DNA of 57,555 nt from Campylobacteraceae bacterium (GTDB taxonomy: Bacteria > Campylobacterota > Campylobacteria > Campylobacterales > Arcobacteraceae), in the NCBI GenBank assembly GCA_013373175.1, contig JABXII010000017.1, positions 1 to 57,555 on the forward strand. Reading direction: 5' to 3'. Positions within the stretch are counted from its first letter, which is position 1; every line of letters starts with the position of its first letter. The notes below the pieces were generated by a model. The model was not told the DNA's origin, did no database searches, and was given only the letters and a program-made list of their open reading frames with translations. Shown here in pieces: positions 1 to 57,555 of this stretch. The position numbers were made by a program, and so were the translations under genes.

Positions 1-235
1 ACCTTTACTTAATCTTGTTGATGATATCAATGAAAAAGATAACTTTGGTTCTTCTGCTATTACTTGGACTTTACAATCTAATCTTGATATACCTGATGAA
101 TTAAGATTTGAGTCTATTAAAACTTTAGTCTCTTTAGGTGCTGATGTTTCTGATATTAAAAATATTGTTAATAATATTGATGAAGATGAACAAAGTGATG
201 AATCATCATTAATTTCATTTGTAAGGTCTTTATAA
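1..235 (+). CDS. C-terminal end of an ankyrin-like protein (partial, starts outside window)
   Basis: An open frame runs from base 2 to a TAA at 233-235 and encodes the last 77 residues of a protein that begins upstream of the window. It contains the ankyrin-like phrase IKTLVSLGADVSDIKNI, close in style to the repeats of the next gene, so it is probably a paralogous ankyrin protein. Its stop codon overlaps the ATG of the next gene (TAATG), which suggests translational coupling. Function is unknown. The tail is acidic (DEDEQSDESS) and ends in LISFVRSL. Confidence 0.6.
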   Translation, partial: PLLNLVDDINEKDNFGSSAITWTLQSNLDIPDELRFESIKTLVSLGADVSDIKNIVNNIDEDEQSDESSLISFVRSL

Positions 236-3200
236 TGTCTTTCCTTGATAAAATATTAAATAATAACAAAGAAGAAGAGGAAAAATCTGATAATGGATTT
301 TTCTTTTCTAAAAAGAAAAAAGATTCAAAAATAGAAGATTTGATAAAAAACAATGATATTGAAAGTTTAAAAGAACAAATCACATCTTCAAATGTAAATG
401 AAAAAGAGAATAACTCAACTTATCCTTTACATTATGCTGTTATTCATAACAACAAAGAGGCTGTAGATTATCTATTTTCAATAGGTGCAAAAGTTGAAAC
501 AGCAAAAAAAGATGTTACAGATAATGTATTAAAAATATTAATTGAGCAAAACAATCACAATATTTTACAAGCTTTTATAAATCAAAAAATAGTAATTCCA
601 AGACTTATATTAGCAACTCCGATAATACATTATTCTTTGATAAAAAAAGTATCTTTTGATTTTTTTAAAACACTTATAGAAAATAAAGTTCAATTAGAAG
701 AACATGAAGAGCAAAGTGCATTACAAAAAGCACTTGAAGTAAATAGTGAAATTGAGATAATTAAATACCTAATTAAACTTGATACTCAAAATATACATAT
801 ATTTAATAAAAAAAAGAATATCTTAGAAGAGATTATTTTATCTCCTATGGATAATCTAAAAAAAACTGAATTGATTAAATTTATAAAAGAGCATACAAAT
901 ATAAGTCTTAATCAAAAAACAAAAGATGAAGAACAAACAATTTTAGAATTAGTTATAAATCTAAAACAAACAATGGTTGCAAAAGAGATGATTCTTTTGG
1001 GAGTTGATTTTTCAAAAATCAAATATCAATTAAATACAATTTTTGAAAAAGGTGATTTGGAAGAAATTATAAATATCATTATATCTCGTCAATTAAATTT
1101 AGTTGATTATTGTTTTATGCTTAGCTATGAAAAAATAAATGATTACTTTACAAACTGCGATACATTAAAAAATACCCTAGCCATTTTAAATGTAGTAGAA
1201 AATCCAAAACTTTTAAATGAACAAAAAATTGAGTTGATAAACTTAGCAATAAAAAAAGATGCAAATATCAATGAAGTAGATATACAAAATAATACAACTG
1301 CTTTATTAAACTACTCAAAAATAATAAGAGAAAATACACCAACAGATTTATTAAAATTACTTTTAGAGTATGGTGCAAAAATAGAAATTTGTGAACAAAG
1401 TGCACTTTTTTATTCAATAAAAAGTAATAACTTAGATATATTTAATCTTTTCATAGAATATAAAGCAGATGTAAACTTTCTAACAAATGAAGGTAAAAGC
1501 TTAGCAAACTTCATAATTGAAGATGAAATAATAGGTAATAAAGAAGATTACATAATTGAAATACTTAAAATATGTATGAAAAACAATTTAAATTTTAATA
1601 TAAAATCAACTATTTTAATAGATGAAGAACCTACACAAATTGATATGTTTAGTATGTTTTTATATAAAGTAAAAGAGAAGGTTATTGACTTTTTACTAAA
1701 TAAAAATATAGAACTTGACAAAGATAATGATTTTGTATTTTATGCTATAAAGTATTTGATAAAAGCAAATCTTCAAAAAAGAGTTATTGATTTAAATCCT
1801 ACTTATGAATACAAAGACTTCTTTATGATTAACTACAAAAGAGATAATGCCCAAGCTTTAGGTATAGCAATAAGTTTTGCAAAAGAAAAGCTTATCTCAC
1901 TTCTTGTTGACACATATCCAAATATGAAATCTCACTGTGAAATAAAAGAGATATATCTAGATCTTGTAGAGAAAAATTTTGACTTAGAAGTTATAAAAAA
2001 ATTGATTTTAACTGATTCAAATATAAATAGAGAATATGATGACAATGGAATATACACTTATACAATTCTTTTAAAATGTGCAAAAAGAATAAATGATGAG
2101 AAATATAATAAAACACAAAAATATATTGAACTATTTGAATTTTTATTACAAAATGGTGCAGATATAAATATTCAACAAATATATCATGATGAAAAAATAG
2201 ATTCATCAACTATTTTTTCATTGTTAGCCAATGAAAAAAAAGTTAATGAAGAAGTTTTCAATTTATTGTTTAAATATGGTGCTAGATTAGATGATAAAAC
2301 ATCAGTTTTTAAAGAAAATATTATTCAAAATATCATAAATAAAAATGCAGACCATATGAGTGATGATGTAATAATTTCTTATTTAGAATACTTTGATGAA
2401 AAAATGAAAATTGATTTAGAAGATACAAATTTAGATGGAATGACTCTTTTACTAACAGCTTGTTTTGCTTGTAAACCAAAAACTGTTGAATGGCTAATAC
2501 AAAAAGGCGCAGATATTACTGTAAAAGGTGGAAAGCTAAATGCAAATGTATTATATATGACAATATGTTCAAACAGACATGTTAAAGCAATTGATAGACT
2601 AGAAACACTAAAAGTTCTAATAAATAACAATGCAGATATAGAAGAACTATCAAATAACTTAACAGCACTAATGGCATCGTGTTTTTATGGTACATATATT
2701 TGTACAGAGTATCTATTGGAAAATAATGCTAAAGTAAATGCTAAAAACAAAGATAATATAACTGCATTAAATTATACAATTCAAGGTGATACAGCATATG
2801 ACAGTCCATTTAGTGTTGAGAGTGTAAAAACTAGAACAATTCAATTACTTCATAAATATGGTGCTGATTTAGATAATATTCCAGATACAAGAGATAGTGC
2901 ACTAGTAACATCTATTTTAGATAACAAAAGAGAGATTTTTGAATGTTTACTTGATTTAAAAGTTGATGTAAATAAAAAAGATATTAATGGAATGACCCCT
3001 TTAATGTTTGCTGTTGTACAAGGTCATATCTATTTTATAAATAAACTTCTAGAAGAACCAACTTTAAAAATCAATGAAGTTGATACATATAATGCAAATG
3101 CTCTTTATTTCACACTTTATAGAAATAATAAAAACGAAGCAGTTTCAATATTTGATAAACTAGTAGCAAAACAAATAGAAGAATCTGTTATTGAAGATGG

Positions 3201-3849
3201 TGTCACTCTTCTTCATAAAGCTTGTGAAATAGGAAACTTTGAACTAATTCCATCAATCTTAAGTTTTACAAAATATGATATAAATGTACTTGATGACTTT
3301 GGGGCAACACCTGTATTAATGCTTATTCTTTCTAATTATAATATGAACGAATTCTTAAAAATAAAAATATTAAAATATTTAGTTGAAAAAGGTGCAAATA
3401 TAAATATAATAGATAAAGAGGATAATCATATCTTAAACTCTTCTATTTTGTTAAAAGAAAAAAATCTTACACAAACTATCTTAGAATTAGGTGCAGATAC
3501 TTCTATTACTACAAGTGAAGGTAAAAACGCATATCATATTTTATTAGAACAAGATTATAGTATAAATGAACTAACATTTTATTTTGACTTATTTAGTAAA
3601 TATAATATTGATATAAATTACAATAAAAATATTGACTCACCACTTCTTTCTTTTACAAAAAGTATGGAGTTTTCAACTGGACGTTCAGTAGGATTTGTGG
3701 CTGAAAAAATAGAGATAAAAGAAGAAGAAGACAAAATAGTAGAACTTCTAATTAAATATGGTGCAAATTTACAAATGACTATAGAAGAAGCAATAAAAAA
3801 AGAAGAATCAAAAGATATAATTGATTATCTAAAGAAAAAAGAGAATTAA
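235..3849 (+). CDS. Large ankyrin-repeat protein, 1204 residues
   Basis: This long single frame carries many degenerate ankyrin repeats from about residue 50 to the end. Recognisable repeat pieces include YPLHYAVIHNNKEAVDYL, NGADINIQQ, KGADITVKG, DINGMTPLMFAVVQGH and KGANINIIDKEDNH. The first 45 residues are charged and low in complexity. There is no signal peptide, no obvious membrane segment and no recognised catalytic domain, so it is likely a cytoplasmic protein-binding scaffold. It is coupled by a 1-bp stop/start overlap to another ankyrin-like gene. Its 3' end overlaps the convergent folA end by 4 bp. Many AT-rich free-living bacteria carry such proteins with unknown partners. No specific function can be given. 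Confidence 0.85.
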   Translation: MSFLDKILNNNKEEEEKSDNGFFFSKKKKDSKIEDLIKNNDIESLKEQITSSNVNEKENNSTYPLHYAVIHNNKEAVDYLFSIGAKVETAKKDVTDNVLKILIEQNNHNILQAFINQKIVIPRLILATPIIHYSLIKKVSFDFFKTLIENKVQLEEHEEQSALQKALEVNSEIEIIKYLIKLDTQNIHIFNKKKNILEEIILSPMDNLKKTELIKFIKEHTNISLNQKTKDEEQTILELVINLKQTMVAKEMILLGVDFSKIKYQLNTIFEKGDLEEIINIIISRQLNLVDYCFMLSYEKINDYFTNCDTLKNTLAILNVVENPKLLNEQKIELINLAIKKDANINEVDIQNNTTALLNYSKIIRENTPTDLLKLLLEYGAKIEICEQSALFYSIKSNNLDIFNLFIEYKADVNFLTNEGKSLANFIIEDEIIGNKEDYIIEILKICMKNNLNFNIKSTILIDEEPTQIDMFSMFLYKVKEKVIDFLLNKNIELDKDNDFVFYAIKYLIKANLQKRVIDLNPTYEYKDFFMINYKRDNAQALGIAISFAKEKLISLLVDTYPNMKSHCEIKEIYLDLVEKNFDLEVIKKLILTDSNINREYDDNGIYTYTILLKCAKRINDEKYNKTQKYIELFEFLLQNGADINIQQIYHDEKIDSSTIFSLLANEKKVNEEVFNLLFKYGARLDDKTSVFKENIIQNIINKNADHMSDDVIISYLEYFDEKMKIDLEDTNLDGMTLLLTACFACKPKTVEWLIQKGADITVKGGKLNANVLYMTICSNRHVKAIDRLETLKVLINNNADIEELSNNLTALMASCFYGTYICTEYLLENNAKVNAKNKDNITALNYTIQGDTAYDSPFSVESVKTRTIQLLHKYGADLDNIPDTRDSALVTSILDNKREIFECLLDLKVDVNKKDINGMTPLMFAVVQGHIYFINKLLEEPTLKINEVDTYNANALYFTLYRNNKNEAVSIFDKLVAKQIEESVIEDGVTLLHKACEIGNFELIPSILSFTKYDINVLDDFGATPVLMLILSNYNMNEFLKIKILKYLVEKGANINIIDKEDNHILNSSILLKEKNLTQTILELGADTSITTSEGKNAYHILLEQDYSINELTFYFDLFSKYNIDINYNKNIDSPLLSFTKSMEFSTGRSVGFVAEKIEIKEEEDKIVELLIKYGANLQMTIEEAIKKEESKDIIDYLKKKEN

Positions 3850-4349
3850 TCTCTTTTTTCATAAACTTTAAATTTCCAAGCTGGACTTTTTATTTTTCCA
3901 TCTTCTAAAATTGCTTCATAATCTTTTTGTTCAATTAAATCCCAATAAGTAAAATCAATCTCTTTTAAATAAGCATCCGCTTCACCTTCAAAATCAACTT
4001 CACTTAAATACATTTTGTCAACAAAGTCAAACATAGTTTCATAGATATTTGCACCACCAATTACAAATAGTTCTTCTTCTCCATTTGCTCTTGCAAAGTC
4101 TAAGGCTTTGTAAATATCATTAAAAGTATAAACACCTTCATGTTCAAAATCACCTTTACTTAATACAAGTGAAGTTCTATTTGGAAGAGGTTTTCCAATT
4201 GACTCAAAAGTTTTTCTTCCCATTAAAAGGTGATGACCTGAAGTTATTTGTTTAAAATTTTTAAAATCTTCACTTATGTGCCAAAGCATTTGGTTGTCTA
4301 AACCAATTTCCCAATTTTTACCATATGCTACTATCATTGAAATTTTCAT
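3846..4349 (-). CDS. folA: Dihydrofolate reductase
   Basis: At 167 residues it has the normal length for chromosomal DHFR, which reduces dihydrofolate to tetrahydrofolate with NADPH in the cytoplasm. The N-terminus reads MKISMIVAYGKNWEIGLDN. It is followed by LWHISEDFKNFK, which contains the catalytic acidic residue at about position 27-28. Then comes HHLLMGRKTFESIG, the NADPH-binding segment, and later FVIGGANIYE, the conserved glycine pair. It lies 17 bp downstream of thyA in the same direction, the usual thyA-folA pairing, since ThyA produces the dihydrofolate that FolA recycles. Its end overlaps the ankyrin gene end by 4 bp. Confidence 0.95.
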   Translation of the reverse strand: MKISMIVAYGKNWEIGLDNQMLWHISEDFKNFKQITSGHHLLMGRKTFESIGKPLPNRTSLVLSKGDFEHEGVYTFNDIYKALDFARANGEEELFVIGGANIYETMFDFVDKMYLSEVDFEGEADAYLKEIDFTYWDLIEQKDYEAILEDGKIKSPAWKFKVYEKRD

Positions 4350-4366
4350 TTGTTTGCCTTTTTTCT

Positions 4367-5230
4367 TTACACTGCCATTTGTGCTTTAATTGGTTCATCA
4401 CATACATAATCAACTAATTCAAAATCTTCCATTTTAAAATCATTTATATCTTTAATATCAGGATTAATTTTCATAGTTGGTTTTTTATATGGAGTACGAC
4501 TAAGTTGTAAGTTTACTTGTTCCATATGATTTGAATAAATATGTGCATCACCAAAAGTATGTACAAAGTCCCCTACTTCTAAATCACAAACTTGTGCAAT
4601 CATCATTGTAAGTAGTGCATAAGAAGCAATATTAAAAGGTACTCCTAAAAATACATCTGCACTTCTTTGGTATAGTTGACAAGACAGTTTTCCATTGGCT
4701 ACATAAAACTGGAAAAAAGTATGACAAGGAGGAAGTGCCATGTTATCTATCTCTGCTACATTCCAAGCATTTAAAATAATTCTTCTACTATCTGGATTAT
4801 TTTTAATTTGATTAATAACTGTTGCTAGCTGGTCATGTGGTTTTCCATCAGCTCCTATCCAAGATCTCCATTGGCTTCCATATACAGGACCAAGCTCTTT
4901 TACAGTATCTGTATTTGTATAACCTAAATCTTTACCTTGGGCATCTGCATTTGCAGTCCAAACTGTCTTTTTACCAATAATATTTTCTCTTTTATCACCA
5001 TAATGAATCTCTGCAAGTCTTCTTTCATCAGTACTTCCTTCAATAAACCAAAGAAGCTCTGAAATAATAGCTTTTAAGTGAGTTTTTTTTGTAGTTACAA
5101 GAGGAAAACCTTCATTTAAATCAAATCTCATTTGATAACCAAAAACAGAAGTAGTTCCAGTTCCTGTTCTATCTTCTTTTTTAATACCATTATCTAAAAT
5201 ATGTTGTAGTAAGTCTAAGTATTGTTTCAA
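4367..5230 (-). CDS. thyA: Thymidylate synthase (ThyA type)
   Basis: The 287-residue protein converts dUMP to dTMP using methylene-tetrahydrofolate. Visible family motifs are [19 protein letters not shown] near the N-terminus, the catalytic cysteine in [12 protein letters not shown] (about Cys169), [17 protein letters not shown], and [12 protein letters not shown]. The reading frame opens with TTG rather than ATG. The AAGGA ribosome site six bases upstream supports this start, and the first residues [14 protein letters not shown] match the family N-terminus. It is upstream of folA and probably forms a two-gene operon with it. The product is slightly longer than the 264 residues of E. coli ThyA because of small insertions around residues 75-115. 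Confidence 0.95.
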
Positions 5231-5358
5231 TGATATTCCTTCTTTTTTTTAATTTTTTATTTTAGCAGATTCATACTTTTTTCTTCTTTTTATCTTCTAT
5301 CACACACAAAACTTATAAGTAACTATTTGTACTTATATATACTTTTAAATGATATTCT

Positions 5359-5364
5359 TATAAT
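5359..5364 (+). promoter_or_regulatory. Candidate -10 box of the Septu-like operon
   Basis: A perfect TATAAT lies 31 bases before the ATG at 5396, in a T- and A-rich gap. No clear -35 is seen, which is normal for Campylobacterota sigma-70 promoters. Confidence 0.45.
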
Positions 5365-5395
5365 ATATCCAAAAATATTATATTAAAGAGTTATT

Positions 5396-7186
5396 ATGGA
5401 ATTGGTTTATTTATGGGTAGAAGATTATAAAAATATAAAGAAACAAGGATTTAATTTTTCTCCTAGATTTAAGTGTGAATATGATGAAGAAAAAAATGAA
5501 TTAGCTATTGATGAAAATAAAGATTATGTAAGTATTTTTCCTGAGAATATTAATATTACTGCTATTGTTGGGGAGAATGGAGTAGGAAAAACTTCTCTCT
5601 TAAAATTTCTAATACAAATTTTAAATAATCGACACTATATGGTAAATGATTTTTTTGCAATATATATGGAAAATATTAGTAATAAAATTGTTTTTTATAA
5701 GCAAGGAAAAAACATAAATATTAAAAAGAACAAATATAAATTTGAAATATTTTGGGACAATGATTTAGAATCTAATTGGGTTAATTATAATTATAAATAT
5801 GAAGAAATTAGCTCAATTATACATAAACATAGTATTTTTAATAGATATGGTTCACTTAATACTTTTAAGCATATTCATATATTGAATAAATATAAAAACA
5901 TTTTATCAATAATAAATGATAAGTATTATTTTAATACTTTACAAGTAGTAATAAAAGAAAAAGATACTTCATTTATTAAAGAACATATGATAGATGGAGA
6001 AAATTATTACTTTAAAAAGGAAATTCAAGAATTACTATATAAATTTTTAGAAGATTTTAAGTGTCCTAATCAACCTCAAAATACTAATGATATTAATAGA
6101 ATATCTAAACAAAATGTATTAATTAAAAAAGAAAGATTGATGGAATATAACACATTACTTTTTTTTATACATTTTATTCAATTAAATAAAGATGAATATA
6201 GCCTAGATTTAGATGATGACCATATAGAAGATTGGATTAATAGTATAAAAGATTATAAAAATATTTATGATTTCTTAGATACTTTCGAAAATTTTTTACT
6301 AAAAAATGAACAATTTAATATATTCTATAATATATTTAATGAATTATATGGAAATATAAAATATTTAAAAGATATTCAAAATAATTTTATTAAGGATGAG
6401 GATAAAAAAGAGTATTTATTAAATTATTCATTGGATGATAAAAAAAAGATTGATGAAGTTATATCAAATACACAATATATCACAGGATTATCTTCAGAAG
6501 AGGTATTTTATTGTAATTTTATAGAATATAGATTTATGAATTTAGAAAAAAATATTTTTTTTGATGATTTAAGTGATGGAGAGAAGAATATATTACTTAT
6601 ATGTATTGATTTTTTGCATCAATTAGATTTAGAAAAAGAGAAGAATAAAATATTTGTTTTTGATGAAATAGATAATTCATTACATCCTTTTTGGAAAAAA
6701 GAACTTTTAAATATTATTATGAAACTATTAAAAGAATTTAAAGTTATCAATAATCATAATAAAACAACTAATATAATATTTACAACTCATTCACCATTTT
6801 TAATTTCTGATTTACCAAAAGAGAATGTATTATTTTTAGAAAAAGGAAAACAAGTTTATCCTTTTGAAGATAATCAACAAACTTTTGGAGCAAACATACA
6901 TACATTACTTTCACACGGTTTTTTTATGAAAGATGGACTTATGGGCGAGTTTGCAAAGGATAAAATAAATGAAGTATATGAGTATCTTACAAATTCAAAT
7001 ACTCAAAGTAAATTAACTCAAAAAGATGCTCAAAATATAATCAAATTAATTGGCGAACCTATTTTAAAAAAAGAACTACAATCAATTTTTGATAAAAAAT
7101 TTCAAGTTGATGACATAGACAAAAAGATAAGAGAACATGAAGAAGCAATAAAAAAACTTAAATCACAAAGAAATAACAATGATTAA
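5396..7186 (+). CDS. ABC/SMC-type ATPase of a Septu-like defence pair (PtuA-like)
   Basis: The 596-residue protein has a complete ABC/OLD-type ATPase core with a long helical insertion. Walker A is GENGVGKT at about residues 59-66. The signature LSDGE is at about 392-396. Walker B is KIFVFDEIDNSLHP with D423 and E424, and the H-loop is TTHSPF with His465. The last 30 residues are a charged helix. There is no TOPRIM domain after the H-loop, which argues against an OLD nuclease. The gene overlaps the downstream HNH nuclease gene by 8 bp, so the two are one operon. An AAA/ABC ATPase followed by an HNH nuclease is the Septu (PtuA-PtuB) anti-phage arrangement, and the same pair serves as effector in some retrons. 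No reverse transcriptase is seen. Family assignment is inferred from motifs and order. Confidence 0.75.
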   Translation: MELVYLWVEDYKNIKKQGFNFSPRFKCEYDEEKNELAIDENKDYVSIFPENINITAIVGENGVGKTSLLKFLIQILNNRHYMVNDFFAIYMENISNKIVFYKQGKNINIKKNKYKFEIFWDNDLESNWVNYNYKYEEISSIIHKHSIFNRYGSLNTFKHIHILNKYKNILSIINDKYYFNTLQVVIKEKDTSFIKEHMIDGENYYFKKEIQELLYKFLEDFKCPNQPQNTNDINRISKQNVLIKKERLMEYNTLLFFIHFIQLNKDEYSLDLDDDHIEDWINSIKDYKNIYDFLDTFENFLLKNEQFNIFYNIFNELYGNIKYLKDIQNNFIKDEDKKEYLLNYSLDDKKKIDEVISNTQYITGLSSEEVFYCNFIEYRFMNLEKNIFFDDLSDGEKNILLICIDFLHQLDLEKEKNKIFVFDEIDNSLHPFWKKELLNIIMKLLKEFKVINNHNKTTNIIFTTHSPFLISDLPKENVLFLEKGKQVYPFEDNQQTFGANIHTLLSHGFFMKDGLMGEFAKDKINEVYEYLTNSNTQSKLTQKDAQNIIKLIGEPILKKELQSIFDKKFQVDDIDKKIREHEEAIKKLKSQRNNND

Positions 7187-8102
7187 GCTAAAAGTCGATG
7201 AATCTATTATAGATGAGTTCTACAATGGAGTAAAAGGATATATTAATAAAACTATATTTACTACAGATGAATATAGTTACTTCACTGATAAAAAGATAGA
7301 ACAAATTATAAAGTGCAAGCCTAAAGATTTTGAAAGTTTATCTATAGAAATTGAAGCTCAATCTTTAAATCAAGATATTATTAGAAAAACTTTTGTTGGA
7401 GAAAAAGGATATAACAATGGATATAAAAAATTTTCTAGCAAAGATACGACAAAAAATAAAATACATTACAGAGCCTATAGTTTATCCGAAAAATTAAATA
7501 TTGATGTTTGTCCTTATTGTAATAAAAACTACACTTACACAATCGTAAATAAATCTAAGCAATATACAAGACCAGACTTTGACCACTTTTTAGCAAAAGA
7601 AAAATATCCATATTTTGCACTCTCTTTTTATAATCTAATACCTTCCTGTCAAGTATGTAATAGAACATTAAAGCATACTATAGAGTTTTCTTTAGATAAT
7701 TATATCCATCCGTATCAAGATGATTTTAATTCAATAAAAAAATTTACAACAAATAAACCTCTTGTATTATGCACAAATGAAGATGATTTTAAAATAGTTT
7801 TTGAAGATAAATCTGATAATGAAATTTTAACTGAAAAAGCAAATAATAATATCAAAGATTTAGCATTAGAGTTGCAATACAACAAACACAAAGATATAGT
7901 AATAGAGCTAAAAGACAAGTATGATTTATATAATGATGATTCATTACAAAATATTTTAAAAGATACAAATGTATTCAAAAAAAAAGGGGAAAAATATATA
8001 AAATCTTTAATTATGGGTGTAAATGAAAAAGATGAAAATATAAACAAACGCCCTCTTTCCAAACTTATAAAAGATATAAGTGAAGAGTTAGATTTATTAT
8101 AA
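7179..8102 (+). CDS. HNH endonuclease partner (PtuB-like)
   Basis: The 307-residue protein carries an HNH nuclease fold in its middle. The first metal-binding pair is CPYC at C111 and C114. The catalytic-type PDFDHFLAKEKYPYFAL is next, with D135 and H136. The second metal pair and HNH asparagine follow in SFYNLIPSCQVCNRTLKH, with C157, C160 and N161. The DHFL-YP-NL-P-C-x2-CN pattern is that expected of PtuB. The N-terminal 100 residues and the C-terminal 130 residues are helical and charged and probably contact the ATPase. Its ATG lies inside the last codons of the ATPase gene, so the proteins are probably made together. The complex is expected to cut DNA, or possibly tRNA in related systems, during phage infection. 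The target is not visible from sequence. Confidence 0.78.
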   Translation: MIKLKVDESIIDEFYNGVKGYINKTIFTTDEYSYFTDKKIEQIIKCKPKDFESLSIEIEAQSLNQDIIRKTFVGEKGYNNGYKKFSSKDTTKNKIHYRAYSLSEKLNIDVCPYCNKNYTYTIVNKSKQYTRPDFDHFLAKEKYPYFALSFYNLIPSCQVCNRTLKHTIEFSLDNYIHPYQDDFNSIKKFTTNKPLVLCTNEDDFKIVFEDKSDNEILTEKANNNIKDLALELQYNKHKDIVIELKDKYDLYNDDSLQNILKDTNVFKKKGEKYIKSLIMGVNEKDENINKRPLSKLIKDISEELDLL

Positions 8103-8116
8103 AATTGAAAATAAAT

Positions 8117-8150
8117 CCTAATAAAAAGAATTTTCTTTCTTTTTATTAGG
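8117..8150. terminator. Strong hairpin after the Septu-like operon, usable on both strands
   Basis: CCTAATAAAAAGAA pairs with its complement at 8137-8150 around a 6-base loop, giving 14 base pairs. It begins 15 bp after the nuclease stop codon. On the minus strand it is followed by a T-rich run (ATTTATTTTC), so it could also end a transcript coming from the promoter at 8313-8341. Confidence 0.7.
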
Positions 8151-8175
8151 TTAATGCTTTTAAGCAAATTATCAT

Positions 8176-8192
8176 ACTACAAATTATGTAGT
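8176..8192. repeat. Short inverted repeat ACTACA-AATTA-TGTAGT
   Basis: A perfect 6-bp inverted repeat with a 5-base centre lies in the region without genes. It could be a small RNA stem or a protein site. No further meaning can be assigned. Confidence 0.4.
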
Positions 8193-8253
8193 TTGAATAA
8201 AGAGTAGATTGAAGTTCCATAATTATTTATGAGAACTAAATCGGGGGAAGGGA

Positions 8254-8269
8254 TTAACCAGATAGTCAA
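8254..8269. promoter_or_regulatory. Degenerate third TetR-type operator
   Basis: TTAACCAGATAGTCAA keeps one perfect half (ATAGTCAA) of the 16-bp dyad seen at 8326-8341, with a weak other half. Its centre is 39 bp from the middle operator. Confidence 0.4.
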
Positions 8270-8293
8270 GCCATGGACACAAAAAAAGGGACA

Positions 8294-8307
8294 TGACTAT
8301 TTAGTCA
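8294..8307. promoter_or_regulatory. TetR-type operator covering a predicted start site
   Basis: TGACTATTTAGTCA is a perfect 6+6 inverted repeat with a 2-base centre. It overlaps the predicted transcription start of the leftward promoter, so a bound repressor would block initiation. Confidence 0.65.
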
Positions 8308-8312
8308 AGAAA

Positions 8313-8341
8313 ATTATAGCAAACTTTGACTATATAGTCAA
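8313..8341 (-). promoter_or_regulatory. Near-consensus sigma-70 promoter firing leftwards, embedded in an operator
   Basis: On the minus strand TTGACT (8336-8341) and TATAAT (8313-8318) are separated by exactly 17 bases. Few other promoters in this window have a recognisable -35 box. The -35 lies inside the palindrome at 8326-8341. No obvious protein-coding gene lies downstream before the terminator hairpin at 8117-8150. Confidence 0.65.
8326..8341. promoter_or_regulatory. Perfect 16-bp palindromic operator, TetR type
   Basis: TTGACTATATAGTCAA is a perfect palindrome, with a close copy at 8294-8307. It ends 6 bp from the stop of the tetR gene. Length and symmetry are typical of TetR/AcrR operators, and binding by the neighbouring TetR is inferred. 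It overlaps the -35 of the leftward promoter. Confidence 0.65.
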
Positions 8342-8347
8342 GAAATT

Positions 8348-8920
8348 TTATTCTTTTATTTTAATTTGGTCAAAAAAAACTTTTAGTTGTTTCATACAAA
8401 CTTCAAAATGTTTTCCATCTTGTGATTTCTTTGCAGTAGATAAAGCACCTTCAATAGTTGCTACAACGAATATTGCTAATTCTTTAATATCTTTATATTC
8501 TAACTCATTGTTCTCTTTTGCTTTTTGTAATACATTATATATAATGCCTTCAAAATGAGTATATACTTTTTCTAGTGCATCTTTAAAATCTTTATCTTGG
8601 TGAGATAACTCTTGCACTAAAGTATTTAATCTACATCCAAAAGTAAAGTTAAAAGAGTCTTTATTTTCTAAGACTTTGAACATAGAATCTATATAATTAC
8701 TTTCTGAGTCTAAAATAGCACCATACTTCTTATCAATATATTCAAATATATGAGCATCAATAACTGCTAACATTAACTCTTTTTTAGACTTAAAAAAGTG
8801 ATACATACTTCCTTTATTCATCTTTGCTTTTTTAAGTATCTTATCAACAGATGTTGCATAATAACCATTTTCATATATTTCATCAAATGTGACTTTTAGT
8901 AATCTATCTTTGCTACTCAT
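8348..8920 (-). CDS. TetR/AcrR-family transcriptional repressor
   Basis: The 190-residue protein opens with the TetR DNA-binding domain: KVTFDEIYENGYYATSVDKI followed by the recognition helix region KAKMNKGSMYHFFKSKKEL (about residues 8-50). The C-terminal part (about 60-190) is an all-helical ligand-binding domain with a TetR_C-like ending. It lies 8 bp downstream of the lysE-type gene and has its own AAGGAAA ribosome site. TetR repressors usually bind small molecules and control exporters or detoxification genes next to them. Three matching dyads lie just beyond its 3' end, not upstream, which is unusual. The inducer cannot be predicted. Confidence 0.9.
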   Translation of the reverse strand: MSSKDRLLKVTFDEIYENGYYATSVDKILKKAKMNKGSMYHFFKSKKELMLAVIDAHIFEYIDKKYGAILDSESNYIDSMFKVLENKDSFNFTFGCRLNTLVQELSHQDKDFKDALEKVYTHFEGIIYNVLQKAKENNELEYKDIKELAIFVVATIEGALSTAKKSQDGKHFEVCMKQLKVFFDQIKIKE

Positions 8921-8928
8921 ATATTTCC

Positions 8929-9561
8929 TTATTTACTTAGTGCGATTTTTATTCCTAGAGATATTAAAACAGTACCAACTACTCTATCAAACCAAATTCC
9001 AAATTTATTGAAAAACTTTCTCACGCTATCTTTTGTTAAAAATAGTGATGCAATTACAAAATACACTGTTGTTAATAACACACAAAATAGTCCATAAATA
9101 ACTTGAACAAGAATCGGAGTATCAATACTAATTACAACTGTAAACATTGATAAAAAAAATAGTGTTGCCTTTGGATTTAGTGCATTACATAAAAATCCTA
9201 CCATAAAAGATTTAAAATCACTCATACTTTCATGATATTTTATATTATTTTCATCAATTTTAAAACCTTTTGACTTCAAACTTGCTATCCCAAGATATAT
9301 TAAATATGCAGCACCTAAATACTTTATGATATTAAAAAGTATAATTGATTTTGAAATAATAAGTCCAATTCCTAAGATACAATAAATAATATGTACTGAA
9401 ATTCCAAGACCTATTCCAATACTTGTAAAAATAGAAGCTCTTCTTCCATAAGTAATACTTTGTTTAAATACCATTGCAAAATCTGGACCTGGAGATAAAA
9501 GAGCAATAATCAATGCTAACATTAAAATTGTGAACTCATTTATATATAAAGTAAAATCCAT
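8929..9561 (-). CDS. LysE/RhtB-family amino-acid exporter
   Basis: The 210-residue inner-membrane protein has about six hydrophobic segments. The family opening is seen in IIALLSPGPDFAMVFKQSI (about residues 18-36) and KYLGAAYLIYLGIASLKSK (about 84-102). A second half includes CNALNPKATLFFLSMFT (about 124-140). These are the hallmarks of RhtB/LysE exporters, which expel amino acids or related metabolites. It is 9 bp downstream of the helix-turn-helix regulator gene and 8 bp upstream of tetR, so all three are probably co-transcribed leftwards. Substrate is unknown. The normal length and intact motifs suggest a working transporter. Confidence 0.88.
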   Translation of the reverse strand: MDFTLYINEFTILMLALIIALLSPGPDFAMVFKQSITYGRRASIFTSIGIGLGISVHIIYCILGIGLIISKSIILFNIIKYLGAAYLIYLGIASLKSKGFKIDENNIKYHESMSDFKSFMVGFLCNALNPKATLFFLSMFTVVISIDTPILVQVIYGLFCVLLTTVYFVIASLFLTKDSVRKFFNKFGIWFDRVVGTVLISLGIKIALSK

Positions 9562-9570
9562 AATTTACCT

Positions 9571-10554
9571 TTAGTTTCTTTTTTGTCCAGGTTTTGGCTG
9601 ACTTACTTGTTTTTGTAAATCTACACTCAGGTTATTGAAAAATAATTCTCCATAATCTGTTGTTCTATTTATAGTTTCATATGCTTGTAATATACTATTG
9701 TTATATCTTACCGCGTCTTTTAATATATTTATAATATTAATTGACTCTAAGAAGTTTACATGAGATGGAGCTTCTACTGGTGAAGAATAGTATTTGTGCA
9801 TTCTTTCAACTAAGTTCTTGTTTCTAATCTCTATAAATACAGACTCAATAGGAGATTTAAAGAAAAGTATTTTTTGTTTTACATTTATCGATATGTATGT
9901 TGTTTCCATTCCATATATTTTTCTTGAAAAAGAATCAAACAAAAAAAGTTTTTTATTATAGTTATTGTTAAATAATTCATATATAAGTTCTAAAATCTTT
10001 ATTTTTTCTTCTTTAGTATAGTAATTACCTATTGTAGAAAAACAGAATGAAAGTACTGACTTAATTGAATACCACTCTGTCGTATCATAATCATACTTTA
10101 GCATTTGGTCAATTCTACTTTGTTTTAATTCTTCTATCTCATTTGATGTTTTTGTTCGATATACTCTTTTAACGGCTGTATCTCTATACATAGGACCAGG
10201 AAATTGTGCTTGTATTACAAATCTTCTATTTCTTTCTAAATCCATTATGTACTTTAATCTTCCGTAATAATCTTCATCAATAATTCTTACTTCTTTTTGA
10301 GGAATTTGAGTAATTGACTTTACAAACTCATCGCCAGTACATCCTTCTTCCCAAATAAAATCTGGATATCTAAATATTGTACAAATCTTTTGTTTTACAT
10401 CATCATTTGGTTCAATATCAGAAATGTTATCAATCCAAGAAGTGACTGTTCTTCTATCTTTTTGAATTAATGAAGCAAATTTTGATATACTTAGATTAGA
10501 TCTTTTAAAAATCTCTATAAACTTCTCTATTCCATTTTTATACATCATTTTCAA
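9571..10554 (-). CDS. Helix-turn-helix regulator, candidate regulator of the propionate operon
   Basis: The 327-residue protein has an N-terminal XRE-like helix-turn-helix at about residues 8-60, with SISKFASLIQKDRRTVTSWI as the likely DNA-reading part. The remaining 250 residues are not recognised. They contain YYGRLKYIMDLERNRRFV and an aromatic-rich mixed alpha/beta region, perhaps a ligand or effector domain. It is divergent from prpB across a 171-bp gap that contains two TTGTAC-type sites, the usual arrangement of an operon and its regulator. Known propionate regulators in other phyla are sigma-54 activators (PrpR), GntR types or the ScfR group of XRE proteins. This gene looks like none of the first two. 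The role in prp control is inference from position. Confidence 0.65.
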   Translation of the reverse strand: MKMMYKNGIEKFIEIFKRSNLSISKFASLIQKDRRTVTSWIDNISDIEPNDDVKQKICTIFRYPDFIWEEGCTGDEFVKSITQIPQKEVRIIDEDYYGRLKYIMDLERNRRFVIQAQFPGPMYRDTAVKRVYRTKTSNEIEELKQSRIDQMLKYDYDTTEWYSIKSVLSFCFSTIGNYYTKEEKIKILELIYELFNNNYNKKLFLFDSFSRKIYGMETTYISINVKQKILFFKSPIESVFIEIRNKNLVERMHKYYSSPVEAPSHVNFLESINIINILKDAVRYNNSILQAYETINRTTDYGELFFNNLSVDLQKQVSQPKPGQKRN

Positions 10555-10579
10555 ACCTTAAGCTAATATTTAAATGTTA

Positions 10580-10617
10580 TTGTACCAAAACAATACATAA
10601 GAACAAATATTGTACAA
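10580..10617. promoter_or_regulatory. Two TTGTAC-type sites between the regulator gene and prpB
   Basis: TTGTACCAAAACAA starts at 10580 and the perfect palindrome TTGTACAA sits at 10610-10617, 30 bp apart or about three helical turns. They lie between the divergent start codons and are candidate operators for the regulator at 9571-10554. Confidence 0.45.
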
Positions 10618-10689
10618 ATTCAAACATTCATAAAAAAAATTGCCATTTCCAAAACAAAAAACATACATTACCTATTTCTAAATCTCATG

Positions 10690-10695
10690 TATAAT
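10690..10695 (+). promoter_or_regulatory. -10 box of the prp operon
   Basis: TATAAT preceded by TG sits 31 bases before the prpB ATG. A GAAGGA ribosome site precedes the ATG. No clear -35 is seen. Confidence 0.55.
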
Positions 10696-10725
10696 GAAAG
10701 TCAATTAATTTTATGAAGGATTAAC

Positions 10726-11610
10726 ATGAGCGCAGGAAAAAAATTTAGAGAGGCTTTAAAAGAAGAAAGTCCTTTACAAATTGTAGGAACAATTAATGCT
10801 TACCAAGCATTACAAGCTACAAAAGTTGGACACAAAGCTATCTACCTATCTGGTGGTGGTATTGCAAACGCTTCTTATGGATTACCTGATTTAGGTATGA
10901 CTATGATTGAGGATGTATGTATTGATGTTAGAAGAGTTACTTCTATTTGTGATACTCCACTAATTGTAGATGCTGATACAGGTTGGGGACATGCTTTTAA
11001 CGTTGCTAGAACTGTTAAAGAATTCATTAGATCTGGTGCAGCTGGTATGCATATCGAAGATCAAGTTGCTGCAAAAAGATGTGGTCACAGACCAAATAAA
11101 GAGTTAGTATCAACTGAAGAAATGTGTGATAGAATCAGAGCAGCAGTAGATGCAAAAATGGATTTAGACCCAGATTTCTATATCATTGCAAGAACAGATG
11201 CACATGCTTCTGAAGGTCAAGAAGCTGCAGTTGCAAGAGCAAAAGCTTATGTTGAAGCTGGTGCAGATGCTATTTTTGCTGAAGCTGTTCATACTTTAAA
11301 AGAGTATAAAGAGTTTACTGATCAAATGAGTGTTCCAGTATTAGCAAATATTACTGAATTTGGTGCAACTCCAATGTTTACAACTGAAGAATTAGCAAGT
11401 GTTGGAATTGATATGGTACTTTATCCATTATCAGCATTTAGAGCAATGAACAAAGCTGCATTAAACGTATACCAAGAATTAAAAGAAAAAGGTACTCAAG
11501 AAGGTGTTCTTGATACTATGCAAACAAGAATGGAACTATACGATATGTTAGGTTACCATGATTATGAAAAGAAAATGGACGAATTATTTGCTAAGGGAAA
11601 AGCTAAGTAA
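10726..11610 (+). CDS. prpB: 2-methylisocitrate lyase
   Basis: The 294-residue cytoplasmic enzyme splits 2-methylisocitrate into pyruvate and succinate, the last step of propionate breakdown by the 2-methylcitrate cycle. It belongs to the isocitrate lyase/PEP mutase family. Visible motifs are [17 protein letters not shown], the metal-binding [16 protein letters not shown], and the signature [19 protein letters not shown], whose KRCGH holds the active-site cysteine (about residue 120). [12 protein letters not shown] follows. It is the first gene of prpB-prpC-acnD-prpF and lies 50 bp before prpC. The short lyase length and the pathway neighbours favour PrpB over AceA. Confidence 0.95.
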
Positions 11611-11660
11611 TTAGACTTTAAAAAGTAAAACTAGGGAAAAGTTTATAAAAGGAGAAATTT

Positions 11661-12809
11661 ATGAGTACTACTACGGGATTTAAACCAAAAAAATCTGTTG
11701 CTTTATCAGGGCACGCTGCAGGAAACACTGCTATTTGTACAGTTGGAAAGAGTGGAAATGATTTACACTACAGAGGTTATGATATTTTAGAGTTTGCAAA
11801 TACTGCAGAGTTTGAAGAAATTGCACACTTAATTGTACACGAAAAATTACCTAATAAAGCAGAATTAGCTGCTTATAAAGAAAAATTACAAGGGATGAGA
11901 GATTTACCAGATGGTGTTAAAGTTGCATTAGAGCAATTACCAAAAACTTCTCACCCAATGGATGTAATGAGAACTGGATGTTCAGTTCTTGGAGCAATTA
12001 TGTCAGAAGATGAGTCTCACCCAAAAGAGGGAGCTCAATTAATCGTTGACAAATTAATGGCTTGTTTTGGTTCTATGTTATGTTACTGGTACCACTATGC
12101 ATACAATGGAAAAAGAATTGATGTTGTAACTGATGATGATTCAGTTGGTGGTCACTTCTTACACCTATTACATGGTGAAAAACCAAGAGAATCTTGGGTT
12201 AGAGCTATGCATACATCATTAATTTTATATGCTGAGCACGAATTTAATGCATCTACATTTACTTCAAGAGTAATCTCTGGAACTAACTCAGATATGTTCT
12301 CGTGTATCACTGGTGCAATTGGAGCATTAAGAGGTCCTAAGCATGGTGGAGCTAATGAAGTTGCATTCTATATTCAAGAAAGATACTCTTCAGCTGACGA
12401 AGCAGAAAAAGATATCTTAGAAAGAATGGCTAGAAAAGAGATTATTATTGGTTTTGGACACCCAGTTTATTCTGTATGTGACCCAAGAAACGTTGTAATC
12501 AAAAAAGTTGCTGAAGATTTATCAAAAGAAAACAACAATACATTAATGTATGATGTTGCTGAAAGAATTGAATCTGTAATGTGGGAAAACAAAAAAATGT
12601 TCCCTAACTTAGACTGGTTCTCTGCTGTTTCTTATAACCAAATGGGAATCCCAACTGATATGTTTACTCCAATTTTCATTATCTCAAGAGTTACTGGATG
12701 GGGAGCACATGCTATTGAGCAAAGAGAAGATGGTAAAATCATTAGACCTTCTGCAAACTATACTGGTCCAGAAGATTTAAAATATGTTCCAATAGAAGAA
12801 AGAGAATAA
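11661..12809 (+). CDS. prpC: 2-methylcitrate synthase
   Basis: The 382-residue enzyme condenses propionyl-CoA with oxaloacetate to give 2-methylcitrate. It is a short citrate-synthase-family protein. Motifs include [20 protein letters not shown] near the N-terminus, the active-site histidine region [12 protein letters not shown] (about residues 230-241), and [13 protein letters not shown] (about 266-278) with the second catalytic histidine. An aspartate-containing segment [17 protein letters not shown] follows. The position between prpB and acnD favours PrpC over GltA. A good ribosome site (AAGGAG) precedes the ATG. A strong intrinsic terminator follows 21 bp after its stop, before acnD. Confidence 0.94.
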
Positions 12810-12830
12810 TTTAAAGATTATTCAAAACTA

Positions 12831-12866
12831 AAAAGCCATCAAGTTTTTTGATGGCTTTTATTTTTT
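12831..12866 (+). terminator. Intrinsic terminator between prpC and acnD
   Basis: AAAAGCCATCAA (12831-12842) pairs with TTGATGGCTTTT (12848-12859) around a GTTTT loop and is followed by a T-run. It lies inside the apparent operon and would reduce acnD-prpF transcription unless read through. Confidence 0.8.
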
Positions 12867-12900
12867 ATAGAGAAAAAAATTAAAAATAGGTATAAATAAT

Positions 12901-15498
12901 ATGACAAACGAAAAATATCTTAAAGACCTTGATGGTGTAGATGGTGTTAAATATTATGATGTAAAAGCAGCAGTTGAAGAGATTCAACCTGGTTCATTTG
13001 AAAAACTAAACTATACTTCAAGAGTATTAGCAGAAAACTTAATTAGAAAATGTCCTAGTGAAGACTTAAAAGATTCACTTATTCAATTAATTGAAAAAAG
13101 AACAGATAAAGATTTCCCTTGGTATCCATCAAGAGTAATCTGTCACGATATTCTAGGACTTACAGCATTTGTTGACTTAGCAGGATTAAGAGAAGCAGTT
13201 GCAAGCAGAGGTGGAAACCCTGATAAAGTTAACCCAGTTGTTCCAACACAATTAATCGTTGACCACTCTTTAGCAGTAGAGTGTGGTGGATATGACCCAG
13301 ATGCATTCCAAAAAAATAGAGATATTGAAGATAGAAGAAATGCAGATAGATTCCACTTTATTAACTGGACAAAAGAAGCATTTAACAACGTAGATGTTAT
13401 CCCTCCAGGTAATGGTATTATGCACCAAATCAACCTTGAAAAAATGTCTCCAGTAGTTCATTTAAATGATGGTATTGCAAGTCCAGATACATTAGTTGGT
13501 ACTGACTCACATACTCCTCATGTAGATGCACTTGGTGTAATCGCTGTTGGTGTTGGTGGATTAGAAGCTGAAAACGTAATGTTAGGAAATCCTTCATATA
13601 TGAGAGTTCCTGAAATTATTGGTGTTGAAATTGTAGGTGATAGAGCTCCTGGAATTACTGCAACTGATATTGCACTTTCAATGACTTCATTCTTAAGAGA
13701 AAACGATGTTATCTCTGCATACTTAGAGTTCTTTGGACCTGGTATTAAATACTTAAACCTAGGTGATAGAGCTACTATTGCAAATATGACTCCTGAATAT
13801 GGAGCAAGTGCAGGTATGTTCGCTATTGATGAACAAACTATTTCATATTTAAAAGTAACAGGTAGAGAGCAAAAACAATGTGAATTAGTTGAAGCTTATG
13901 CTAAAGCTAATGGTTTATGGGCTGACCAAGTACAAAATGCTACTTATGCTAGAACTATTCAATTTGACTTATCAAAAGTAACTAGATCTTTAGCAGGACC
14001 ATCTAAACCACATAAATTAGTTCCTACTTCAACTTTAAAAGAAGAAGGTATTGTAAAAGAGTGGACTCAAGAAGGTGATTTAATTCCAGATGGTGGTATT
14101 TTAATTGCTGCTATTACCTCTTGTACAAATACTTCTAACCCAAGAAATGTTATTGCAGCTGGACTTTTAGCTAAAAAAGCAAATGAGCTTGGATTAGAAA
14201 GAAAGCCATGGGTTAAGTCTTCATTAGCACCTGGTTCAAAAGTAATTGAAGTTTATTTAAAAGAAGCTGGACTATTACCTGAAATGGAAAAATTAGGATT
14301 CGGTGTAGTTGGTTTTGCATGTACTACTTGTAATGGTATGTCAGGTGCTTTAGATCCAAAAATCCAACAAGAAGTAATTGATAGAGATATCTACTCAACT
14401 GCTGTACTTTCTGGAAACAGAAACTTTGATGGAAGAATCCACCCATACGTAAAAGAAGCATTCTTAGCATCTCCTGCACTTGTTATTGCATATGCATTAG
14501 CAGGAACTGTAAGATTTGATATTGAAAATGATGTATTAGGTAAAGATAAAGATGGAAATGATATTAGATTAGCTGACTTATGGCCATCTGATGAAGAGAT
14601 TGACAAAGTTGAAAAAGAGTTCGTTAGACCAGAAATGTATAACAACATTTATGAGCCAATGTTCAATAGAGATGGAATTACTGCTGTTAAAGCTGAACCA
14701 TTCTATAAATGGAATCCAAACTCAACTTATATTCAAAGACCACCGTATTGGGAAGAAGAATATATGAGTATGCCTGCGCTTAAAGGTTTAAGACCATTAG
14801 GTGTATTCCCAGACAACATTACAACTGACCACTTATCACCATCAAATGCTATCTTACCAGATTCAGCATCAGGTGAGTATTGTATCTCAAAAGGTCTTCC
14901 AATTCCTGACCTTAACTCATATGCTACGCATAGAGGTGACCACAATACTGCTTCTAGAGCAACTTTAGCAAATCCAAAACTATTTAACGAAATGGTTAAA
15001 GATGAAAATGGAAATGTTAAACAAGGTTCTTTAACGAAGATTATGCCAGAAGGTAAAGAGTCAAGAATGTGGGAAGCTATTGAAGAGTATAACAATAGAA
15101 AACAACCACTTATTATCATTGCTGGTACTAACTATGGTCAAGGTTCATCAAGAGACTGGGCTGCTAAAGGTGTAAGATTAGCAGGTGTTGAAGTTCTTAT
15201 TGCTGAATCGATTGAAAGAATTCACAGAACTAACTTAGTTGGAATGGGTGTATTACCATTACAATTTAAAGAAGGTGAAAATAGACACACATTTAATATA
15301 GATGGTTCTGAAACATTCGATATTATTGGAGATATTACTCCAAGATGTGACTTAAAAGTTGAAATGACTAGAGCAAATGGTGAAAAAGTAGAGTTCACTG
15401 TACTTTGTAGATTAGATACTTCTGCTGAAGTTGAAGTTTACAAAAATGGTGGTATTTTACAAAAATTCGCTAAAGATGTTGTTGCTGAAACTAAGTAA
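12901..15498 (+). CDS. acnD: Fe/S-dependent 2-methylcitrate dehydratase
   Basis: The 865-residue aconitase-family enzyme dehydrates 2-methylcitrate to 2-methylaconitate. It replaces the iron-free PrpD of enteric bacteria and needs PrpF to give the proper isomer. Cluster-binding cysteines are in AAITSCTNTSNPRNVI (about residues 400-415) and FACTTCNGMSGALD (about 470-483). Substrate-binding stretches include LVGTDSHTPHVDALGVIAVG and, in the swivel domain, GTNYGQGSSRDWAAKG (about 742-757). It sits between prpC and prpF, which makes AcnD far more likely than a citrate aconitase. Strong terminator hairpins flank it on both sides, so a local promoter is possible. Confidence 0.95.
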   Translation: MTNEKYLKDLDGVDGVKYYDVKAAVEEIQPGSFEKLNYTSRVLAENLIRKCPSEDLKDSLIQLIEKRTDKDFPWYPSRVICHDILGLTAFVDLAGLREAVASRGGNPDKVNPVVPTQLIVDHSLAVECGGYDPDAFQKNRDIEDRRNADRFHFINWTKEAFNNVDVIPPGNGIMHQINLEKMSPVVHLNDGIASPDTLVGTDSHTPHVDALGVIAVGVGGLEAENVMLGNPSYMRVPEIIGVEIVGDRAPGITATDIALSMTSFLRENDVISAYLEFFGPGIKYLNLGDRATIANMTPEYGASAGMFAIDEQTISYLKVTGREQKQCELVEAYAKANGLWADQVQNATYARTIQFDLSKVTRSLAGPSKPHKLVPTSTLKEEGIVKEWTQEGDLIPDGGILIAAITSCTNTSNPRNVIAAGLLAKKANELGLERKPWVKSSLAPGSKVIEVYLKEAGLLPEMEKLGFGVVGFACTTCNGMSGALDPKIQQEVIDRDIYSTAVLSGNRNFDGRIHPYVKEAFLASPALVIAYALAGTVRFDIENDVLGKDKDGNDIRLADLWPSDEEIDKVEKEFVRPEMYNNIYEPMFNRDGITAVKAEPFYKWNPNSTYIQRPPYWEEEYMSMPALKGLRPLGVFPDNITTDHLSPSNAILPDSASGEYCISKGLPIPDLNSYATHRGDHNTASRATLANPKLFNEMVKDENGNVKQGSLTKIMPEGKESRMWEAIEEYNNRKQPLIIIAGTNYGQGSSRDWAAKGVRLAGVEVLIAESIERIHRTNLVGMGVLPLQFKEGENRHTFNIDGSETFDIIGDITPRCDLKVEMTRANGEKVEFTVLCRLDTSAEVEVYKNGGILQKFAKDVVAETK

Positions 15499-15511
15499 GA
15501 ATAATATCTAA

Positions 15512-15543
15512 ATTTAAAAAAGAGGTTCTCCTCTTTTTTAAAT
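15512..15543 (+). terminator. Intrinsic terminator between acnD and prpF
   Basis: ATTTAAAAAAGAGG pairs perfectly with CCTCTTTTTTAAAT over 14 bp with a TTCT loop. The T-run is inside the 3' arm. It stands 14 bp after the acnD stop and 61 bp before prpF. Confidence 0.75.
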
Positions 15544-15604
15544 ATTTGTAGAAGAATTAATAAGATTTTTCTATAAATATTTAAAACTAAAAGGGAAAAT
15601 TATT

Positions 15605-16783
15605 ATGAGTTATCAACCACAATTTAAAGTAAAAGCAACATATATGAGAGGTGGTACTTCAAAGGGTACTTTTTTTAATATAGCTGACCTTCCAGAAGAA
15701 GCAAAAAATGATTCAAAAAAAAGAGATAAATTACTTCAAAGAATTGTAGGAAGTCCTGATATTTATAAAAAACAAATGGATGGTATGGGTGGAGCTTCTT
15801 CATCTACATCAAAAGCTATTTTAGTTGGAAAATCAGATGTTCCTAATCATGATGTAGATTATTACTTCTGCCAAGTAGCTATTGATAAAGATTTTGTAGA
15901 TATGAGTGGAAACTGTGGTAACTTAAGTTCTGCAGTTGGACCATTTGCTATTCATGAAGGATTAGTTGATAATGTACCCCAAAATGGTGTTTGTTGTGTA
16001 AGAATTTGGCAAGCAAACATTAAAAAAACTATTCTATGTTATGTAACAATGGAAAATGGAATGGTTAAAGAGATGGGTGATTATGAGATTGATGGTGTTG
16101 CTTTCCCTGCTGAAGAGATTAAGTTAGAGTTTGTTGAGCCAGTTGACCCATCTGAAGAGTTATTCCCTACTGGAAACTTAGTAGATGATTTAGAAGTTGA
16201 AGGAATTGGAACACTTAAAGCAACAATGATTACAGCTGGGATTCCAACTGTATTTGTAAATGCTGATGAAATTGGATACAAAGGAACTGAGCTTCAAGGT
16301 GATATTAATTCAGATACAGAAGCGTTAGAGAAATTTGAGAAGATTAGAATTGCAGGTGCTCTTAAAATGGGTGTTATGAAAGATGCAAGTGATGCCTTAA
16401 CTCAACAACATACTCCAAAAATTGCATTTGTTTCACCTGCTGCAGACTTTATTACTTCTTCTGGAAAAGAAGTAAAAGCAGACGAAATGGATTTACATGT
16501 TAGAGCTTTATCTATGCAACAATTACACCATGCAATGATGGGTACAGCTTCAGTTGCTATTGGTGTTGCTGCTTGTATTCCAGGAACTTTAGTTAATTTA
16601 GCAGCTGGTGGAGGAGAAAAAGATACTGTTACTTTCGGTCATCCATCAGGGGCAATTAAAGTTGGAGCAACATTATCACAAAAAGATGGAAAATATATTG
16701 TAGAAAAAGCTAGTATGAGTAGAAGTGCAAGAATCATCATGGATGGTAATGTACACGTACCTGCTGGAACTATGGACGTTTAA
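15605..16783 (+). CDS. prpF: 2-methylaconitate cis-trans isomerase
   Basis: The 392-residue protein belongs to the PrpF family and isomerises the 2-methylaconitate made by AcnD so that aconitase can hydrate it. The family signature MRGGTSKGTFF lies at about residues 14-24, followed by QMDGMGGASSSTSKAILVG. DMSGNCGNLSSAVGPFAI (about 103-120) contains the conserved Asn-Cys-Gly stretch of the fold. A later glycine-rich segment reads MGTASVAIGVAACIPGT. It is normal in length and intact. It completes the prpBC-acnD-prpF set and is followed by a strong terminator. Confidence 0.95.
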   Translation: MSYQPQFKVKATYMRGGTSKGTFFNIADLPEEAKNDSKKRDKLLQRIVGSPDIYKKQMDGMGGASSSTSKAILVGKSDVPNHDVDYYFCQVAIDKDFVDMSGNCGNLSSAVGPFAIHEGLVDNVPQNGVCCVRIWQANIKKTILCYVTMENGMVKEMGDYEIDGVAFPAEEIKLEFVEPVDPSEELFPTGNLVDDLEVEGIGTLKATMITAGIPTVFVNADEIGYKGTELQGDINSDTEALEKFEKIRIAGALKMGVMKDASDALTQQHTPKIAFVSPAADFITSSGKEVKADEMDLHVRALSMQQLHHAMMGTASVAIGVAACIPGTLVNLAAGGGEKDTVTFGHPSGAIKVGATLSQKDGKYIVEKASMSRSARIIMDGNVHVPAGTMDV

Positions 16784-16803
16784 TTAGACAACATATATAT
16801 TCC

Positions 16804-16838
16804 AAAAGGTCTGAACTTTTTGTTCAGGCCTTTTTTTA
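16804..16838 (+). terminator. Terminator after prpF
   Basis: GGTCTGAAC (16808-16816) pairs with GTTCAGGCC (16822-16830, one G-T pair) around TTTTT and is followed by seven T. It ends the prp operon. Confidence 0.9.
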
Positions 16839-16904
16839 TTGATTAAAATCAACAAACTACTCTTCTTTTTATGTAATACTTCCTAAAAATATTTAGGATA
16901 TATT

Positions 16905-18065
16905 ATGCAATTTTCAACTTCCCCAAATCCACAAATTACAAAACAATCTTGGAAAGAGAGATTTTGTTCTCAACCTCATCAAATGTTTTTTGTAAGTGCA
17001 ATCTTCTTTTCTATCTTTATTATGATTATGACCTTGTTTTCATTAATAGGTAAAATATCTTTAGAGTTTTCTACTATCCATGGTTTTGGATTAAATTATG
17101 CAGTATTTACAAATGCTTTTTTAGGTTTTTTAATTACAGTTATACCAAAATATAATGCTGCACCAGCTATAAAAGAAGAATTATATATTAAACCCTGGAT
17201 TATTTTGCAAGGAGGGTTTTTTATAGGTCTATTAATTAATGCCCAAGTTGGAAAACTAATTGTTGCATTAATCATGTTTTATTTTGCCAAAATTTTTTAT
17301 TCTACTATTAAAGAAGGAAAAGCTTTAATAAAAGAAGATAGTATTTATTTAAACTCTATATTTATTTTAGGAGCCGTTCTTCTTACTATTGAAGCTTTAT
17401 TTACTTTAAACCTATCATATTTAATATTCTTTGCTTACTTAATCAATATGGTTTATTTTGTAGCTTTAAGAATGATTCCAGGCTTCTACTTTACATATAC
17501 AAAAATCAATCCTTGGCAAAAACCTAAGTTTATAAAACCATTATCTTTTGTGCTTATTACTGCTGTTGGTATTTCATTACAGTTTGATTTAAAATCTCTT
17601 GTTATGATTACTTCTTTTTTATCTTTTATCTTTTTTACTTATGTATTTATAAAGCTAAATATGTTCAAAAAGACAAGTGCAATTTTACAAATTCTAGTAC
17701 TTGGTTTTGCATGGTTTCCATTAGGTTTCTTAGGATTATTTATAGAATCACTTTTAGATGGTTCAATTTTAAAATTAGGCTTACATATTTTTGCCTTAGG
17801 TTTTGTGACAACTTTATTAATAGGTTTTGGAAGTAGAGTTAGTTTAGGTCATGCAATTCCTGCTCAACCTATTGTCGCAGATGAACTTACTAAATGGCTA
17901 TTTGTATTAACTCAAGTTTTAGTTTTCACAAGAATCACTGCTTCTATTTTAGTTTTAAATAATTCAACTATGTTTATGAATATCTTACATTTAAGTGCAA
18001 CTATTTGGATATTTCTATTTTTTGCTTGGACTTTAAAATATGGAAAATATTTATTAAGAGTTTAA
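16905..18065 (+). CDS. NnrS-family membrane protein
   Basis: The 386-residue integral membrane protein has about 11-12 hydrophobic segments. The NnrS pattern is seen in IHGFGLNYAVFTNAFLGFLI followed by TVIPKYNAAP (about residues 54-84). It is seen again near the C-terminus in GFGSRVSLGHAIP (about 308-320), where the family has a conserved histidine. NnrS proteins contain heme and copper and are linked to resistance to nitric oxide or nitrosative stress, often near denitrification genes. None lies next to it here, so the role is inferred only from family. An AGGA ribosome site precedes the ATG. It converges on the kinase gene with only 3 bp between them. Confidence 0.82.
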   Translation: MQFSTSPNPQITKQSWKERFCSQPHQMFFVSAIFFSIFIMIMTLFSLIGKISLEFSTIHGFGLNYAVFTNAFLGFLITVIPKYNAAPAIKEELYIKPWIILQGGFFIGLLINAQVGKLIVALIMFYFAKIFYSTIKEGKALIKEDSIYLNSIFILGAVLLTIEALFTLNLSYLIFFAYLINMVYFVALRMIPGFYFTYTKINPWQKPKFIKPLSFVLITAVGISLQFDLKSLVMITSFLSFIFFTYVFIKLNMFKKTSAILQILVLGFAWFPLGFLGLFIESLLDGSILKLGLHIFALGFVTTLLIGFGSRVSLGHAIPAQPIVADELTKWLFVLTQVLVFTRITASILVLNNSTMFMNILHLSATIWIFLFFAWTLKYGKYLLRV

Positions 18066-18068
18066 TAC

Positions 18069-20198
18069 CTATTGATTTATATTAATAGGTATAACTATTG
18101 TAAACTCTTCACCTTTGTATTTATTATTTTCAAATTCATATACTATAGTTTCGTTATTTATTTCTCCATCAAAATGTTTTTTGATTATTTCAGAAGACAT
18201 ATAAAGCCCTAAACCTGTTCCTTGAGATTTATGTTTTGTAGTAAAATATGGTTCATAAATCTTATCTTTTAATTTATCTTTTATTCCACCTGCATTATCT
18301 GATACTTTAATAATTATCTTATCATCTTTAATATAGTTTTTCATAAAGATATATTTTTTGCTTTCAGGTTTTAAAGTAGTTAAAATTGCATCTTTTGCAT
18401 TGTTAATAAGGTTAATTACTACTTGCATTAGTTCAAACTTATACCCTTTTATATTAACAGGTGTTAAATCTGTTTGAAGATATATTCCATGAGATTTATA
18501 TGAAGTTTCAAATATCTCAATATTCTCTTTTATTACATCCTCTATATTAAATAGTTCAAGCTCTTTATTAGGGTTGAAAAAATTTCTAAACTTGTCAATA
18601 ATAGTAGATAAGTATTGAACTGTATTTACTATCTTTTCTAGATTTTTTATAGTCTCTTCTTTTTTATCAATATTAAGTTCAATTTGCATAATCTGACTTG
18701 AAGAGATAGTACTAATAACATTTAAAGGCTGTCTCCATTGATGTGCAATATTTCCAATCATTTCTCCCATTGAGGCTAACTTACTTTGTTGATATATCAT
18801 TTGTTCTTTTTTCTTATTATCTTTTTGTAGTTTAATAACTTCATCTACATCAGTATGGAAACCTGTCATTCTAATAGGTTTACCTTCAATATCAAAGAAT
18901 ATTTTACCTCTTATTCTTAGCCATCTGTATGAGCCATTTTTGCACTTAAACCTATAATGGTCTTGATAAAAACTTGTTTCACCTCTTAAATGTTTAGCTA
19001 ACTTTTTTAAGGTATTTTTGTAATCAGCAGGATGAACACTTTTTTTCCAGAAATTCTTTATATCATCTACTTCATCTAAAGAGTTATAACCTAACATTTC
19101 AAGATATCTTCTAGAGTAGTATGCACTATTGTTTACTAAATCTAAATCCCAAAGTCCATCTTGAACTCCTTCAATAGCTCTTGCGTATTGCTCTTTTAAA
19201 TCTCTTAATTCATCAATAATCTCTTTTAAATTTATTGCAAAATTATCAAACTCTAAAATATTGCTTTGTTCATAGATTACTAATTTATTATCCTTTGATT
19301 CCTTTGCAAAGTTAAGTAGTTTTGAGAAAGGTTTTATAAAATACCTATTTGTAAATATATATAAAATAGAAAAAGAGGCTATTACAAAAAGAAGTAAAAG
19401 TAATCCTGCTTTTATAAAATCATTTTTCAACAATGAAATTGAAGAATTATTTATAATATATATAACATTTATATAACCATCATTTGAAATACTAACTTTT
19501 TCATTAAAATATATTTTTTTATCCTCTTTTATTATCTCTTTATCTTTTAAAGTTTGAATATTCTCTATCTCATTTTTTGCAGTTGTTGCTATTAGATAAT
19601 TTTCATAATAGATATAAACATCAACTAAAGAGGCATTTTGTTTGATATTTGAAACTATGGCAAAGTTATCATTTAGAATTTTTCCTGCATAAAGTTTTGC
19701 TTTTACTCTACCTGTGTCTTGATTAATTATTTTTTTAGAGCTAAGTAAGATTAGATATACATCATCTTTATTTTCAATAAGTAAAAAGATATTCCCCTCT
19801 TTTACTCTTTTTTCACTTATCTTTTTAATTATATAATCCGTATCAAATAAAGAGTTACTAAAATTAATAAGCTCATCATTTTTTTCTAAATACAATAAAT
19901 CAACTTGGTCTGTTGAAATAGAATCATTTATTAATCTTCCTACAGTATCTTTGTCTTTATTAGTTTTCTCAAGTATTTTACTTATTTTAAAAGTGATTTC
20001 ATCTAGATTTTTTTTCTCATTTTCTACTATTATATTTGTTAAATTTTTTGTTTGATTGAAAAATTGTTTTAGATTATGGTTTAGCACTTTCTCTGTAGAA
20101 AAATATGCCCAAAAAGAGATACCAAAAGAGACTACAATTAAAAATATTATAATCGATAAACTATTTATAAGTGTTAAGGAAAACTTCTTTCTAGTCAT
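18069..20198 (-). CDS. Membrane sensor histidine kinase with PAS domain
   Basis: The 709-residue inner-membrane protein has a first membrane segment at about residues 10-32 and an extracytoplasmic sensor of about 230 residues. A second membrane segment lies at about 263-285. The cytoplasmic part carries a PAS_3-type domain at about 345-470 (GVQDGLWDLDL to MTGFHTDVDE). It continues with the phospho-acceptor H-box in GEMIGNIAHQWRQPLNVIS, then an ATPase domain with INLINNAKDA, SDNAGGI and GTGLGLYMSS. No response regulator is adjacent. It overlaps by 8 bp the gene for a periplasmic binding protein, so the binding protein probably presents a ligand to its sensor region, as in LuxP-LuxQ or TorT-TorS. 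Signal and target are unknown. Confidence 0.9.
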   Translation of the reverse strand: MTRKKFSLTLINSLSIIIFLIVVSFGISFWAYFSTEKVLNHNLKQFFNQTKNLTNIIVENEKKNLDEITFKISKILEKTNKDKDTVGRLINDSISTDQVDLLYLEKNDELINFSNSLFDTDYIIKKISEKRVKEGNIFLLIENKDDVYLILLSSKKIINQDTGRVKAKLYAGKILNDNFAIVSNIKQNASLVDVYIYYENYLIATTAKNEIENIQTLKDKEIIKEDKKIYFNEKVSISNDGYINVIYIINNSSISLLKNDFIKAGLLLLLFVIASFSILYIFTNRYFIKPFSKLLNFAKESKDNKLVIYEQSNILEFDNFAINLKEIIDELRDLKEQYARAIEGVQDGLWDLDLVNNSAYYSRRYLEMLGYNSLDEVDDIKNFWKKSVHPADYKNTLKKLAKHLRGETSFYQDHYRFKCKNGSYRWLRIRGKIFFDIEGKPIRMTGFHTDVDEVIKLQKDNKKKEQMIYQQSKLASMGEMIGNIAHQWRQPLNVISTISSSQIMQIELNIDKKEETIKNLEKIVNTVQYLSTIIDKFRNFFNPNKELELFNIEDVIKENIEIFETSYKSHGIYLQTDLTPVNIKGYKFELMQVVINLINNAKDAILTTLKPESKKYIFMKNYIKDDKIIIKVSDNAGGIKDKLKDKIYEPYFTTKHKSQGTGLGLYMSSEIIKKHFDGEINNETIVYEFENNKYKGEEFTIVIPININQ

Positions 20199-21282
20199 CT
20201 TTTGTATACCTAAATGCTCTATTTTTTAGTTTTTCTAATTCTTCTTTTTTAATTCCCTTTTTTACTATTGCAAAGTCTCCTGAGTATATAGTTGGAACTT
20301 TATATGATTGATTTAAGATGTCAAGCTTTATAGCTTCTGCCATTGCAACACCATTATCATCATTCATTCTCATAACAGTAATATCAAGTTCGCCTTTTTC
20401 TATAGCTTCTAATTCAGAAGAGCCACCACCCCAACCATTAATTTCTATTTTTCCTAAAAGTTTTTTTTCTTTTAATGCTTCTATTGCACCCAATGTAATA
20501 TCAGTTGTACAAGAATAAATAAACTTGATATTGCTATTTCTATTAAGTAAATCAAGTGTTGCATTTTTTGCTTTTTCTTTATTTAGGTCAGTATAGTATT
20601 CATCTGTAAGTTTTAGATTTGAATTGTTTCTAACATAGTCAACAAATTTATTTCCTCTCATAAAACTAACATAACCTTTAGAACCATAAAGAACAGCGTA
20701 ATTACCTTCTTTATTAGTCTCTTTTATATAGTAATCTGCTAATAGTTTACTTCCTTTATAGTGATCAAAACCAACATAAAGGAAAGGTTGCTTTTCTCCC
20801 CACGATTTTAAAGGAGTTGTTATATTTTGTAAAATAAGTTTTATTTTCTTATTACTGATAATTCTTTCTATAAATTTTTTATGTTTACTTGTATCTAAAG
20901 TAAAAATCAAATAATCAGGTTCTAGCTTTAAAGCTTCCATTAAATGTTTTGATTGTTCTTTTATTTCAATTGCTGGTTTTGTAAAAAACTCTATTAAGTC
21001 ATAATCTATATTTAACTCATTTAATCTTTTCTCAAAAGAGACTTTACTTTTTCTCCAATAATCTGAAATTTGATTTCCTGGATATACTAAAACAATCTTT
21101 ATTCTTTTATTTTTTTTAGTTAAAGCATGTGCTTTATCTTTTACCGTTTGCTTAAACTCTTTGTATATATATTCTTGGTTATTTTTTTTCAGGTATTCCC
21201 TAACTTGGTAATACTCATTATTATTTGCACTTAAACTTGTTGTTATAAAAAATAGAAGTAAAAAAATTGAGTGGTATTTCAT
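20191..21282 (-). CDS. Periplasmic substrate-binding protein coupled to the sensor kinase
   Basis: The 363-residue protein starts with a signal peptide (FLLLFFITTSLSANNNEY). It then shows the two-lobe fold of sugar/autoinducer-type periplasmic binding proteins. The family pattern is seen in IKIVLVYPGNQISDYWRKS at about residue 62, in EPDYLIFTL, in FLYVGFDHYKGSKLLADYYI and in NIKFIYSCTTDITLGAIEAL. No ABC permease or ATPase gene is nearby. The 8-bp overlap with the kinase gene argues for sensing rather than uptake, in the manner of LuxP or TorT. The ligand cannot be read from sequence. The start has the usual hydrophobic signal and no closer alternative start. Confidence 0.85.
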   Translation of the reverse strand: MKYHSIFLLLFFITTSLSANNNEYYQVREYLKKNNQEYIYKEFKQTVKDKAHALTKKNKRIKIVLVYPGNQISDYWRKSKVSFEKRLNELNIDYDLIEFFTKPAIEIKEQSKHLMEALKLEPDYLIFTLDTSKHKKFIERIISNKKIKLILQNITTPLKSWGEKQPFLYVGFDHYKGSKLLADYYIKETNKEGNYAVLYGSKGYVSFMRGNKFVDYVRNNSNLKLTDEYYTDLNKEKAKNATLDLLNRNSNIKFIYSCTTDITLGAIEALKEKKLLGKIEINGWGGGSSELEAIEKGELDITVMRMNDDNGVAMAEAIKLDILNQSYKVPTIYSGDFAIVKKGIKKEELEKLKNRAFRYTKDD

Positions 21283-21368
21283 ATTTCGCCTTTTGTGGAG
21301 AATATTATAACGAAATTGGAAACCTTAGTAAATAAATTATGTTTAGAATTTAAGTAAAGTAGCCTTTG

Positions 21369-21911
21369 CTACTTTACAAGTTTTGAGATTTCTTTAAATA
21401 CAGGATGTTTTGCATTTACAGTTAATTCAAATAATAGTGATTCGTAAGTTGTTGGAATAACACCAGCTTGAACTAATCTAGTGATTGCCATATCTTTATC
21501 TTTTTGTTTTCTTGAATTAACACAATCTGTTACTAATACAACTTTAAAGCCCTCTTCTAATAAATCAATAGCTGTTTGTAAAACACAAACATGCGTTTCA
21601 ATACCTGCTAAAATAACAGTATCTTTACCACTTGCTTTAATTGCTTTAAGTCCATCTTCATTACCACAACAAGAGAATGTTGTTTTTTCAAAGTGAGGAT
21701 AATCTTTTGTTAATTCGTGAATACTAGGAATAGTTTCACCAATACCTTTTTTATATTGTTCATTTACAATAACTGGTATCTCATGTAGTTTTAATCCCTT
21801 GATTAAAATCTGTAGGTTTTCTTCTAACTCTTCGTTATTTGAAATATGCGGAAATAGTTTTTCTTGGATATCTACTTGTACAAAAATCGAATTTTCTGCT
21901 TTTATTCTCAT
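21369..21911 (-). CDS. Isochorismatase-like cysteine hydrolase (YcaC type)
   Basis: The 180-residue protein has the isochorismatase fold. The first catalytic acid is in FVQVDIQEKLFP (about Asp14). The lysine region is HFEKTTFSCCG, and the nucleophile is Cys in ILAGIETHVCVLQTAIDLL (about Cys108). It ends with LFELTVNAKHPVFKEISKLV, common in the YcaC/YecD-like subgroup. Such enzymes hydrolyse small amides or esters, and the substrate is not evident. It stands alone, with an AAGGAGATAAT ribosome site before the ATG. A second, different member is at 40329-40895. Confidence 0.85.
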   Translation of the reverse strand: MRIKAENSIFVQVDIQEKLFPHISNNEELEENLQILIKGLKLHEIPVIVNEQYKKGIGETIPSIHELTKDYPHFEKTTFSCCGNEDGLKAIKASGKDTVILAGIETHVCVLQTAIDLLEEGFKVVLVTDCVNSRKQKDKDMAITRLVQAGVIPTTYESLLFELTVNAKHPVFKEISKLVK

Positions 21912-22016
21912 ATTATCTCCTTAATTTAATAATTAATAATACAAAAACATATAGGAAAAATCTAGTGATTTTTACAATTTCAGTAAGGATTTTTTAAATT
22001 TGAGAAGTAAATAAGC

Positions 22017-22036
22017 AAAAAGGGCTAAAAGCCCCT
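22017..22036 (-). terminator. Terminator after hemC
   Basis: GGGCT-TTT-AGCCC reads on the minus strand just after the hemC stop and is followed by TTTTTG. It is a short but typical intrinsic terminator. Confidence 0.75.
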
Positions 22037-22043
22037 TAAAATG

Positions 22044-22982
22044 CTATTCAAATGCTACTTTCTCAGCTCGAGCAAGTAACTCTTTTGCACCTTGATCAAT
22101 AAAAGTTTGAGCTAAAGCTGCACCAATTGTTTTATATTCATCAATATCTGCTATTAAATTTTCTTGAATATACTCACTTCCATCTGGCATACCTACAATT
22201 GCTCTAACATCAATAGAGTTTTCATCAATAATAGTTGCTTTAATTCCAATAGGAACTTGACAACCACCCTCTAAAGTTCTTACAAAATCTCTTTCTACTG
22301 TTGATTCAATTTCTGCATTTTTATCATGTAATACTGATAATAGTTCAACTAATTCTGGATTATCTAAAGTTTCAATACCTAATGTTGCTTGTCCCATTGA
22401 TGGAATCATTTCTTCTGTTGAAATAGGATTGAAATGTACTACTTCATCTTCGATTTGAAGTTTTTGTACACCAGTTGCAGCTAAAATAATTGCATCATAT
22501 TCACCTGCTTTTAGTTTTGCAATTCTTGTATTGATATTTCCTCTTAAGTCTTTTAAAACAATATCAGGTCTTAATAGTTTTATTTCAAGTCTTCTTCTTA
22601 AACTTGTAGTACCAACTACTGCATTTTGTGGTAGTTCTTGGATACTTGCGTATTTTTCACTTAATAGTGCATCTCTTGGGTCAAATCTTTGAGATAATGC
22701 AGCTAAAACAAAACCTTCTTCAAAATTAACAGGAACATCTTTTAAACTATGAACTGCAATATCAGCTTCTTTATTTAAAAGTGCTATCTCTAACTCTTTT
22801 GTAAATAGACCTTTTCCACCAATTTTTGCTAATGGAACATCTAAAATTTTATCTGCTTTTGTAGAAAAAGTTTTTAATTCAACTTCAATATCTGGGTAGT
22901 GTTCATTTAACTTTGCTTTTACATACTCACTTTGCCATAATGCTAGTTTACTACTTCTTGTTGCTATTATTATTTTCTTCAT
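22044..22982 (-). CDS. hemC: Porphobilinogen deaminase (hydroxymethylbilane synthase)
   Basis: The 312-residue cytoplasmic enzyme joins four porphobilinogen units into hydroxymethylbilane on the way to heme. Motifs are IIATRSSKLALWQSEYVK, the substrate-binding KGLFTKELEIALLNKEADIA, SLKDVPV, and GTTSLRRR. The dipyrromethane cofactor cysteine is in RTLEGGCQVPIG (about Cys240). The TAA of the upstream DsbA-like gene is directly followed by the hemC ATG, so the two are probably coupled. The length is typical. Confidence 0.96.
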   Translation of the reverse strand: MKKIIIATRSSKLALWQSEYVKAKLNEHYPDIEVELKTFSTKADKILDVPLAKIGGKGLFTKELEIALLNKEADIAVHSLKDVPVNFEEGFVLAALSQRFDPRDALLSEKYASIQELPQNAVVGTTSLRRRLEIKLLRPDIVLKDLRGNINTRIAKLKAGEYDAIILAATGVQKLQIEDEVVHFNPISTEEMIPSMGQATLGIETLDNPELVELLSVLHDKNAEIESTVERDFVRTLEGGCQVPIGIKATIIDENSIDVRAIVGMPDGSEYIQENLIADIDEYKTIGAALAQTFIDQGAKELLARAEKVAFE

Positions 22983-23813
22983 TTACTTTCCTAACTCTTC
23001 ATATTTTAATTTAGTTTTATCTTGTTCACCATTTATAAAAACAGTTGGTGTTCCTTGAACTAAAACATTTTCACCCATAGATACATCTTCAAAAATCTCT
23101 TCGTTTATTTTTTTACTATCTATATCTTCTTTTGTATATAGTGTTTTAAATACCTTATTAAAAGCATCAATTATTACACTTTCATCTTTTTCTTTTGAAG
23201 AAAACTTTTCATCCCAAAAAACAGAATACATTTTTTCTTCTATATTTTCTATTCCATCATGCTTTGCTTTTACCATTAGTTTTACTAAAGGAGCTGCTGC
23301 TAGATGTAGAGCTAAAAGAGGGAAATGATAATAGTATAAGGCAATTTTATCTTCATGCTTTTTAACATATTTAATCACATCTGGCACATAATCCATGCAA
23401 AATGGGCATAAAGGGTCTGAAAAAATTACGATTTTATCTTTTGCATTATGATTTCCAGCAATAAGTCTTTTTTTGTCATAATATTTGTCTGTTAGCTTTG
23501 GAGTCATTATATCTTTTAATGATTTTCCAGTTTCTAAATTAAATAATTCAGAAGTAATAACTTTTCCATTTGAAAAAACTATATCTTTTGCATTTACATT
23601 ATTACCTGCCATTGTTGCTTTTATATTTACAATAAAACCATACCAACCCTTTTGAGACAACTCTTTTTTCATAAAAATAGATAAATCATTTACTTCTATT
23701 CTAGGATTTTGAGAAAATCTTTTTTCTTCAAACTCTAATATTTTGTCTTCCATATCATTAGCATTTAAAATACTTGCTAATAAAACTATTGGAATCAGTA
23801 ATTTTAAAATCAT
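22983..23813 (-). CDS. Periplasmic DsbA-like thiol oxidoreductase
   Basis: The 276-residue protein has an N-terminal signal (ILKLLIPIVLLASILNAND). A long N-terminal extension of about 120 residues precedes a thioredoxin-fold domain. The redox motif CPFC lies in VIFSDPLCPFCMDYVPDVI (about residues 135-153). The cis-proline loop is VQGTPTVFINGEQD near the C-terminus. The extension resembles the dimerisation part of DsbC/DsbG-like proteins, and Campylobacterota have several such proteins. It could oxidise or isomerise disulfides of periplasmic proteins. It lies between dnaX and hemC with tight spacing, probably in one operon. Confidence 0.85.
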   Translation of the reverse strand: MILKLLIPIVLLASILNANDMEDKILEFEEKRFSQNPRIEVNDLSIFMKKELSQKGWYGFIVNIKATMAGNNVNAKDIVFSNGKVITSELFNLETGKSLKDIMTPKLTDKYYDKKRLIAGNHNAKDKIVIFSDPLCPFCMDYVPDVIKYVKKHEDKIALYYYHFPLLALHLAAAPLVKLMVKAKHDGIENIEEKMYSVFWDEKFSSKEKDESVIIDAFNKVFKTLYTKEDIDSKKINEEIFEDVSMGENVLVQGTPTVFINGEQDKTKLKYEELGK

Positions 23814-23826
23814 ATATATCCTTTCC

Positions 23827-24075
23827 TTAGTTTCTAGTTTTTACAGTTATCTTTTTAACATGTAATAACTCTTTTGCTTTATCCAGCATAGGAGAATTTA
23901 ATATCTCATTTAATTCTAACTCTCTTTGAGAAGGGGCAGGATTAGCTGTTTTTTGCATATCTGCAACACATCCAGAACCAACCTCTACATCTTCAATCAT
24001 AGAGCCACTATCAGATGAGCTATTTTGCTGTTCTTCTACTTGTGAACTATTCTGATTTTTAGGCTCCTCTTGTGG
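23827..24075 (-). pseudogene. dnaX: Out-of-frame C-terminal end of dnaX
   Basis: After the TAA of the dnaX frame at 24059, an 82-codon frame shifted by +1 runs on to a stop at 23827-23829. It continues the same Glu/Gln/Ser-rich linker (PQEEPKNQNSSQVEEQQN). It ends in ELNEILNSPMLDKAKELLHV plus a basic tail, which looks like the natural tau C-terminus. It has no ribosome site of its own. The shift point is the run of four C at 24077-24080 on the minus strand. It is either a real or sequencing indel, or a programmed +1 frameshift. Confidence 0.7.
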
Positions 24076-25954
24076 AGGGGTCTTCCTTTATAAATTCAAT
24101 CTCTGTATTTTCTCCGAAAATATCATAAATGAATATTTTAATTACACCATAATGCTTAAGCAAGAACTTTCTATCTTCCCCTTGTGCATAAGAGCTAATT
24201 TGAAGTTTATTATCTTCATATGATTTATATACAAAGTTGTGTTCAAATAGTTCTCCTAACTGAACATCTCTTTCATAAACTTTATTTATAAGCTTTTCAT
24301 ATACTTCTTTATTTGGATCATGTGGTTGTGAAACTACTTCTTGATTATTTTGAGGCACCATTGGTTCTTGAACTGCAACTGGGACTTCTTGCTCTTCTTT
24401 TTGTTCTTGAGCTTGTACTGGTTCAGGTGTAGGTGTAGATTCAAAGGGTGTTGTATCTTCAATACTATTAGAAGAAGGTTCTACAGCTTCAACTTCTTTT
24501 GGCTCTTCAGGGCTTACTTCACTTGCTACTGGTTGTTCTTTTGTTTCTTGAAGATTTGGTTCATCAAATGGTGTTGCAAACTCATCAAATGGAGTTGAGA
24601 AGTTATCTTCTTTTTCTTGAACTATTTCTTGTGTAGTCTCATTAGCAGTAGAAACTTCTTCTTGAACTGGCGGATGTTCTACTGTTTCAATAGGTTTTAC
24701 AGTCTCAATTGCATCAATAGAATCTAAAGACATGTCATTATTTTGACTATCAGAAGTACGTTGATTTTGATGATATTGTTCATTTAATTGTACTGGCTTA
24801 TCATCATAAGCATGGTTAACATCATTATTTGCATGTTCCATTACTTTTTTAATAGATATTGCCTCTTTCATCATTGGTTTAACTTCTACTTCTTCTACTT
24901 GATTAATAATATCATCAATAGTTTTTAAATTTGTTGCTTCAATCATTTTTGAAAGGGTTAAAATAAGAACAAATGTTCCATCTGAATTTAAAGATAATAA
25001 GTGTTTAGCATCACTTAAAATTCTAAAGAATCTATCAAAAAGTAGTAAATCAAATTTCGCATCTTTGTCAAGCATTTTTTGTCTAAGATAAATACTCATT
25101 TCATCACAAACTTGAGAAACATCATAGTTTTCAAGATCTAAAACTAGTTGTCTTACATCGCCTTTTTTTAAGATAACATCAAAAATCTTATCCATAAGTT
25201 CTGGTTCAATAAGACCTAACATATCAACTACCGCTGCAACTGTTATTTTCCCTTTTGAGAAAATAATAGCTTGGTCAAGTAAAGTTAGGGTATCCCTTAA
25301 ACTTCCTTGTCCACTTCTTGAAATAATATCAATTGCAGCTGTTTCAAACTCAATATTCTCTTCATTTAAAATATGTGATAGATGATGAAGTACATCAGTA
25401 TTTGCGATTTTATTAAATCTAAAATGCTGAGTTCTACTTAAAATTGTTGCAGGAAGTTTTAAAGGATCAGTAGTAGCAAGGATAAACTTAACAAAACCAG
25501 GAGGTTCTTCAAGTGTTTTAAGTAAGGCATTAAATGCTTGCGTAGTAAGCATATGAACCTCATCGATTATAAACACTTTAAATCTAGCACTACTTGGTTT
25601 ATATTTTGTATGTTCTATTAAATCTTTAATATCATCAATACCTCTATTTGAAGCGGCATCCATTTCTATTACATCTAAATGTCTATTTGCATTTGCACTT
25701 AGACAGTTTTCACAAACCTCACATGGTTTTGAAGTAGGTCCATTTGAACAAAGAAGTGCTTTTGCCATAATTCTTGCAGTTGAAGTCTTACCACTTCCTC
25801 TTAGTCCACTAAAAAGGTAAGCATGAGATAATCTATTTGAGTCTAATGCCAATGAAAGTGTTTGAGAGATTGTTGTCTGCCCTACTAAATCCTCAAATCT
25901 TTTCGGTCTATATTTTAATGCTAAAACTTTTTTTTCAATCTCATTATTGCTCAT
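24059..25954 (-). CDS. dnaX: DNA polymerase III gamma/tau subunit
   Basis: The 631-residue frame encodes the clamp-loader ATPase. LKYRPKRFEDLVGQ starts the AAA+ domain. Walker A is GLRGSGKTSTAR at about residues 50-61. The four-cysteine zinc site lies in LLCSNGPTSKPCEVCENCLS. Walker B is FIIDEVHMLT and sensor 1 is ILATTDPLKLP. Residues from about 360 to 560 are a long acidic, Pro/Glu/Gln-rich linker with FATPFDEP-type repeats. The last ordered part (about 560-620) is FEHNFVYKSYEDNKLQ onward. The frame stops as DPSTRGA, but the real C-terminus appears to continue in the +1 frame to 23827, giving about 708 residues. The start overlaps murI by 11 bp. Confidence 0.93.
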   Translation of the reverse strand: MSNNEIEKKVLALKYRPKRFEDLVGQTTISQTLSLALDSNRLSHAYLFSGLRGSGKTSTARIMAKALLCSNGPTSKPCEVCENCLSANANRHLDVIEMDAASNRGIDDIKDLIEHTKYKPSSARFKVFIIDEVHMLTTQAFNALLKTLEEPPGFVKFILATTDPLKLPATILSRTQHFRFNKIANTDVLHHLSHILNEENIEFETAAIDIISRSGQGSLRDTLTLLDQAIIFSKGKITVAAVVDMLGLIEPELMDKIFDVILKKGDVRQLVLDLENYDVSQVCDEMSIYLRQKMLDKDAKFDLLLFDRFFRILSDAKHLLSLNSDGTFVLILTLSKMIEATNLKTIDDIINQVEEVEVKPMMKEAISIKKVMEHANNDVNHAYDDKPVQLNEQYHQNQRTSDSQNNDMSLDSIDAIETVKPIETVEHPPVQEEVSTANETTQEIVQEKEDNFSTPFDEFATPFDEPNLQETKEQPVASEVSPEEPKEVEAVEPSSNSIEDTTPFESTPTPEPVQAQEQKEEQEVPVAVQEPMVPQNNQEVVSQPHDPNKEVYEKLINKVYERDVQLGELFEHNFVYKSYEDNKLQISSYAQGEDRKFLLKHYGVIKIFIYDIFGENTEIEFIKEDPSTRGA

Positions 25955-26738
25955 GTAGTTCCCTTACCATTATTTTTCCACCATCTTCCCAGTTTATTAA
26001 AATTATATCTATCATATCTTTTTTTATTTCGCCTGTGTAAAAGACTTTTATTTTTGTATCTTCATCTTTTGCCCTATTTGAAATAAAGCTTTCTAATCTT
26101 CTTGCAATAGCTGAACCTGTCTCTATAAGCTTTATATTTGCTCCCATAATCTCTTTTATTAAATCACTAACTAAAGGATAATGAGTACAACCTAAAACTA
26201 TAGTATCTACACTTCTTTCTTTCATGGGTTCTAACCAAGTAGTTAACATCTTATGTGTATCTACATGGGAAACTTTTCCATTCTCTATTTGTTCAACCAA
26301 ACCTTTGCAAGCTTGGTCATAAACTGTAACTTCATGCTCCAAAGATAAATCTTTTAAAAGCTTTTGGTACTTTTCACCACTTAAAGTTGCAGGAGTTGCT
26401 AAAACTCCAATACTTTTAGATTCAGTTACTAGCATTGCTGGTTTTACACCAGGTTCTGTTCCTATTACTATCAAATTAGGAAACTCTTCCCTTAAATTTA
26501 CAATTGCTGCTGATGTTGCTGTATTGCAAGCTACAATTAAGGCTTCAATTTCATGTGTTTTAATTAAATAGTTTGTAATATCCAAACTATGTTTTAAAAT
26601 TTGTTCTTTAGTTTTTTCTCCATAAGGTGCAAATAAAGTATCTGCTATATAAAATACTTCAAGCCCTTTTAAAGAGTTTGCAAGAGATTGAACTACTGTT
26701 AAACCTCCAAGACCTGAATCAAACACACCAACTTTCAA
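25944..26738 (-). CDS. murI: Glutamate racemase
   Basis: The 264-residue cytoplasmic enzyme makes D-glutamate for peptidoglycan. Family motifs are VGVFDSGLGGLTVVQSL at the N-terminus, LFAPYGEKTKEQIL, the first catalytic cysteine in ALIVACNTATSAAI (about Cys70), and the second in IVLGCTHYPLV (about Cys181). The length is typical. It overlaps the start of dnaX by 11 bp, so the two are co-transcribed leftwards. Confidence 0.96.
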   Translation of the reverse strand: MKVGVFDSGLGGLTVVQSLANSLKGLEVFYIADTLFAPYGEKTKEQILKHSLDITNYLIKTHEIEALIVACNTATSAAIVNLREEFPNLIVIGTEPGVKPAMLVTESKSIGVLATPATLSGEKYQKLLKDLSLEHEVTVYDQACKGLVEQIENGKVSHVDTHKMLTTWLEPMKERSVDTIVLGCTHYPLVSDLIKEIMGANIKLIETGSAIARRLESFISNRAKDEDTKIKVFYTGEIKKDMIDIILINWEDGGKIMVRELHEQ

Positions 26739-26866
26739 ACAAAACCTTTATAAAATAAGAAAGATTATACCTAAAAAGTTATAACTAATTAGTTAAATAA
26801 TATATATTTAAAGCCTTAATATTTTAAGCTTTAAACGTTAGAATTAGCAAAAGACAAAGGAATAAC

Positions 26867-27529
26867 TTGTTTCATCACTTTCATCCATATAAACCTTATT
26901 TAAATAAAGATACAAAAAAGATTATTGTAGGTACTTTACCTCCTCCTAGGTTTTGCGAAAAAGATTTTAAAAAAGAGGATGTAAACTTTTGTTATGGCTC
27001 AAAAGACAACCTTTTATGGCAAGCACTTGATAAAATTTACTCTTTAAATTTATTGTTTGATAATAGTGAAGAAGCTGTTATTCAAAGAAAAGAGTTTTTA
27101 GATAAAAACCAAATAGGTATTTGTGATATTGTTGAGTCATGCAAAAGAGAAAAAATAGATGCTAGTGATTTAGGAATGAGCGAAATTGTTTTAAGAGATA
27201 TGTTAAAGTATCTTCTTGAATACAAAAATATAAATACTCTTATTTTCACTGGAGGAAACTCTAAAAATGGTCCAGAATATTTTTTAAGACAAATATTAAA
27301 AAAAGAGAATATAAAATTTGAACTAATATCCTCAGATATCCCAAAACAACACAAGTTTTTCTTTGACAATAGAGAAATAAAAACTATTTCTTTAACTTCT
27401 CCATCAAATGCCGCAAATAGATATATAGGTTCAAATAAACTCTATAAAGAAAGTAAACTTCAAAATCCAGATTACACTACTTTTGATTTTAGATTGGAAC
27501 AATATTCAAAAGTTTTTAAAACTACTTAA
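26867..27529 (+). CDS. Uracil-DNA glycosylase-superfamily protein
   Basis: The 220-residue protein begins with a TTG start, supported by AAAGG upstream and by the immediate FHHFHPYKPYL. The superfamily fold is suggested by KKIIVGTLPPPRFC (motif 1 region, about residues 17-30), FCYGSKDNLLWQALDKIY (about 41-58), IGICDIVESCKREK, the central strand TLIFTGGNSKNG, and the C-terminal SLTSPSNAANR loop. The loop corresponds to the minor-groove-reading motif of this superfamily. The NLLW pattern resembles the deoxyinosine-type branch more than classical Ung. It may excise a damaged or deaminated base, but the activity is not certain. It stands alone, divergent from murI. Confidence 0.72.
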   Translation: MFHHFHPYKPYLNKDTKKIIVGTLPPPRFCEKDFKKEDVNFCYGSKDNLLWQALDKIYSLNLLFDNSEEAVIQRKEFLDKNQIGICDIVESCKREKIDASDLGMSEIVLRDMLKYLLEYKNINTLIFTGGNSKNGPEYFLRQILKKENIKFELISSDIPKQHKFFFDNREIKTISLTSPSNAANRYIGSNKLYKESKLQNPDYTTFDFRLEQYSKVFKTT

Positions 27530-27552
27530 GAGTTATATAAAGGATTTTTCTT

Positions 27553-27584
27553 TATACTTTTCACTTTATGAATGAGTATTCATT
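27553..27584 (+). promoter_or_regulatory. Promoter and operator-like dyad before the 31-residue ORF
   Basis: TATACT at 27553-27558 could be a -10. About 7 bp after its predicted start lies AATGA-GTAT-TCATT (27571-27584), a perfect 5+5 inverted repeat. That is a typical place for a repressor site. Confidence 0.4.
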
Positions 27585-27612
27585 TATTAAAAGATATGCA
27601 AAAGGAATTGAT

Positions 27613-27708
27613 ATGTTTATCAGTGAGATTTTGATGTTTGTGGTTTTGAGTTTAGTAGCATTTACAGCCGTCACATATTTAATAAATATGTTTGTAAAGG
27701 AAAAGTAA
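27613..27708 (+). CDS. Small membrane peptide, 31 residues
   Basis: The ATG at 27613 has a strong AAAGGAATT ribosome site and opens a 31-codon frame. Residues about 5-27 form one hydrophobic segment (EILMFVVLSLVAFTAVTYLI), followed by the basic end FVKEK. It is too short to match a family by eye. The good ribosome site, upstream promoter and dyad, and downstream terminator make it a likely expressed small protein. Single-segment peptides of this size act as toxins, or as regulators or subunits of membrane complexes. Which applies here is unknown. It neighbours the met transporter operon on the other strand. Confidence 0.55.
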   Translation: MFISEILMFVVLSLVAFTAVTYLINMFVKEK

Positions 27709-27733
27709 AAGAAGGAAAAGTTTCCTTCTTTTA
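27706..27733. terminator. Two-way terminator between the small ORF and metQ
   Basis: TAAAAGAAGGAAA (27706-27718) and TTTCCTTCTTTTA (27721-27733) form a perfect 13-bp palindrome. A-rich and T-rich arms allow termination of both converging transcripts. Confidence 0.7.
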
Positions 27734-27735
27734 TA

Positions 27736-28542
27736 TTAGAAAGCTTCTACAATAGAACCTTTATATTTTTTAGCAATAAAGTCTTTAACTTCTTTTGATG
27801 TTAATACTTCATCTAACGCTTTGATATAATCTTTATTTTCATTACCTTCTCTTACTACTAAAATATTAGCATATGGAGAATCTTTTGACTCAAGTACAAG
27901 TGCATCTTTAGTAGGATTTAAATCAGCTGCTAAAGCATAGTTTGTATTAATAATCGCAGCATCTACTTCATCAAGTACTCTTGGTAATTGAGGAGCATCT
28001 AATTCTTTAATTTTTAAGTTTTTTGGGTTTTCAACAATATCAAGTGCAGTTTTAAACTGAACATCTTTGAATTTTAATAAACCTTCTTTAACTAATACGT
28101 CTAAAGCTCTACTTTCATTTGTTGGGTCATTTGGTACTGCAATAGTTGCACCATCTGCTAACTCATCTAATGATTTAATTTTATTAGAATATAATCCCAT
28201 TGGCTCTAAGTGAACATTTACAGTTTTAACTAACTTTGTATTTTTAGATTTGTTAAACTCTAATAAATATGGAGTGTGTTGGAAGAAGTTTGCATCAAGC
28301 TCACCTTCATCAACTGCGATATTTGGAGTAACATAATCAGTAAACTCAACAATTTCTAGCTCATAACCTTTTTCTTTTAAAAGTGGTTTTACAACTTCTA
28401 AAATCTCTGCGTGAGGAACTGGAGTAGCTCCAACTTTAATAACTGTTTTAGCCTCTTCTTTTGGTTCTTCAGAACCTGTACAAGCAACAAAACCTAATGC
28501 AACAGCACCAAGTAATACTAATTTTAAAATGTTTTTTAACAT
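27736..28542 (-). CDS. metQ: Methionine ABC transporter substrate-binding lipoprotein
   Basis: The 268-residue protein has a lipoprotein signal ending in the lipobox GFVAC (Cys21). It is followed by VIKVGATPVPHAEILEVV, the NlpA/MetQ family opening. Later family stretches are DANFFQHTPYLLEFN and NYALAADLNPTKDALVLES. It binds methionine at the outer face of the inner membrane and passes it to MetI. It is the last gene of metN-metI-metQ and follows metI by 12 bp. MetQ binding of methionine is family knowledge, and some members bind other amino acids. Confidence 0.93.
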   Translation of the reverse strand: MLKNILKLVLLGAVALGFVACTGSEEPKEEAKTVIKVGATPVPHAEILEVVKPLLKEKGYELEIVEFTDYVTPNIAVDEGELDANFFQHTPYLLEFNKSKNTKLVKTVNVHLEPMGLYSNKIKSLDELADGATIAVPNDPTNESRALDVLVKEGLLKFKDVQFKTALDIVENPKNLKIKELDAPQLPRVLDEVDAAIINTNYALAADLNPTKDALVLESKDSPYANILVVREGNENKDYIKALDEVLTSKEVKDFIAKKYKGSIVEAF

Positions 28543-28554
28543 ATATATCCTTTC

Positions 28555-29208
28555 TTATTTTTTAGTAATTTTATAAATATAATCTCCAGTAGTTTGTACA
28601 AATTGAACTAAAGCAATTAGTATAACTACTGTATATAACATTGTGTCCGTTTGGAATCTGTAGTAACCATAGTTAATTGCTACGTCTCCTAAACCTCCAC
28701 CACCAACAGCTCCTGCCATAGCAGAAAAGCCAATAACTGTAATTAAAGTTAAAGTAATTGCAGAAATAATACTTGGCAGTGCTTCTACAAACATCACTTT
28801 AAAGATAATTTGCCAATCACTTGCACCAAATGATTTTGCAGCTTCTACAACACCTTTATCCACTTCTTTAAATGCACTTTCAATAAGTCTTGCAATAAAA
28901 GGTGCAGCTCCAATAGTAAGAGGAATGATAGCTGCTGTTGTACCAATACTTTTTCCTATTAAAAACTTTGTAAGAGGAAATAATACAATCATTAATATAA
29001 TAAAAGGGAAAGACCTTAAAGTATTAATTACAACATCTAAGATTGTATATAATTTTAGATTTTCTCTTAAGCCACCTTTTGAAGTAAGAATTAGAATAAT
29101 TGCTAGAAAAAAACCAATTATCACTGCAAAAAATGTAGATACAAATGACATATATACAGTTTCACCTAAAGCTGGTAATAAAATATCAACCATTATAATA
29201 CCTCCCAT
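28555..29208 (-). CDS. metI: Methionine ABC transporter permease
   Basis: The 217-residue inner-membrane permease has five hydrophobic segments. The coupling motif is [19 protein letters not shown] (about residues 142-160), and the family signature includes [40 protein letters not shown] near the C-terminus is strongly conserved in MetI. The gene overlaps metN by 16 bp. The start as given is [10 protein letters not shown], while an internal ATG five codons later ([12 protein letters not shown]) is closer to the usual MetI N-terminus. Confidence 0.94.
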
Positions 29209-30149
29209 ACAATGTCATGTTCTTTTATATAATCAATTACTTTTTGCTGATTCACTTCGTCAATATTTATAACCATGTTTCCAACAATATGAGTATTTAT
29301 CTCTTCAAGTTTTCCCCATACAATATTAAAGTCCATATCTAATTCTCTTGCCATCTTTGTAATAAAAGATTGGTAAGCATTGTCTTTTGGAAAATATAGT
29401 TTGATATTTATCCCTTGAGCAGGTACAACTTCACTTTCACCTAAGAAGTGTTTCATCTTTTCATCTGGTTTTAAAAACAGTTCTTCAGTATCATCAAAAC
29501 CTATAATATTTCCATGTTCTAAAAGAAGTGCTTTTTGAGCTATTTGTTTTACAACTTCCATCTCATGAGTAACGATTACTATAGTAATATTTAGCTTCTC
29601 ATTAATCTCTTTTAAAAGATTTAAAATAGAAGTAGTAGTATTTGGATCTAGTGCAGATGTTGCTTCATCAGACAATAATACTTCTGGGTCTAAAGTTAGT
29701 GCTCTTGCAATTGCAACTCTTTGTTTTTGTCCACCACTTAATTGGCTTGGATATGAATTTAACTTATTTTCTAAACCAACAAGAGCTAATAAATCATTTA
29801 CTTTTTTATCAATTTCACTTTTTTTGTAACCCCAAAGTTGCATTGGGAGTGCTACATTTTCATATACTGTTTTTCTTTGAATTAATGAGAAATGTTGAAA
29901 AATCATACCAATTTTTTTTCTAAATTCTCTTAAATTGTTTTTATCAAGTGTTTTAATCTCTTTATCATTTACTCTTAATGAACCATCACTGTAGTCTTCA
30001 AGGCCATTTATACATCTTAAAAGTGTAGATTTTCCTGCACCACTGTGTCCAACAATAGCGAAAATTTCACCTTCTTTGATGTCAATTGATATATCATTTA
30101 AAACTTTTGTACTACCATAAAATTTATTTAGATTTTTAATAGTTATCAT
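29193..30149 (-). CDS. metN: Methionine ABC transporter ATP-binding protein
   Basis: The 318-residue ATPase powers methionine uptake. Walker A is [12 protein letters not shown] at about residues 34-45, the Q-loop is [15 protein letters not shown], and the signature [15 protein letters not shown] is at about 137-151. Walker B is [13 protein letters not shown] and the H-loop is [10 protein letters not shown]. The last 85 residues are the regulatory NIL domain, which binds methionine and inhibits transport in other MetN proteins. It is the first gene of the operon, with a -10 box at 30175-30180 and a very short leader, so there is no room for a SAM riboswitch. Confidence 0.96.
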
Positions 30150-30174
30150 AACAAGTCCTTATTTCTGGCCGAAT

Positions 30175-30180
30175 ATTATA
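30175..30180 (-). promoter_or_regulatory. -10 box of the metNIQ operon
   Basis: TGTATAAT on the minus strand ends about 26 bp before the metN ATG. The resulting leader is about 20 nt. Confidence 0.55.
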
Positions 30181-30289
30181 CAAAAAAGCATAAAACAAGT
30201 ATTAAAAGGGCAACTTATTTACAATTTTGATATTTATTTAAGAATACTAAGTCTTTTAATCTTGATTATTATACTTAGGATTATTGATA

Positions 30290-30316
30290 AAAAAAAGTAG
30301 CCCTCTTAGGGACTAC
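30290..30316 (-). terminator. Terminator after rho
   Basis: On the minus strand GTAGTCCCT-AAG-AGGGCTAC forms a stem with one internal mismatch and is followed by seven or more T. It lies 7 bp after the rho stop. Confidence 0.85.
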
Positions 30317-30322
30317 GATTTT

Positions 30323-31654
30323 TTACTCATTCATTCCTGCGAAAAACTCTTCATTGTTTTTAGTTTTTTGCATTTTAGAATATAAGAATTTAAGTGCTTC
30401 TACTTCATCCATAGAACCAATTGCATTTCTTAGTATCCAAGTTTTTTGTAAAATTTCAGGTGTAAGAAGTAACTCTTCTTTTCTTGTTCCTGATTTGATA
30501 ATATCAAGTGCTGGGTAAACTCTTCTATTTGCTGCATTTCTAGATAATACAACTTCTGAGTTACCTGTACCTTTGAACTCTTCAAAAATAACTTCATCCA
30601 TTTTTGAACCAGTTTCAATAAGTGCTGTTGAAATAATAGTTAAAGAACCACCCTCTTCTATATTTCTAGCTGCACCAAAGAATCTTTTTGGTTTATGTAA
30701 TGCATTTGCATCAACTCCACCAGAAAGTACTTTACCAGAACTTGGTGTTACTGTATTGTATGCTCTTGCTAATCTTGTAATAGAATCAAGTAAGATTACA
30801 ACATCTTTTTTCATTTCTACAAGTCTTTTTGCTTTTTCAATTACAATTTCAGCAACTCGAACATGATTATGTGCAGGTAAATCAAAAGTAGAAGAATAAA
30901 CTTCACCTTTAACACTTCTTTGCATATCTGTAACTTCTTCAGGTCTTTCATCAATTAATAAAACCATTAAATGAGTATCAGGATGATTTCTACTAATTCC
31001 ATGAGCTAACTCTTTTAAAAGTTCAGTTTTACCAGTTTTTGGAGGTGCAACAATAAGTCCTCTTTGACCTTTACCCATTGGAGCAAATAAGTCTAACATT
31101 CTTCCTGTCATTCTTGTTTGGTCATATTCAAATTTAAATCTTTCTGTTGAGTATAAAGGAGTTAAGTTGTCAAATAGAGGTCTATTTTTTGATTCGTTTA
31201 TTGGTAGGTAGTTGATAGCTTCAATTTTTAATAAAGCATTATATTTTTCACTATCTTTGTTTGGTGGTCTAACTTGTCCACTAACTATATCACCTGTTCT
31301 TAGTGCAAACTTTCTAATTTGTGTTGCTGAAACATAAGAATCATTTGAAGTATCTGAGAAGTTTCCATCCATTGCTCTTAAGAAACCAAAACCACCATCT
31401 TTAATTTCAAGAATTCCTGTAAACAGAATAAAACCACCTTGGTCAATTTGTGATTTTAAAATGTTAAACATTAAGTCTTGTCGTTTAAGTTCTTGTGGGT
31501 TTTCTACTTCTAGGTCTTTTGCTATTTTAAGAAGTTCTTCTAAAGGGAGTTCCCTAAGTTGTTCAATTTTAAAGCCCTCTACGGGTACGTGAGTTCTTGT
31601 TTTTCTGCCATTATTAGCAGATTTTGGTTTAGATTGAGTTTTTGACTCTTCCAT
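30323..31654 (-). CDS. rho: Transcription termination factor Rho
   Basis: The 443-residue hexameric RNA helicase ends untranslated transcripts. The N-terminal domain (about residues 26-75) begins [20 protein letters not shown]. The RNA-binding cold-shock domain (about 75-150) includes [12 protein letters not shown]. Walker A is [14 protein letters not shown], the conserved [19 protein letters not shown] follows, Walker B is [16 protein letters not shown], and the R-loop region is [19 protein letters not shown]. Residues 1-25 are a short basic lead. The length is normal and it is monocistronic, with its own terminator. Confidence 0.97.
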
Positions 31655-31783
31655 AAGTATATTTTGCCTTTTATAGAATTACATATATAAAGTTATGTAG
31701 TTATGTAGTGTTATTAAGAATTTTTATAGTGTTATTTTAGTGTTTATTTAAAAAAAAGTCAAGAAATTAAATATTTCATAAGG

Positions 31784-31810
31784 TAAAGATGCCCTAAAGA
31801 GGCATCTTTA
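31784..31810. terminator. Hairpin after the peroxiredoxin gene
   Basis: TAAAGATGCC (31784-31793) pairs perfectly with GGCATCTTTA (31801-31810) around CTAAAGA. It lies just after the peroxiredoxin stop. The T-run on the minus side is weak, so function as a terminator is likely but not certain. Confidence 0.55.
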
Positions 31811-31817
31811 AAAGATA

Positions 31818-32414
31818 TTATAAGTTATCTTCGTTTTTACCTAAGTACTCTGCTACACCTTCAGTAGATGGTTTCATACCTTCGTCACCTTTGTTCCATC
31901 CTGCAGGACAAACTTCACCGTGCTCATTAGTAAATAACATAGTATCTACCATTCTAATCATTTCATCAATATTTCTACCTAATGGTAAATCGTTAATTAC
32001 TGCATGTCTAATAGTTCCATCTTTGTCAATTAAGAAAGATCCTCTTAATGCTACAGACTCACCGAATAATACATCATAATCTTTTGAAATTTGTTTGCTT
32101 AAGTCTGCAACTAATGGATATTTAATTCTTCCAATTCCACCATTTTCAACAGCAGTTTCTCTCCAAGCAAAGTGAGAGAATTGAGAGTCAACAGATACAC
32201 CAATTACATTGATACCTCTTGAAGTGAATTCTTCAATTCTTTTAGAGAATGCGATAATTTCTGAAGGGCAAACGAATGTAAAATCTAATGGATAGAAAAA
32301 TAATACCGCACCTTTCTCACCAATGTTATCATATAGGTTAAAATCTTCAACAATTTGACCATCAGCAAGTACTGCTGTAGCTGTGAAATCTGGAGCTTTT
32401 TTTGTAACTAACAT
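31818..32414 (-). CDS. Typical 2-Cys peroxiredoxin (AhpC/Tsa group)
   Basis: The 198-residue cytoplasmic enzyme reduces hydrogen peroxide and organic peroxides. The peroxidatic cysteine is in FYPLDFTFVCPSEI (about Cys49) with the conserved DFTFVCP motif. The resolving cysteine is in HGEVCPAGWNKGDEGM (about Cys170). WRETAVENGGIGRIKYPLVAD is typical of the group. It is closest to the Tsa/AhpC proteins that Campylobacterota use with thioredoxin or AhpF-like partners. No reductase gene is adjacent. A TATAAT at 32450-32455 on the minus strand is the likely -10, with an AAAGGAAAT ribosome site. Confidence 0.95.
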   Translation of the reverse strand: MLVTKKAPDFTATAVLADGQIVEDFNLYDNIGEKGAVLFFYPLDFTFVCPSEIIAFSKRIEEFTSRGINVIGVSVDSQFSHFAWRETAVENGGIGRIKYPLVADLSKQISKDYDVLFGESVALRGSFLIDKDGTIRHAVINDLPLGRNIDEMIRMVDTMLFTNEHGEVCPAGWNKGDEGMKPSTEGVAEYLGKNEDNL

Positions 32415-32449
32415 GTAATTTCCTTTAATTAAAATTTATTTGTGGTAAA

Positions 32450-32455
32450 ATTATA
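32450..32455 (-). promoter_or_regulatory. -10 box of the peroxiredoxin gene
   Basis: TATAAT on the minus strand lies 36 bp before the ATG. An AT-rich segment with partial dyads follows upstream (32460-32485), but a PerR or Fur site cannot be called by eye. The 265-bp gap to the ferredoxin gene shows no other gene. Confidence 0.5.
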
Positions 32456-32679
32456 GTACAAACTAATTAAAACTAATAATAAGGAAATAGATAAAGTTAA
32501 AAATTTAAGATAAATTTTACTTTAGGAAAATTTTTATCCAAATAAATGTTTTTATTATTTGATAGTTGTTATTATTTTCATTAAAGTACCATTCTGTGGG
32601 TTTCTTAATAATATAAAGACTTAAAGATAAATTTATTATTACTGTGCTAAAGTTTCTAAAATTTAACAAGGAGTTATAA

Positions 32680-32955
32680 ATGGCAGTTAAAATTACAGAT
32701 ATTTGTATTAATTGCGATGCATGTTTAGATGAATGTCCAACTGAATCAATTGTTGATAATGATGAAAATCCAACAGGTGAAGACATTTATTATGTAAACG
32801 CTGAAACATGTACTGAGTGTATTGGAGACAATGACGAACCAGCATGTGCTGAAGCATGTCCTACAGAAGGATGTATCGTATGGGATGCTAGAGATGGAGC
32901 AGCTCATCCAGTTAGAGAAGGTATGACTGAGGGTGAACCTTGCGTTGAAGATTAA
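32680..32955 (+). CDS. 2[4Fe-4S] ferredoxin with an extended second cluster loop
   Basis: The 91-residue protein binds two [4Fe-4S] clusters. The first set is Cys-x2-Cys-x2-Cys-x3-Cys in ICINCDACLDECPTE (from about residue 9). The second is Cys-x2-Cys-x8-Cys-x3-Cys in TCTECIGDNDEPACAEACP, with the longer loop known from Allochromatium-type and YfhL-type ferredoxins. An additional cysteine follows in TEGCIVWD, and the tail is acidic with another cysteine near the end. Such ferredoxins carry electrons at low potential in the cytoplasm, for example for pyruvate or 2-oxoglutarate oxidoreductases. The gene stands alone with an AAGGAG ribosome site. Confidence 0.92.
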   Translation: MAVKITDICINCDACLDECPTESIVDNDENPTGEDIYYVNAETCTECIGDNDEPACAEACPTEGCIVWDARDGAAHPVREGMTEGEPCVED

Positions 32956-33081
32956 TAACTAATTTTCAATATATTTATATACAATTTTATTATATAAGGT
33001 GAGTGGTATTTTTTACTACTTGCCTTTTTTTTATTTTTTAGGTATAATCCGCGACTTAAAAAATAAATGAGGAAAATACCA

Positions 33082-33495
33082 ATGGAACAAACGTTATCAA
33101 TCATTAAACCTGATGCAGTAGCTAAAAACGTTGTGGGAAAAATCTTAGACAGATTTGAATCAAACGGATTAAGAATTGCTGCAACTAAAAAAGTACAGTT
33201 ATCTAAAGCAGATGCTGAAGCATTTTATGCAGTTCACGCAGAAAGACCTTTCTTTGGTGAATTAGTTGACTTCATGATTTCTGGACCAGTTGTTGTTTCT
33301 GTTTTAGAAGGTGAAGACGCAATGGCTAAAAACAGAGACTTAATGGGTGCAACTAACCCTAAAGAAGCAGCAGCTGGAACAATCAGAGCTGATTTTGCTG
33401 AATCAATTGATGCAAATGCAGTACACGGTTCAGATTCTTTAGAAAATGCAGCTATCGAAATTAAATTTTTCTTCTCTGACAGAGAAATTTGCTAA
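33082..33495 (+). CDS. ndk: Nucleoside diphosphate kinase
   Basis: The 137-residue enzyme moves a phosphate from ATP to other nucleoside diphosphates. [20 protein letters not shown] is the classic N-terminus, and the catalytic histidine is in [12 protein letters not shown] (about His116). [17 protein letters not shown] and [20 protein letters not shown] are also conserved. The ATG at 33082 was chosen because GAGGAAAATACC precedes it and the family begins here. An in-frame ATG 15 bases upstream would overlap that ribosome site. Confidence 0.97.
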
Positions 33496-33513
33496 GAATA
33501 GTTCATATTTTAA

Positions 33514-33894
33514 ATGAAAATAGAATTTAGAAAAGTACCACAAAGCCCTAAAAACTTTAGCGCAGAGTTCAATTCAGTTAAAATTGAAGGTACTTTTTGT
33601 AAAATATCGCCATCTTTAGTCAAAATAGACAGCACTTTAAAAGGTTTTACTACAGTTCAATGTGCAAGATGTGGTGAAGACGATACTGTTACTTTAGAGG
33701 AAGAGTTTAATTTCTTGATAAGTGATGGTATTTTCAAGAATGAATCCTCTGAGTCAGATGACTTAGTAATAGAAATAGATGATCATATGATAAACTTTAA
33801 TGAAATCATTGAAAGTGAATTATCATCTATATACAGTGACTATCATATCTGTAATAACTGTATAGATAATGAATTAGTCGATAAAGAATATTAA
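33514..33894 (+). CDS. YceD/DUF177-family protein
   Basis: The 126-residue protein has the DUF177 pattern. A central pair CARC with the surrounding [21 protein letters not shown] (shown here in overlapping pieces) is followed by a C-terminal CNNC pair, suggesting a zinc-binding site. In many bacteria this gene precedes rpmF, and its product is linked to 23S rRNA and L32 metabolism. Here it also stands directly before rpmF-plsX-fabH and is probably co-transcribed with them. Confidence 0.85.
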
Positions 33895-33908
33895 ATAAGG
33901 AGAATATT

Positions 33909-34061
33909 ATGGCAGTACCTAAGAGAAGAGTATCTCATACTAGAGCAGCTAAGAGAAGAACTCACTATAAAATTACTTTAAAAAGACCAGTAAAAGATAG
34001 TGATGGAACTTGGAAGATGCCTCACACGGTAAACCCAAATACTGGTGAATATAAAAACTAA
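33909..34061 (+). CDS. rpmF: 50S ribosomal protein L32
   Basis: The small 50-residue frame begins [20 protein letters not shown], the standard L32 opening, with AAGGAG seven bases before the ATG. The end is [12 protein letters not shown]. It lacks the zinc cysteines found in some L32 proteins. Its TAA overlaps the plsX ATG by one base (TAATG), so L32 and PlsX are translationally coupled, the well-known yceD-rpmF-plsX order. Confidence 0.95.
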
Positions 34062-35053
34062 TGCTTAAAATTGCTATTGATGCTATGGGAGGGGATTTCG
34101 GTCCCGAACCCATAATAGACGGTTTAATTGCCGCTCTAAGACTAAATAATAACTTTACTGCTGTCGCAGTAGGTGATAAAACTCAACTTGAAAACTTAAT
34201 CCCTTCACACTTAAAAAATAGAGTAGAAATTGTACATACTGAAGATGTTATTAGTATGACTGACTCTGCAACTGATGCATTAAAAAGAAAAGATTCAACT
34301 ATTTACAAAGCAATTGATTTAGTTAAATCTGGAGAAGCAGATGCAATCGTTTCAGCAGGTCATTCAGGTGCTTCAATGTCCCTAGCAACACTTAGAATTG
34401 GAAGAATTAAAGGTGTTTCTAGACCAGCAATTGCAACACTTATGCCAACAAGCGAAAACCAAAATACTTTAGTACTTGACGTTGGAGCTAATGTTGACTG
34501 TGATTCAAAAAACCTATTTGAATTTGCAGTTATGGGCCAAGTATATGCAAGAGATGTTTTACAAATTGATGAACCATTAGTTGGATTACTAAGTAATGGA
34601 GAAGAAGAGAGTAAAGGTAACGAAGTTACAAAGGAAGCCTTTAAGTTAATTTCTAAAATTCCTAACTTTGCAGGAAATGTGGAAGGTAGCGATATTTTTA
34701 AAGGTTCAGTTGATGTTGTTGTTTGTGATGGTTTTATTGGAAATATTTTACTTAAGACTGCTGAAGGTGTAGCAGATACTATAGGTCAAATTATCAAGAA
34801 AAATCTTAAACGATCACTTATCTCAATTGCTGGTGCAGTATTAATGAGAAAAGTATTTAAAAACTTAAAAGTTAGAGTAGACTATGCTGAATATGGTGGT
34901 GCTCCACTGTTAGGTGTAAAAGCCCCAGTTATAATTGCACACGGGAAATCAAACCCAAAAGCTATTCAAAATGCAATTTTTCAAGCTATCAATAGTGCAA
35001 GTTCTAACTTAAACAACGATATTGAAGAGAGATTAGAGCAATATAGCTCTTAA
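34061..35053 (+). CDS. plsX: Phosphate acyltransferase PlsX
   Basis: The 330-residue peripheral membrane enzyme converts acyl-ACP into acyl-phosphate for phospholipid synthesis through PlsY. Signatures include [20 protein letters not shown] at the start, [20 protein letters not shown] (about residues 94-113), [14 protein letters not shown] and [17 protein letters not shown]. It is coupled to rpmF and lies 30 bp before fabH. The length is typical. Confidence 0.97.
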
Positions 35054-35083
35054 TCACCTCTTTTTTATTTAAGGAAAATTTTT

Positions 35084-36082
35084 ATGGCGTATGCAGCGTT
35101 TAGATCAATTGGAGCTTACATACCTCCAAAGATTATGACTAATTCTGATTTTGAAAAAATCATTGACACTACCGATGAATGGATTACAAAAAGAACAGGA
35201 ATCAAAGAAAGAAGAATCTCAGAAGAGAATGAAGCTTCATCTGATTTAGGTACAAGAGCAGCACAAGTTGCTATTGAAAGAGCAAATATTGCAAAAGAGG
35301 ATATTGATTTAGTTATCTGTGCTACAGTAACTCCTGATTATCTTTGTATGCCATCTACTGCTTGTTTAGTTGCTTCTAAACTTGATTTACCTCCAGTTCA
35401 AGCCTTTGATATTAGTGCCGCATGTACAGGTTTTGTATATGCACTATCTATAGCAAAAGCTTTCGTTGAGTCAGGAATTAAAAAAAATGTACTAATTATT
35501 GGTGCAGAAAAATATACTTCAATTTTAGATTATACTGATAGAGGAACTTGCTTTATCTTTGGAGATGGTGCTGGTGCAGCTATCATTTCTGCAACAGATA
35601 ATAAAGAAGAAGCTATAGTTGATGTAAACTGCTCAAGTGATGGAAATTTTGATGATTTAATTAAAACTCCTGGTGGGGGTAGTAAACACCCTTGTTCACA
35701 AGAAGTTTTAGATAATAAAATGGCTTGTATAAAAATGAAAGGTAATGAAACTTTCAAACTTGCTGTTAAAACATTAACATCTGATGTTGAAAAAATGATG
35801 GAAAAACATAATATCACAAATAAAGATATTACTCACTTCATCCCTCACCAAGCAAACTACAGAATTATCTCAGCAGTAGGTAAAGCTTTAGGACTAGACG
35901 AGGAACAAACAGTTATTACTGTTGATAAATATGGAAATACTTCAGCTGCATCTATACCTATGGCCATGAACTATGCTTATGAGCAAGGTAAAGTTAAAGC
36001 AGGAGATATGATTCTATTTGATGCTTTTGGAGCAGGACTTACTTGGGGATCAGCTTTATTCCCATTTGCACCAAAAAAATAA
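35084..36082 (+). CDS. fabH: 3-oxoacyl-ACP synthase III
   Basis: The 332-residue enzyme starts fatty acid synthesis by joining acetyl-CoA with malonyl-ACP. The catalytic triad is visible. Cys is in FDISAACTGFVYAL (about Cys114), His in THFIPHQANYRII (about His255) and Asn in DKYGNTSAASIPMA (about Asn285). IGAYIPPKIMTNSDFEKIID opens the protein. It is the last gene of the yceD-rpmF-plsX-fabH unit and is followed by a hairpin at 36089-36110. Confidence 0.97.
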   Translation: MAYAAFRSIGAYIPPKIMTNSDFEKIIDTTDEWITKRTGIKERRISEENEASSDLGTRAAQVAIERANIAKEDIDLVICATVTPDYLCMPSTACLVASKLDLPPVQAFDISAACTGFVYALSIAKAFVESGIKKNVLIIGAEKYTSILDYTDRGTCFIFGDGAGAAIISATDNKEEAIVDVNCSSDGNFDDLIKTPGGGSKHPCSQEVLDNKMACIKMKGNETFKLAVKTLTSDVEKMMEKHNITNKDITHFIPHQANYRIISAVGKALGLDEEQTVITVDKYGNTSAASIPMAMNYAYEQGKVKAGDMILFDAFGAGLTWGSALFPFAPKK

Positions 36083-36088
36083 ACTACT

Positions 36089-36110
36089 AGATGAGCCTTA
36101 TTGCTCATCT
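36089..36110 (+). terminator. Hairpin after fabH
   Basis: AGATGAGC and GCTCATCT form an 8-bp stem with a CTTATT loop directly after the stop. The following T-run is weak (TAAAAT). Confidence 0.6.
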
Positions 36111-36157
36111 TAAAATACTCACATAATTTTTCACTTCACCTAAAATAACTTTAAAGA

Positions 36158-36478
36158 CTAAAAATATTGCACTAAAGCCATATAAAAAATAGTCCCCATG
36201 AAAATAGAAACTAAATAGTTTTTTAATGTTAAGTGTAAAAAAGCTGTAAAAACTATTCCACCAAGCTCTTTTATTCCATAAGGATATAAAGAAAAATCAA
36301 TATCCTTTAAAGTATAAAAAACTAAAATTGTCATAATAGTTGCAGGGAAGAATTTTTCGATAAATTCCATAGATTTTGGTAAATCATTCTTTGCAAAAAA
36401 AACAAAAGGAAATACTCTTGTTAATAAGTTTACAATTGCCATAATTGCAATTGCAATATAAAGCTCCATGTTACTCAT
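36158..36478 (-). CDS. azlD: AzlD-family small membrane subunit
   Basis: The 106-residue protein has about four hydrophobic segments and begins MELYIAIAIMAIVNLLTRVF after a three-residue lead. RVFPFVFF and LGGIVFTAFLHL are AzlD-like. AzlD works with AzlC to export branched-chain amino acids and some analogues. It overlaps azlC by 8 bp. Confidence 0.85.
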   Translation of the reverse strand: MSNMELYIAIAIMAIVNLLTRVFPFVFFAKNDLPKSMEFIEKFFPATIMTILVFYTLKDIDFSLYPYGIKELGGIVFTAFLHLTLKNYLVSIFMGTIFYMALVQYF

Positions 36479-37157
36479 TACTTAGCCTTTGTCTAAAGAA
36501 GAAAAGCAACAATAATGAAATAGCAATAGTTACTATTAGCATCTTATCAGAAGGTACTAATATTAAAGATATTACTGAAGCAATTGATCCAATTAAAAAT
36601 GGAACTGAATTCTTTAAATTTTTGTATTGTTCAATACACAAGACTACAAAAAGTGCTGTTAATGAAAACTCTAACCCTGCTGTATTAAATTCTATATTTG
36701 AACCAACAATAGCACCTAAAGTTGACCCTACAAACCAATAAGCTTGATTAAAAGCAGTTAAAAAGAAATAGTACCACTTCTTTTTTAACTGTTCATCATC
36801 TTTTATTGTTGTTAAAAGAGCATAGGTTTCATCAGTTAAACCAAATATCAAATATGGTTTTAATTTTCCAGTTTTTTTAAACCTTTTTAATAAAGATAAG
36901 CCATAAAAAGATTGTCTTAAATTTACAAACCATGAAGCTAATGCTATATCGATATATCCTGCTTTTGCATTAAAAAAATTAATTGCTACAAACTGTAAAG
37001 CCCCTGCATATATAAAAAGTGACATAAGAGGAGCTAAATACCAAGGATAATCAAAAGAGACCAAAAGCAGTCCAAAAGCAAAACCTAAAACAGAATATCC
37101 CATCATTACAGGGATAGAAATTTTAAATGCAGTCTTAATTTCTCTTTCTAAAGTCAA
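36471..37157 (-). CDS. azlC: AzlC-family branched-chain amino acid exporter subunit
   Basis: The 228-residue inner-membrane protein has the AzlC opening AFKISIPVMMGYSVLGFAFG and the conserved MSLFIYAGALQFVAINFF (about residues 45-62). WFVNLRQSFYGLSLL and FGLTDETYALLTT follow. About seven membrane segments are visible. With AzlD it forms an exporter for branched-chain amino acids. It lies 1 bp downstream of the SspB-like gene, so the three minus-strand genes 36158-37596 are likely one unit. Confidence 0.9.
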   Translation of the reverse strand: MTLEREIKTAFKISIPVMMGYSVLGFAFGLLLVSFDYPWYLAPLMSLFIYAGALQFVAINFFNAKAGYIDIALASWFVNLRQSFYGLSLLKRFKKTGKLKPYLIFGLTDETYALLTTIKDDEQLKKKWYYFFLTAFNQAYWFVGSTLGAIVGSNIEFNTAGLEFSLTALFVVLCIEQYKNLKNSVPFLIGSIASVISLILVPSDKMLIVTIAISLLLLFFFRQRLSNE

Positions 37158-37158
37158 G

Positions 37159-37596
37159 CTACTTAAACCTTTTATTATTTGGGTTATTTTTGAAAACGTT
37201 TAATGATTTTTCTTTAATCACATTTTCATTGTATTTATCTATTGTTGCCACTGAGTTTACAAATAAAATTGACTCATCTACAACTATTTGGAAAACTGCA
37301 TGGAAAGGTATTTTAACTGTTGAACCAAAGTTTTCACTTCCAAAACCTGCTTCAAAACTGATGTGATTTTCATCAATTTTAATTGTACTATATGTATAGT
37401 TTTTAAGAATAAAAAGTGAGAATTTTGCAAGTTGTTCTTTTGTTGAAGTTGGCAATTCAGGGTTAAACTCAACTGCATCGACATTTGCAGTAATAGCAAA
37501 CTCTTGACCCTTGTTTACTAAATAAATCATTGTATCTTTCACTTGTTCACTAACTAATTCTTTATACTCTACATCTTCTAATATATTGTTAATCAT
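37159..37596 (-). CDS. SspB-like protein, possible ClpXP adaptor
   Basis: The 145-residue protein is not an obvious family member, but its pattern follows SspB. A helix (SEQVKDTMIYLVNKGQ) is followed by the strands EFAITANVDAVEFNPELP. LFILKNYTYSTIKIDENHIS is next, then FEAGFGSENFGSTVKIPF and HAVFQIVVDES. The FEAGFG and V-x-IPFHAVFQI pieces line up with FNARFGG and V-PLAAVLAI of SspB. A basic tail (NPNNKRFK) could play the part of the ClpX-binding end. SspB delivers ssrA-tagged proteins to ClpXP. The match is by eye and distant, so the role is a hypothesis. It lies 1 bp before azlC. Confidence 0.5.
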   Translation of the reverse strand: MINNILEDVEYKELVSEQVKDTMIYLVNKGQEFAITANVDAVEFNPELPTSTKEQLAKFSLFILKNYTYSTIKIDENHISFEAGFGSENFGSTVKIPFHAVFQIVVDESILFVNSVATIDKYNENVIKEKSLNVFKNNPNNKRFK

Positions 37597-37636
37597 TTTT
37601 AATCCTGTATTTTAAATTAGTTTGTTATTATAACTT

Positions 37637-38278
37637 ATGAAACGCATAATTTTACTTATTTTAATTTCTATTATAACTTTACAAGCAAAAAGTATAACAT
37701 TGACTAATTCGGATAAAGTTGAATTAAGAGAAAATCCAAATAAAAAAGCTGTTTACTTACGTCTTTTAAAATATTTAAAATTAAAAGATAAAATAAAAGA
37801 TTTCCCATTAGAAAAAAAACTTAACTATGTAAATAGTTTTTATAATAAAATTTTACCAATAGATGATTCAACAAAATATAGTACTGACGATTATTGGGCT
37901 ACACCAAAAGAATTTATTATAGAAGGCAAAGGCGATTGTGAAGATTATGCAATTGCGAAATATTTTACTCTACAAGAAGTTGGAATTTCAGAAGACAAAC
38001 TTTTTTTAACTGTTGTAAAAGTAAAAGGAGAGACAGATTATCATATGGTCTTAAGTTATTTAGAAAATAAAAACTCTATGCCTTTAATCTTAGATAATCT
38101 AAGCTTTAGAGTTCTTCCTTTTAATAAAAGAACAGATTTAACTGCAAAATATATCTTTAATGAAAAAGAAGCTTATATACTAAAAAATAAAAAGATTTAT
38201 AAAAAAGTACACCTAGACTGGGGAAAAGAAGATAAATGGGATAATCTTCTAAAAAGAGTTTACAAAGAAAATGAGTAA
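37637..38278 (+). CDS. Transglutaminase-like cysteine peptidase (BTLCP/LapG family)
   Basis: The 213-residue protein has an N-terminal signal (MKRIILLILISIITLQAKS), so it acts in the periplasm. The papain-like triad is visible: Cys in EGKGDCEDYAIAKYFTLQE (about Cys101), His in DYHMVLSYLE (about His137) and Asp in LILDNL (about Asp151). WATPKEFI before the cysteine is typical of this family. LapG of pseudomonads cuts a large surface adhesin under control of the c-di-GMP receptor LapD. No adhesin or LapD gene is in the window. It overlaps convergent pabC by 19 bp. Confidence 0.85.
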   Translation: MKRIILLILISIITLQAKSITLTNSDKVELRENPNKKAVYLRLLKYLKLKDKIKDFPLEKKLNYVNSFYNKILPIDDSTKYSTDDYWATPKEFIIEGKGDCEDYAIAKYFTLQEVGISEDKLFLTVVKVKGETDYHMVLSYLENKNSMPLILDNLSFRVLPFNKRTDLTAKYIFNEKEAYILKNKKIYKKVHLDWGKEDKWDNLLKRVYKENE

Positions 38279-38823
38279 TCTTTTATAATATCAAAATCTA
38301 TCATTGCATTCATTAATGCTAGTTTTTCACAAGATTTTAACATCTGCAAATCAATATCTTTTTCAACTAAAGAGCCCTCTTTTAAAAGTCTTGCCCTTGT
38401 TGTTCCTTCTAATAGTGGTTGTTTTGGAGTTAACCAATTAGTTCCATCAAAAATAGCAATATTTGCAATTGAAGTATCAGTAACAAGACCATTTTTTATA
38501 ATAATAATCTCATCACAAGCTTCTCTTTTCTCGTACAAGTTATCAAGACTACTTCTATTTAAGTATTTTTTTGAGTATTCTATTCTATCATCTTCTATAA
38601 TTTTAAAACTTTTTATCTCTCTTTTTTTATAAGCAAAGAAATCAACACTTAAAATAGAGTTTTCATCATAAACAACTTTACATCTATATAAATCCTTTGA
38701 TGGAGCATAAAGATACTCTTGCAAGTTTAAATTTAGAGATACTGTTTTTGCAACTCTTTTTTCATGGTATTCTAAATTAAAAACCTCATAATCTTCGCAC
38801 TTAATCGTCTCAAAATAGTTCAT
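38260..38823 (-). CDS. pabC: Aminodeoxychorismate lyase-like class IV aminotransferase
   Basis: The 187-residue protein is short for the class IV PLP family. FETIKCEDYEVFNLEYHEKR opens it. The family end is recognisable in VTDTSIANIAIFDGTNWLTP and LLEGTTRARLLKEG (about residues 120-150). PabC releases pyruvate from aminodeoxychorismate to give 4-aminobenzoate for folate. A separate pabB gene is at 42102-43067. The short form is common in Campylobacterota. The PLP lysine is not obvious; the likely candidate lies in LEYHEKRVAKT. It could also act on D- or branched-chain amino acids. Confidence 0.75.
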   Translation of the reverse strand: MNYFETIKCEDYEVFNLEYHEKRVAKTVSLNLNLQEYLYAPSKDLYRCKVVYDENSILSVDFFAYKKREIKSFKIIEDDRIEYSKKYLNRSSLDNLYEKREACDEIIIIKNGLVTDTSIANIAIFDGTNWLTPKQPLLEGTTRARLLKEGSLVEKDIDLQMLKSCEKLALMNAMIDFDIIKDYSFSL

Positions 38824-38856
38824 ATAGTCTGTCTCTTTATTGTTAATATTTTTAGT

Positions 38857-38862
38857 TATAAT
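38857..38862 (+). promoter_or_regulatory. -10 box of the alpha/beta hydrolase gene
   Basis: A perfect TATAAT lies 29 bp before the preferred TTG start at 38891 and inside the longer possible reading frame. That favours the later start. Confidence 0.45.
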
Positions 38863-38890
38863 ATCTAAAAAAATTTTAGGAATAACTAGT

Positions 38891-39661
38891 TTGATTGAAA
38901 TAAAAAAGACAATAAAGAAATATGAAAACTTTTATGATACTTTTAAATATGCCTATATTGGATTACCAAAAGGGTTTATGGGAATAAAAAAGCCCTACTT
39001 TGGACAACTTTATAAATTAAAAAAAGAGTTTCAAAACTATAAAGAGTATAAAGAAAAGTTTCCATTTGTTTTGTTTATTCATGGTTCTAAGGGTTTAAAT
39101 AAAGGAACTATTTATAGAAAATGGATTGTAGAACAAGGCTTTATTTTCATTTCTCCAAACTCATTAAAAATCAAAGATAGACCTACATACTCAACTCCTG
39201 ATAAATTAAGTTCATATGAAAAAGTACATAAATTAAGACAAGCAGAGATTGTTTATAATCTAAAAAATATTTTAGATTTAAATTTCATAGATAGAAAGAA
39301 TATGTTTTTGATGGGTAATTCAGAAGGAGGCTTAGCAGCTGCATTTTATAAAGGTAGTGAATTTAAAGGAAGAATAGTTACAGCATATTCATGTGAAAAT
39401 AGTTACTATTCAAAGGATTTTAAAATTGGAGCAAAAAAGAGTGTCCCTTTTTTAAATATTATTGGAACTCATGATGAATTTTTTAGTGAAAAATCTGAGC
39501 CAAATAAAGATTATCAAGTGCAAGGGCATTGTACTAAAGCACTGAAAAAATATAAAAATGCAAAAGTTGTAGTACTTCCTCAAACAAAACATGATATTAC
39601 AGAAAATGTCTATGTAAAACATGACCTTATAAATTTTTTGAAACTATGGAGTAACGCTTAG
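38891..39661 (+). CDS. Alpha/beta-hydrolase-fold protein (dienelactone-hydrolase-like)
   Basis: From a TTG at 38891 the protein has 256 residues. An open frame extends back to 38840, but a TATAAT lies inside that stretch and AGGAATAAC precedes the later TTG. The alpha/beta hydrolase signs are FVLFIHGSKGLNKG (oxyanion strand), the nucleophile elbow FLMGNSEGGLAAAF with Ser, FLNIIGTHDEFF with the acid Asp, and VVLPQTKHDI with His. So a full Ser-Asp-His triad is present. The substrate is unknown. No signal peptide is clear, though the longer frame would add a hydrophobic stretch. Confidence 0.75.
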   Translation: MIEIKKTIKKYENFYDTFKYAYIGLPKGFMGIKKPYFGQLYKLKKEFQNYKEYKEKFPFVLFIHGSKGLNKGTIYRKWIVEQGFIFISPNSLKIKDRPTYSTPDKLSSYEKVHKLRQAEIVYNLKNILDLNFIDRKNMFLMGNSEGGLAAAFYKGSEFKGRIVTAYSCENSYYSKDFKIGAKKSVPFLNIIGTHDEFFSEKSEPNKDYQVQGHCTKALKKYKNAKVVVLPQTKHDITENVYVKHDLINFLKLWSNA

Positions 39662-40332
39662 TTTTCTATATTTAATTTATAGCCTATACCTGAATAGTTT
39701 TGTAAGATTGTTTTATAAGTCTTTTTTCTAAAGTCTCTAATTAATGACTTTAAAGCAGCAGTTGTGCATTCATTGTCCCAAATATGGTATTCTAACTCTT
39801 CATAACTAATAACTCTATTTGGATTTTGAATAAAAAGATTTACTAAAATTGATTCTTTTTTATTTAATACAAAAACCTTCCCATCTTTTGTAATACTTTG
39901 GGTTTGAAAGTTAAATAATATACCATTTCCTAAATTTACATTGCTGTAGATTCTACTTTCTATAACTTCAAGACACTTTTGTAAACCTTGCAAAAACTTA
40001 TCTTCACAAAAAGGTTTTACAATATATTTGGTGATATAAAGTTCCATTAATTCATAAAGATAAGTATTAGTTTTATTGTTACTTAAAACTATAAAAGCTG
40101 TTTTTATATCACTTTGTCTAACTTCTTGAAGAAACTTCACCATTGTATTATCACAAAAAGAGTCATCTAAAACAATAATACATGGTGAATATTTCTTATA
40201 AGAACTTTTTGCTTGTTTTAAACTATTTGCAGTAAAAACCTTTTTTAAATTTTTCTGCAAAATTGGTAAAACCTCATCTTTAGAAGAGTCTTTATCATAA
40301 ATATATAAAACAAGTAAGTTATTTAGTTTCAA
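39658..40332 (-). CDS. OmpR-type response regulator with altered receiver pocket
   Basis: The 224-residue protein has a receiver domain (about residues 5-118) and a winged-helix output domain (about 130-224). The output domain holds KDGKVFVLNKKESILVNLFI, RVISYEELEYHIWD and YSGIGYKLNIE. The phospho-accepting Asp is in CIIVLDDSF (about Asp55-56), the switch Ser in FIVLSNN, and the Lys in YIVKPF. The usual acidic pair near the N-terminus is reduced to IYDKD. No kinase is adjacent; it is 4 bp into the next gene, which is an isochorismatase-like hydrolase. It could pair with either histidine kinase in the window, but nothing shows that. Confidence 0.88.
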   Translation of the reverse strand: MKLNNLLVLYIYDKDSSKDEVLPILQKNLKKVFTANSLKQAKSSYKKYSPCIIVLDDSFCDNTMVKFLQEVRQSDIKTAFIVLSNNKTNTYLYELMELYITKYIVKPFCEDKFLQGLQKCLEVIESRIYSNVNLGNGILFNFQTQSITKDGKVFVLNKKESILVNLFIQNPNRVISYEELEYHIWDNECTTAALKSLIRDFRKKTYKTILQNYSGIGYKLNIEN

Positions 40333-40895
40333 CTATTTAAACCTTTTAAAAAATCTTTTGTACTTTCTACTTTTGCATAAGCAAACTCAAAAGCTGCCAT
40401 AAAACTATTTTGTACTTCTAAAGATGAGACAGTATTTCCATTAAATTCCAAATCTTTTGTAGCACAAGCATCATTTATAACAGTACAATTATACCCAAAA
40501 TCTTTTGCTGCTCTAAGTGTTGCATCAACACACATATGAGTCATAGCTCCTACAATTATAAGAGAATCTATATCTCTTTCTTCTAAGACCTCTTTTAATT
40601 GTGTTTTCAAAAATGAATTAGGAAAATTCTTAACAATTACAAGTTCATCATTTAAAGGCTCAACACTTTTATGTATTTGTCCTCCTACTGAACCTATTTG
40701 AAAAAAAGGTGCATTTTCATTTGGATTTTCATGTTTTATATGTATTATGTTTAAAGCTTTTTTTCTAAACTCTTCTAAAAGTATTGAAGCATTTTTTGAA
40801 GCTTCTTCTGAATTTGTTAAAGGGTATTTTGCCCCTTCAAAACTTGAGAAATAGTCATTTTGTAAGTCTATTAATATTAGTGCTGTATTTTTCAT
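40329..40895 (-). CDS. Isochorismatase-like cysteine hydrolase
   Basis: The 188-residue protein starts MKNTALILIDLQNDYFSSFE, with the catalytic Asp (about Asp10). Lys lies in VIVKNFPNSFLKT (about Lys105), and the nucleophile is Cys in IVGAMTHMCVDATLRAAKDF (about Cys136). The GAMTHMCVDAT motif is common in nicotinamidase- and isochorismatase-related amidohydrolases. It is only distantly like the protein at 21369-21911. The substrate is unknown. It overlaps the response regulator start by 4 bp, so the two are co-transcribed. Confidence 0.87.
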   Translation of the reverse strand: MKNTALILIDLQNDYFSSFEGAKYPLTNSEEASKNASILLEEFRKKALNIIHIKHENPNENAPFFQIGSVGGQIHKSVEPLNDELVIVKNFPNSFLKTQLKEVLEERDIDSLIIVGAMTHMCVDATLRAAKDFGYNCTVINDACATKDLEFNGNTVSSLEVQNSFMAAFEFAYAKVESTKDFLKGLNS

Positions 40896-40961
40896 TTATA
40901 TCCTTTTACTTTTGATTTAATAAATTATAAAAAGATATAGAAGCAAAAAAGTAGGATAATC

Positions 40962-42005
40962 CTACTTTTTCTTAGATTTTTTCTTTTTTGTTTCAAAAAC
41001 CTTTGCAACTTCTTTTGCATATTGAAGTTCTGTTGTAATTCCTACACAAGAACAATTGATTTCTGATAAAACATAGATATCGTTTCCATCTTTATCATAA
41101 TCCATTATATAATCCATAGTCCAAAGAAGAGGATAATTTTGTCCTTTTAAGAATGGTTTTAAATCCTTTAAACCTTTTATCGTAAGCTTTACTACATCTT
41201 TCCATTTTGGCTCATCTGGTGACTCATATTTATATTGAGCTCCTGAAAATAGTGTTGCAGAAAACTCCCCTTCTTGAGGTTTTTTATGAACAACTGAAAT
41301 AGGTTTATCATTTACTAGTAATACTCTAACTTCACCTTCAGCAATTCTTTCCAAATATCTACATCCTACAAAACCATTTTTATCTTTGAAATATGCAGCA
41401 TACTCTGATTCTTCTTCAAATCTTGACTCAAACTTTTCTAAAAATTCATTGATATTGTCATAATAAAATTTCTCATTGTTTACAGCCTCAACAGAGAAAA
41501 TTGAACCATCATCTTTTTTAGATACTAAATAAACACCCTCACCTGTAGAACCATAATTTGTTTTTAAAACTCTAATTCCGTATTTATCTAAATCAGCAGG
41601 AAACTTTCTTGCAAAATCTGTAAAGGTATTATAAAAGTAAGTATCCTCATCTCCAAGTTTTGTTCCCTTTAGTTTTGCTAGAATATCTTTGAAATCAAGA
41701 TTAATCATAACATCTGGGTGAGTATGAATTTCAACTCCTGAATTTCCTAATGCTTTTAAAAATTGAAAATATTCATCAACTTCTTTTAGGTTTCCTGGAT
41801 TAATTCTACTTATTACTGAAACTGCTTTTTCTTTTAGATACTCAAGTAGTTCATATTTTCTATTTGGTCTATAAAAAACTATTTCAGTTTTATAATCAGT
41901 TACATCTTCAATTGCATCTAAAATTGGTTTTGTATCAGGTCTAAATCCATCAAAACCTTTATCACTTCCTTTTGCATACTCTATTACAAAAATAGTGTTT
42001 CTCAT
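40962..42005 (-). CDS. Cj0069-type ATP-grasp-like protein
   Basis: The 347-residue cytoplasmic protein is recognised from Campylobacterota as a Cj0069-like family member. It opens NTIFVIEYAKGSDKGFDGFR. The ATP-grasp style is suggested by VLKTNYGSTGEGVYLVSKK (about residues 146-164), CRYLERIAEGEVRVLLVNDK (about 214-233) and WTMDYIMDY plus LSEINCSCVGIT (metal-binding Glu/Asn, about 319-330). Such folds join carboxylates with amines or thiols using ATP. The substrate is unknown and the neighbours give no clear clue. The C-terminus is a Lys-rich tail. Confidence 0.7.
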   Translation of the reverse strand: MRNTIFVIEYAKGSDKGFDGFRPDTKPILDAIEDVTDYKTEIVFYRPNRKYELLEYLKEKAVSVISRINPGNLKEVDEYFQFLKALGNSGVEIHTHPDVMINLDFKDILAKLKGTKLGDEDTYFYNTFTDFARKFPADLDKYGIRVLKTNYGSTGEGVYLVSKKDDGSIFSVEAVNNEKFYYDNINEFLEKFESRFEEESEYAAYFKDKNGFVGCRYLERIAEGEVRVLLVNDKPISVVHKKPQEGEFSATLFSGAQYKYESPDEPKWKDVVKLTIKGLKDLKPFLKGQNYPLLWTMDYIMDYDKDGNDIYVLSEINCSCVGITTELQYAKEVAKVFETKKKKSKKK

Positions 42006-42101
42006 CTCTTCTCCTCAAAAAAATTTCAAGGATTTTAATGAAGATAATTAACTTTTTGGTTACAATGATAAAAAATAAGTTTTTATGTAATCTTTTTGTA
42101 A

Positions 42102-43067
42102 TTAAAAGGGTAAGTATACTTTATCAATAAGCTCTTCATATTCATCTTCAACATTGGAATCACAGGTAATTCCTCCGCCACTTTTGTAGTATAAGTTTCC
42201 TTCTTTATCTTTTTCAATAAACCTAATTAAAACACAAGAGTTCAAAGAGTTCCCATCATATATTCCAAAAATACCTGTATAAAAATCTCTATCATAAGTT
42301 TCATTCTCTTTTAGTATTTCTATAGTTTTTTTCTTTGGTGTTCCTGTTATTGAACCTGCTGGTAAAATTGAAGTTAAAATATCTCCTATTTTACTATGCC
42401 AATCTTCATCAAGATGGCCTGTTATTTTTGAGCTAACTTGCAAAAGTTTTTTATTTCCTGCATTTATTTTATCAATATATCTAAACTTATCTACTTTGAT
42501 TTTATTTGAAACAATTCCTAAATCATTTCTTAGTAAGTCAACAACCATAGTATGCTCTGCCATCTCTTTTATATTTCCTAAAATTTTAGCACTTGCATTC
42601 TCTATTTTACTATCAATTGTTCCTTTCATAGGATATGTTGCAATTTTGTTTTTTTTAATTTCCACAAATTTTTCAGGAGAGAAACAAACGAATTTGTCAA
42701 AAAACTTTAGTTTATATTTTGCATTTGCTTTTTCATAGATTTCATCTAGTGTAAATTTTGTTTCTATTTTTGTTTTTGCTGTTAAATTTAGAATATAAGA
42801 GTTTCCATTTTTAATATGTTCTTGTAAAATATCAAAACTTTTTTTATACTCTTTAAAAGAGATTGGATATTTTTTTAACTCTTTCTTTTCTAAATTTTCA
42901 TTTGCTAATTTTGAAGATACCTTTTCATTTATCTCATACTTTATTTCACTAGGAAGTTCTTTTAGTGGTTTCACGTAAAATTGTGATAAATCATAAGAAA
43001 TTAGGAAAAAAAATGGCTCCTTTGAAGAGCCATATTTATTTAATATATTTTGTAAGTCTTTATTCAA
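42102..43067 (-). CDS. pabB: Aminodeoxychorismate synthase component I
   Basis: The 321-residue protein contains the chorismate-binding domain. ISFKEYKKSFDILQEHIKNG begins it, then NGNSYILNLTAKTKI, FVCFSPEKFVEIKKNKIATY, PMKGTI with the catalytic Lys, DLLRNDLGIVS, SILPAGSITGTPKKKTIEIL and FYTGIFGIYDGN. PMKGTI and the PAGSITGTPK loop mark PabB rather than TrpE. It converts chorismate to aminodeoxychorismate with a PabA glutaminase, which is not in the window. It lies 15 bp downstream of pyrB. The N-terminal beta domain is short. Confidence 0.92.
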   Translation of the reverse strand: MNKDLQNILNKYGSSKEPFFFLISYDLSQFYVKPLKELPSEIKYEINEKVSSKLANENLEKKELKKYPISFKEYKKSFDILQEHIKNGNSYILNLTAKTKIETKFTLDEIYEKANAKYKLKFFDKFVCFSPEKFVEIKKNKIATYPMKGTIDSKIENASAKILGNIKEMAEHTMVVDLLRNDLGIVSNKIKVDKFRYIDKINAGNKKLLQVSSKITGHLDEDWHSKIGDILTSILPAGSITGTPKKKTIEILKENETYDRDFYTGIFGIYDGNSLNSCVLIRFIEKDKEGNLYYKSGGGITCDSNVEDEYEELIDKVYLPF

Positions 43068-43082
43068 TTTATTTGACTAGTT

Positions 43083-43958
43083 TTATTTAATAAGTTTTTT
43101 TAGAATTGCCATTCTTACTGCAACTCCATTTCTAACTTGCTCTAAAATTTTATTTCTAGGGTCTGCTAACATTTCATCTGAAATATCAATATTTCTATTA
43201 ACTGGTCCTGGGTGTAGTAATAAAATATCTCTATCTCCAAAAGTATCTTTAGTTACACAATAATCTTTTGCATATTCAGTTAATGATGTAAAGTAAACTT
43301 CATTGTGTCTTTCTAGTTGAGTTCTTAAACTCATTACAACATCTACTTCATCGATAATTTCACTAATATTATCATATTGTTTAAACTCATCATTTTCATA
43401 TTTAAAACAATCTGGCGCTACAAAATTTACATCCATTCCAAATACTGGTAGAAGTTTTTTATTTGAACCTGCAACTCTTGAGCTTTTTACATCTCCAATA
43501 ATTGCAATTTTTTTACCTTCTGTTTGTCCATCAAAATGTTCATAAATAGTAAATAAATCTAATAAGGCTTGAGTAGGATGTTCATTTTTCCCATCACCTG
43601 CATTAATAATTGGACAATCAACATGATCAACTAATGTACCAGGTAATCCACATTCACTATGTCTAATAGTAATTGCATCTGGGCTCATTGCATTAATATT
43701 TGCAATAGTATCAAAAATAGTTTCGCCCTTGCTTCTTGAACTTCTTCCAACATCTAAAGAAATTACTTGTGCCCCTAATCTTTTTGCTGCCATTTCAAAA
43801 GCACTTCTTGTTCTAGTAGAATCTTCAAAAAATAGATTTACAATAATTTTACCTTTTAAAATCTCATTACTTTGCATATCTAAAAACATTTTTGCATCAT
43901 CAAAAAGTTCTAAGATTTCCTTTTTTGTAAAGTCAGAAGTAGATATGAGGTGTTGCAT
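43083..43958 (-). CDS. pyrB: Aspartate carbamoyltransferase, catalytic chain
   Basis: The 291-residue enzyme makes carbamoyl-aspartate in pyrimidine synthesis. The carbamoyl-phosphate site FFEDSTRTRSAFEMAAKRLG is at about residues 44-63. KGETIFDTIANINAMSPDAI follows, and the loop CPIINAGDGKNEHPTQALLD precedes the C-terminal aspartate-binding domain (MSLRTQLERH, LLHPGPVNRNIDIS). No regulatory chain pyrI is adjacent, as in other Campylobacterota. The length is normal. Confidence 0.96.
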   Translation of the reverse strand: MQHLISTSDFTKKEILELFDDAKMFLDMQSNEILKGKIIVNLFFEDSTRTRSAFEMAAKRLGAQVISLDVGRSSRSKGETIFDTIANINAMSPDAITIRHSECGLPGTLVDHVDCPIINAGDGKNEHPTQALLDLFTIYEHFDGQTEGKKIAIIGDVKSSRVAGSNKKLLPVFGMDVNFVAPDCFKYENDEFKQYDNISEIIDEVDVVMSLRTQLERHNEVYFTSLTEYAKDYCVTKDTFGDRDILLLHPGPVNRNIDISDEMLADPRNKILEQVRNGVAVRMAILKKLIK

Positions 43959-44019
43959 TTTTTCCCTTTAATTTTAGTTTTGATTTTATCAAAAACAGCT
44001 TTAAAAATTTAAATTAATG

Positions 44020-44025
44020 TATAAT
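44020..44025 (+). promoter_or_regulatory. -10 box of the cis/trans isomerase gene
   Basis: TATAAT lies 29 bp before the ATG, with TTTAGGA as ribosome site. Confidence 0.5.
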
Positions 44026-44054
44026 AGTTTCATTAATAACTTTAGGATTTATAC

Positions 44055-46349
44055 ATGCAGCTTCCCCAGCACTTTTTACTGGCTTTATTTTTAGTTTTCG
44101 CAAACAACCTATTTGCAAAAGAACAACTTTCTTACACAAAAGATATCAAACCTATTTTTGACAATAGATGTGTTACTTGTCATTCTTGTTATAACTCACC
44201 TTGTCAATTAAAACTCTCTTCCTTTGAAGGACTTACAAGAGGAGCTTCTAAAGAAGATATTTATGAAAATAGATTAAGTGCCGTTGAGCCATCAAGACTT
44301 TTTATAGATGCTAAAACAGAAGAACAATGGAGAAAAAGAGACTATTTTTCAGTAACTAAAAAAGAAGATTCAAATGAGTCTATAATGCTAAGACTGCTAG
44401 AAGAAAAACAAAAGAATCCTAAAAATAAAGGAGACTACTCTCCTGAAACAGATGAATTGGCCTGTGTGAAAAATCAAAATGAATTAGATGATTATTTAGA
44501 AGACAATCCACATAAAGCTATGCCTTACGGCTTTCCTGCTTTAAATAAAAAAGAACATGATATTTTAAAGTCATGGTTAAATTCTAATAAATTTAAAGAT
44601 GATAAAAAAGATTTAACAACTACTTTTGAAAAAAATCAAATAAAAAAGTTTGAAAAGTTTTTTAATAATAAAAAAATCAAATATCAAGTTACTGCAAGAT
44701 ATATTTACGAGCACTTATTCTTAGCTCACCTAAGTTTTGATAAAGATAGCCAAAACTTTTTTCAAATTGTTAGGTCAAGAACTAAAACTGGAAAAATAGA
44801 TATTATTGCAACAAGATTTCCATATAGTCAAATTGATGAAAAGTTTTATTATAGAATAAGACCTATTACATCAACAATTGTTCATAAAACACATATGGTT
44901 TATAATTTAAATGACGAAAGACTGCAAACTTACAAGGATTTATTTATAAATACAAAATGGCTTGAAAAACCTCATATGCCTATTTTTGATACTAAAGCTT
45001 CAGTAAATGCACTAAAAACATTTAAACAAATACCTGCAAAAAGTAGATATAAATTTTTGCTTGATGATATTCATTATTTTATAATGACATATATTAGAGG
45101 TCCTGTTTGTAAAGGTCAAATTGCACTAAATGTAATCCATGACCACTTTTGGGTAATGTTTATGGACCCAAAAGCAGATATCGCAGTCAATAATAAAAAA
45201 TTTTTAGATGATAATTTAAAAAATCTTTCTATCCCAAACAAGTATGGGGAAACACCTGATTTATTAGAAACTTTTACAATAATTAAAAACTATCAACAAG
45301 CAAAAGTATATTTTGAAAATAAAAATAAAATTTATAAAAACCACTATCCAAATGGTTTAGGATTTGAGCATTTATGGAAAGGAAATAAAAATAGTAAAGA
45401 CTCAGTTTTAACTATTTATAGACATTTTGATTCTGCTTCTGTGCATAAAGGTGCCTTAGGAAATATTCCAAAAACTATGTGGGTTATTGATTTCCCTTTA
45501 ATTGAAAGACTTTATTATTCACTTGTTGCAGGTTTTGATGTTTTTGGAAGTACCTCACACCAATTTTTAGTTAGAAAACATATGGATAGACTTAGAATTG
45601 AAGGGGAAACGAACTTTTTGGAGTTTTTACCTAAAGATACAAGACGTGAATATTTTAACTCTTGGTATAAAGGTTGGTTTGCTAAAAGATTATCCTTTTA
45701 TGTTCCATCAAATAATGAACCAAATATCAATTACAAAACAAAAAAGTATAAAACAGAGTTTACTAATAAACTATTTTCGTATTTAGATATAAAAAAAGAC
45801 CATATTAACTTCATAAATAAAGAGTATGTTCCTGTAAAAATATTAGAAAAATACAAAACTAAAAAGCAAATAGAAGAGACTTTAAAAACCTTAACACTTC
45901 CAAATAATTCTAAGTTTATTGAATATCACACAGATGATAAAACTAACTTAGCGTACATAAGAATTGAATTAGAAAATGGGAAAAACTTAATTTATACTAT
46001 GGTTATAAATAGATGGCATGATAATGTCGCACTTATGTTTGATGAAGACTCAAGACTAAATCCTAAAAAAGATAGAATCAATTTTATTGAAGGAATGATT
46101 GGTTCATATCCAAATATTTTCATTAAAGTAAAACAAAAAGATTTAAATGAGTTTTTCACTATTATAAACGATTATCAAAAGAGTGAAGAAGAAGAAAAAT
46201 TACTATTAAAATACATAATCAATAGAGCAAACCCAGATTTTTGGGATGATTATGATTGGTTTACGCAAGAGTTTAAAAAACAAGATAAATTGGAGTTTGG
46301 ACTTTTTGACTTAAATAGATATTATCAGAAAGCTATAAATAATCATTGA
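44055..46349 (+). CDS. cti: Fatty acid cis/trans isomerase (periplasmic cytochrome c-type)
   Basis: The 764-residue protein has a signal peptide (HFLLALFLVFANNLFA) and a single c-type heme site CVTCH at residues 39-43. SCYNSPCQLKLSSFEGLTRG just after it is the Cti family stretch. Later pieces such as YIRGPVCKGQIALNVIHDHF and NPDFWDDYDWF are also typical. Cti turns cis-unsaturated membrane fatty acids into trans forms in the periplasm, stiffening the membrane under solvent, heat or salt stress. The length matches the family. It has its own promoter and is monocistronic. Confidence 0.9.
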   Translation: MQLPQHFLLALFLVFANNLFAKEQLSYTKDIKPIFDNRCVTCHSCYNSPCQLKLSSFEGLTRGASKEDIYENRLSAVEPSRLFIDAKTEEQWRKRDYFSVTKKEDSNESIMLRLLEEKQKNPKNKGDYSPETDELACVKNQNELDDYLEDNPHKAMPYGFPALNKKEHDILKSWLNSNKFKDDKKDLTTTFEKNQIKKFEKFFNNKKIKYQVTARYIYEHLFLAHLSFDKDSQNFFQIVRSRTKTGKIDIIATRFPYSQIDEKFYYRIRPITSTIVHKTHMVYNLNDERLQTYKDLFINTKWLEKPHMPIFDTKASVNALKTFKQIPAKSRYKFLLDDIHYFIMTYIRGPVCKGQIALNVIHDHFWVMFMDPKADIAVNNKKFLDDNLKNLSIPNKYGETPDLLETFTIIKNYQQAKVYFENKNKIYKNHYPNGLGFEHLWKGNKNSKDSVLTIYRHFDSASVHKGALGNIPKTMWVIDFPLIERLYYSLVAGFDVFGSTSHQFLVRKHMDRLRIEGETNFLEFLPKDTRREYFNSWYKGWFAKRLSFYVPSNNEPNINYKTKKYKTEFTNKLFSYLDIKKDHINFINKEYVPVKILEKYKTKKQIEETLKTLTLPNNSKFIEYHTDDKTNLAYIRIELENGKNLIYTMVINRWHDNVALMFDEDSRLNPKKDRINFIEGMIGSYPNIFIKVKQKDLNEFFTIINDYQKSEEEEKLLLKYIINRANPDFWDDYDWFTQEFKKQDKLEFGLFDLNRYYQKAINNH

Positions 46350-46412
46350 TAACTTTCGTTAATATTAATTAGATATAATTACTTTTATATAATATATTTT
46401 TTAGGAAAACAG

Positions 46413-47597
46413 ATGTTAGAAACACTAGATAAACAGTTTGTACTTCAAACATATGCAAGAAATTATGTGAACTTTAAAAAAGGTATAAACGCAACGCTTT
46501 TTGATGAAAAAGATAAAGATTATATTGATTTTACTTCAGGAATTGGGGTAGTTTCAGTAGGTCACGGAAACAAAGAAGTTGCAGATGAAATTAGTAAACA
46601 AGCTAATAATATTATTCATATTTCAAACCTTTATGCAATTGAACCACAAGCAAAACTTGCAGAAAAAATAGCAAAACTTTCTGAAATGGATGTTGCAACA
46701 TTTTTTGCAAACTCAGGAGCTGAAGCAAATGAAGGTGCTATTAAATTAGCAAGAAAATATGGTGAAACTAAATTTGATAAAAAAAGATATAAAGTAATCA
46801 CTTTAGAGCACTCTTTCCATGGAAGAACAATAACAACAGTTAAAGCAACTGGTCAATCTTCTATGCACACTCCAAATTTTGCACCATATCCAGATGGCTT
46901 TAAATATGATGCAAGAATAGATGATATTTATAATTCAATTGATGATGAAACTGTTGCAGTCATGATTGAGCTTATTCAAGGAGAAGGTGGAGTTCAACCT
47001 TTTGATAAAAAAGACATTCAAGAACTTGCAAAATTTTTAAAAGAACAAAATATTTTATTAATCATTGATGAAGTTCAATCAGGAGTATATAGAACAGGAG
47101 AATTTCTAGCTTCTAACCTTTATGAAATTGAACCTGATATTATTACACTGGCAAAAGGACTTGGTGGCGGTGTTCCTATTGGGGCAGTGGTAACTAAACA
47201 TAAAGACTTATTTACATATGGTGACCATGGTTCTACTTTTGGAGGAAACTATTTAAGTACTGCTGCTGCAGGAAAAGTAGTAGATATTTTAGATGAATAT
47301 AAAAATGCAGGAACTTTAGATGAAATAATTATTTATTTTGATAACAAAATAAATGAACTTGCTCAAAAACACTCTGCTTTATTAAAAGAAAAAGTTGGAG
47401 TTGGATTAATGAAAGGTATTAGAATTAAAGATGCCAATACACTTGCAGATATCATTAAAAAAGCTTTTGAAGAAGGTGTTTTAGTTTTAAGAGCTGGAAA
47501 AAATACATTAAGACTTTTACCTCCATTAACAATATCAAAAAAAGAGATTGATGAAGGATTTAAAAGGTTAGATAATGCAATATCTAAAATTAGCTAG
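46413..47597 (+). CDS. argD: Acetylornithine aminotransferase
   Basis: The 394-residue PLP enzyme makes N-acetylornithine in arginine synthesis and may also act in lysine synthesis. Family motifs are DFTSGIGVVSVGHG, FFANSGAEANEGAIKLARKY (about residues 107-126) and HSFHGRTITTVKATGQ. IQGEGGVQPF, LLIIDEVQSGVYRTGEFLA and ITLAKGLGGGVPIGAVV with the PLP Lys (about 249) follow, then GDHGSTFGGNYLS. The last 23 bases overlap the TolC-like gene. TATAAT boxes at 46374-46379 and 46388-46393 precede it. Confidence 0.93.
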   Translation: MLETLDKQFVLQTYARNYVNFKKGINATLFDEKDKDYIDFTSGIGVVSVGHGNKEVADEISKQANNIIHISNLYAIEPQAKLAEKIAKLSEMDVATFFANSGAEANEGAIKLARKYGETKFDKKRYKVITLEHSFHGRTITTVKATGQSSMHTPNFAPYPDGFKYDARIDDIYNSIDDETVAVMIELIQGEGGVQPFDKKDIQELAKFLKEQNILLIIDEVQSGVYRTGEFLASNLYEIEPDIITLAKGLGGGVPIGAVVTKHKDLFTYGDHGSTFGGNYLSTAAAGKVVDILDEYKNAGTLDEIIIYFDNKINELAQKHSALLKEKVGVGLMKGIRIKDANTLADIIKKAFEEGVLVLRAGKNTLRLLPPLTISKKEIDEGFKRLDNAISKIS

Positions 47598-48759
47598 TCT
47601 ATTTTTTATTTCAACAATTTTTATATCTAACTCTTTTGCAAAGGAAGTTGATGAAAATATACTTTCACAAGATAGATTAGATATTATTGATTTTAATAAA
47701 AAACAAAATGAAGAAAATAGCTCAAAGTTAAGAAAAGACTGGATTAATCCAATTACTTTGAGCTATAAAAAAAGTTATACTGAAACTTATGATACTACAA
47801 GAAGTATGATTTCAATAAATCAACCTATTTTTAAAAGTGGTGGAATTTATAGTGCAATAAAATATGCCAATGTAAACTATAAATATAATGATTTAGATAT
47901 TGAATCCCAAAGAAAAGAGTTAATAAAACAAGTAACAACTCTACTTTTTAACCTTCATATTATAGATTTAAATATCAAAAAAAATGAGTATTTATTAAAA
48001 AATGCGAATATTGATATTCAAAGAAAAAAAGAACAAGTATTAAATGGTTTTTTAGATACTTCTTATTTAGATAATGCCATTTTAGATGCCAACACAGTTA
48101 AGAACTCTTTAGCAGATTTATATTTTCAGAAAAAAGAGTTAGAAAATAGCTTTAATAATCTTGCAAGTAAAAAATACACAAAATTTGAATTACCCCAATT
48201 AAGTCTAACAGATAAAGAAAAGTTTTTAGAAAACTCTTTAGAGTTAGCAAAAGCTAGAGTTGATGTAAAACAAAAAGATTATCTTACAACAATGTCTATG
48301 TCTCAATACTTACCTACTTTTAGTGTAAGCATGGATTATAGTCATTATCATGATACAGATGAGAATCCTTCAATTGTTGATGAGACAACAACTAACTATG
48401 GAGTTTCTGTTTCAATGCCTATTGATGTGAGAGCTTTAAATGATGTGCAATCTCAAAGAATTGAATACTTAAAAGCAAAACTAAACCTAAATAATATAGT
48501 TTTAGAAGAACAAAACTTTTATAAAACAAAGTTATCTAAAATTGATATGATTGAAAGAAAAAAAGAAATAGCAAAAGAAGACTACAAGCTATATGACTCT
48601 TTACTAAAAATTATTGTTGAAGAAAAAAATGCTCAATTAAAAACTCAAAGTGATGTTGATACTTTAGCAAACTCACAAAAAATAAAATCTTTAGAAGTTC
48701 AAATATTAGAATTACAAAAACAAATTGAACTTTTAGATATTTATTCAAAAATAATTTAA
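47575..48759 (+). CDS. TolC-like outer-membrane efflux protein
   Basis: The 394-residue protein has a signal peptide (YLKLASLFFISTIFISNSFA) and then TolC-like alternating helix and strand segments. SMISINQPIFKSGGIYSAIK (about residues 77-96) is the typical first strand pair, and VDVKQKDYLTTMSMSQYLPT plus FSVSMDYSHYH the second. It ends in a coiled helix (KSLEVQILELQKQIELLDIY). It should form a trimeric outer-membrane channel. No pump or membrane fusion protein gene is adjacent. The start overlaps argD by 23 bp. At about 394 residues it is shorter than TolC (471 mature residues). Confidence 0.8.
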   Translation: MQYLKLASLFFISTIFISNSFAKEVDENILSQDRLDIIDFNKKQNEENSSKLRKDWINPITLSYKKSYTETYDTTRSMISINQPIFKSGGIYSAIKYANVNYKYNDLDIESQRKELIKQVTTLLFNLHIIDLNIKKNEYLLKNANIDIQRKKEQVLNGFLDTSYLDNAILDANTVKNSLADLYFQKKELENSFNNLASKKYTKFELPQLSLTDKEKFLENSLELAKARVDVKQKDYLTTMSMSQYLPTFSVSMDYSHYHDTDENPSIVDETTTNYGVSVSMPIDVRALNDVQSQRIEYLKAKLNLNNIVLEEQNFYKTKLSKIDMIERKKEIAKEDYKLYDSLLKIIVEEKNAQLKTQSDVDTLANSQKIKSLEVQILELQKQIELLDIYSKII

Positions 48760-48788
48760 CTAAACTCTTAATTATTATAGCTTTATGC

Positions 48789-48794
48789 TATAAT
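48789..48794 (+). promoter_or_regulatory. -10 box close to the kinase start
   Basis: TATAAT ends 8 bp before the ATG at 48803, with no ribosome site between them. The transcript may begin at or near the start codon. Confidence 0.5.
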
Positions 48795-48802
48795 AATTTA
48801 TT

Positions 48803-50776
48803 ATGAGTAAATTAGCCAATGAAATAAAAATAATAAAATGGATTGTTCTTCTACCAATTATTGGGGTAATACTTACCTCTTTTATTCTTACAAATATATT
48901 TGTTTCTTCAAGATATGAAGTACATAATAACGAAATAAATAAGTTAAAACAAACCCATACTTCTGAGTTAAAACACTCAATAAAAGAGAAAATTGATAAC
49001 TTAACACTTCTTTTAAATGAAAACTATGAAAATGAAATTAATAGATCTAAACATTCAATAAGAGATATTGTAAATCTTGGTTATTTAAACTTAAACCTTG
49101 TACATAAAAATCATTTTAATCTTTCAAAAGATGAGTTTTACTCTTTTTTAAATGAAAGAATAGGTAAATTAAGATTTTTTGAAAATAAAAATGGATACTT
49201 CTTTTTATATGATAGAACCGATGCAAAAGTTATTTCAAATGCAGGAACACCTGAACATGTAGGGATCTCTTTTAGGAATATAAAAGATATAAAAGGAACA
49301 AGCCTTTTTGAAAATTTTGAAAAAGTTTTTAAAGAAAACAAAAAAGAAGGTTTTGCAACTTGGTACTGGAATAGACCTGGTGCAAAGCAACAAGAAGAAA
49401 AAATAGGTTATATAAAAATTTATGAACCTTTAAATATTGTTATAGGAAGTGCTTTATATACAAATGATATCAAAAAGAAAATATCTAAAAACTCAATAGA
49501 ATTCTTAAAAAAGCTTAAATACCCTGATGGTTCATATATTTTTATTATTAATACAAAGGGAACTGCAATTTTACATAAAAATAAAAATATAGTTGGTGTA
49601 CCTCTTAATGAATTAGATGAAGAGATACAAAAAAATGTAAGTTCAATAGTTAACAAAGCCGTAAAAGACAAATCTGCATTTATAGAATATCAACAATCCA
49701 AAGAGTTATTTGATGGGCAAATCCCTTCTAAAAAGATATCTTATGTTAGATATGTACCTGTTTTAGATTGGGTAATAGGTACTGGTGTTTATAATGATAA
49801 TTTAAATAAAGAGATAAATAGAAAACAAGAACTTTTAGAGAAGAATTTAGAAGATGATATATCTACCATAGTTTTCGCTTCCCTTCTTGTAACAGCGGTT
49901 CTTATAGTTATTATACTAATTTTATCAAAGAGGCTAAAAAATATTTTCCAATACTATTCAAGAAGTTTAGAAAATAGCAATAATAAACTTCATAAACTAA
50001 ATGAAGAGTTAGAAAACAAAGTAAAAAAACAAGTAGATACTCTTAGACAAAAAGATTCTTTATTAAACCAACAATCAAAACTTGCAGCAATGGGTGAAAT
50101 GCTTGGAAATATTGCTCACCAATGGAGGCAACCTCTATCTGCAATTAGTACTTTAGCAAGTGGAATTAGAGTAAAAAAAGAAATAGGAGAAATTAGTAGT
50201 GAAGAATTAGACAAAGACTTAAAAGCAATTGTTTCTAGCACAAAGCTTCTATCAAATACTATTGATGACTTTAGAAACTATTATTCAAAAGATAAACATA
50301 TCAAAGAATTCAAGCTTGAAGGCACTTTAAATAATGTACTAAACCTTATCTCTGCTAATTTGTCTAACAAAGAGATTGAACTAATTTTTGAGGTAGAAGA
50401 AGTTTTTATAAATAGCTATGAAAATGAACTGATACAAGTGCTTTTAAATATTTTAAATAATGCAAAAGATGCTCTATTAGAAAAGCAAACACCTAGATAT
50501 ATCTTTATAACAATAAAAAAACATAAAAACCATGCCATAATTGAAGTTTGTGATAATGCAGGTGGAATAAAAGAAGATATTATTAGTAGAATTTTCGAAC
50601 CATACTTCACTACTAAGTTTAAGTCTCAAGGTACAGGAATAGGTTTATATATGACTAAAAATATAATTGATTCAAATCTAAAAGGGAATATTGAAGTAGA
50701 AAATAGAAGTTTCTCTTACAAAAATGAGGAATTCAAAGGAGCTTTATTTAGAATAAAGCTTCCTTTTAAAATATAA
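48803..50776 (+). CDS. Double-Cache sensor histidine kinase
   Basis: The 657-residue inner-membrane protein has membrane segments at about residues 12-32 and 350-370. The periplasmic part between them has two Cache-like halves: RFFENKNGYFFLYDRTDAKV with GSALYTNDIKKKI, and KKLKYPDGSYIFIINTKGTA with GTGVYNDNL. A coiled coil follows, then the H-box in GEMLGNIAHQWRQPLSAIS and the ATPase motifs LLNILNNAKDALLE, CDNAGGIK and GTGIGLYMTK. It probably senses a small molecule in the periplasm. There is no response regulator next to it. The start has no ribosome site, and TATAAT is only 8 bp upstream. Confidence 0.92.
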   Translation: MSKLANEIKIIKWIVLLPIIGVILTSFILTNIFVSSRYEVHNNEINKLKQTHTSELKHSIKEKIDNLTLLLNENYENEINRSKHSIRDIVNLGYLNLNLVHKNHFNLSKDEFYSFLNERIGKLRFFENKNGYFFLYDRTDAKVISNAGTPEHVGISFRNIKDIKGTSLFENFEKVFKENKKEGFATWYWNRPGAKQQEEKIGYIKIYEPLNIVIGSALYTNDIKKKISKNSIEFLKKLKYPDGSYIFIINTKGTAILHKNKNIVGVPLNELDEEIQKNVSSIVNKAVKDKSAFIEYQQSKELFDGQIPSKKISYVRYVPVLDWVIGTGVYNDNLNKEINRKQELLEKNLEDDISTIVFASLLVTAVLIVIILILSKRLKNIFQYYSRSLENSNNKLHKLNEELENKVKKQVDTLRQKDSLLNQQSKLAAMGEMLGNIAHQWRQPLSAISTLASGIRVKKEIGEISSEELDKDLKAIVSSTKLLSNTIDDFRNYYSKDKHIKEFKLEGTLNNVLNLISANLSNKEIELIFEVEEVFINSYENELIQVLLNILNNAKDALLEKQTPRYIFITIKKHKNHAIIEVCDNAGGIKEDIISRIFEPYFTTKFKSQGTGIGLYMTKNIIDSNLKGNIEVENRSFSYKNEEFKGALFRIKLPFKI

Positions 50777-52228
50777 CTATTTTTTCTTCATTGCTGGAAG
50801 ATTTAAATAGTAATCCATCTCAGATGGTGTTAAAATCTTAATTGTATTTGTACTTCCAGGAATACCAACTGGATATCCAATTGTTGCAATATAGATTCCT
50901 TGTTTATCAAGTACACCTTTTGCTTCAAGTTTTTTAAGCATGATGTGAATCATTTTTGAAGCTTGTGCTGCTTTTATTTTAGCAATTGGGAAAACTCCCC
51001 AGTTTGCACATAAAGGATTTAAAACTCTTCTTTTATGAGAGAAGATATAAATCGGTGTTTTTGGTCTATATCTAGATATTTTCATAGCTGATTTACCAGA
51101 ACTTGTAAGAGCAATAATACCTTTTGCTCCTAAATCATCTGCTAATCTTGTAGCTGTTGCTTGAATTACATCAAACTCATCATGATATGCTAGTTTCTCA
51201 TGTTTATCATAAGGATAGATTTCTTCTGTCTTTTTGATAATATTTGCCATTGTTTGAACAGTATTAATTGGATCAACTCCAACTGCACTCTCTTCACTTA
51301 ACATAACAACATCAGTTCCATCTAAAACAGCATTTGCAACGTCTGAGATTTCTGCTCTTGTTGCTCTTTCATTTTCTGTCATTGATAAAAGCATTTGTGT
51401 TGCAGTAATTACAGGCATGCAAGCTTCATTTGCTTTTTTGATAAGTCTTTTTTGAATTGTTGGTACTTCATAATAAGGAACTTCAATTCCAAGGTCACCC
51501 CTTGCAACCATTAAACCATCACTTGCTTCAATAATTTCATCGATATTCTCAACAGCATCAAATTTTTCAATTTTTGCGATAAGTTTACCTTTGTAACTAC
51601 CTAGAAGCTCTCTTGCATGTTCCATATCTCTTTTATTTTGAACAAAAGAGATAGCAAAGTAATCAACTTTGTTTTCAACACCCCAAGCAATATCTTTTTT
51701 ATCTTTTTCAGTAATAACATCAATATCAATTACTGTATTTGGAAAGTTAATTCCTTTTTTAGAAGCTAGTATTCCATGGTTTTCTATTACAGCTTTAATC
51801 TCTTCACCTGTTTGAATAACCTTAGCTCTAATTGTTCCATCATAAAGGTAAATATACTCATCTACTTTTACTTTATCTAATAGTTCTGGATAATTAATAG
51901 AAACAATATATTTTTTGTCATCTTCTTTATAACCTACTATTTCATTTCTAACAAAAGTAATTACATCACCTTTTAATAATTCAAAAGGTTCTTTAACATC
52001 ACCAATTCTAACTTTTGGTCCAGAAATATCTTGTAATACTGCAATAGTAGTATTAAGATTATTCATAGCAGTTCTAATATTATTTAATGTATTTAAATGA
52101 TACTCATGATCACCATGTGAAAAATTAAGCCTGAACATATTTGCTCCAGCTTTTATTAGCCCCTCAATCATCTCAACACTGTTACTTGCTGGTCCTAGTG
52201 TTGCTAAAATCTTTGTTCTTTTTTCCAT
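50777..52228 (-). CDS. pyk: Pyruvate kinase
   Basis: The 483-residue enzyme makes pyruvate and ATP from phosphoenolpyruvate. Motifs are RTKILATLGPASNSVEMIEG, ANMFRLNFSHGDH, VLQDISGPKVRIGDV, LIAKIEKFDAVENIDEII with the catalytic Lys, GLMVARGDLGIEVPY and ATQMLLSMTENERATRAEIS. The ATG at 52228 (MEKRTK) was chosen because AAGGAG precedes it; the frame is open 18 codons further upstream. The C-terminal regulatory domain is present. Its end lies 1 bp from the convergent kinase gene end. Confidence 0.95.
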   Translation of the reverse strand: MEKRTKILATLGPASNSVEMIEGLIKAGANMFRLNFSHGDHEYHLNTLNNIRTAMNNLNTTIAVLQDISGPKVRIGDVKEPFELLKGDVITFVRNEIVGYKEDDKKYIVSINYPELLDKVKVDEYIYLYDGTIRAKVIQTGEEIKAVIENHGILASKKGINFPNTVIDIDVITEKDKKDIAWGVENKVDYFAISFVQNKRDMEHARELLGSYKGKLIAKIEKFDAVENIDEIIEASDGLMVARGDLGIEVPYYEVPTIQKRLIKKANEACMPVITATQMLLSMTENERATRAEISDVANAVLDGTDVVMLSEESAVGVDPINTVQTMANIIKKTEEIYPYDKHEKLAYHDEFDVIQATATRLADDLGAKGIIALTSSGKSAMKISRYRPKTPIYIFSHKRRVLNPLCANWGVFPIAKIKAAQASKMIHIMLKKLEAKGVLDKQGIYIATIGYPVGIPGSTNTIKILTPSEMDYYLNLPAMKKK

Positions 52229-52340
52229 TGGGCTACTCCTTATTTTAAAATAATTTATTAAGATTATTATATCTAAATTCATTTACAATATAGTTACACC
52301 TTGTATAGGAATCTCAAACTTTTTTAGCTAAACTTCAAAA

Positions 52341-53357
52341 ATGAATTCAAAGAAAAAAACTTTTAAACAATATATGCAAGAATGGCTATACTCTAAGGAT
52401 GGATATTACAGCACTTATAAAGAGATTGGAAAAGAAGGTGACTTTTATACTTCAGTTTCAACTTCAAGTTTTTTTGGTGGTGCAATTGCTAAAAAGATTG
52501 TCAACGAAATAGAAAATGGTAACTTAAAGAACAATACTACTATAGTAGAAATTGGAGCTCATTATGGCTACCTTTTAGCTGATATTATTCAATTTATCTA
52601 TACCTTAAAGCCGACACTTTTAAAAACATTGAACTTTGCTATTGTTGAAAGATTTGAAAATTTGCAAAATATACAAAAGCAATACTTAGAAGAATCATTT
52701 GGAAATGAGATTAATCTAGTTCATTATAAAGATATAAGTGAAGTAAAACTTGATTGTGCATTTCTACTAGCAAATGAGATATTTGACGCTTTTCCTTGTG
52801 AATTAATCTTAGAAAAAGAAGAAATTTTATATCAAGGATTTATTGAAAAAGAAAAAATAGTTTTTGAAGAATGTGAAGATGAAAAACTTTTAAAACATTG
52901 TAAAAAATACTCTCTTTCAAAAGGTGAAGTTTGCTTAGATTATGAAGAGTTTATAAAAACTATTTGTACAAATATAGATAGTTTTCATTTTTTAACCTTT
53001 GATTATGGAGATAGATTTTATAGAAATGATTTTTCTGCAAGAATATATAAAGAGCACAAAGTGGTACCTTTATTTGATGAAAAAGTAAATTTAAGCACAA
53101 ATTACAAAAATAGTGATATTACATATGATGTTTGTTTTAACTATTTAATTGATATTTTTGAAGAAAATAATATTAAGGATATAAAGTTTAATACTCAAAT
53201 GAATACACTAGTTGATTTTGGAATAATTGATTTACTTGAAATATTAAAAACTCATACCAATGAGACCACCTACTTAAAAGAGCTTCAAAAGGTCAAACTA
53301 CTTATTGAACCAACAGGCATGGGTGATAGATTCAAAACTCTTTATGTAAAAAAGTAA
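52341..53357 (+). CDS. MidA/NDUFAF7-type SAM-dependent methyltransferase
   Basis: The 338-residue protein belongs to the MidA-like group of arginine methyltransferase relatives (DUF185/Methyltransf_28). KTFKQYMQEWLYSKDGYYST and GDFYTSVSTSSFFGGAIAKK open it. The SAM site is TTIVEIGAHYGYLLADII (about residues 64-81). FLLANEIFDAFPCELILEKE (about 139-158) is the group's conserved stretch, and FLTFDYGDRFYRNDF follows. NDUFAF7 methylates a complex I subunit in mitochondria, while bacterial targets are less clear. It stands alone between pyk and the chemoreceptor gene. Confidence 0.85.
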   Translation: MNSKKKTFKQYMQEWLYSKDGYYSTYKEIGKEGDFYTSVSTSSFFGGAIAKKIVNEIENGNLKNNTTIVEIGAHYGYLLADIIQFIYTLKPTLLKTLNFAIVERFENLQNIQKQYLEESFGNEINLVHYKDISEVKLDCAFLLANEIFDAFPCELILEKEEILYQGFIEKEKIVFEECEDEKLLKHCKKYSLSKGEVCLDYEEFIKTICTNIDSFHFLTFDYGDRFYRNDFSARIYKEHKVVPLFDEKVNLSTNYKNSDITYDVCFNYLIDIFEENNIKDIKFNTQMNTLVDFGIIDLLEILKTHTNETTYLKELQKVKLLIEPTGMGDRFKTLYVKK

Positions 53358-53454
53358 CAACTAAAATAAATAATTTTTTTGTAACTTTCAAAAATTTTCT
53401 TTATACCTTAGTTTAAGTACAATGTCATAGATATATTATGAGTGAAGGACTTGA

Positions 53455-55536
53455 ATGAAAAATCTGTCAATAAAAGCAAAGCTACTAGCCATTGTAATCA
53501 GTTCTATTGTAATTGTTTCAGTGATTATCTTAGTTGAATCAAATATTGCACTATACAAAACCTCTGAGACAATTACAGATAAGTTTGAAAACGATGCCTA
53601 TAGCTCAAAAGAAGCAGAATTAAAAAGTTATGTACAAATAGCTATTAAAACTGTAGAGTCATTTTATAAAAGAGCTCAAAATGACCCAGACAATGAAGAG
53701 GTTTATAAAAAAGCTGCATTGGATGCTATTGAAAGTATCAGATATGGTAAAGATGGTTACTATTGGATACAGGACTCTCATCCAAATATGATTATGCATG
53801 CTATTAAACCAGCACTTAATGGTAAAGATTTATCTCAAGTTAAAGATCCAAATGGTGTATATTTATTTGTTGAAATGGCAAAAACTACTGAAGGTAACCC
53901 AAAAGGTGGTTTAGTTGAATATGTATGGCCAAAACCTGGTTTTGAGAAACCACAACCAAAGTTTTCATATGTAATGAAGTTTGAACCATGGGATTGGATT
54001 ATTGGTTCGGGAGATTATGTAGATAATATTAGCACTTCAATTAACAAAATGAAAGCAGCAACTGAAGAAGAAATTTTCAATACTATGATTACAAATATTA
54101 TAATTATTCTTGTAATTATGATTATTCTAGCATTTATAATGTTATTAATTGCAAAGAAAAGTATTTTTGATCCACTTGAAAACTTCCAAAATGGTTTACT
54201 TGCATTCTTTAAATACTTAAATAAAGAGCAAGCAAATGTTGATATGCTGGATGATAGTAGCAAAGATGAAATTGGTACTATGTCAAAAGAAGTTAATCAA
54301 AACATTAAAAAGACTCAATTACTACTTGAACAAGATGCAGCTTTAATTGAAGATGTAAAAAGAGTTGTAGAAGAAGTAAAAGCTGGTCACCTAGATAAAA
54401 AGATTAATAAATCCACTCAAAATGAAGCCCTTAAAGAGTTACAAATTATTTTCAATGAAATGCTTGAAATTATGGAAAGCAATGTTCATAATGATATTAA
54501 TGAAGTAAACAAAGTATTAAGTAGCTTTAAAAATAGAGACTTTAGAGAACAAATCCAAAGTCCAAAAGGTGAAGTAGCTAAAACTCTTAATGAGTTATCT
54601 GAAATAATCAATAAAATGTTACTAGATAACTTAAGAAATGGTACTACTATGAATGAGAATGCAGAGATGCTAAGAGCAAATGTTGAAAAATTAAGTGTTA
54701 GTTCAAATCAACAAGCTGCATCATTAGAAGAGACTGCTGCTGCACTAGAAGAGATTACAGGAACAATAACTAATACTTCTGGAAACATTACACAAATGGC
54801 AACTTATACTCAAGAATTAACAAATTCTGTTAAAACAGGTCAAAACCTTGCAAGTGAAACTACTTCATCTATGGAAGAGATTAATGAACAAACAGAACTT
54901 ATTGCAGATGCAATTACAGTTATTGACCAAATTGCTTTCCAAACAAATATTCTATCACTAAACGCAGCAGTTGAAGCAGCAACAGCAGGTGAAGCAGGAA
55001 AAGGTTTCGCAGTTGTTGCAGCAGAAGTTAGAAACTTAGCTTCTAGATCAGCAGAAGCAGCTAAAGAGATTAAAACAATTGTAGAAAATGCTACAGAAAA
55101 AGCAAATAATGGTAAATCAATTTCTCAGAAAATGATTGAAGGTTATGATGGAATTTATGCAAAAGTTCAAGAAACAGAAAGCTTAATCAATGATATTACA
55201 ACTGCTTCTAAAGAACAAACAACAGGTATTGCACAAATTAATGATGCAGTAGCTCAACTAGATAAAGCAACTCAAGAAAATGCAAGTGTTGCAAACAATA
55301 CAAGTGATATTGCAAACCAAACTTCACAAATGGCAATGAATATTGTTAATGAAGCAAATAAGTCAGAGTTTTTAAATAAAACAAGTGTAAAAGCAACAAA
55401 ATCTCACTCTCCTTCTATTGAGCCTAGTTATTCAACACAAGCTACTTCTTCAAAGAAAGTAGAAAGAAAAGAGCCTGCACAAAACAAAGTTATTCAAGCA
55501 GAAAAAAGCAATGATGATGAATGGGAAACTTTCTAG
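53455..55536 (+). CDS. Methyl-accepting chemotaxis protein with single Cache sensor
   Basis: The 693-residue receptor has membrane segments at about residues 9-29 and 215-237. The periplasmic sCache_2 domain includes [34 protein letters not shown] and [21 protein letters not shown]-like linker follows. The cytoplasmic hairpin tip is [20 protein letters not shown] and [21 protein letters not shown] flexible 60-residue Ser/Lys-rich tail ends in EWETF, which fits the xWxxF docking pentapeptide for CheR/CheB in E. coli Tar and Tsr (NWETF). sCache_2 sensors often bind short carboxylic acids. The ligand is not known here. Confidence 0.93.
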
Positions 55537-55630
55537 ATTCCTATTCTCATCTTAAAACAAAAAGCTTCTTTTATATTTGATTAGTTTAAAAGAAACTTTT
55601 GTTAAAATCACTAAAAACAAAGGAATCTAA

Positions 55631-55831
55631 ATGGAGCTTATTGTTAACGGAGAAAATAAAAACTTCCCAGATAACTCTACATTACAAGCAATTATTGATG
55701 AATTGAAAATTGAAGAAAAAGTAATGGCAGCTGCTGTAAACATGGAAATTGTAAAAAAAGATGAATGGAACTCTTATACTGTTAAAGAGAATGATAAATT
55801 AGAACTTTTACAATTCGTTGGTGGCGGTTGA
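55631..55831 (+). CDS. thiS: Thiamine sulfur-carrier protein ThiS
   Basis: The 66-residue protein has the ubiquitin-like ThiS pattern: MELIVNGENKNFPDNSTLQA at the start, MAAAVNMEIVKKDEW in the middle, and the C-terminal VGGG, whose last glycine carries the sulfur as a thiocarboxylate. It feeds sulfur into the thiazole ring of thiamine. No thiG, thiF or thiH is in the window. It lies 13 bp before yraN, with an AAGGAA ribosome site. Confidence 0.92.
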   Translation: MELIVNGENKNFPDNSTLQAIIDELKIEEKVMAAAVNMEIVKKDEWNSYTVKENDKLELLQFVGGG

Positions 55832-55844
55832 TTAAAGAGAAACC

Positions 55845-56180
55845 ATGTCTACAAAAGAAAAAGGCCAAGCAGCTGAACAAAAAGCATGTAACTATTTAAA
55901 ATCTTTTGGTTTTGAGATAGTTGAACAAAACTTTTATGCTAAAAAGCTTGGAGAGATAGATATCATTTCAAAAAAAAATGATACCTTTCACTTTGTAGAA
56001 GTTAAATCCTCTATTGACTACGAATCTGCTATAAATAATATAACTGCATCCAAAATATCAAAACTAAAAAGAAGTATTGACTACTATTTACAAATAAAAA
56101 AACTTGATGTATCTTATTGTATAGATGTAATTATCATTGTTGATGATGATATTGATTTAATTTCTAATATTACTATATGA
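55845..56180 (+). CDS. YraN/UPF0102 nuclease-fold protein
   Basis: The 111-residue protein has the small restriction-endonuclease-like fold of YraN: KGQAAEQKACNYLKSFGFEI at the start, then KLGEIDIISKKND with the acidic residues, and FHFVEVKSS with the E-x-K motif. YraN proteins are widespread and their role is not settled. Some relatives aid recombination or DNA uptake. It follows thiS by 13 bp. Confidence 0.88.
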   Translation: MSTKEKGQAAEQKACNYLKSFGFEIVEQNFYAKKLGEIDIISKKNDTFHFVEVKSSIDYESAINNITASKISKLKRSIDYYLQIKKLDVSYCIDVIIIVDDDIDLISNITI

Positions 56181-56210
56181 AATTTTATTGCAAATTGAAA
56201 TATTATTTGC

Positions 56211-56216
56211 TATAAT
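56211..56216 (+). promoter_or_regulatory. -10 box placed for a leaderless dinB-type mRNA
   Basis: TATAAT ends exactly 7 bases before the A of the ATG at 56223, so the start codon falls at the predicted first base of the RNA. No ribosome site is present. Confidence 0.5.
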
Positions 56217-56222
56217 AACTTT

Positions 56223-57503
56223 ATGTTTTTACATTTAGATTTAGACTGCTTTTTTATATCTGCCCATAGAACTGTTGATAAAACCTTAGAGAATATTCCT
56301 GCTGCTGTAGGAGGAAGAAGTAATCTAAATATTTTCTCAAGTCAAAAAGAGGTTAGAAAAATCAGTGAAAGTGGAGGAGCTTTTGTAAGTACAATCCTTA
56401 CAAATGAAGGTGAAAAAAGTTTTAAAGAATATTTTGTTGACGAAAATGGAAGAATAAGAGGAATTATAACAACAGCCTCTTATGAAGCAAGAGCCTTTGG
56501 AGTTAAAACAGCTATGAGTGTAAATGAAGCTTTAAAACTCTGCCCTAAGCTTAAAATGGTTCCACCAAACTACCCTTTATATCATGAGTTATCAAAAAAG
56601 TTAAGTGACCTTCTAAAAAAAGAGATTCCCCTCGTGGAACAATTTTCTATTGATGAATTTTTTGGAGACTTAAGTGGTTATATAAAAGATGATGAAGTAG
56701 AAGAGTTTGCCTTTAAACTAAAACAGAAAATCCAAAAAGAGTTAGGACTTCCTATTTCAATAGGAATAGCACCTTCTAAATATCTTTCAAAATTAATTAC
56801 AGAATATGCCAAGCCAAATGGAATTAAGTTTGTAAAAAAAGAGCATATAAAAAACTTCACAAGAAATATTCCTATTGAAGAGTTTCCTGGTATTGGAAAA
56901 AAATATCAGGAAAGACTAAAAGGTTATGGAATAAAAACTCTTGGAGATATTGAGAGTAAAAAAGAGTTATTTTATTCATGGAAAAAACCAGGAATAGAAC
57001 TATACAATAGAGTTTGTGGAATTGAAGATAATAAACTAAATCTACAAAGAGATAAAAAATCTATTGGAATAGGAAGAAGTTTTGATGCAATCTATGATAG
57101 AGATGAGCTTATAAGAAGAGTTATTATTCTTAGTAGATATTTATCATTTTTAGTAAAGAAAGCTAATAAAAACCCTCTTTCATATGCTTTACAAATAAGA
57201 TATGAATCAAGAATAAAATCAAAAGATTTTGTAAATGTAAATAGAATATTTAATGAAGAAGACTTTAAAGCACAGATTAAAGAGTTATTTATAAAAAATG
57301 ACAATCACCCTTCTCATGGGGTTGTACAACTAAATATAACTGTATATAATTTTTCAAAAGAAAATGAACACACCTACAATATCTTTGAATATGAGAATGA
57401 TTTAAAAAAGAAAAAACTAGGAAATGAAATACAAGCTTTAAGAGAAAAATATGGTGTTGATATTATTAAAACTGCTTCAGAAATAAAAAAAGATGAAGAT
57501 TAA
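56223..57503 (+). CDS. Y-family DNA polymerase (DinB/Pol IV type)
   Basis: The 426-residue translesion polymerase begins FLHLDLDCFFISAHR, with the catalytic Asp residues. TTASYEARAFGVKTAMSVNE (about residues 81-100) and EQFSIDEFFGDLSGY with the SIDE catalytic pair (about 138-152) follow. A helix-hairpin-helix region PGIGKKYQERLKGYGIKTLG (about 219-238) and a C-terminal little-finger domain complete it. The fingers part carries about 40 residues more than E. coli DinB between AAVGGRS and ITTASYEAR. No SOS box can be called by eye. The gene seems to be leaderless. Confidence 0.88.
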   Translation: MFLHLDLDCFFISAHRTVDKTLENIPAAVGGRSNLNIFSSQKEVRKISESGGAFVSTILTNEGEKSFKEYFVDENGRIRGIITTASYEARAFGVKTAMSVNEALKLCPKLKMVPPNYPLYHELSKKLSDLLKKEIPLVEQFSIDEFFGDLSGYIKDDEVEEFAFKLKQKIQKELGLPISIGIAPSKYLSKLITEYAKPNGIKFVKKEHIKNFTRNIPIEEFPGIGKKYQERLKGYGIKTLGDIESKKELFYSWKKPGIELYNRVCGIEDNKLNLQRDKKSIGIGRSFDAIYDRDELIRRVIILSRYLSFLVKKANKNPLSYALQIRYESRIKSKDFVNVNRIFNEEDFKAQIKELFIKNDNHPSHGVVQLNITVYNFSKENEHTYNIFEYENDLKKKKLGNEIQALREKYGVDIIKTASEIKKDED

Positions 57504-57506
57504 AAT

Positions 57507-57555
57507 TGGTTGCGGAAGCTGGATTTGAACCAACGACCTTCGGGTTATGAGCCCG
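57507..57555 (-). tRNA. Initiator-type tRNA-Met (CAU), 3' part only
   Basis: On the minus strand the sequence runs CGGGCTCATAACCCG (anticodon stem-loop with CAT), then GAAGGTCG, GTTCAAATC (T-loop) and an end that includes CGCA-ACCA. Three G-C pairs in the anticodon stem and an A before the discriminator base match bacterial initiator tRNA. CCA is encoded. The 5' part lies beyond the window. Confidence 0.93.

Follow-up and report, generated by a model that had tools for sequence, protein, structure and literature searches.

A conserved candidate small RNA gene beside a TetR-family repressor gene in arcobacters

In a 57,555-nucleotide stretch of an arcobacter genome (the window; the genome itself is identified below as G000), the minus-strand interval next to a TetR-family gene is most likely a constrained RNA gene and not a decayed gene start. 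This reading follows from the conservation of the whole block, its stable predicted fold, the lack of a kept reading frame, and a covariance-model search of positions 7900 to 8600 against Rfam 15, which gave no match up to an E value of 1. We consider it fairly probable that the interval holds a small non-coding RNA gene that the adjacent TetR repressor controls and a ligand induces, and that its RNA pairs with mRNAs without Hfq. The initial annotation had raised the possibility of an undescribed TetR-regulated RNA; the RNA half of that idea is supported by the conservation, fold, and frame data below, and TetR control is what we infer from gene order, from palindromes lying over the -35 element and the start site, and from the constant spacing of these palindromes. 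The features are collected in Table 1.

Table 1. Predicted features of the TetR-RNA unit (positions in the window)
Feature	Position	Strand	Remarks
TetR-family repressor gene	8348..8920	-	TetR_N + TetR_C_13/13_2 (Pfam); presumed repressor of the RNA
Operator 1, TTGACTATATAGTCAA	8326..8341	-	Perfect palindrome; includes -35 TTGACT
Promoter TTGACT-17-TATAAT, TG before -10	8313..8341	-	Pattern conserved
Operator 2	8293..8308	-	1 or 2 mismatches, depending on strand; over predicted start at ~8306
Predicted non-coding RNA, ~193 nt	8114..8306	-	From conservation and fold
Pyrimidine-rich segment GTCCCTTTTTTTGTGTCCA, between operators 2 and 3	8274..8292	-	Mostly unpaired in predicted fold
Operator 3	8254..8269	-	2 mismatches; within transcribed region, 39 bp after operator 2
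C-rich segment CCCTTCCCCC	8243..8252	-	Unpaired in predicted fold; TTCCCCC in 5/5 genomes
Stem-loop GTTCTCATA...TATGGAAC	8214..8236	-	In 4/5 genomes; different fold in G005
Stem-loop ACTAC-loop-GTAGT	8176..8192	-	Arms kept in 5/5 genomes
Small stem-loop TGCTTAAAAGCA	8155..8166	-
14-pair terminator of the RNA	8117..8150	-	Terminator-like stem

The promoter, which begins a few bases past the end of the TetR gene, had been described as nearly perfect, and with 11 of 12 matches it was indeed the top-ranked of the 47 promoter-like sites between 5 and 12 kb. The number of such sites was at the level of chance (47, versus a shuffle mean of 53.7 over the same 5 to 12 kb), so the score by itself proves little. 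The -35 element is likewise weak evidence taken singly, since TTGAC belongs to the operator and the site count does not exceed chance; TTGACT also forms the first half of operator 1 and could resemble a -35 only for that reason, in which case TGnTATAAT might by itself be the core promoter. The real evidence that this promoter stands above chance is its conservation. The promoter plus two-operator pattern (3 mismatches allowed), which was written from these same loci, was present in 10 genomes of this genus and one other among the 104 of the family, and the reversed control pattern was present in none.

The three operators share the palindrome form TTGACTAWWTAGTCAA and are spaced 33 and then 37 to 40 bp apart in all 11 loci compared. 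A close orthologue of the TetR gene is present in 11 genomes besides this one, of 16 in the genus; ten are whole and 55 to 93% identical, and the eleventh (G012) is split over contig ends. The remaining four genomes (G001, G004, G014, and G015) have distant matches only, the best-scoring of which is 35% identical (G004). Palindromic operators over the promoter are conserved together with the adjacent TetR gene, with one exception: in G011 the gene is present and no operators were found. TetR presumably binds these palindromes and represses the promoter. Operator-like sites with one mismatch also occur elsewhere in the genome (L002, L003, L004, and L006), but we set them aside, as they come without a convincing promoter and their counts do not exceed the reversed control (15 + 13 versus 13 + 19).

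By sequence, the RNA unit has its own promoter and its own terminator, both conserved. With transcription starting at about 8306, an estimate from the -10 spacing, the predicted transcript runs to 191 to 197 nt in the five genomes that carry it, in agreement with the earlier observation of a 14-bp terminator some 190 to 200 nt downstream of the promoter; 3 terminator-like sites were found, versus 1.2 expected. The absence of a credible protein frame with a ribosome site in this interval was also confirmed, as no open reading frame (ORF) of at least 10 aa in any of the five RNAs was preceded by a Shine-Dalgarno-like sequence.

The block from operator 1 to the terminator is conserved in 5 of the 16 genus genomes (G000, G010, G009, G003, and G005). 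A BLAST search with the block gave matches in 7 of the 16, 5 of them nearly full length, and across 104 family genomes the same search gave one nearly full-length copy in each of 5, with short partial matches only, several of them to the promoter, in 18 further genomes. The other four carriers were 93, 92, 91, and 75% identical to this genome over the block. When gaps were counted as differences, identity of the RNA core to this genome was 94, 93, 86, and 70% (unrounded, 0.938, 0.927, 0.859, and 0.702), compared with 75, 68, 63, and 37% (0.750, 0.680, 0.627, and 0.371) at fourfold-degenerate sites of the neighboring TetR and LysE genes. The RNA was the more similar of the two in each of the 10 genome pairs; the fourfold values involving G005 draw on TetR alone (35 to 39 sites) and are probably near saturation. 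The block also has sharp bounds. In 20-column bins over the four closest genomes, 0.7 to 0.95 of the columns were invariant inside the block, 0.2 just before operator 1 (an edge that includes an 18-column gap in two genomes), and 0.15 to 0.3 past the terminator, where G000 and G010 resemble each other because both contain the defense gene pair described below. As far as these comparisons indicate, purifying selection acts on the sequence, and no reading frame is conserved. The refuting case named in the initial annotation, that relatives reveal a decayed gene start, is therefore unlikely: what they reveal is a sharply bounded block, more conserved than fourfold sites and not freely decaying.

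The predicted fold is stable, with z-scores between -5.1 and -7.5 for the whole RNA in the five genomes and between -2.0 (G005) and -5.8 when operators and terminator were left out. Covariation is weak overall, and the covariation energy term, calculated from only five RNA-carrying genomes, is unfavorable (+2.04). The ACTAC hairpin keeps its arms around four different loops, one of them common to G000 and G010, and the terminator stem shows a single A-U to U-A exchange, in G005. The GTCCCTTTTTTTGTGTCCA segment is invariant in all five RNAs, save for one additional T in two of them. We also considered selection for pairing between operators 2 and 3 within the RNA and rejected it: the two pair no better than the untranscribed operator 1 does with operator 3, so this pairing shows no selection of its own.

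The initial annotation had asked which gene follows the promoter in relatives. Peptide, EamA, or tautomerase genes do stand behind related promoters. The RNA block lies 3' of TetR in its five carriers, and in G002, G006, G007, and G012 the same place is taken by a hydrophobic ORF of 28 to 30 aa with a ribosome site. In G013, an EamA exporter gene behind two operators is followed by a second, three-operator promoter and a small ORF, and in G008 tautomerase-like and isochorismatase genes lie 3' of TetR. Outside the genus, G050 has the three-operator promoter type, and locus L048 has a 48-bp promoter sequence identical to that of G050, followed by a small ORF of 27 aa. In total, six species other than the RNA carriers, five within the genus and one from outside, have a hydrophobic ORF of 27 to 30 aa after the three-operator promoter. 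Behind two operators 35 to 36 bp apart (33 bp in L061; a single operator was recognized in L057, and L058 is cut off before the operator region), further relatives carry EamA, tautomerase, or isochorismatase genes or another type of small ORF. Pfam was run only on the EamA gene of L013 and two genes of L017, and the genes of the other relatives are named by resemblance. Since relatives carry genes behind related promoters, the RNA may have replaced such a gene or descended from one.

The peptide ORFs (e.g., MKKIIGIVVFGFSMATLVVMMYTPGSIFYS) were read with their ribosome sites in L012, L013, L014, L015, L018, and L048. The peptide is hydrophobic and probably located in the membrane. As a sign of coding, its ORF shows just a mild third-position excess: 15 pairs gave 111, 87, and 145 differences at the three codon positions. 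In this class, the leader between operators 2 and 3 is a pyrimidine-rich sequence other than that of the RNA class and is nearly identical in five of six loci, L048 being the exception; G002, G006, G012, and G013 share GATCTTCTTTCGTCTCAAAA exactly, G007 has one base inserted in it, and the leader of G050/L048 differs. Three further arrangements were seen. Two TetR-operator promoters stand in tandem in G013 (L013/L046), with two operators for the EamA exporter and three for the small ORF. In L051 and L052, a different small ORF (26 aa, MSQ...) lies behind a two-operator promoter. In L042 (G007:C25:89430-89459), one perfect operator lies just past a TATACT -10 element upstream of genes for 153 and 117 aa, so that this locus, too, may belong to the TetR regulon.

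The relation between the two classes allows a reading in which the peptide branch and the RNA branch share a promoter and repressor, a once dual-purpose transcript lost its frame in the latter, and selection has held it there as a purely non-coding regulator. We put forward such a coding-to-noncoding switch, which would have turned a stress RNA into a regulator under a constant ligand-sensing repressor in bacteria lacking Hfq, only tentatively and on balance do not favor it. The alternative that the region is just a decaying remnant of the sister-species peptide gene, with ribosome site, start codon, and frame lost and a functionless transcript, is unlikely. Descent of the RNA from the peptide gene, which both readings share, is possible: the same three-operator promoter precedes ORFs of 27 to 30 aa with a ribosome site in G002, G006, G007, G012, G013, and G050, and 6 of 30 local alignments between RNAs and ORFs reached z > 3, five of them with G050. 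Those of G000, G003, and G009 with G050 start equidistant from the promoter to within 1 nt, the G005-G012 alignment starts within 6 nt of the same distance, and the best score was reached by 0 to 15 of 400 shuffles under two of three gap settings. Under the third setting, however, 32 to 272 of 400 shuffles did as well in every genome but G005, where none did. The longer alignment of G005 with G050 lies at another place, and the RNAs gave no match to a profile built from the peptide ORFs; taken together, these three results leave even descent unproven. Functionless decay, moreover, is at odds with conservation far above that of fourfold sites, sharp bounds, and a stable structure.

Quite unlikely, too, is a role mainly as DNA, in which the operator array would titrate or autoregulate TetR or shield the downstream gene from read-through and the RNA would be incidental. 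The three operators are well spaced in 11 of 11 loci compared, and each class strongly conserves its own sequence between operators 2 and 3, as such a role might have it, but about 100 nt conserved between operator 3 and the terminator, along with their folding, would be left unexplained. So would the terminator, which G003 retains even with thyA next in the same direction. That the RNA encodes a very small protein missed by the usual rules (MELQSTLY... or a leaderless MSLF...) is very unlikely. Four of the five genomes have ATGGAACTTCAATCTACTCTTTAT unchanged, and a leaderless ATGTCCC start is found in four of five, but both start codons are missing in G005, there is no ribosome site, and indels and substitutions give the frames differing ends: 24, 22, 15, and 24 aa for the MELQ frame and 23, 10, under 10, and 48 aa for the MSLF frame in G000, G010, G009, and G003, respectively. 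Finally, a 5' leader or attenuator for the downstream gene (thyA lies in the same direction in G003) or an antisense RNA of the nuclease gene (convergent in this window) is extremely improbable, as the next gene varies from a convergent HNH gene (G000, G010, and G005) to an opposite-strand autotransporter gene (G009) and thyA (G003).

The defense genes appear unrelated to the RNA. An ATPase and HNH nuclease pair lies between thyA and the RNA block (5396-8102, plus strand); its best PADLOC matches are to the candidate system PDC-M62A/B, with weaker ones to Septu PtuA/PtuB. A same-type HNH gene occupies the corresponding site in G010 and G005, the autotransporter gene of G009 stands where the HNH gene would be, and G003 has no defense pair, the RNA block lying directly before thyA. 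The RNA is complete in all five carriers, with or without the pair, and its completeness in G003 and G009 removes two further suggestions about the promoter. It does not serve an RNA antisense to the nuclease 3' end, because these two genomes have no adjacent nuclease gene and the terminator is reached before that 3' end; nor is the region the remnant of a gene displaced when the defense pair entered, because G003, which has no pair there, has the same RNA directly before thyA.

For the preferred reading, a TetR-controlled regulatory RNA, we propose the following mechanism. TetR would sit on operator 1 at the -35 element, operator 2 at the start site, and operator 3 inside the transcript, thereby shutting the promoter. 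It would be released by a small molecule such as EamA/LysE exporters, isochorismatase, or tautomerase deal with, upon which an RNA of about 190 nt would accumulate. The exporter, tautomerase, and isochorismatase genes behind related promoters suggest that the inducer is an exogenous aromatic or amino acid-like compound. The C-terminal domain of this TetR is LmrA/YxaF-like (match to PF21993), and LmrA/YxaF-type regulators respond to flavonoids, which points toward the same type of inducer. The RNA would then regulate mRNAs by base pairing. Its C/U-rich segments GTCCCTTTTTTTGTGTCC and CCTTCCCCC, predicted to be unpaired, seem apt partners for G-rich ribosome sites and would make the contact; pairing is the least certain step. 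It would proceed without Hfq, for which no match was found in any of the 16 genus genomes by a search that was positive in 5 of 14 control genomes. This result agrees with PMC3847290, according to which Campylobacter jejuni lacks Hfq.

Given two nearly invariant C/U-rich segments that are unpaired in the prediction, and the C/U-rich loops through which RNAs of this phylum such as RepG can act, pairing to G-rich translation starts is the most likely mode of action. When the five genomes were searched with the complements of the two segments, no translation start turned up with a conserved match. For the 19-nt segment, the complement had 12 sites, 5 of which are the RNA locus itself; the other 7 all have 3 mismatches, and we took them as unrelated. 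They comprise a site inside a long ORF common to G003, G009, and G010 (presumably pheT), one shared by G000 and G010 in an intergenic inverted repeat that is probably a terminator, and two inside other ORFs. For the complement of the C-run before an ATG, 72 sites were listed in the five genomes, and the 30 inspected included one plausible gene start (G010, L095, 232 aa), whose matched string also occurs in G005 and is absent from G000, G003, and G009 among the sites listed. With the complement of the peptide-class leader, searches of five genomes returned the leader's own locus every time, plus four sites that lie within ORFs. The EamA exporter was rejected as a common target, a homologue of at least 50% identity being present in just two of the five RNA genomes.

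TetR regulators of the LmrA/YxaF type control efflux and cupin-type genes, and to our knowledge the known members regulate protein genes; the regulator described here has a similar C-terminal domain, but its adjacent unit is non-coding. The quorum-sensing master regulator LuxR/HapR of vibrios is also of the TetR type and is linked to several Qrr RNAs, whereas here one TetR gene is found with one adjacent RNA. We know of no arcobacter small RNA with a worked-out function; none from arcobacters or Halarcobacter appeared among the literature matches listed, nor did any TetR repressor with an adjacent small RNA, and the literature search found no paper on RamR/StyR-3.

By analogy, the arcobacter unit as predicted works most like SgrR-SgrS/SgrT, without being a member of that system. 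The regulator gene there adjoins the RNA gene, the RNA has its own terminator, SgrR also controls the efflux pump gene setA (PMC8672173, PMC4021124), and the ORF of the small protein SgrT is present in "a subset" (PMC8672173) or "most" (PMC4021124) of species. SgrR, however, is an activator and not of the TetR type, SgrS binds Hfq, which had no match in the genus genomes here, and no sequence relation was seen; in arcobacters, moreover, the RNA form and the peptide form occur in different species. RepG of Helicobacter pylori is likewise a Campylobacterota RNA, whose exposed C/U-rich loop does the pairing (PMC8295292); it differs in using its terminator loop and in adjoining an orphan response regulator gene, and no G-run target was found here. 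VcdRP of Vibrio cholerae is a repressor-controlled RNA that encodes a peptide of 29 aa and pairs through a run of four Cs (PMC8672173). Its repressor is CRP, and every species tested in that work has the peptide and the pairing site together on a single RNA, unlike in arcobacters. If our reading is true, the unit would be a compact case of chemical stress signaling through RNA without Hfq, in which a local ligand-sensing TetR has an RNA as its neighbor where a gene for efflux or detoxification would be usual, and the peptide-bearing sister species would offer a direct test of replacement between an RNA regulator and a small protein.

Two genes beyond TetR recur in relatives. In many of the relatives examined, the TetR unit has as a neighbor the gene of a 327-aa protein (9571-10554) with an apparent helix-turn-helix N terminus (SISKFASLIQKDRRTVTSW) and no Pfam match at an E value of 0.001. 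A LysE-family exporter gene (8929-9561) lies directly upstream of TetR in G000, G003, G009, G010, G006, and G013; it is missing from that place in G002, G005, G007, and G011, and in L057 a LysE-like gene lies behind an EamA-like gene instead.
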